A stretch of 23,350 bases of DNA from a virus. Below, piece by piece: positions 1 to 23,350 of this stretch; within the stretch, counting starts at the first letter, position 1; each line of letters opens with the position of its first letter. Below the pieces are notes generated by a model. That model worked only from the letters and a program-made list of their open reading frames with translations. It was not told the origin of the DNA and made no database searches. A program made the position numbers and the translations under genes. Location: the IMG/VR virus record IMGVR_UViG_3300026257_000025, positions 1 through 23,350 of that record. One strand, written 5' to 3'.

Positions 1-278
1 GAAATTTTGGCATGCATGTGGATAGTGTATTACAAGCCAACGAAATGAATAAGAATTTTCATTTAGATAATAAAATGCAGTATGATTATCTAATGGATAG
101 TATAAAATTTGGAAATAGGCAATGGCTCAAGAAAAAGGAAGACGAAAATATAGAAATTATACAAAAGTTTTTTGGATATTCTTTTATGAAGGCCAAAGAG
201 ACCCTTAGTCTATTAAATGATGATAAGTTAGATCTCATAAAGAGCTACCTTAGTACTTCTAAAGGTGGAAAAGTATAA
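1..278 (+). CDS. 62: Sliding-clamp loader small subunit gp62, C-terminal part (5' end outside window)
   Basis: The frame is open to the left edge, so this is the C-terminal part of a longer gene; the ATG at 12 is internal. The residues VLQANEMNKNFHLDNKMQYD, followed by a stretch containing ENIEIIQKFFGYS and a KGGK-type tail, match what I recall of gp62 from marine T4-like phages. With gp44, gp62 forms the clamp loader that places the gp45 clamp on DNA for polymerase gp43. The identification is supported by the next gene being regA, the T4-type order 62-regA-43. The N-terminal part and any gp44 gene lie to the left. I am fairly sure of the family; the call rests on remembered family sequence and synteny, not on catalytic motifs, which gp62 lacks. 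Confidence 0.8.
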   Translation, partial: NFGMHVDSVLQANEMNKNFHLDNKMQYDYLMDSIKFGNRQWLKKKEDENIEIIQKFFGYSFMKAKETLSLLNDDKLDLIKSYLSTSKGGKV

Positions 279-281
279 ATA

Positions 282-315
282 CCTGTATAACTTAATTAAT
301 TATTAAATATACAGG
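282..315 (+). promoter_or_regulatory. Inverted repeat between gp62 and regA
   Basis: Positions 282-289 (CCTGTATA) and 308-315 (TATACAGG) are a perfect 8-base inverted repeat around an 18-base AT-only-looking loop. It ends 12 bases before the regA start and is not followed by a T tract, so it does not look like an intrinsic terminator. A T4-like late box, TATAAATA, lies at 274-281 across the gp62 stop codon. The element may be an RNA hairpin in the regA leader or a DNA operator. A regulatory role is inferred only from position. Confidence 0.45.
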
Positions 316-327
316 CAATTTATTGAA

Positions 328-747
328 ATGAGTGATCAAGAGAATTACTTTAACATAGACTATCCAGGGTATTCACCCCTAGAAATTTCCTTAAACGACC
401 CAGAAGATTTTCTGAAAGTCAGGGAAACATTGTCTCGAATTGGAGTAGCTTCAAAAAAGGAAAAAGTCCTTTATCAATCATGCCATATACTACATAAGAA
501 AGGACGATACTTTATCACACATTTTAAAGAACTGTTCGCTCTTGATGGCAAAGAAGCTGATTTCCAAGATAACGATTTACAAAGAAGAAATACTATTGCT
601 AAACTTCTCCAAGATTGGGGTTTAGTAAAAATATTAACTGAACAAGAAGATTTGGCACCTTTAAGTCAGATAAAAATTATATCGTTTAAAGAGAAAGGTG
701 AGTGGGAACTAATCCCCAAATACAATATTGGAAAGAAAGTTAAATAA
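328..747 (+). CDS. regA: RegA translational repressor
   Basis: A protein of 139 residues, slightly longer than T4 RegA (122). The segment FLKVRETLSRIGVASKKEK, then LYQSCHILHKKGRYFI, HFKELFALDGK and RRNTIAKLLQDWGLV, is the typical RegA core of T4-like phages. RegA binds early phage mRNAs at their translation start regions and blocks ribosome loading, mainly on replication genes. It follows gp62 as in T4. The ATG at 328 has no clear Shine-Dalgarno sequence, which would suit a gene under translational control. An inverted repeat lies just upstream. The first 20 or so residues (NYFNIDYPGYSPLEI) are an extension relative to T4, and an internal start cannot be excluded. The gene overlaps the next one by 20 bases. 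Confidence 0.9.
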   Translation: MSDQENYFNIDYPGYSPLEISLNDPEDFLKVRETLSRIGVASKKEKVLYQSCHILHKKGRYFITHFKELFALDGKEADFQDNDLQRRNTIAKLLQDWGLVKILTEQEDLAPLSQIKIISFKEKGEWELIPKYNIGKKVK

Positions 748-2005
748 GAACCAAATACAAGCCCTCCAACTTATAAAGACAAAACAGGACGAAGTGGGGC
801 CTGGTTTCTGTGTGCTCAAATGGTATCACCAGGAAATGCACTTAGGAACAGGTAGAGCCCACTCCTGCTATCATTGTCCTACGCATCAAATACCTTTAGG
901 AGCAGATTTACACAACACACCTCACAAAATTGAACAAAGGGCAACGATGTTACAAGGTGGCAAACCTTCAGAGTGCTCTTATTGTTGGGAGGTAGAGGAT
1001 CTTAATTTAATCTCAGATAGGCAGACACTTGCAGTACAATTTTTCAAACATAATCGAGACATAGTAAAAGAGGCACAAGATGCAGGCCTTGAATATGTTT
1101 ATCCTAAGTATTTAGAAATATCATTTACAAATAAATGTCAAATGGCATGTAGTTATTGTGGTCCTGTATTTAGCACAACTTGGGAAAAGGAAATAGAAAA
1201 ACATGGACCATATGGTTTATCAAAACCTTATAATTTAATACATACACCTCAAATAGAAAATTCTCCATATATACAAAAATTTTGGAAGTGGTTTCCACAA
1301 GCTTATGAACATTTATTTGTTCTTAGGGTTACAGGAGGAGAACCCTTATTAGATAAGAATACATATAAGCTCTTAGAATATGTGAAAGCTAATCCTAGGG
1401 AAGGCCTAACATTCCATTGTAATTCTAATCTTATGGTTACTGAAAACAGAGTAATAAAATATATTAATCTAGTTAAAGATATACCTAATACAAAACTTTA
1501 TGTCAGTATAGATTCATGGGGCAAACAAGCAGAGTATATCAGGCACGGATTAGATATGGGACATTTTGAAGAGAACCTTCATAAGGTTTTAGCAAGCGGT
1601 GTTCCTATAGGAATAATGTGTACATTTAACTTCTTGTCTATTCCAAATTCAAGTGAGTTTATTTTTAAAATAGCAGAACTTAAGAATACATATGGGGATT
1701 TAATTACAGTAGACATGCCCTATATGGTAGAGCCAGACCACCTTTCAGCACAAATCGCTGACGATTATCATATAAGTATAATGGAGAACAGTTTAAAAGA
1801 AATGGAAAAATATCCACAGTTTACGACTGGAGAGATAGAGAAATATAGAAAGACAGTTGGCTGGATAAAAGCAAATAGGTTCAAAGGTGAAGAACTAGAA
1901 AAAAATAGAAAAGACTTTTGGACTTTTATAACAGAACATGATAGAAGGAGAGGCACAAATTTTTATGAAGCCTTCCCTAATATAGGATTTAGAAATGAAG
2001 GATAA
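728..2005 (+). CDS. Radical SAM protein with N-terminal cysteine motifs
   Basis: A 425-residue protein. Cys137, Cys141 and Cys144 form the CxxxCxxC motif that binds the SAM-cleaving 4Fe-4S cluster, and GGEP at 203-206 is the usual SAM-binding motif. Before the barrel are two cysteine pairs, C47/C50 and C83/C86, next to a conserved-looking stretch LHNTPHKIEQRA. They could hold an auxiliary cluster or zinc, like the twitch/SPASM domains that usually follow the barrel. The substrate is unknown. The gene starts with TTG at 728, inside regA (20-base overlap); a GTG at 794 is an alternative start, and the conserved region begins near residue 27. It overlaps the following oxygenase by 11 bases, which implies translation coupling and perhaps a shared pathway. 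Family call secure, function open. Confidence 0.85.
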   Translation: MERKLNKNQIQALQLIKTKQDEVGPGFCVLKWYHQEMHLGTGRAHSCYHCPTHQIPLGADLHNTPHKIEQRATMLQGGKPSECSYCWEVEDLNLISDRQTLAVQFFKHNRDIVKEAQDAGLEYVYPKYLEISFTNKCQMACSYCGPVFSTTWEKEIEKHGPYGLSKPYNLIHTPQIENSPYIQKFWKWFPQAYEHLFVLRVTGGEPLLDKNTYKLLEYVKANPREGLTFHCNSNLMVTENRVIKYINLVKDIPNTKLYVSIDSWGKQAEYIRHGLDMGHFEENLHKVLASGVPIGIMCTFNFLSIPNSSEFIFKIAELKNTYGDLITVDMPYMVEPDHLSAQIADDYHISIMENSLKEMEKYPQFTTGEIEKYRKTVGWIKANRFKGEELEKNRKDFWTFITEHDRRRGTNFYEAFPNIGFRNEG

Positions 2006-2678
2006 AGAGATACACACACCATCTTCTAGTCAAGTATATTGCATAAACAATCCTTTGATAATGACAATGGATGATTTATTACCAGAAGATTGTTTTGAAG
2101 AATTAAATAATGAAGTTGATAAATATTGCAAATTTACTAAGTCTAGTGTTGTTGGCCCAAAAGGAAAATCCGTTCAAGACCGTAAAAGAACAAGTCAAAC
2201 AGGAAATACACTTAATTACCATAAATCACCAGCAGCCCTAATGTTTTTAGATGTTGCAGCAACAGCATTAAGACTACACCCAGCACAAGCAGAGCCTTGT
2301 CAAATAATAAAATATGATATGGGTGAACAATATGAGCCACATCAAGATACATTTACAGAAGAAACATTACAATCACATGCCCCTGAGTCAGGCCAAAGAA
2401 TAGCAACTGCATTACTATATTTAAATGATGTAGAAGATGGCGGAGAAACAGATTTTCCTAATATGAATATTACAATAGAACCTAAAAGGAATAGATGTGT
2501 TTTCTTTGCTACAACTCACATGGGTACAGAAACACCATTAGAGTTATCGTTACATGGAGCTCTTCCTGTAATTAGAGGACAAAAAAAGGCTATTAATGTA
2601 TGGTTTAGAAAAGGTGTATATGATCAAGTAATGTATCAAGACTACCTGAATACAATAGAAAATGCTAAAAACAGTTAA
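1995..2678 (+). CDS. 2-oxoglutarate/Fe(II) oxygenase, prolyl-4-hydroxylase-like
   Basis: A 227-residue protein with the double-stranded beta-helix signature of the P4H family. His116 and Asp118 (in EPHQD) and the distal His187 are the iron ligands, and Lys197, ten residues after the distal His, is placed to bind the 2-oxoglutarate C5 carboxylate. YLNDVEDGGETDFP (142-155) is a typical strand-turn of the family. Such enzymes hydroxylate peptide or other side chains. They are common in marine T4-like phages, where substrates are unknown. The gene overlaps the radical SAM gene by 11 bases, so the two are probably coexpressed. All catalytic residues are present, unlike the second oxygenase-like protein at 11810. 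Family call strong; substrate not inferable. Confidence 0.9.
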   Translation: MKDKEIHTPSSSQVYCINNPLIMTMDDLLPEDCFEELNNEVDKYCKFTKSSVVGPKGKSVQDRKRTSQTGNTLNYHKSPAALMFLDVAATALRLHPAQAEPCQIIKYDMGEQYEPHQDTFTEETLQSHAPESGQRIATALLYLNDVEDGGETDFPNMNITIEPKRNRCVFFATTHMGTETPLELSLHGALPVIRGQKKAINVWFRKGVYDQVMYQDYLNTIENAKNS

Positions 2679-2684
2679 AACTCT

Positions 2685-2692
2685 TATAAATA
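2685..2692 (+). promoter_or_regulatory. T4-like late promoter box before hsp20
   Basis: TATAAATA matches the T4 late promoter box exactly. In T4 the box covers about -13 to -6, so the transcript would start near 2698, at the first base of the hairpin at 2698-2718. It lies in a 78-base gap between genes, which favours a real site over chance in AT-rich DNA. Confidence 0.6.
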
Positions 2693-2697
2693 ATAAT

Positions 2698-2718
2698 GGA
2701 TGCGCCGAAAGGGTATCC
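2698..2718 (+). promoter_or_regulatory. GNRA-capped hairpin at predicted 5' end of hsp20 mRNA
   Basis: Bases 2698-2703 pair with 2713-2718 (GGATGC against GGTATCC, with a G-U pair at 2702/2714), G2704 is bulged, and CC 2705-2706 pairs with GG 2711-2712 around a GAAA loop. This gives eight pairs with one bulge and a GNRA tetraloop. In DNA, AATAAT 2692-2697 and ATTATT 2721-2726 extend the dyad. The Shine-Dalgarno sequence AGGAGG (2743-2748) lies outside it. The hairpin may protect the mRNA 5' end or act in control of hsp20; there is no sign of a classic ROSE or FourU thermometer that masks the ribosome site. Confidence 0.6.
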
Positions 2719-2756
2719 GTATTATTAACCTTGCTAACTAATAGGAGGAAACTAAA

Positions 2757-3206
2757 ATGGTAAGCATAAACACGACAAACTGGGACAATTTCGTCCAAAC
2801 ATTTCCACAAATCGAAAGAGAATTCATAGGCTTCAATAAGGTATTTGATGCAATAACAGCATCTAGCCCTGGAGTTCAAAGTTCCTTTCCACCTTACAAT
2901 GTTAAGAAAGTGGATGACACAAATTTCATTATCGAAATAGCCGTTTCAGGCTTTAAGAAGAATGAAATTACAATAAGAAAAGAATCTAAAGATGGTTCAG
3001 TACTTATTGTAGAAGGTAACCAAGAAAAAGATAAAGAATCTAATTTTATACACAAAGGTATAGCTGAAAGAAACTTTACTAGAGCTTGGAACCTTGCAGA
3101 CACAATAGAAATTAAGTCTGCAAAAATGGATAATGGTGTTTTGGCAATAGCATTAGAAAATGTTGTTCCGGAATCTCAAAAACCACAAGTGATAGACATT
3201 AAATAA
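2757..3206 (+). CDS. hsp20: Small heat-shock protein Hsp20 (IbpA-like)
   Basis: A 149-residue alpha-crystallin-family chaperone. Residues about 44-140 form the crystallin domain, with PPYNVKKVDDTNFIIEIAVS close to the IbpA pattern, then GIAERNFTRAWNLAD and a C-terminal tail in which a short hydrophobic motif (VIDI) may mediate oligomer contacts. Small heat-shock proteins hold unfolding proteins in a refoldable state without ATP. Hsp20 genes near gp43 are typical of marine T4-like phages. The start is set by a strong AGGAGG at 2743-2748, eight bases before the ATG. A late promoter box and a 5' hairpin precede it, which suggests control separate from the replication genes, perhaps to support capsid protein folding. 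Confidence 0.93.
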   Translation: MVSINTTNWDNFVQTFPQIEREFIGFNKVFDAITASSPGVQSSFPPYNVKKVDDTNFIIEIAVSGFKKNEITIRKESKDGSVLIVEGNQEKDKESNFIHKGIAERNFTRAWNLADTIEIKSAKMDNGVLAIALENVVPESQKPQVIDIK

Positions 3207-3224
3207 TTAAAGGAGATAGGGAGC

Positions 3225-3569
3225 ATGTCAAACATTCAAATAGTTAAACTAACAACAGGTGAGGATCTAATAGGTGATGTAACAGAGTCGGAGATTGAAG
3301 GTAGAGGATTTCTAGTTATCGATAAACCGGCCATTATTATGATGATGCCAAATCCTGGAAGTGAAACTGATTTTAGCGTGGGACTTGCTCCTTACGCTCC
3401 ATTTGCAAAAGACCACAAAGTACCAGTCTTTCCAACTCATATTGTTTCACTTTATGATCCTGGTAAAGATATGTTAAACGCATACAATACAAAATTTGGA
3501 TCTGGAATTGTTCAGCCAGACTTTATAAATAAAAAGGTGTTGAACGAAACTATTAAAAAAGGAAAGTAA
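3225..3569 (+). CDS. Conserved small phage protein, possible Sm-like fold
   Basis: A 114-residue soluble protein I do not recognise by name. The N-terminus IQIVKLTTGEDLIGDVTE resembles the first strands of an Sm/LSm barrel (hydrophobic-x-L-x-x-G-x-x-hydrophobic-x-G), followed by KPAIIMMMPNPG and a C-terminal NAYNTKFGSGIV motif that looks conserved. An RNA-binding role would suit a site between hsp20 and a nuclease, but this is weak inference. AAGGAG lies eight bases before the start codon. The gene ends directly against the thermonuclease gene (TAA then ATG), so the two are probably translated together, together with hsp20 upstream. Confidence 0.75.
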   Translation: MSNIQIVKLTTGEDLIGDVTESEIEGRGFLVIDKPAIIMMMPNPGSETDFSVGLAPYAPFAKDHKVPVFPTHIVSLYDPGKDMLNAYNTKFGSGIVQPDFINKKVLNETIKKGK

Positions 3570-3971
3570 ATGTATGAATACAGAGTTAAGATTGTCAAAA
3601 TAATTGACGGAGATACAGTAGATGTGGATATCGACTTGGGCTTCGGTTGTTGGCTCAAAAAACAGAGAATACGTCTGCATGGGATCGATACTCCCGAAAG
3701 TAGAACCCGTGACCTCGACGAGAAACGATACGGACTTATGGCTAAGAAATTCCTCACGCAGCAGATTGAAGATGGAGCTATACTCAAAACAAGGCTCGAT
3801 AAAAAAGGAAAATATGGTAGGATACTTGGTGAATTTATTAGTTTAGATGGCAACACTAATATTAATGAACTTATGATCCACAAACATCATGCCGTTTCCT
3901 ATCACGGCGCAAGTAAAGCAGATATAGCAGAAGGCCACTTGCGAAATAGGACCAGAGTTAAAGAAATATAA
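3570..3971 (+). CDS. Thermonuclease (SNase-like endonuclease)
   Basis: A 133-residue protein with the staphylococcal-nuclease OB-fold pattern: IDGDT at 12-16, then RIRLHGIDTPESR at 33-45, then GKYGRILGEF at 80-89. The residues Arg35, Asp40, Thr41, Glu43 and Arg84 correspond to the calcium-binding and catalytic residues of the family, so it should be an active calcium-dependent nuclease on DNA or RNA. No signal peptide is seen, so it should act in the cytoplasm, perhaps in host DNA breakdown or in nucleotide recycling. It abuts the previous gene with no gap. A strong promoter for gp43 starts immediately after its stop codon. Confidence 0.92.
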   Translation: MYEYRVKIVKIIDGDTVDVDIDLGFGCWLKKQRIRLHGIDTPESRTRDLDEKRYGLMAKKFLTQQIEDGAILKTRLDKKGKYGRILGEFISLDGNTNINELMIHKHHAVSYHGASKADIAEGHLRNRTRVKEI

Positions 3972-4000
3972 TTGACTCAAGGTTCGTAAGAGCTTATAAT
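3972..4000 (+). promoter_or_regulatory. Sigma70-type promoter before gp43 (P1), with dyad
   Basis: TTGACT at 3972-3977 and TATAAT at 3995-4000, with an ideal 17-base spacer. Half-sites GACTC (3974-3978) and GAGCT (3990-3994) are 11 bases apart, and GGT lies at spacer positions 4-6. The same plan occurs at 12472 and 12935. The likely transcript starts about 20 bases before the gp43 ATG, so host polymerase can transcribe the replication operon early. Confidence 0.85.
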
Positions 4001-4026
4001 GTGTATATTATGTTTAAGGTGTTGTT

Positions 4027-6528
4027 ATGAATTTTTATACTTATGCGAGACATTACGGCGATAAGATACTTTTCCGTGGTGTAGACGAATACGGAGCAAG
4101 GGTTACTCGAAAAGAATCTTTCAGACCTACGCTCTTTCACAAGACAGACAAACCCACAAAATACAAATCTATTTTTGGCGAGCCTGTAGCTCCTATTAAA
4201 TTTGAAAGCAACAAAGCAGCTACAGAGCATTTTAATACTTACAAAGATGTGGAGAACTATCCAATCTTTGGCCAAAACTATTACGCATACCAATATATCA
4301 CCGAGAAATATCCTGGTGTTATAACATGGGATGCTAAACAAATGGCAATCTACTCTATTGATATTGAAACAACATCAGAAGGTGGATTTCCAAATGTGGA
4401 CTCTCCCTCCGAGAAAGTGTTAGTTATCACACTTCAAAACAACAACACCAAAGAGATAACAACATGGGGTTTGGGAGAGTTCACTCCTGGTGAAGATACA
4501 AAACATTTAAATATAGAATATGTTAAATGTGATGATGAGGAAGAATTACTTAATGCTTTCTTAGGATGGTGGAAAGATAATACTCCTGACATTATTACAG
4601 GTTGGAACAGCAATTTGTTTGACATGCCATATCTTATTACAAGAGTTCAAAGGGTATTAGGTGAGAATGAACATAAAAGATTCTCTCCTTTTGGATTAGT
4701 TAACAAAAGGCCTATTAGATTTGCAGCTGGTAGGGAAATGACAGCATTTGAAATTACAGGTGTTGCACAATTAGATTATATAGACTTATATAAGAAGTTT
4801 ACTTATGTTACAAGAGAGAGTTATAAACTAGACTTTATTGCTGAAACAGAATTAGGTAAGAACAAATTAGAGTCAGGCTTTGACACATTTAAAGAATTTT
4901 ATGATAATGATTGGAATAGATTTGTAGAGTATAATATTATAGATACAGTTATTGTTGATGAGTTAGAAGATAAGATGAAACTTATTGAACTTGCTATTAC
5001 AATGGCTTATGACGCTAAATGTAATTATAATGATGTATTCTCAGCTGTTCGAACTTGGGATAGTTTATTATATAATCATTTATGGGAAAAGAATATCGTA
5101 GTCCACCAAGGTGGTGGTAGAAAAGAAAGGCAAATAGAAGGCGCTTATGTTCAAGAACCAAATCCTGGAGCTTATGATTGGGTGTGTAGTTTTGATGCTA
5201 CTAGCCTGTATCCTAGTATCCTAATGCAACACAATATGAGTCCAGAGACGATTGTTCCTGGATTTAAATATGATGTTAAAGTAGACGATCAATTAGATAG
5301 ATATCAATTAGATAAGTTAAAAGAAAAGAACTACACTATGGCAGGAAATGGTTCCTGTTATACAAGAGAAAAGAGAGGATTATTTCCTGAGATTGTACAG
5401 AAGTTTTTTGATGATAGATTGAGATATAAAAGACTTATGCAGAAGGCACAAAAGGATTATCAAGAAACAGGAGCATTACATCACAAAAATGAAATTAGTA
5501 AATATAACAATTTCCAGATGGCTCGTAAGATTCAATTAAACAGTTTATATGGTGCCCTGGCCAATCAATACTTTAGATTCTATGATGATAGGATTGCTGA
5601 AGGGATTACAATGTCTGGCCAGTTAATTATTAGAGATACTGCAAAGGCATTAGATGCTTATATGAATAAAGTATGTGGGACAGATGATGAAATGTATTCT
5701 TTTTATAGTGATACAGATTCTTGTTATGTTACATGTAAGAAATTGGTAGAGAATTTCTTCCCAGATAAAGATATAGATAAGGTTGTAGGCCTTCTTGATA
5801 AGATAGGCACAGATAAAATTGAACCTGCTATTGCACAAGCAATGACAAAGTTAGGTAATTACACTAATGCTTTTGAACATAAAATAGATTTTAAGAGAGA
5901 AGTTATAGCAGATAAAGGCGTATTTGTTGCTAAGAAACGATATGCTTTAAATGTATTAGATGATGAAGGATTGAGATTAAAAGAACCCAAGTTAAAGGTT
6001 ATGGGTTTAGAGATAGTGAGAAGTAGCACACCAGGCCCTATTAGAGCCTCTCTAAAAGAAGCTGTTAGGCTTATACTTACCTCAGATGAGGAACACTTAC
6101 AAACATTTATAGAGGAAGCCAAACAGGAGTTTAAAGCTAGAACACCTGAGGATATTGCATTTCCTCGAGGTTGTAATAATTTAAGAAAGTACACCTCAGA
6201 TGCAGACATATACACAAAAGGAACACCTATACATGTTAGAGGTAGTTTATTATATAATAATTTAATAAAGAAAAAGAAACTTAATCTTAAGTATGAGAAA
6301 ATACAAGAGGGCGATAAAATTAAATTCTTGTATTTAAAAGAACCTAATAATATTGGTGAGAATACTATTGCATTTGTAACAAAACTCCCTAAAGAGTTTG
6401 ATGTTGACAAATATATAGATTATGATTTAATTTTCCAAAAGGCATTTGTAGATCCTTTGGAAAACATTTTAAAACCTTTGGGGTGGAACACAGAACCCCA
6501 AGCAACATTGGAGGATTTATTTGCATGA
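4027..6528 (+). CDS. 43: Family B DNA polymerase gp43
   Basis: An 833-residue replicative polymerase; T4 gp43 has 898. All exonuclease and polymerase motifs are present: Exo I with Asp112 and Glu114 (DIET), Exo II with Asp199 (NSNLFD), Exo III with Tyr302 and Asp306 (YNIID), motif A with Asp390 (DATSLYPS), motif B with Lys501 to Gly509 (KIQLNSLYG), and motif C with Asp562 and Asp564 (YSDTDS). It should synthesise phage DNA with proofreading, working with gp45, gp44/62, gp41 and ssDNA-binding protein. AAGG sits about seven bases before the ATG. Promoter P1 drives it. The end overlaps the next gene in an ATGA arrangement. No intein or intron interrupts it. Confidence 0.98.
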   Translation: MNFYTYARHYGDKILFRGVDEYGARVTRKESFRPTLFHKTDKPTKYKSIFGEPVAPIKFESNKAATEHFNTYKDVENYPIFGQNYYAYQYITEKYPGVITWDAKQMAIYSIDIETTSEGGFPNVDSPSEKVLVITLQNNNTKEITTWGLGEFTPGEDTKHLNIEYVKCDDEEELLNAFLGWWKDNTPDIITGWNSNLFDMPYLITRVQRVLGENEHKRFSPFGLVNKRPIRFAAGREMTAFEITGVAQLDYIDLYKKFTYVTRESYKLDFIAETELGKNKLESGFDTFKEFYDNDWNRFVEYNIIDTVIVDELEDKMKLIELAITMAYDAKCNYNDVFSAVRTWDSLLYNHLWEKNIVVHQGGGRKERQIEGAYVQEPNPGAYDWVCSFDATSLYPSILMQHNMSPETIVPGFKYDVKVDDQLDRYQLDKLKEKNYTMAGNGSCYTREKRGLFPEIVQKFFDDRLRYKRLMQKAQKDYQETGALHHKNEISKYNNFQMARKIQLNSLYGALANQYFRFYDDRIAEGITMSGQLIIRDTAKALDAYMNKVCGTDDEMYSFYSDTDSCYVTCKKLVENFFPDKDIDKVVGLLDKIGTDKIEPAIAQAMTKLGNYTNAFEHKIDFKREVIADKGVFVAKKRYALNVLDDEGLRLKEPKLKVMGLEIVRSSTPGPIRASLKEAVRLILTSDEEHLQTFIEEAKQEFKARTPEDIAFPRGCNNLRKYTSDADIYTKGTPIHVRGSLLYNNLIKKKKLNLKYEKIQEGDKIKFLYLKEPNNIGENTIAFVTKLPKEFDVDKYIDYDLIFQKAFVDPLENILKPLGWNTEPQATLEDLFA

Positions 6529-6755
6529 GACACGGAAAAGATAGGCCATACTCTGCCACAGGAGGTAGAAAAGCCAGGCGTGAACGAGCATTAGAGCGTT
6601 TACAAAAAACTAAATTTACACCCAAGACAATGTCTAACGGGAAGGAAAGAAATGAAACGAACTGGACAGAGAAAAAAGCAAATCAAATTGAAACGCTTGA
6701 AGGAAGAATTAAGACATCAGACACAAAGGGGTATGTTTCAAGAGAAAACCGTTAA
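6525..6755 (+). CDS. Small basic protein, unknown function
   Basis: A 76-residue reading frame starting at the ATGA overlap with the gp43 stop, the usual sign of coupled translation. The N-terminus MRHGKDRPYSATGGRKARRE is strongly basic and is followed by RALERLQKTKFTP, so a nucleic-acid-binding role is possible. The earlier ATG at 6483 in the same frame lies inside gp43 and is unlikely to be used. From 6652 on, a second frame overlaps this one by 104 bases. The composition after residue 42 becomes polar and featureless, so the functional protein may be mainly the N-terminal half. No known family recognised. Confidence 0.6.
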   Translation: MRHGKDRPYSATGGRKARRERALERLQKTKFTPKTMSNGKERNETNWTEKKANQIETLEGRIKTSDTKGYVSRENR

Positions 6756-6837
6756 GGACCAAGCAGAGAGAATAGAAGAACAATGGAAGAAGATACAAGA
6801 ATTACAAGAGTCGCTATTATCGGATACGGATTTGTAG
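6652..6837 (+). CDS. Small coiled-coil protein, uncertain
   Basis: A 61-residue frame overlapping the preceding gene by 104 bases and the following dehydrogenase by 55. It begins with a basic stretch (MKRTGQRKKQIKLKRLKEE) and continues as a heptad-like helix (QAERIEEQWKKIQELQESLL). A purine-rich Shine-Dalgarno-like stretch (GGAAGGAAAG) precedes the ATG. Double overlap argues against it, while the regular helix pattern argues for it. It may be a real overprinted gene or a chance open frame. I have no family for it. Confidence 0.4.
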   Translation: MKRTGQRKKQIKLKRLKEELRHQTQRGMFQEKTVKDQAERIEEQWKKIQELQESLLSDTDL

Positions 6838-7559
6838 GTAAAGCTACAGAATACCTGTTACAAAAACATATAGACGGAAAACAAGAGGTCTTTATTCACG
6901 ATCCTTACCTTAGGGTTGATTATACAATTGATAATTGGGCAGAAATAGATTATGCTTTTATTTGTGTTCCAACTAACCTAAAGCACGGAAAATTAGACAC
7001 TTCTATTATAGATAATATACTGTCTACGCTTTATGTTGGAATTATACCAGTGATTAGAAGTACAATAGGTCCTGATCAATGTATCAAATACGCTAATAAA
7101 GGTTGTATTATTATGCCAGAGTTTTTAAGAGAAAATCATTGGAAGGAAGATGTAGACGATCCTAATATAGATCTTCTTATAGGACATCATAATCATAATG
7201 AATTTGTTGACCTAATGTCATGTGGAAGTAAATTTGTAAAGCCGGTAACACCGTGCCAAGCAAGTGCTATAAAACTATTTAGAAATGCTGCACTAGCAGT
7301 TAAAGTAGGATTAGCAAATGACTTCAAAAATATATGTGAAGCGTATGATATCGATTATGATAACATACAAGAGTTTTTAGAGAACGATGAAAATCTAGGA
7401 GGCACACATTGGGCTGTCCCAGGACCAGATGGAAAGGTAGGATTTGGTGGTACTTGTTTACCAAAAGATTTGACTCATGCTTCTGGATTGTGCTATACTG
7501 ATTATAATATTATGAATACGGCCATATGGGCTAATAAACACAGGAGAGATGATGAATAA
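6783..7559 (+). CDS. Nucleotide-sugar dehydrogenase, short form (UDP-glucose/GDP-mannose dehydrogenase family)
   Basis: A 258-residue protein with the NAD-binding signature GYGFVG at 14-19, a middle helical region (KLFRNAALAVKVGLANDF) and the catalytic cysteine Cys225 in GFGGTCLPKD. These enzymes oxidise the sugar C6 alcohol twice, giving a uronic acid. Cellular members have about 400-450 residues; this one stops some 30 residues after the catalytic Cys and lacks the C-terminal UDP-sugar-binding domain. The reading frame is clean, so it is a compact phage form and not an obvious frameshift. Substrate binding must differ, or the partner domain may come from another protein. It overlaps the coiled-coil frame upstream and uvsX downstream (8 bases). 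Confidence 0.85.
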   Translation: MEEDTRITRVAIIGYGFVGKATEYLLQKHIDGKQEVFIHDPYLRVDYTIDNWAEIDYAFICVPTNLKHGKLDTSIIDNILSTLYVGIIPVIRSTIGPDQCIKYANKGCIIMPEFLRENHWKEDVDDPNIDLLIGHHNHNEFVDLMSCGSKFVKPVTPCQASAIKLFRNAALAVKVGLANDFKNICEAYDIDYDNIQEFLENDENLGGTHWAVPGPDGKVGFGGTCLPKDLTHASGLCYTDYNIMNTAIWANKHRRDDE

Positions 7560-8628
7560 ATTACTTGATAGAATCAAGCAAAATTCTACGATAAAGGAAA
7601 CAGATATACTGACTGAATCTAAGTTCTTTAATGAACAAGATATGATACAGACATCTGTTCCAGCAGTGAATGTTGCTTTAAGTGGGAGGTTAGACGGAGG
7701 ATTGACACCAGGTTTAACTGTATTTGCAGGACCTAGTAAACATTTTAAAACAGCGTTTGCTATGTTATTGGCAAAGTCATATTTAGACAAATATGATGAT
7801 GGTGTTGTTTTATTTTATGATAGTGAGTTTGGAGCTCCTCAGTCTTATTTTGAGACTTTTGAGATTGATACGAGCAGGGTAGTGCATAGTCCTATTTCAG
7901 ATATTGAACAATTAAAACATGATATTATGCAACAGTTAAATACTTTTGAAAGAGATGATCATGTTATGATTATTGTAGATTCTGTAGGCAACTTAGCTTC
8001 TAAGAAAGAAGTAGAAGATGCTTTAGAAGGTAAAAGTGTTGCTGATATGACAAGAGCTAAACAAATGAAGTCACTGTTTAGAATGATTACACCTCATTTA
8101 ACAATTAAAGATATACCTGCTATTGTAGTTAATCACACATATAAAGAGATAGGCCTATTCCCTAAAGATGTGGTTAGTGGTGGAACAGGCATTTACTATT
8201 CAGCAGATAACATTTTTATTATTGGTAGACGACAACAAAAAACAGGATCAGAAGTTACAGGTTATGAATTTGTAATTAATGTTGAAAAGTCCAGATTTGT
8301 AAGAGAGAAATCTAAAATCCCTGTAGAAGTTACATGGGAAGACGGAATTAGTAAATGGTCTGGTTTACTTGATATGGGATTAGCATCTGGCCATGTAATT
8401 AAACCTAGTAATGGTTGGTATCAGAAAGCAGACCCTGATACAGGAGAGATACTTCCTGAAGTTAAAGTTAGACTAAAAGATACACAGAAGAAAGAATTCT
8501 GGTTACCTATATTATCTGATAAAAGATTTACTAATTGGGTGCAGAAACAATATACAATAGGCTCTGTGGATATGATAACAGAGGAAATTAGTGATGAAGA
8601 TATCCAACAAGAATACGACAAAGTGTGA
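7552..8628 (+). CDS. uvsX: UvsX recombinase (RecA-like)
   Basis: A protein of 358 residues; T4 UvsX has 391. The Walker A region is GPSKHFKT at about 60-67, very close to the T4 form GPSKSFKS, and the Walker B region is MIIVDSVGN with Asp143. UvsX forms filaments on ssDNA and starts recombination-dependent replication. Two ATG codons follow each other at 7549 and 7552. I chose 7552 because AGGAG (7542-7546) is then at a better distance. The gene overlaps the dehydrogenase by 8 bases and the zinc-ribbon gene by 35. The order gp43, uvsX, small gene, gp41 parallels T4 (uvsX-40-41). Confidence 0.96.
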   Translation: MNKLLDRIKQNSTIKETDILTESKFFNEQDMIQTSVPAVNVALSGRLDGGLTPGLTVFAGPSKHFKTAFAMLLAKSYLDKYDDGVVLFYDSEFGAPQSYFETFEIDTSRVVHSPISDIEQLKHDIMQQLNTFERDDHVMIIVDSVGNLASKKEVEDALEGKSVADMTRAKQMKSLFRMITPHLTIKDIPAIVVNHTYKEIGLFPKDVVSGGTGIYYSADNIFIIGRRQQKTGSEVTGYEFVINVEKSRFVREKSKIPVEVTWEDGISKWSGLLDMGLASGHVIKPSNGWYQKADPDTGEILPEVKVRLKDTQKKEFWLPILSDKRFTNWVQKQYTIGSVDMITEEISDEDIQQEYDKV

Positions 8629-8752
8629 TAGGTGTGAAAAACCTATAAAGAAAAAAGATAAAGCATATTGTTTTCATAATGACGAACAAGAGGTGTATAT
8701 TTGTGCACCTTGTGTCGTTGAAGTGTTTAATGACTATAAGGATAAAGTTTAA
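8594..8752 (+). CDS. Small zinc-ribbon protein in the gene 40 position
   Basis: A 52-residue gene that overlaps uvsX by 35 bases and the gp41 start by one (TAATG). The protein reads KCDRCEKPIKKKDKAYCF near the N-terminus (residues about 10-27) and ICAPCVVEVF towards the end: two CxxC pairs about 30 residues apart, the arrangement of a treble-clef or ribbon zinc finger. GAGGA ends eight bases before the ATG at 8594, a good ribosome site. In T4 the slot between uvsX and gene 41 holds gene 40, an unrelated-looking 114-residue head assembly protein. Here the location suggests a helper of recombination or helicase loading, by inference only. Clearly coding, function unknown. Confidence 0.8.
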   Translation: MKISNKNTTKCDRCEKPIKKKDKAYCFHNDEQEVYICAPCVVEVFNDYKDKV

Positions 8753-10122
8753 TGCTTGATACAGTTATACTCGTTAATTTAATTAGGAATGAAGATTATT
8801 CTAGGATAGCTCTACCTTTTATTAAAGACGAATATTTTGGTGATGAAGAACATAAGTACGCTTTTATAAAAATTAAAGAATATATAGAAGAATATAATGT
8901 TCCTCCTACATTAGAAGCAATGTCAGTTGCATTTGATAGAGGCACAGAATCACAAAGAAAACTTCTTGGCATAATTTTTGATTATAAACAAGAGAATCAA
9001 GAATTAGATTGGCTAGTAGATCAGACAGAAAAATTCTGTAAAGATAAAGCTGTATTTAATGCAGTATTAGAAGGCATACAAATCATAGACGGTAAATCAA
9101 AGGATAAAACTCCTGACGCTTTACCTGATTTATTAACCGAAGCATTACAGGTAGGATTTGATACTAGAATAGGCCACGATTTTATTGAAGACGCTGATAA
9201 GAGAATAGAGTATTATAATAGAGTAGAGGAAAAAATTCCTTTTGATATAGAACTGTTTAATAAAATAACAGACGGTGGTTTATCAAATAAGACACTAAAT
9301 ATAGCATTAGCAGGTACTGGTGTAGGTAAATCCCTGTTTATGTGTCATATGAGCACTGCATGTTTAAAACAAGGTAAAAGAGTATTGTATATTACAATGG
9401 AAATGGCAGAAGAGAGAATAGCAGAAAGAATAGATGCTAACCTTATGGATATTACAATGGCTGCTGTCAGAGATTTAGCAAAAACGGAAGAAAGATTTAG
9501 AAATAAAATTAGCAGTCTAAATGAAGAATATGAGGGTAGATTACTTATTAAAGAATATCCTACATCATCAGCACATACAGGACATTTTAAAGCTTTGATT
9601 AATGAACTTAAATTAAAAAGAAACTTTCATCCAGACATTGTTTTTATTGATTACTTAAATATATGTGCAAGCTCTAGAATTAAAACAGGGAGTAATTCTA
9701 ACTCTTATACAATTATTAAGAGTATAGCAGAAGAAATTAGAGCACTTGCAGTAGACTTAAATGTTCCTATATTTAGTGCTACACAGACAACGAGAGCTGG
9801 TTTTGGAGCTACAGATGTATCCTTAACAGATACCTCAGAAAGTTTTGGTCTTCCAGCTACAGCAGACTTGATGTTTGCTATTATAAGTACAGATGAGTTA
9901 GAACAGAATGGCCAGTTCATGATTAAACAATTAAAAAACAGATATGCAGATCCTACATTTAACAAAAAATTTATGGTAGGTGTAGATCGTGCAAAAATGA
10001 GAATCTTTGACACAGATCAAACTTCTCCAGCATTGGGTCCTGATGAAGCATTATCAGATTCAGGACAAACCGACTCCACACCAGTTTTTGACAGAGGTAA
10101 ATACGATGATCTTAAATTTTAA
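8752..10122 (+). CDS. 41: Replicative DNA helicase gp41 (DnaB-like)
   Basis: A 456-residue hexameric helicase of the DnaB/gp41 family. The N-terminal part (1-150) is the helical domain that contacts primase. The RecA-like motor has Walker A AGTGVGKS at 187-194, Walker B with Asp300 in FIDYLN, and the motif SATQTTRAG. It unwinds the parental duplex 5' to 3' ahead of gp43. The start overlaps the previous stop by one base, with AAGGAT about eight bases upstream. The last 30 residues are Asp/Ser rich and include the start of the next gene (17-base overlap). All motor motifs are intact. Primase (gp61) is not seen in this window. Confidence 0.95.
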   Translation: MLDTVILVNLIRNEDYSRIALPFIKDEYFGDEEHKYAFIKIKEYIEEYNVPPTLEAMSVAFDRGTESQRKLLGIIFDYKQENQELDWLVDQTEKFCKDKAVFNAVLEGIQIIDGKSKDKTPDALPDLLTEALQVGFDTRIGHDFIEDADKRIEYYNRVEEKIPFDIELFNKITDGGLSNKTLNIALAGTGVGKSLFMCHMSTACLKQGKRVLYITMEMAEERIAERIDANLMDITMAAVRDLAKTEERFRNKISSLNEEYEGRLLIKEYPTSSAHTGHFKALINELKLKRNFHPDIVFIDYLNICASSRIKTGSNSNSYTIIKSIAEEIRALAVDLNVPIFSATQTTRAGFGATDVSLTDTSESFGLPATADLMFAIISTDELEQNGQFMIKQLKNRYADPTFNKKFMVGVDRAKMRIFDTDQTSPALGPDEALSDSGQTDSTPVFDRGKYDDLKF

Positions 10123-10855
10123 AGATTTAGAATTTGATGTTCTAGATAATGTTTTAGCAAAAAGATATAGTCAATTCCTTAAAGAGCATGTACATGAAAC
10201 AAAAGAGTTTTATTTCATGGGTGATAGAGAAGATGTAATTCTTGCAGAAATTGATAAGATTGTTTATATGTTAGGAAAAGAGCCTACAAGAAATATGAAC
10301 AAATTACATGAATACTTCGCAGATCACGATGACGAAGAGGAAATGTCTCGCTTGAATAATCTCATTCATTATTATGAATTAGTGATTAATAATTTTCCAC
10401 CTAGATGGGGAATGATGAATGGACATTCAACACTAGAATTATTTCCAAAAGACTATGAGTACTTTACATTGGAAAGACATCCAGGTTGGCTATATATTAG
10501 TTACCCTCATGTAGGGAAACATTTTGCCGAGATAGCCTGGAGTAACGATTATAATATAGAGGCACATCAATATGTTCCACAAGAATTTATGAGGCCAAGT
10601 TTTCACATATGGTTGGGTGATCCATTATCAGTTGAAAATATAAACTTGTTCCAACCAAGGCTACAAATGGCTCATGATAAATTAAAAACCAAATTGGATT
10701 TGCCTGATCTAGACGATCCAACACTAAGATGTGGATATATTCCGTTTGCTAAACTCAAAGATGATATAAATACTAATGACCTTACAAATTATTTTTTAAA
10801 GTGTAAGAGTAATAGTAAACATCAATGGGAGTTATTTAAGGAAGATGCCAGATAA
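10106..10855 (+). CDS. Conserved protein of unknown function
   Basis: A 249-residue protein beginning at the ATG inside the gp41 end, with GAGG eight bases upstream. A longer in-frame reading from 10007 would lie within gp41 and has no ribosome site. Notable segments are FYFMGDREDVILAEIDKI near the N-terminus, a block of Asp/Glu (ADHDDEEEM), and a C-terminal part with HPGWLYISYPHVGKHFAEI, EAHQYVPQEF and RCGYIPFAKL that look like buried, conserved strands. No signal peptide or membrane segment. It lies in the replication operon next to gp41, so a link with replication or host take-over is possible. Not recognised. Confidence 0.75.
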   Translation: MILNFKDLEFDVLDNVLAKRYSQFLKEHVHETKEFYFMGDREDVILAEIDKIVYMLGKEPTRNMNKLHEYFADHDDEEEMSRLNNLIHYYELVINNFPPRWGMMNGHSTLELFPKDYEYFTLERHPGWLYISYPHVGKHFAEIAWSNDYNIEAHQYVPQEFMRPSFHIWLGDPLSVENINLFQPRLQMAHDKLKTKLDLPDLDDPTLRCGYIPFAKLKDDINTNDLTNYFLKCKSNSKHQWELFKEDAR

Positions 10856-11198
10856 AAGAGAAAATTTCGTAGAGATAAGTTTAGACGAATATGAAGAATT
10901 AAAAGCGCAAATACCTAGCGATGAACCAGAAGCAGTAGATGCAAAACCTTGGTGGAGTGCACCTGACGATAGAGGATGGATTTGGATTGCACCAGAGTAT
11001 TTTAGTAGATGGAGGTTATTTCCTCGTGCATTTATTAGCATGTATATCTACTTGTTATTTAAGGTAGTAACTTGGTTCATGAATTTACCAGCACCTATAG
11101 CAGAACAGTCTGCTCTAGTAAGTGTTATTGTAGGAGCTGGAGCAGCATGGTTTGGGTTGTATGTAAATAGTACATCAACAGAGCATAAGAAGGGATAA
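10845..11198 (+). CDS. Two-helix membrane protein, holin-like topology
   Basis: A 117-residue protein with an acidic N-terminal domain (1-50, WWSAPDDRGWIWIAP), then a Trp/Arg-rich stretch (SRWRLFPR) and two probable membrane helices at about 61-79 and 89-107, the second rich in Gly and Ala (SVIVGAGAAWFGLYV), ending in a short charged tail. Topology and size fit a class II-like holin or another inner-membrane effector. The position in an early-type cluster, far from the spanin pair, makes the holin role uncertain. It overlaps the previous gene by 11 bases and is followed after one base by another membrane protein, so the two may act together. Confidence 0.7.
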   Translation: MPDKRENFVEISLDEYEELKAQIPSDEPEAVDAKPWWSAPDDRGWIWIAPEYFSRWRLFPRAFISMYIYLLFKVVTWFMNLPAPIAEQSALVSVIVGAGAAWFGLYVNSTSTEHKKG

Positions 11199-11199
11199 C

Positions 11200-11613
11200 A
11201 TGCCTGAGATAATTTTATCAGATTTCTATGTAGAGTTCATAGGCTTTTTACTAACCTTAATCGTAGGGTTGAGTATTAGGGACGCAGCTACATCTTTTGT
11301 TAAGGGCGCAAAGTTTAGATTAAACAAAGCATTCTTAGAAGGTGATAAAGTTATATTAGACGGCCAGCCTGCACTTATTGTTAAAATAGGTTTAGGCGAA
11401 ACAGTTTTCGGAATCTATGGAGAAGATGGATATACATGGAGGTATGTTCCGAATACTAGAATAGAGTTTTTAAAGTTAGAGAAAATAGTAGATCCTGATT
11501 TGCACAGGGATACAGATCAAGAAAGAGCACAAAGATTAGTTGATTCTTTACAAGATGCTAACATTAGAAAAAATGGAGATGAAATTGCAAAAATTAAAAA
11601 TGGAGATAAGTGA
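11200..11613 (+). CDS. Miniature MscS-like membrane protein
   Basis: A 137-residue protein with one hydrophobic helix (about 9-26) followed by a segment that lines up with E. coli MscS from the pore helix TM3 through the beta domain. The landmarks are GLSIRDAATS (MscS GLALQGSLSN), FLEGDKVILDG at 45-55 (MscS FRAGEYVDLGG), then a Thr, DG at 76-77 and VPNTRI at 83-88 (MscS DGK and IPNGKI). TM1, TM2 and the C-terminal vestibule of MscS are missing; the tail is polar and charged. It may form a small pore or act on host mechanosensitive channels. AGGGAT precedes the ATG. The MscS relation is my reading of the pattern and is not database-checked. Confidence 0.65.
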   Translation: MPEIILSDFYVEFIGFLLTLIVGLSIRDAATSFVKGAKFRLNKAFLEGDKVILDGQPALIVKIGLGETVFGIYGEDGYTWRYVPNTRIEFLKLEKIVDPDLHRDTDQERAQRLVDSLQDANIRKNGDEIAKIKNGDK

Positions 11614-11843
11614 TGCCCCCAAAGTTCAAGCCAAGCGCTAAAGAAAATATTAGAGGTAAAGATGGTAGATTAACCGGAAGAACCCAAATCAAACATTATT
11701 ATTTGAAACAAACCTCAACCGAGGAAATAATAAAGGCCATAAATACAGGCAAGAAGAAACATAGAAATAAATTTGTTAATGAATTAAACAGACGTGGAGT
11801 GAAATTAGTATGGAAGACGGAAGAAGAGATAGCGACGGCGTAG
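11613..11843 (+). CDS. Small basic protein, unknown function
   Basis: A 76-residue Lys/Arg-rich protein. The ATG at 11613 overlaps the previous TGA by one base, with GGAG 8-11 bases upstream; the GTG at 11610 in the same frame is less likely. The N-terminus PKFKPSAKENIRGKDGRLTG is basic and flexible; the rest (TSTEEIIKAINTGKKKHRNK, FVNELNRRGVKLVW) looks helical. Similar small proteins occur, as far as I recall, in marine T4-like phages with no assigned role. Nucleic-acid binding is plausible from composition. It overlaps the next gene by 34 bases. Confidence 0.7.
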   Translation: MPPKFKPSAKENIRGKDGRLTGRTQIKHYYLKQTSTEEIIKAINTGKKKHRNKFVNELNRRGVKLVWKTEEEIATA

Positions 11844-12433
11844 TAGGTTTAGGTGGACATTCAGATGTTCCTCTAGATGAGACCAAAAAAGCACACATTC
11901 AAAAGCCTGGTGCATTAAAAATATATGATGGCGCTTTGAGTCAGGATTTTTCAGATGATCTTATTGAAATATTTAATAAGAATGAGGCAAGTGTCGTAAC
12001 TGAAGAAAACGAAAACTACAAATACCAAGAATACAACTACACACTTAATCACAAAGATGAAGAAATCCATGAGAGATTAATGGCTCATATAGGCGAACTG
12101 TATAAGCATTATCTTAAAGATCTTAATTTGGGTAATATGATTAAAGTGTCAGGGTTCGAAGAACTTAAAATCAAAAAGTTTGAAGAAAAAGATGGATTCT
12201 GTAATTTATATTTAGATACCATAGATCATGCCAGTGCTATTCGAGCAGTATCTTTTGTCTTCTTTTTAAATGAGAATGAGGGTAATATAGATTTCCCTGT
12301 ACAGAAAATAGGTGTTGAACCTGTAAAAGGTAGGGTAATAATACACCCAAGCGGCTGGGAATACCCTAAAACACACCACAAATCCAACTTTCACGACAAA
12401 TATATACTAGAAACTTTCTTACATTTAGCCTAA
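11810..12433 (+). CDS. 2OG-Fe(II) oxygenase-like protein, altered active site
   Basis: A 207-residue protein. Residues 36-205 follow the oxygenase fold seen in phage P4H-like proteins: LKIYDGALSQDFSDDLIEIF, LKIKKFEEKDGF, a strand VSFVFFLN (147-154), GVEPVKGRVIIHPS (168-181) and a possible distal ligand His189/His190. Where the first HxD motif is expected, the sequence is Tyr-Leu-Asp (134-136): the first iron-binding His is replaced by Tyr. The region GGETEF is also changed to GNIDFP. It may be inactive, use another ligand (Asp139/His140 are near), or have become a binding protein. The start codon lies inside the previous gene and the first 33 residues are probably disordered. Confidence 0.65.
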   Translation: MEDGRRDSDGVVGLGGHSDVPLDETKKAHIQKPGALKIYDGALSQDFSDDLIEIFNKNEASVVTEENENYKYQEYNYTLNHKDEEIHERLMAHIGELYKHYLKDLNLGNMIKVSGFEELKIKKFEEKDGFCNLYLDTIDHASAIRAVSFVFFLNENEGNIDFPVQKIGVEPVKGRVIIHPSGWEYPKTHHKSNFHDKYILETFLHLA

Positions 12434-12471
12434 GTTACTGATATCACAGAGGAAAAGATTTGAAAAAGTGC

Positions 12472-12500
12472 TTGACTTATGGTCCGCCAGAGTGCATAAT
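12472..12500 (+). promoter_or_regulatory. Sigma70-type promoter (P2), with dyad
   Basis: TTGACT at 12472-12477, 17-base spacer, CATAAT at 12495-12500. Half-sites GACTT (12474-12478) and GAGTG (12490-12494) are again 11 bases apart, with GGT at spacer positions 4-6. The gene at 12533 starts about 25 bases after the expected transcript start. Confidence 0.75.
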
Positions 12501-12532
12501 GTATGTATATTAAATAAAAAGGTATAAAGATT

Positions 12533-12910
12533 ATGACAGAATGGAACGATTTATCAGAAAAAGACCAATTACTTACTTATATAAGTGATACTCATAAAGA
12601 TGCTTACGGGTTTAGACCTAGAGGCCTTTACAATGATATGTCTGTTCCACAGCTTAAGGTTGAACTTGATAGACTATGTGAGGCAGCTTCTGAAGAAGCA
12701 GAACGCATACATAATATTGAGAAACAATCTTGGTTGGATCTTAAAAGTCATTATGCCGATTTAGTTAATATGGGAGCAAAAGACTTTAGACAAGCTCTTG
12801 CTTGGGACATGCAAGCTGAAGATGTGGAATCATGGGACTTTGGGTTCTATTGTTACCACAAAAGGATTGCATACTCTAAGCAAAGGATATTGGAGAGGTT
12901 AGCAGCTTAA
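12533..12910 (+). CDS. Small soluble protein, unknown function
   Basis: A 125-residue protein directly behind promoter P2. The N-terminal part contains LLTYISDTHKDAYGFRPRGLYNDMSV, a pattern I associate with small phage and plasmid proteins without a known role. The rest is probably helical (ELDRLCEAASEEAERIHNI, KRIAYSKQRILERLAA) with several Trp and Tyr residues. No membrane segment, zinc motif or enzyme motif is visible. It is a single-gene unit: promoter P2 in front, a weak terminator over the stop codon and promoter P3 right behind. An early host-directed role is a guess. Confidence 0.7.
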   Translation: MTEWNDLSEKDQLLTYISDTHKDAYGFRPRGLYNDMSVPQLKVELDRLCEAASEEAERIHNIEKQSWLDLKSHYADLVNMGAKDFRQALAWDMQAEDVESWDFGFYCYHKRIAYSKQRILERLAA

Positions 12911-12920
12911 TTGCTGTTTT
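12901..12920 (+). terminator. Weak intrinsic terminator candidate
   Basis: AGCAGC at 12901-12906 can pair with GCTGTT at 12913-12918 (one G-U pair) around a six-base loop that contains the stop codon, and it runs into TTTT at 12917-12920. The stem is short. Its position between a gene end and promoter P3 supports it. Confidence 0.35.
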
Positions 12921-12934
12921 GGTCCTATTAAGTG

Positions 12935-12963
12935 TTGACTCTTGGTGTACAAGAGTCTATAAT
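12935..12963 (+). promoter_or_regulatory. Sigma70-type promoter (P3) with perfect palindrome in the spacer
   Basis: TTGACT at 12935-12940, 17-base spacer, TATAAT at 12958-12963. A perfect 8-base inverted repeat, GACTCTTG (12937-12944) and CAAGAGTC (12950-12957), spans from inside the -35 box to the base before the -10 box. Such a dyad is a likely operator for a dimeric regulator. The two-gene unit 12997-13576 follows; its second gene encodes a winged helix-turn-helix protein, a candidate for the regulator. Confidence 0.85.
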
Positions 12964-12996
12964 ATGAGTATAAATTAGAAATGGAGAAACGCTGTT

Positions 12997-13323
12997 ATGA
13001 CAGATCAACTATTTAAGTATGCAGGCTATAGCGTGACTGAAAAAGGCCAAACAAAGGCAAGATTCGGAAACGATATGGTTTCACGCATAAAGAAACTTAC
13101 GGCTAAAGGCAACCAAGATACTTGGTTCGCTGAATTGCCGGAAGCTATGACCAAGAAGCAAGCATCTAATTTCTTACTTGAGAGGGAAGACATTAAGTCT
13201 AACTTTGATGTGAGAGATGCTCTGCAGAAGGTTGTATATAGGAATGTGCCTAAAGGAACAACTCGTGTTGTTAACGCTGGCGCATCAACTGGCAATTCTG
13301 CCAACAATAATATGGAGAGCTAA
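12997..13323 (+). CDS. Small protein, unknown function
   Basis: A 108-residue basic protein, first gene behind promoter P3. It begins TDQLFKYAGYSVTEKGQTKA and has a central segment with ELPEAMTKKQASNFLLER that may form a helix-turn-helix-like hairpin, then a low-complexity C-terminus of Asn, Ala, Ser and Gly (NAGASTGNSANNN). GGAG lies about 10 bases before the ATG. The next gene begins two bases after its stop. No family recognised. Operon mate and size suggest a partner or co-regulated product of the DNA-binding protein that follows. Confidence 0.7.
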   Translation: MTDQLFKYAGYSVTEKGQTKARFGNDMVSRIKKLTAKGNQDTWFAELPEAMTKKQASNFLLEREDIKSNFDVRDALQKVVYRNVPKGTTRVVNAGASTGNSANNNMES

Positions 13324-13324
13324 T

Positions 13325-13576
13325 ATGGCTAATCGTAAAGTGAGCCAACAGCAAAAAGTTTTAAACTTTTTAGCTAATGGCAACAGCTTAAGCAATGCAG
13401 TAGCAACGCATAAGCTAAAAGTAAATAGACTTCCTGCTAAGATTAATGTTCTTAGAGGACAGGGATATCCTATTTACACGAACACAAACAATAGAGGCAA
13501 TGCCACCTATCGTTTGGGTACGCCTAGTAGAGCAATGGTAGCAGCAGCATTTACTGCTGGTGTTTCATTCAGCTAA
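13325..13576 (+). CDS. Winged helix-turn-helix DNA-binding protein
   Basis: An 83-residue protein. Residues 8-45 read as a three-helix winged domain: QQQKVLNFLANGNSLSNAVA, HKLKVNRLPAKINVLRGQG, then a beta wing YPIYTNTNNRGNATYRLG. This is the pattern of small phage HTH proteins in which the helix after the turn contacts DNA. GGAGAG lies six bases before the ATG at 13325; an in-frame ATG at 13217 is inside the previous gene and is not supported. The C-terminus (AMVAAAFTAGVSFS) is Ala-rich. Because promoter P3 carries a perfect palindrome, self-repression is a natural hypothesis; P1 and P2 carry degenerate copies of the same dyad. DNA binding is likely, the target is inferred. Confidence 0.75.
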   Translation: MANRKVSQQQKVLNFLANGNSLSNAVATHKLKVNRLPAKINVLRGQGYPIYTNTNNRGNATYRLGTPSRAMVAAAFTAGVSFS

Positions 13577-13585
13577 ACTAGCATC

Positions 13586-13627
13586 AATGGAGCACTATAA
13601 GTCGGGAACTAGCGCATGTGCTCCATT
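13586..13627 (+). terminator. Long-stem hairpin after the wHTH gene, possible terminator
   Basis: AATGGAGCAC at 13586-13595 and GTGCTCCATT at 13618-13627 are a perfect 10-base inverted repeat around a 22-base loop. Three bases later comes TTTTT (13631-13635). It may end the P3 transcript, or be a structured RNA with a functional loop. The large loop and the offset T run are not ideal for a terminator. Confidence 0.5.
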
Positions 13628-13790
13628 ACATTTTTGAGGTTTGGTACACCGAGGTCGTCCGAGGCCAAAAGACCAACATAAATAAAAGGAGAGAGCGAGA
13701 ACCTCATTAAACTACGAAAGACAAAATACAAAAAAGTCCTGGGCAAGATAAAGACTTCCAAAAAGGCCCACTAATTTTAAAGGAACACAA
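13628..13790 (+). other. Non-coding stretch, no gene seen
   Basis: No start codon opens a convincing frame here. It contains a tandem CCGAGG pair near 13650-13664, a CATAAATA box at 13677-13684, and a strong ribosome-site-like AAGGAGAG at about 13687-13694 with no ATG, GTG or TTG at a useful distance. TGGGC and GCCCA around 13740-13770 could form a weak stem. A small RNA or a decayed gene is possible, but I cannot support either. Confidence 0.4.
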
Positions 13791-14033
13791 ATGGTAGACA
13801 CAGTAGGAATAGAATTAATTGAAGCATTAAGGCAAAAGTATAAAGGTGAAATTGCCACAGCAAAAGCTAATGTGGGTGTTTATATAGATAATCCAGCAGG
13901 GATTGGAGAGCACCCAGATATTGTTGCAGCCATAGATACACAAATAGAGCTTATAGCAAACAACCAGGAAAAGTTAGATATTCTTAACAGTAGAAGATTT
14001 AACTTTGCAGGAGATAAGTACCCGGTAGAATGA
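13791..14033 (+). CDS. Small conserved protein, unknown function
   Basis: An 80-residue acidic protein, all-helical in appearance: IELIEALRQKYKGEIATAKA, then VYIDNPAGIGEHPDIVAAID, then a helix with ELIANNQEKLDIL. The motif NPAGIGEHPDI looks like a tight conserved turn and I recall similar small proteins in marine T4-like phages, function unknown. AAAGGA lies about six bases before the ATG. The stop overlaps the next start (ATGATG). A four-helix or hairpin structure is likely; no enzymatic motif. Confidence 0.7.
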   Translation: MVDTVGIELIEALRQKYKGEIATAKANVGVYIDNPAGIGEHPDIVAAIDTQIELIANNQEKLDILNSRRFNFAGDKYPVE

Positions 14034-14224
14034 TGGCTACTTCCTTTGGTAACGAATTTTTTAAAGCAGAAGTCTCACCACTAGAGGTGCCAGACGGAAT
14101 GTTTAAAGTAGAATTTTTTGATAAAGATAATTTGATCTTTACAGAATATGTAGGTGATAGAAATATTGCAATTGAAACAGCAAAATCGTTCGTTAGACAA
14201 AGGGAGAAATCATATGGCCAATAA
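14030..14224 (+). CDS. Small protein, unknown function
   Basis: A 64-residue protein. Two adjacent ATG codons (14030 and 14033) overlap the preceding stop; either may be used. The pattern GMFKVEFFDKDNLIFTEYVG followed by a helix with AIETAKSFVRQRE suggests a small beta-hairpin plus helix fold. It overlaps the next gene by 11 bases. No family known to me. Coding is supported by the tight coupling with both neighbours. Confidence 0.6.
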   Translation: MMATSFGNEFFKAEVSPLEVPDGMFKVEFFDKDNLIFTEYVGDRNIAIETAKSFVRQREKSYGQ

Positions 14225-14699
14225 TGTATATTCTACTATACAATTTGAAAAAGGAAACAATGACGCAGAACATGAATTCATAAGAATATTTGAATTCATA
14301 GAAACTTTTGACGAAAAAGGATTAGAGTTTGCAGACTTCTTTAAAACTAATGAAGAAATTGTAGATAACGAATTTATGGAAACATGGGTTGGCCCTAGAA
14401 AAGCAGAAGTCACAAGTTTCATGGGCACACAGGTAGAAGTAAAATCTGCCTGGATATCACCTCATAAATTTTTAGAAATTTTAATAGAACATTTAAGATC
14501 ATATGATCAGGATGTTTTATTAAGCATGCAATATGAAGATGAATTCCTTAATTTTTGTGGTGTGTATGTTAATGAACAGAATTTTGAAGAGTCAGGTGGG
14601 TGGTTTAAAGAAGGATATGATAAATTAAATGACCCTGATTTAGACTTTTTAGAGTATGTAGAAGACATTCAAATAGAATGGTTAGATGAATTGTGTTAA
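14214..14699 (+). CDS. Conserved phage protein, possible Api92/DUF1281-like fold
   Basis: A 161-residue acidic protein. I place the start at 14214, where GGGAG lies about nine bases upstream; the longer frame from 14154 is inside the previous gene. The N-terminus MANNVYSTIQFEKGN and the internal AWISPHKFLEILIEHL and LLSMQYEDEFLNFCGVY segments recall the ferredoxin-like fold of Api92/DUF1281 proteins found in phages and plasmids. That match is from memory and is weak. The C-terminus is very acidic (DPDLDFLEYVEDI). No active site is visible. Confidence 0.6.
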   Translation: MANNVYSTIQFEKGNNDAEHEFIRIFEFIETFDEKGLEFADFFKTNEEIVDNEFMETWVGPRKAEVTSFMGTQVEVKSAWISPHKFLEILIEHLRSYDQDVLLSMQYEDEFLNFCGVYVNEQNFEESGGWFKEGYDKLNDPDLDFLEYVEDIQIEWLDELC

Positions 14700-14706
14700 T
14701 TTTATG

Positions 14707-14734
14707 TTGATAAGATGTTTCGAGGATATATAAT
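14707..14734 (+). promoter_or_regulatory. Promoter candidate (P4)
   Basis: TTGATA at 14707-14712 and TATAAT at 14729-14734 with a 16-base spacer. It shares only part of the dyad plan of P1-P3 (TGT instead of GGT, AGGA instead of AGAG). It would drive the short frame at 14751 and the nucleotidyltransferase operon from 14874. Confidence 0.55.
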
Positions 14735-14750
14735 GCGGTTTGTGGAAAAA

Positions 14751-14825
14751 ATGGAAACACCTAGTACACAATCTCCTACTCCTTGCGGTATGCTATCTAA
14801 CGGAGGAAAACTTGAGGCTTGTTAA
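14751..14825 (+). CDS. Possible 24-residue peptide gene
   Basis: A short frame between promoter P4 and the gene at 14874. The peptide contains SPTPCGMLSNGGKLEAC: Pro and Gly rich, with two cysteines, and unlike a random AT-rich translation. An in-frame ATG at 14733 would add six residues but overlaps the -10 box. The ribosome site is poor (GGAAAAA directly before the ATG). It might be a leader peptide or a small structural peptide. The evidence is position and unusual composition only. Confidence 0.35.
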   Translation: METPSTQSPTPCGMLSNGGKLEAC

Positions 14826-14873
14826 GACGAATTCAAACAAAGGTCAACAAGAAATAGAGATGGAGATGGATTT

Positions 14874-15305
14874 ATGAGGTTAGATTACAAAGACTGTGGC
14901 AAAATTGGCATTACCTGTAGCACATTTGATTTGCTACATGCAGGGCATGTTGTAATGTTAGAGGAGGCCAAAAGACATTGTGATTACCTAATAGCAGCGC
15001 TGCAAGTAGATCCTACTGTTGACAGAAAAGACAAGAACAAGCCAATTCAAACCATAGTAGAGAGACAAATACAATTAGCAGGTGTAAAATTTGTAGATGA
15101 GATAGTCATGTACAATACTGAAAAAGACTTAGAGGACTTATTTTTAACCTTACCTATTAATGTAAGAATTATAGGCGAAGAATATAAAAGTAAGGAATTT
15201 ACAGCAAAGGCAATATGCCATCAAAGGAAAATTGAAATAATTTATAATAAGAGAGATCATACTTTTAGTAGCACCTCTCTAAGAAAACGCATAGGAGCAA
15301 AATAA
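14874..15305 (+). CDS. Cytidylyltransferase-like nucleotidyltransferase (TagD type)
   Basis: A 143-residue protein of the HxGH superfamily, the size of glycerol-3-phosphate cytidylyltransferase (TagD, about 130). The signature HAGHV at 22-26 follows GITCSTFDLLH, the RKDKNKP loop follows as in TagD, and STSLRKRI near the C-terminus is the second nucleotide-binding motif (ISSTxxR). It should join a phosphorylated small molecule to CMP or AMP, giving an activated precursor. The glycosyltransferase at 15754 in the same gene run suggests a role in glycan or polyol modification of phage or host surface. The exact substrate cannot be read from sequence. GGAG lies eight bases before the ATG. Confidence 0.88.
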   Translation: MRLDYKDCGKIGITCSTFDLLHAGHVVMLEEAKRHCDYLIAALQVDPTVDRKDKNKPIQTIVERQIQLAGVKFVDEIVMYNTEKDLEDLFLTLPINVRIIGEEYKSKEFTAKAICHQRKIEIIYNKRDHTFSSTSLRKRIGAK

Positions 15306-15499
15306 TGAAAGAGATGACAGCAATTCGTAGAGTGGTTAACTGTCTTAATGCTGAGAAAAAAGCATTACATGGTGAATTTAAATCTTATTGGAAACATACA
15401 GCCCAAAAAATCGCCTCTAAAAATGATATAGATATAGAGAGTGTAAAAAGTAATTTGGAGTTATATAATGCAAGAACTGAAAATAGTCGCGTCCACTAA
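15305..15499 (+). CDS. Small basic protein, unknown function
   Basis: A 64-residue protein, start codon sharing one base with the previous stop and AGGAG seven bases upstream. It is probably helical and positively charged (AIRRVVNCLNAEKKALHGEF, YWKHTAQKIASKNDI), with no zinc or enzyme motif. It overlaps the next gene by 32 bases. The tight packing and good ribosome site support coding; I have no family assignment. Confidence 0.6.
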   Translation: MKEMTAIRRVVNCLNAEKKALHGEFKSYWKHTAQKIASKNDIDIESVKSNLELYNARTENSRVH

Positions 15500-15818
15500 G
15501 ATTTGGGAATCAAAGAATCCTACTAATCCTGATTTTCCTATGTGGCATCCTGTAGGAAGTAATGAGTATGTTATAGGATATTTAGAGTTACCAGATGATA
15601 TTGAGCCCTCTATAAAAGTGATAGGTGAATATGTTACAAAGTTCCATCACATGTTAGAAGGCCAAACGAGACCTGGTAGTGTCGAGATATTTTCTGGTTA
15701 CGAGATTTACTTCAAAGACGGATTAACACATAACGAAGCATTTCAACTACAGAATGGAGATACAATTGACTTCCCAGCAGAAGACGTCACTTTACTCACG
15801 AAGCAAGAAGAATCATAG
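15468..15818 (+). CDS. Small protein, unknown function
   Basis: A 116-residue acidic protein with GGAG seven bases before the ATG. The sequence alternates short strands and loops (KIVASTKIWESKNP, NEYVIGYLELPDDIEP, SVEIFSGYEIYFKDG, GDTIDFPAEDVTLLT), suggesting a small all-beta domain. It overlaps the upstream gene by 32 bases and the glycosyltransferase by 65. No catalytic motif seen. Its place between two sugar-type enzymes suggests the same pathway, by context only. Confidence 0.6.
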   Translation: MQELKIVASTKIWESKNPTNPDFPMWHPVGSNEYVIGYLELPDDIEPSIKVIGEYVTKFHHMLEGQTRPGSVEIFSGYEIYFKDGLTHNEAFQLQNGDTIDFPAEDVTLLTKQEES

Positions 15819-16545
15819 GTTAACTGTTGGTTATTCTTATTACGAAGAGCCTGATAGGCTGTGGAAACAAATAGACACTTGGCAATTATGGCCAGGTAAT
15901 GTTGATATATTCATTGTAGACGATGGCTCAAATCATTATCCTGCCATTGATATCCTCAAAGATTTAAAATTCGAAGATTGGCAACCTACCTTACAACTCT
16001 GGAAAGTAACCAGAGACTTAGGGTTTAATTCACACGGTTGTAGAAATTTAATAGCAAAATACGCACAAACAGATGTAATACAATTCTGTGATATGGACAT
16101 GTTCTTTCACGGTGCTGATATTGCTAGAATAAAAAGTACGATTGTAGAACAAACAGATATTATGCACCACCGATTATACAGAACTTTTAGTCAAACTCAT
16201 GTGCCACACCCTGGCCATTATAATTGTTTTGCTATACATAAAGATTTGTTTTGGAAAGCAGGTGGGTATGATGAGTCTTTTACAGGACATCACTATGGAG
16301 ATAGAGAATTTATTGAGAGAGTAAATGCTGTTGAAGGCACAAGAAAATGTAAATCTGAGGTTACTATGACATTAGATAGAAAGGGAAGGCACGGCTCTGT
16401 AACAGATGGCCTAGAACATAATATCTATACACCAGGTGATGATGAGTTCTTTTTAGCAGCAGCTGATATAGAGGAAGTTAAAAAACTTGTAGGAACTAAG
16501 ACAAAGAGATTAGATTTTCCATTCATAAGAATAGTAGACTTATAA
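15754..16545 (+). CDS. GT-A family glycosyltransferase
   Basis: Up to 263 residues. VDDGSN at 55-60 is the GT2 nucleotide-sugar loop, Asp113-Met-Asp115 the metal-binding DxD, and GGYDESFTGHHYGDREF a GGxDE-type acceptor/catalytic segment as in galactosyltransferase-like members. It should transfer a sugar from a UDP- or GDP-sugar. The acceptor could be host or phage surface glycan or modified DNA bases; the sequence does not say. The start is unsure: ATG 15754 lies 65 bases inside the previous gene without a good ribosome site, while TTG 15766 has GGAGAT just before it; conservation begins near residue 23. A late promoter box overlaps its stop codon. Confidence 0.85.
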   Translation: MEIQLTSQQKTSLYSRSKKNHRLTVGYSYYEEPDRLWKQIDTWQLWPGNVDIFIVDDGSNHYPAIDILKDLKFEDWQPTLQLWKVTRDLGFNSHGCRNLIAKYAQTDVIQFCDMDMFFHGADIARIKSTIVEQTDIMHHRLYRTFSQTHVPHPGHYNCFAIHKDLFWKAGGYDESFTGHHYGDREFIERVNAVEGTRKCKSEVTMTLDRKGRHGSVTDGLEHNIYTPGDDEFFLAAADIEEVKKLVGTKTKRLDFPFIRIVDL

Positions 16546-16548
16546 ATA
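16541..16548 (+). promoter_or_regulatory. Late promoter box, five bases before an ATG
   Basis: TATAAATA followed by CTGGT and then the ATG at 16554. With T4 spacing the first transcribed base would be the A of ATG, so the mRNA would be leaderless. No Shine-Dalgarno sequence lies before this gene, in line with that. The same layout occurs at 19293 and at the right edge of the window. Confidence 0.7.
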
Positions 16549-16553
16549 CTGGT

Positions 16554-17723
16554 ATGCGCTTTACTGAATTTTTAAAAGAAGAAAAAGAAGAAGATAAACT
16601 GAAGCATCTAGAGCATGTGGAGGATCATGTAATCCATGCTGGACACAAAGGCTTTGGACACGCATTCCATACTATTAATGATGTTCATAATGACTTACAA
16701 GGTAAAGGTAATTCTCAGACACAAACTACAATTAAATATGATGGCAGCCCTGCTATTATATTTGGTAAACACCCAGAGAATGGTAAGTTCTTTGTTTCAT
16801 CTAAATCAGCATTTAATAAAACACCTAAGATAAACCATACGCATGAGGACATAGCAAAGAACCATGGACACGCACCTGGTCTTATGAAGAAGTTAAGTGC
16901 AGCATTAGATCACGCACATAAAATAGAACCTAATGGTATATATCAAGCAGACATCATGCACTCTGGAGATGTTAAACATGATAAAAAGAACAATAGAGTT
17001 GACTTTACACCAAATACAATTACATATCATGCACCAGCAGATTCTGATCATGGTAAAGCAGCTAAAAATTCTAAACTAGGCCTAGCAGTTCATACAAAGT
17101 ATGAAGGTAAGACTATAGATACTTTAAAAGCAACTCATGGTGGAATAGATCATGGGGACTTTAAAAAACATAAAGATGTTCATATGATGGATGCTAACCA
17201 CGATACTAGCACACATAGGTATAGCTTAGAAGATCGTAAACAAGTAGATCATCACTTAGAACAAGCAGTAGCACATTTTAAAGCAACACCTAAAGAACAT
17301 CACGACACAGTTCAAAAACATGCAGTGGCTAAGAAAACATATATAAACCACACTATACGAACAGGCGAACAATATTCACATGAAGGTTTCGTAGCACATG
17401 CCTCATCTAAACATCAAAAGAAGATAGATGGTGTTAAAACAGATGCAGCTAAGGCAAGGCATCAAACAACTATGGATAACACAATAGGTCATATAAATAA
17501 GAATAAAGAACACTTTGAAGGCCCTATGAACATGCACAAGCATTTACAGGCAGCAAAGAATATTATTACAAACACCATGTCTCAAAAGTCACAATGGGGG
17601 CATGAAATAGCGGGAGCTAAAACTAAACCAGAAGGTTTTGTTGCTATAAGAAACGGCAGACCTTCTAAATTTGTAGATAGAAACGAATTTAGTGCAGCGA
17701 ATTTTAATAAGGACACTAAGTAA
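16554..17723 (+). CDS. KxDG-motif nucleotidyltransferase-like protein, probable capsid-targeted protein
   Basis: A 389-residue His-rich protein (about 42 His). Lys61 in KYDGSPAIIFG is the motif I of DNA/RNA ligases and capping enzymes, where Lys takes up AMP or GMP. NGIYQADIM at 127-135 could be motif III, PEGFVA at 359-364 motif IV and Lys372 motif V. I recall related proteins in marine T4-like phages as an uncharacterised family (DUF6267-like). The N-terminus MRFTEFLKEE resembles the T4 capsid-targeting peptide MKTYQEFIAEA, with a possible cut after LKE. A late promoter box precedes it. Inference: a virion-borne ligase-like enzyme. Activity and substrate are unproven. Its stop shares a base with the next start. 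Confidence 0.75.
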   Translation: MRFTEFLKEEKEEDKLKHLEHVEDHVIHAGHKGFGHAFHTINDVHNDLQGKGNSQTQTTIKYDGSPAIIFGKHPENGKFFVSSKSAFNKTPKINHTHEDIAKNHGHAPGLMKKLSAALDHAHKIEPNGIYQADIMHSGDVKHDKKNNRVDFTPNTITYHAPADSDHGKAAKNSKLGLAVHTKYEGKTIDTLKATHGGIDHGDFKKHKDVHMMDANHDTSTHRYSLEDRKQVDHHLEQAVAHFKATPKEHHDTVQKHAVAKKTYINHTIRTGEQYSHEGFVAHASSKHQKKIDGVKTDAAKARHQTTMDNTIGHINKNKEHFEGPMNMHKHLQAAKNIITNTMSQKSQWGHEIAGAKTKPEGFVAIRNGRPSKFVDRNEFSAANFNKDTK

Positions 17724-18346
17724 TGGCAGAAAAACCAGATAAGCATATAGTATTTTCTTACGGTAGGATGAATCCTCCCACTGCTGGCCATTCAAAAGTA
17801 GTAGACAAAGTTAAATCTCACGCAGACTCAATTGGTGCTAACCACGCAGTAGTAGTTAGCCATTCTCAAAACAAAAAAGACAATCCTTTACATCACGAAC
17901 ATAAGAAAGAGTATCTTAAACATATACACCCAGATGTAAACTTTGAACACTCAACAAAAGAACACCCTCACTTCTTAGCACAATTAAAGAAGTTTAATCA
18001 AGAAGGACATACACACGCAACAATGGTTGTTGGTAGTGATAGGGTAAAAGATTTTAAGTCTCTTGCTAAGAAGTATAATGGCAAAGAGTACAATTATAAG
18101 AAAATTAATATACTTTCAGCAGGCCACCGAGATCCCGATGCTGAAGGTGTTGCAGGAATAAGCGGGACAAAAATGAGAAATCATGCTAGCAATAATGATT
18201 TTAAATCTTTTAAGGCAGGATTACATCCTAACCACAGCGATGATCACGCTAAGAGATTATTTAAAGCGACAAGGCAAGGCATGAGCTTACAAAAAGAGGA
18301 AAGGGGAATGTTAGATTTCAAAACATTCTTAACAGAACAATGTTAA
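17723..18346 (+). CDS. HxGH-superfamily nucleotidyltransferase (NMNAT-like)
   Basis: A 207-residue protein with the adenylyltransferase signature GRMNPPTAGH at 14-23 and the second motif GISGTKMR in the C-terminal half; the stretch SHSQNKKDNPLHHEHK is typical of phage members. Such enzymes transfer AMP or CMP to a phosphate group, as in NAD or coenzyme A synthesis. It is His-rich (about 20 of 207). The C-terminal end, MLDFKTFLTEQC, resembles the FxxFLxE peptide found at the N-terminus of its neighbour, as if the targeting tag were at the other end. It is translated right after the KxDG protein (one shared base), so the two may act in one reaction path. Substrate unknown. Confidence 0.85.
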   Translation: MAEKPDKHIVFSYGRMNPPTAGHSKVVDKVKSHADSIGANHAVVVSHSQNKKDNPLHHEHKKEYLKHIHPDVNFEHSTKEHPHFLAQLKKFNQEGHTHATMVVGSDRVKDFKSLAKKYNGKEYNYKKINILSAGHRDPDAEGVAGISGTKMRNHASNNDFKSFKAGLHPNHSDDHAKRLFKATRQGMSLQKEERGMLDFKTFLTEQC

Positions 18347-18582
18347 TATTAATTAGATTAGGAATAGCCTGTGTAACAGCAGTATTTGGAAATGCTTTTA
18401 GTAAGTGGTTTCTTAATACGAAAGTTGGTGCATGGTTTCAACTTAAAATAGATAAATTAATGAACTTTTTAGCAGAAAGATATGATATTGAAATTGCTAA
18501 GAAGGAAGCTAAATGGAGATCAGACTATCCTTTATTAGCTGAAAGAATAGATAAACTTGAGAAAGAGGTCTATAAGAAATGA
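18340..18582 (+). CDS. Small membrane-associated protein, unknown
   Basis: An 80-residue protein whose start overlaps the previous stop by seven bases. Residues 1-17 (MLILIRLGIACVTAVFG) are hydrophobic, a short membrane anchor or signal-like helix; the rest is amphipathic and charged, ending in a coiled-coil-like LLAERIDKLEKEVYKK. It sits directly before the spanin pair and overlaps it by four bases, so it may belong to the lysis cassette. It is not a recognisable holin. Function unknown. Confidence 0.65.
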   Translation: MLILIRLGIACVTAVFGNAFSKWFLNTKVGAWFQLKIDKLMNFLAERYDIEIAKKEAKWRSDYPLLAERIDKLEKEVYKK

Positions 18583-18947
18583 GTAAGATACTGATAGGTA
18601 TTATAGTAGCCATGGTTTTAGCATTTGGTGGTTATTATTGGTTAACAGAAAAACGACTTACAGTTTTAACAGAGAATAATGCTAAACTAACTATTGCTGC
18701 TCAGACAAACCAACAGACAATAGATAAGCTCACAGAAGACTATGAGCAACAACAGACGCTAAATAAAGAGTTAGGTGTAAAACTTAAAGCTGCAGAAGCT
18801 TATGGAGATAACTTGGCCAAGAAATTTAGAGAACATGATTTAACAATGTTAACCTCGAGGAAACCAGGGTTAATTGAACGGAGAGTGAATAGTGCAACAC
18901 AGAAATTACTTGACGATATGGAGTCTAGTACTGCTACTAGCCCTTAG
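18579..18947 (+). CDS. Inner-membrane spanin (i-spanin, Rz-like)
   Basis: A 122-residue protein with one N-terminal membrane helix (KILIGIIVAMVLAFGGYYWL, residues 3-22) and a periplasmic coiled coil (NNAKLTIAAQTNQQTIDKL onward, about 33-85), then a conserved-looking tail (SRKPGLIERRVNSATQKLLDD). This is the i-spanin plan. The next gene overlaps its 3' end by 56 bases and encodes a lipoprotein, the classic overlapping Rz/Rz1 arrangement. Together they join the inner and outer membranes and fuse them in the last step of lysis of a Gram-negative host. The start is an ATGA overlap with the preceding gene. Confidence 0.8.
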   Translation: MSKILIGIIVAMVLAFGGYYWLTEKRLTVLTENNAKLTIAAQTNQQTIDKLTEDYEQQQTLNKELGVKLKAAEAYGDNLAKKFREHDLTMLTSRKPGLIERRVNSATQKLLDDMESSTATSP

Positions 18948-19287
18948 TGGTTGTAGTTTAATACCAAAAGAAGTACAAGTACAGACAAAGTTCGTTGAAA
19001 AACAAATACCAATACAAGGCCACCCTAAAGGTTTAAATTTATTTCCTTTACAGTTTTATGCTGTAACAGAAGAAAATTTTGAAGAATTTAAAGAAAGATT
19101 TGGAAAAGAAAATGGTGGTAATATGGTATATTTTGCCTTAAGTGTTCCAGATTATGAGAACCTATCCCTTAACATGGGCGAATTAAAACGATATATAGAA
19201 CAACAGAAGACTATTATAGTGTATTACGAGCAGTCCATTACAGGCATTAAAGCAGAAGTTACAATAGAAGAAGAAGTAAAAGACTAA
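18892..19287 (+). CDS. Outer-membrane lipoprotein spanin (o-spanin, Rz1-like)
   Basis: A 131-residue lipoprotein. The GTG start at 18892 has GGAG eight bases upstream; TTG 18910 is an alternative. The signal peptide (VLLLALSGC) ends in a clear lipobox, so Cys21 would carry the lipid. The mature part has short Pro-containing linkers (LIPKEVQVQ, IPIQGHPKG), a globular portion and an acidic tail. It is longer than Rz1 (about 60) but has the place and overlap expected for an o-spanin partner of the gene at 18579. It should span the periplasm from the outer membrane. Confidence 0.8.
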   Translation: MQHRNYLTIWSLVLLLALSGCSLIPKEVQVQTKFVEKQIPIQGHPKGLNLFPLQFYAVTEENFEEFKERFGKENGGNMVYFALSVPDYENLSLNMGELKRYIEQQKTIIVYYEQSITGIKAEVTIEEEVKD

Positions 19288-19292
19288 GGATG

Positions 19293-19300
19293 TATAAATA
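19293..19300 (+). promoter_or_regulatory. Late promoter box, five bases before an ATG
   Basis: TATAAATA, then AGAGT, then ATG at 19306: the same spacing as at 16541. The next upstream purine-rich stretch (AAGGA at about 19286) is too far from the ATG to serve as a ribosome site. Predicted leaderless late transcript. Confidence 0.7.
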
Positions 19301-19305
19301 AGAGT

Positions 19306-21846
19306 ATGAAGACTTTTTTAGAAGCTAGAAAGATGTATGACGGTGGCCGAGCAGCTAAGACAGGCTGGAATTGTGGTGACTGTGGTGCAGAGAAAAACCG
19401 TAGCGATCAATGTAGATCCTGTGGTTCACCAGCGAGATACCATAGAAACGATCCAGTAAAAAATCCACATTTACAGAAAGAAGATCTAAAACAAGACTTC
19501 CAAAAAGCAGCTGATGCCGGATCTAACCTGCGCAAATTTATCAAGAGTAAGGCCAAAAAGTTTCAAGATTCAGACACAGCTAAACAAATAAGACAAAAGA
19601 AAACAACAGCAGGTGTTAAACCTATAAAAGAATCTAGTGGTTCAGTGGATAGAATGGCTGATACATGGAACGATCATGCAGACCATCCACATCCTAAAGT
19701 CCAAAAGCATATTAAGAAAGCAGAGGCAGCATACAATAAAAAAGATCACGAAGGCTTTTTTCACCACACACAGAGAGCAGCAGATCATGCACACACTCTA
19801 AGCCAAAATAAAAAGAAATTTGGAATTAAAGAAGGTGCCGCTAAGAATACTCTTGATATATATCAGGCACACGCAGATGCTAAGAAGGCTAAGAAGAAAA
19901 AATTTAGAGACATAAGAAGATCTGCTAACATGCCTGCAGGTTATGAAAACCTTAAAGCTGGAAACGAACTAGAAGGCAACGAACTCACAGAAGATTACAG
20001 CGATCATAAGAAAAACAAATATGAACTTTATAGCGATGACAAAACAGGCCATCCAAACAAAAAAGCACATGATGATATCCATAAAGCTGTAACGCATCCT
20101 TCAGGAGAGCTTAAACATGTAGAAGCTGCTCAGAAGAAACATTCTAAACATGGCGCTGAAGACACAGCTTCAAGAGAACAAATACACAAACACTTTACAA
20201 AACACCATGCAGATAAAGAAGGTAAGACATGGAGTTATGTTAAAGAAAATAAAATAGTAGAAATGGTATCAGGCTTTAGAAAGGGAGATGAGAGTGTTAG
20301 TAAAAAAGGAACCCTTCATAAAAGTTCTCACATAGCACCTGATAGAGATGGTGGTAAAGTAGCTGATGCCTTAAACAAACATGAACGCTTAAAAACAATT
20401 AAGCAAGTACACAAAAAACTTTTGCAAAAGGAAGGTTACTTTAAATCTTTAGCTACTAAAAATGCTGAAAAACAAAGACTAGAACTTTTGAAAAAATCTA
20501 AAGATAATGTTAAAAAGACAACTACTGTGGCAAAACCAAATAGAGGCATGGCAGAAGAAAACTTAGACGAACTTTCAATGGAACTAAAGGGAAGACATGC
20601 AAGAGCTGCTATTAAACAAACAGGTCAAATGCAGAAACTTAAAGACGATCCTAAAACACCTAGTTCAGTAAAGAAAGCAGCTTCTAACACTATCCAGAAA
20701 AGATCAAAAGGATTAGATAAAACTTGGGGTGCTCAAAACGAAGACTTAGCTTCTGGAAGGCCAGCGAAAAAACCAGTATCAAGTAACTTATTAAAGCAAA
20801 GAGCTAGAGATAACGAAAAAGCATTAGCAACAGGCTTTATGAAACTCTCACCTAAAGAAAGAGCTAAAGAATCTAAAAGATTATCAGAAGGTGGAGTAGG
20901 AGGACTTGTTCCATTATCAAAAGCTAAAGAAGCAGTTAAAGGCATGGAAAAGAGCATGGGTCTTAAAAAGGCAGGTAAAACTGCTAAAGGCGGAACTTTA
21001 TATAAAAGAACAAAAGTTAAAGAATCAACTAGGGATAATTATAATCCGGTTGTTTCAGATAAGAGAACAAAAGAAAAACTTAAAAAGGCTGGGTTACCTT
21101 CAGAGTCACCTAAAATAAATGAAGCTAAGAAACCTATCGTACATTTTAAAGGTAAAGATAGTCTTAAAATGGTTAAGATTAAATACAACAAACCTATTAA
21201 AACAAAAGTAACAGACATTGGACCTGGCGGAAAAGAAACAGTTAGAAAAGATTGGTCTGAAGAATATGGTAATGTTGCACAAGACTATTTACAAGAACTT
21301 TCACCTAAAACAGTAAGTTCTTATCAAAAGAAAGCAGGTAAACAATATAGAGATCTTAAAAAGACTACTCCTTCACGACAAGGAATAGAAAATGCTTATC
21401 ACCAAGGATATACCTCAGACAAAGAATACGATAAACAACACGACGACAGAGATAAACTACAAAAGCGTGGTAAAGGACTTGCAGCTTCTAAAGGCAAAGG
21501 CATAAAAGAAGATAAAGGAAGAGGACCTACAGGCATAGCTTATACATTAACTCCAGGCCATCCTGATGCAGAAAATCCTAAAACAAGAGAGAAATATCCT
21601 GAAAGACAAACACCTGAATATAAGGCTAAATGGAAGAAGAATAGTAAACCTGGTCTAGGACAAAATATAGGCCTTAAAAATCCAATGAAGGAAGAACAAC
21701 AAAGAGTGGTAGAGTCATTAAGCAAACTAATGTCAACTGGAATGAAGAATGTTAAAAAGTTTCAAGATTCAGATACAGCCAAACAAATAAGACAAAAGAA
21801 AACAACAGCTGGAGTTAAACCAGCAGCAACAGAAAAAAAAAGATAA
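19306..21846 (+). CDS. Lys-rich mosaic virion protein with N-terminal zinc finger, probable polyprotein
   Basis: An 846-residue, very basic, low-complexity protein. The N-terminus MKTFLEARKM resembles a capsid-targeting peptide. Residues 21-39 form a zinc finger, W-x-C-x2-C-x9-C-x2-C (Cys23, 26, 36, 39), close to the RanBP2 type. The rest is a chain of segments, His-rich up to about residue 320, separated by sites of the form [IL]xE plus a small or acidic residue: IKE-S 107-109, IKE-G 174-176, LTE-D 227-229, LDE-L 420-422, LSE-G 526-528, INE-A 604-606, IKE-D 733-735. T4 prohead protease gp21 cuts at such [IL]xE sites. A 23-residue peptide occurs twice (84-106, 817-839). Probably a head-internal protein processed during maturation; inferred. 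Confidence 0.75.
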   Translation: MKTFLEARKMYDGGRAAKTGWNCGDCGAEKNRSDQCRSCGSPARYHRNDPVKNPHLQKEDLKQDFQKAADAGSNLRKFIKSKAKKFQDSDTAKQIRQKKTTAGVKPIKESSGSVDRMADTWNDHADHPHPKVQKHIKKAEAAYNKKDHEGFFHHTQRAADHAHTLSQNKKKFGIKEGAAKNTLDIYQAHADAKKAKKKKFRDIRRSANMPAGYENLKAGNELEGNELTEDYSDHKKNKYELYSDDKTGHPNKKAHDDIHKAVTHPSGELKHVEAAQKKHSKHGAEDTASREQIHKHFTKHHADKEGKTWSYVKENKIVEMVSGFRKGDESVSKKGTLHKSSHIAPDRDGGKVADALNKHERLKTIKQVHKKLLQKEGYFKSLATKNAEKQRLELLKKSKDNVKKTTTVAKPNRGMAEENLDELSMELKGRHARAAIKQTGQMQKLKDDPKTPSSVKKAASNTIQKRSKGLDKTWGAQNEDLASGRPAKKPVSSNLLKQRARDNEKALATGFMKLSPKERAKESKRLSEGGVGGLVPLSKAKEAVKGMEKSMGLKKAGKTAKGGTLYKRTKVKESTRDNYNPVVSDKRTKEKLKKAGLPSESPKINEAKKPIVHFKGKDSLKMVKIKYNKPIKTKVTDIGPGGKETVRKDWSEEYGNVAQDYLQELSPKTVSSYQKKAGKQYRDLKKTTPSRQGIENAYHQGYTSDKEYDKQHDDRDKLQKRGKGLAASKGKGIKEDKGRGPTGIAYTLTPGHPDAENPKTREKYPERQTPEYKAKWKKNSKPGLGQNIGLKNPMKEEQQRVVESLSKLMSTGMKNVKKFQDSDTAKQIRQKKTTAGVKPAATEKKR
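19555..19622 (+). repeat. Direct repeat, copy 1 (68 bases)
   Basis: This copy matches 21754-21821 at 64 of 68 positions. It encodes residues 84-106 of the gene at 19306, starting KKFQDSDTAK and ending TTAGVKP. The four differences are all silent, so the peptide is conserved. Confidence 0.9.
21754..21821 (+). repeat. Direct repeat, copy 2 (68 bases)
   Basis: Second copy, encoding residues 817-839, close to the C-terminus of the same protein. All four base differences from copy 1 are at third codon positions (GAC/GAT, GCT/GCC, GCA/GCT, GGT/GGA). Confidence 0.9.
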
Positions 21847-21851
21847 ATGAG

Positions 21852-23330
21852 ATGATAGCTGGGAGTGCAGCTTCCGGTACTGTTTCTGATCTCACTCAAC
21901 AGAAAGACCACACAACCATAATTCCTAAGTCTGCAAAGAAAGACTTAAACAAACGATCCAAAGCAAAAGATAAAAATTGGTGGAAACACCAAGATAAAAA
22001 TATGTCTGAAAGCCTACGACAACAGTTTGAACCTGAATATTCAGAAGCTAAAAGACGGATTGGCAACAAAATCAGAGGCAAAGTCGGACTTAAAAAGAAA
22101 CCTGAATTAAATTGGAAAAAAGACCTAGGTATAAAAGAAGCAGAAAATCCATTAACTAGAGAATTACATCCAGAACTATTAAAAAAAAGAAAAAAGACTG
22201 TAAAAGAAACAGCAGAATATAAAGCAGCAATGGGTCCTGGTTCTCATGAATGGGGAACAGATATTGGAAGAGATTATTTTAAAAAGATAACACCTGGCCA
22301 AAGCAATCCACCTGAAGATCCTATTAAACCTTTAAACATTAAAGCAAGAAAACCTGAAGATGAGAAGGGTGTTAAAGTTACAGAAGGATATTGGGAAGAT
22401 CGTAATAAGAAAGACAAAGACGCATTAACTAAACATGATAAAGCAATGATAGACTCAGCGAGAAAGTCTATTAAAAAGCATGAAGATAAAAAATCATTAG
22501 CTAAAAAGATAAAAGAAAGTATAGATCTATCAGCCATAGAACCTAACCAAGCAGATCACAGTAAACACAGATATCCTAAAGATAATGAAACAGAAACATT
22601 TGATACAGGTGATAAAGACCATTGGCTAACAGGTAAAGATGGTGAGTGGTTTATCCAAGATGAAGATGTAGTAGCATTAGATAAAGAAGCAGAGAACATT
22701 ACATTTGAAAAAACAGTAGACTTAGGGTTATATGATGACGATGAATTAGATTGGGATGATTTCGATAACACACCTGGTTTTGATAATGAAATAGATGTTA
22801 CAGAGGCCTTATCAGTACAAGGTCGTTTAAAAAGAAGATTTAATGCACGAAGAAACAAACAAAAATTAAAAGTAGCTAGGCGTATAGCATTACGAAGAGG
22901 CTCTACTCCAGACAGATTGAAGAAGAGAGCAACCAGGGGTGCAAGGCTCATGGTTTATAAACGACTACTTAGAGGTAGGGATAGAGCTGGATTACCACCA
23001 GCAGAGAAGGCTCGTTTGGAAAGAATGATACAGAGATTCCAACCGTTGGTAAGTCGTATATCTGTTAAACTGTTACCTCAAATGAGAAGAAATGAGATTA
23101 AAAGACTTACAAGCGCTGGTAGGATGAAGGCCAAAACAAGTAAGAAATTTAAAGCAGCTAAGCCAGTAAAAAGTGCTTCACAGAAAAAGAGTAAGAAGTT
23201 TAAAATTAAAAAACAAAAAACATGTAAACCACCTAAGAGAAAGGTCGTTAAACCTAGATACGCTTCTGGTGGTCCAACAATTAAGAAAGCAAGTAAATCC
23301 TATAAAGCCTTTTCTTATTCCATCGGCTAA
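21852..23330 (+). CDS. Basic mosaic virion protein with Arg-rich C-terminal domain
   Basis: A 492-residue protein starting five bases after the previous stop, probably by reinitiation, as no ribosome site is seen. It has three parts: a Lys-rich N-terminal portion (1-225), an acidic stretch (about 245-315, including DDDELDWDDFDNTPGFDNE), and an Arg/Lys-rich C-terminal domain (from about 319, LSVQGRLKRRFNARRNKQK, then LKKRATRGARLMVYKRLL) of a type I recall in marine T4-like virion proteins. [IV]xE sites separate segments: IKE-A 94-96, VKE-T 117-119, VTE-G 176-178, IKE-S 220-222, VTE-A 316-318. Maturation by prohead protease would release the basic domain. Probably head-internal and DNA-binding; inferred. 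Confidence 0.72.
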   Translation: MIAGSAASGTVSDLTQQKDHTTIIPKSAKKDLNKRSKAKDKNWWKHQDKNMSESLRQQFEPEYSEAKRRIGNKIRGKVGLKKKPELNWKKDLGIKEAENPLTRELHPELLKKRKKTVKETAEYKAAMGPGSHEWGTDIGRDYFKKITPGQSNPPEDPIKPLNIKARKPEDEKGVKVTEGYWEDRNKKDKDALTKHDKAMIDSARKSIKKHEDKKSLAKKIKESIDLSAIEPNQADHSKHRYPKDNETETFDTGDKDHWLTGKDGEWFIQDEDVVALDKEAENITFEKTVDLGLYDDDELDWDDFDNTPGFDNEIDVTEALSVQGRLKRRFNARRNKQKLKVARRIALRRGSTPDRLKKRATRGARLMVYKRLLRGRDRAGLPPAEKARLERMIQRFQPLVSRISVKLLPQMRRNEIKRLTSAGRMKAKTSKKFKAAKPVKSASQKKSKKFKIKKQKTCKPPKRKVVKPRYASGGPTIKKASKSYKAFSYSIG

Positions 23331-23337
23331 TAACACA

Positions 23338-23345
23338 CATAAATA
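23338..23345 (+). promoter_or_regulatory. Late promoter box at the right edge
   Basis: CATAAATA followed by CCGGT, where the window stops. At 16541 the box is followed by CTGGT and ATG. By analogy, a gene should begin with ATG at base 23351, the first base beyond the window. Confidence 0.6.
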
Positions 23346-23350
23346 CCGGT

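What the first reader, a model, noticed from the sequence alone, without database searches (positions are those of the whole stretch)
16554..18346. Candidate virion-packaged nucleotidyl-transfer pair with capsid-targeting tags at opposite ends
The KxDG protein (Lys61; possible motifs III-V) starts with MRFTEFLKEE, close to the T4 internal-protein targeting peptide MKTYQEFIAEA. The adjoining HxGH transferase ends with FKTFLTEQC, the same FxxFLxE pattern. Both are translated from one late, probably leaderless message. The inference is an enzyme pair loaded into the head and injected, like T4 Alt. A ligase-like repair, RNA-sealing or NAD-linked modification system acting at once on entry would be new.
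Basis: partly seen in the sequence, partly recalled or inferred. Interest (0 to 1): 0.8.

Follow-up and report, generated by a model that had tools for sequence, protein, structure and literature searches.

The report
Capsid-tagged ligase-like phage enzyme pair
Two neighbouring genes of a marine T4-like phage encode a ligase-like enzyme and a nucleotide-transferring partner that carry the short peptide T4 uses to load proteins into its head, so the phage probably injects them with its DNA; in three related phages whose particles were analysed, the tagged partner enzyme was found inside.

Summary
The first ORF (16554-17723) is Pfam DUF6267 (E 1e-95). Its KYDG lysine and ligase motifs III, IIIa, IV and V are invariant in 84 non-redundant relatives. 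A confident AlphaFold model of a compact relative retrieves ligases and capping enzymes as 43 of its 50 best PDB matches, each individually weak. The second ORF is a TxGH/ISGTKMR nucleotidyltransferase of unknown substrate.

The tag matches, position by position, the four functional sites of the T4 capsid-targeting sequence. It is unique genome-wide in a 170-kb relative, sits behind a late promoter conserved 5 nt from the start codon, and moves between partners: on DUF6267 in 46/46 copies of this clade, on the transferase in 55/56 cyanophage copies, once on seven fusions. In published virion proteomes of S-CREM2, S-SCSM1 and S-SM1 the tagged transferase is a virion protein; untagged DUF6267 is on neither of the two lists I could check. 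In S-CREM2 all three proteins with the exact tag are virion proteins (p=0.013).

Shown: tag, motifs, pairing, late promoter. Inferred: packaging and injection in this phage. Unknown: substrate; RNA-end sealing is my best guess. The C-terminal 'tag' is probably an internal cleavage site whose downstream module was lost.

The parts
16541..16548 (+). T4-type late promoter TATAAATA, 5 nt before the start codon (leaderless message)
   Evidence: the same 5-nt spacing in 26 distinct upstream regions of homologues; in the 170-kb relative the same spacing precedes the gp25 baseplate gene
16554..17723 (+). DUF6267 protein (389 aa), predicted covalent nucleotidyltransferase of the ligase/capping superfamily
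   Evidence: Pfam PF19782 E 1.4e-95; invariant motifs; fold matches
16554..16583 (+). N-terminal CTS-like tag MRFTEFLKEE, predicted cleavage after FLKE
   Evidence: T4 CTS positions 4, 7, 8, 10 in PMC9026906
16734..16745 (+). motif I K61-Y-D-G64 (nucleotide-accepting lysine)
16803..16805 (+). invariant Lys84
16950..16952 (+). motif III, invariant Asp133 (GIYQAD)
17004..17027 (+). motif IIIa FTPNTITY (Tyr158 invariant)
17226..17579 (+). helical insertion (residues 225-342), shorter in compact cyanophage relatives
   Evidence: model of the window protein; alignment A2
17628..17642 (+). motif IV PEGFV (E360-G361 invariant)
17667..17681 (+). motif V KFVDR (K372 and R376 invariant)
17723..18346 (+). 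TxGH-type nucleotidyltransferase (207 aa), Pfam CTP_transf_like
   Evidence: E 9e-7; phrog_3041, E 1.5e-61
17780..17791 (+). T20-A-G-H23, the (H/T)xGH signature
   Evidence: T, G and H invariant in A3
18158..18178 (+). ISGTKMR, the ISxTxxR-type signature
   Evidence: S, K and R invariant in A3
18317..18346 (+). C-terminal FKTFLTE|QC, CTS-like or cleavage motif at a module junction
   Evidence: present after the catalytic domain in 33 of 33 complete clade transferases

Best explanation
The two genes encode a late-expressed enzyme pair destined for the phage head. Step 1 (shown from sequence): a T4-type late promoter drives a leaderless message for DUF6267 and the overlapping transferase. Step 2 (inferred from the T4 CTS rule and proteomes of relatives): the F..FL.E tag recruits the protein into the scaffolding core, and the prohead protease cuts after FLxE, leaving the enzyme free in the head. 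Step 3 (inferred): the enzymes enter the cell with the DNA. Step 4 (motifs and predicted fold shown, chemistry inferred): DUF6267 forms a Lys61-nucleotide (probably AMP) intermediate and passes the nucleotide to a phosphorylated end, most likely RNA or DNA, working together with the TxGH nucleotidyltransferase. My best guess for the task is sealing or protecting nucleic-acid ends damaged at the start of infection.
For: Motifs I, III, IIIa, IV and V invariant in 84 non-redundant relatives. Compact-relative model pLDDT 90, pTM 0.85; first 9 and 43 of 50 best PDB matches are ligases or capping enzymes, and viral-library matches beyond the family itself include many RNA ligases. Pfam RNA_lig_T4_1 E 0.0011 around the KxDG stretch of one relative. 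DUF6267 and the transferase are fused in 7 viral contigs and in S-PM2. The tag is on DUF6267 in 46/46 clade copies and on the transferase in 55/56 cyanophage copies. T4 CTS targeting at residues 4 and 7 and processing at residues 8 and 10 match F..FL.E (PMC9026906). Virion proteomes: tagged transferases of S-CREM2 (PMC10665884), S-SCSM1 (PMC9602691) and S-SM1 (PMC3037559) were detected. In S-CREM2 all 3 exact-tag proteins are virion proteins, p=0.013. Untagged DUF6267 of S-CREM2 and S-SCSM1 is not on the virion lists. Relatives add a tagged HAD phosphatase and a P-loop kinase, sometimes fused to the transferase.
Against: No virion data exist for this clade. No DUF6267 protein has been reported in virions in anything I could find. 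Foldseek E-values are 0.03 or worse and TM-scores at most about 0.3. hhalign against a narrow T4 Rnl2 family found nothing. There is no OB-fold or other domain after motif V, which classical DNA ligases need. The kinase and phosphatase are not in the window. The authors of the cyanophage proteomes warn that abundant non-structural proteins may co-purify with virions. In cyanophages DUF6267 is untagged and can lie far from the transferase gene.
Confidence: 0.6

Rival explanations
1. The pair works only inside the infected cell late in infection, for example on NAD or nucleotide metabolism or on phage RNA. The N-terminal peptide is a docking helix between phage proteins, not a packaging signal.
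For: Cyanophage DUF6267 has no tag and is missing from the S-CREM2 and S-SCSM1 virion lists. Virion detection of the transferases may be carry-over, as their authors note.
Against: The tag reproduces the four functional T4 CTS positions, and in S-CREM2 it marks otherwise unrelated proteins that are all virion-detected: SAM hydrolase, kinase, transferase. Late promoters of this spacing also serve a baseplate gene.
Confidence: 0.22
2. The pair is an NAD-centred system: the transferase makes NAD (NMNAT-like, in some relatives fused to a kinase as in NadR), and DUF6267 uses NAD as its AMP donor or protects NAD pools against host defence.
For: Authors of cyanophage papers call the relatives NMNAT (PMC9602691). 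Transferase-kinase fusions exist. NAD-dependent ligases also use KxDG (general knowledge).
Against: NCBIfam NMNAT models score far below cut-off (14.9 against 112 bits) and the best PDB relative by profile is phosphopantetheine adenylyltransferase at E 0.05. The kinase matches Zeta_toxin and AAA_33, with no NadR-kinase family in the lists.
Confidence: 0.12
3. The tagged proteins are mainly structural or scaffold filler of the head core (internal-protein-like), with the enzymatic folds degenerate.
For: Several neighbours are long, lysine-rich, tagged polyproteins without known domains, e.g. 19306-21846.
Against: Catalytic motifs of both enzymes are invariant across very divergent copies, which implies retained activity.
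Confidence: 0.06

Closest known systems
T4 internal proteins and Alt (capsid-targeting sequence, gp21 processing, injection)
   Same: Short N-terminal peptide with aromatic-x-x-aromatic-aliphatic-x-Glu spacing; late expression; cargo enzymes unrelated to the shell.
   Different: The cargo is a ligase-superfamily enzyme with a TxGH nucleotidyltransferase, not a nuclease inhibitor or ADP-ribosyltransferase. The second partner carries the motif at its C-terminal end or at a module junction.
Virion-detected cytidylyltransferase/NMNAT of cyanophages S-SM1 (T4-GC190), S-SCSM1, S-CREM2
   Same: Homologous transferase, F..FL.E tag, virion detection reported.
   Different: There the transferase bears the tag at its N-terminus and DUF6267 (T4-GC71) is untagged; here DUF6267 bears the N-terminal tag. 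Those papers do not connect detection with a tag or with DUF6267, as far as I read them.
ATP/NAD ligases and mRNA-capping enzymes (Trl1, Naegleria RNA ligase, REL1, DNA ligases I/III/IV)
   Same: Order and identity of motifs I, III, IIIa, IV, V; the predicted fold ranks closest to these.
   Different: No OB-fold or C-terminal domain after motif V; a helical insertion between IIIa and IV; sequence similarity below curated cut-offs.
T4 Pnkp plus Rnl1 end-healing and sealing; Swiss Army Knife RNA repair proteins
   Same: In relatives the operon also has a HAD phosphatase (weak HAD_SAK_1 match) and a P-loop kinase.
   Different: Neither lies in this window; the TxGH transferase has no counterpart in T4 repair; no activity is known.

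Membership tests
Covalent nucleotidyltransferase (ligase/capping) superfamily | motif I KxDG | tested here: met
   K, D, G invariant in 84 non-redundant homologues
Covalent nucleotidyltransferase (ligase/capping) superfamily | motifs III, IIIa, IV, V in order | tested here: met
   D133, Y158, E360-G361, K372 invariant; also in compact relatives
Covalent nucleotidyltransferase (ligase/capping) superfamily | adenylyltransferase-domain fold | tested here: inconclusive
   43 of 50 top PDB matches are of this superfamily, but best E 0.029 and TM at most 0.31
Covalent nucleotidyltransferase (ligase/capping) superfamily | lysyl-nucleotide intermediate | not testable with these tools
   needs biochemistry
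Classical DNA ligase | OB-fold domain after motif V | tested here: not met
   the protein ends 13 residues after R376; one C-terminal helix in the models
T4 RNA ligase 1 / 2 families | significant profile match | tested here: inconclusive
   RNA_lig_T4_1 E 0.0011 in one of 47 members, below cut-off; no hhalign match to a narrow Rnl2 set
T4-type capsid-targeting sequence | aromatic at 4 and 7, aliphatic at 8, Glu at 10 (spacing) | tested here: met
   F3, F6, L7, E9; T4 positions from PMC9026906; conserved in 135/148 copies
T4-type capsid-targeting sequence | carrier is found in the virion | tested here: inconclusive
   met for tagged relatives in S-CREM2, S-SCSM1, S-SM1; no virion data for this clade
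T4-type capsid-targeting sequence | cleavage after (L/I)xE by the prohead protease | not testable with these tools
   site present; needs N-terminal sequencing
HxGH adenylyl/cytidylyltransferases | (H/T)xGH and ISxTxxR signatures | tested here: met
   TAGH and ISGTKMR, invariant core positions in A3; Pfam above cut-off
NMN adenylyltransferase (NMNAT) | family-specific model above cut-off | tested here: not met
   TIGR00482 14.9 bits against a cut-off of 112
T4 Alt-like ADP-ribosyltransferase | ADP-ribosyltransferase domain | tested here: not met
   no such Pfam or PHROG match in either protein
Kinase/phosphatase/ligase end-repair module | kinase and phosphatase encoded with the ligase | tested here: not met
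   absent from the ORFs flanking the pair in the window; present in relatives

The most novel reading that the evidence does not exclude
T4-like phages of sea and fresh water carry in their heads, and inject, a kit of capsid-tagged nucleic-acid end-processing enzymes (DUF6267 ligase-like protein, TxGH nucleotidyltransferase, in relatives also HAD phosphatase and P-loop kinase) that repairs or protects RNA or DNA ends from the first moment of infection. The packaging tag passes between partners in evolution.
Probability: 0.3. Interest if true: 0.88.

Novelty: new variant of a known kind. Interest (0 to 1): 0.7.

Why it matters
It gives a testable identity to a widespread family of unknown function (467 phage records with a relative). 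It also proposes a simple reading rule (F..FL.E at the N-terminus behind a late promoter) for predicting which enzymes marine T4-like phages carry inside their heads. If the pair is injected, sealing or nucleotidyl transfer would act before any phage gene is expressed, which bears on how such phages survive early host defences that cut RNA or DNA.

Tried and rejected
Sequence searches of the window's DUF6267 against PDB gave nothing; the profile of alignment A1 gave only coiled-coil artefacts, and A2 likewise nothing of use. hhalign to 29 T4-Rnl2 relatives gave no match. The first structure search, with the long window protein, put RNA ligases on top but with poor geometry, so a compact relative was modelled instead. 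Peptidase_M57, Big_6 and similar Pfam matches were rejected as chance: weak, below cut-off, found in 1-2 of 47 members. SSCSM1_90, the virion protein next to the S-SCSM1 transferase, was suspected to be DUF6267 and is not; the real one is gp257. Whole-window megablast found no near phage. No paper mentions DUF6267. Supplementary tables of PMC3037559 could not be read, so whether T4-GC71 was seen in S-SM1 virions is unknown to me.

Full report
What is there. The window (a 23,350-base virus record) carries T4-like replication genes (DNA polymerase, UvsX, DnaB-type helicase). Downstream lie two overlapping ORFs, 16554-17723 and 17723-18346. The first is Pfam DUF6267 (E 1.4e-95) and the second is CTP_transf_like / phrog_3041. 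One PHROG profile (phrog_455) covers both, which already hinted at fusions.

Is the DUF6267 protein ligase-like? In 16 homologues, and then in 84 non-redundant ones that include cyanophage and pelagiphage copies, K61, D63, G64, P66, K84, D133, Y158, E360, G361, V363, K372 and R376 do not vary. They fall in the order of motifs I, III, IIIa, IV and V of covalent nucleotidyltransferases. The window protein gave a model of pLDDT 83; residues 9-17, just behind the tag, are disordered. A compact cyanophage-type relative gave pLDDT 90 and pTM 0.85. Its best PDB matches are Trl1 tRNA ligase (E 0.029), DNA ligases III, I and IV, archaeal DNA ligases, Naegleria RNA ligase, an RNA editing ligase and capping guanylyltransferases: I count 43 of the top 50, and all of the first nine. 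None is individually significant (E below 0.001) and TM-scores stay at or below about 0.31, so the fold claim rests on ranking plus invariant motifs. Among viral predicted structures, matches beyond the family include many RNA ligases. Pfam RNA_lig_T4_1 touches one relative around the KxDG stretch at E 0.0011. A profile comparison with T4 Rnl2 found nothing. Nothing like an OB-fold follows motif V.

The partner. The transferase has TAGH and ISGTKMR with invariant core positions. Its substrate is not decided: NMNAT models score far below cut-off and the nearest PDB sequences are phosphopantetheine adenylyltransferases at E 0.05. Published names (cytidylyltransferase, NMNAT) should be read as superfamily names. 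DUF6267 and the transferase are one polypeptide in seven viral contigs and in S-PM2, good evidence of a shared task.

The tag. Work on T4 IPIII placed capsid targeting mainly at residues 4 and 7 of the ten-residue CTS and processing at residues 8 and 10 (PMC9026906). F..FL.E has the same spacing. The motif is on 135 of 148 DUF6267 copies by a strict pattern. Among 76 distinct versions the positions between the key residues vary freely (the pattern itself selects the key positions, so that profile is descriptive only). In a 170-kb relative the exact motif occurs once, on DUF6267. The motif changes partner: in the window's clade DUF6267 carries it in 46/46 and the transferase N-terminus in 0/39; in cyanophage-type loci DUF6267 carries it in 0/78 and the transferase N-terminus in 55/56; fused proteins in the seven contigs carry one N-terminal copy.

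Does the tag mean virion? I tested this on S-CREM2, whose virion proteome is printed as a table (PMC10665884), using its annotated genome. The exact motif in the first 15 residues occurs in three of 219 proteins (SAM hydrolase, APH-like kinase, cytidylyltransferase), and all three are virion proteins (Fisher p=0.013). A relaxed form gives six of seven (p=0.0008), but it was widened after seeing the data, and virion proteins are also longer, which favours detection. In S-SCSM1 the only exact hit is the transferase gp91, again a virion protein. S-SM1's transferase T4-GC190 is tagged and was found in virions, while the cytidylyltransferase was not found in S-PM2 (PMC3037559), where it is an untagged fusion. 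DUF6267 of S-CREM2 (gp87) and of S-SCSM1 (gp257) is untagged and absent from the virion lists. So in cyanophages the transferase is the packaged partner; in the window's clade the tag predicts that DUF6267 is packaged. That prediction has no direct data yet, and the proteome authors warn of co-purification.

Late expression. TATAAATA ends 5 nt before the DUF6267 ATG, and 26 distinct homologous upstream regions keep exactly 5 nt. The same arrangement precedes the 846-aa ORF at 19306 and, in the 170-kb relative, the baseplate gene gp25. Given T4 promoter geometry (general knowledge), transcription would start at or near the ATG, so the message is probably leaderless.

The C-terminal motif. All 33 complete transferases of the clade have F..FL(L).E behind the catalytic domain. 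In 15 the protein ends within eight residues, in 14 a DUF6321-like module follows, and in 4 a CWDGY module (DUF6321 by Pfam). In L118 a DUF6321-type protein is a separate ORF that starts with MKTFSEWLEEE. The simplest reading is that tagged downstream genes were fused to the transferase, and that the motif is now a cleavage site; in the window only QC is left behind it. It may still also target.

Neighbours in relatives. A HAD phosphatase gene lies near DUF6267 in 21 loci, tagged in L097, L141 and L146, with weak matches to acid phosphatase B and HAD_SAK_1. A Zeta_toxin/AAA_33-type P-loop kinase is separate in HTVC008M and L080 and fused to the transferase in L132, L134, L138, L143 and L145. 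Ligase, kinase and phosphatase together recall end-healing and sealing systems, which is why I favour nucleic-acid ends as substrate. These genes are not in the window, and this is the least secure step.

Verdict. As a kind it is a new variant of a known one (T4-style packaged enzymes) with a cargo family not previously recognised as ligase-like in anything I could find.

Noticed in passing
window 19293-21846: 846-aa lysine-rich ORF starting MKTFLEARK behind a second TATAAATA at the same 5-nt spacing; probably another late tagged polyprotein; no Pfam or PHROG family.
   Followed up: partly
window 18340-19287: A small ORF with a hydrophobic N-terminus followed by Rz-like inner and outer spanin genes (PHROG lysis families) directly after the enzyme pair.
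   Followed up: no
window 14874-16545: An HldE/TagD-like nucleotidyltransferase (14874-15305) and a family 2 glycosyltransferase (15754-16545) precede the pair and are kept in about 50 related loci.
   Followed up: partly
L043:641-1927; L067:3308-5027; L068, L069: DUF6267 gene split into two ORFs between motifs III and IIIa; nothing between them in L043, about 450 bases in L067-L069. L059-L061 and L065 show overlapping split frames. Intron, inserted gene or true split not resolved.
   Followed up: no
L153 (S-CREM2 record 7704-13331): Virion-detected Cas9-like gp12 has FASFMAE at residues 19-25; gp13 and kinase gp14 start with MKDLHSFLTEQ and MKRFDAFLTEE: probably further packaged cargo.
   Followed up: partly
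L073:7013-7723 (S-CREM2 gp156): Virion-detected protein with a weak NTP_transf_2 (Pol beta-type nucleotidyltransferase) match.
   Followed up: partly
L132:7161-8801, L138, L143, L145, L134: Transferase fused to a P-loop kinase-like domain in a group of related viral contigs, with consecutive tagged genes.
   Followed up: partly
L151:3914-5689 (S-PM2): Untagged DUF6267-transferase fusion in S-PM2.
   Followed up: yes
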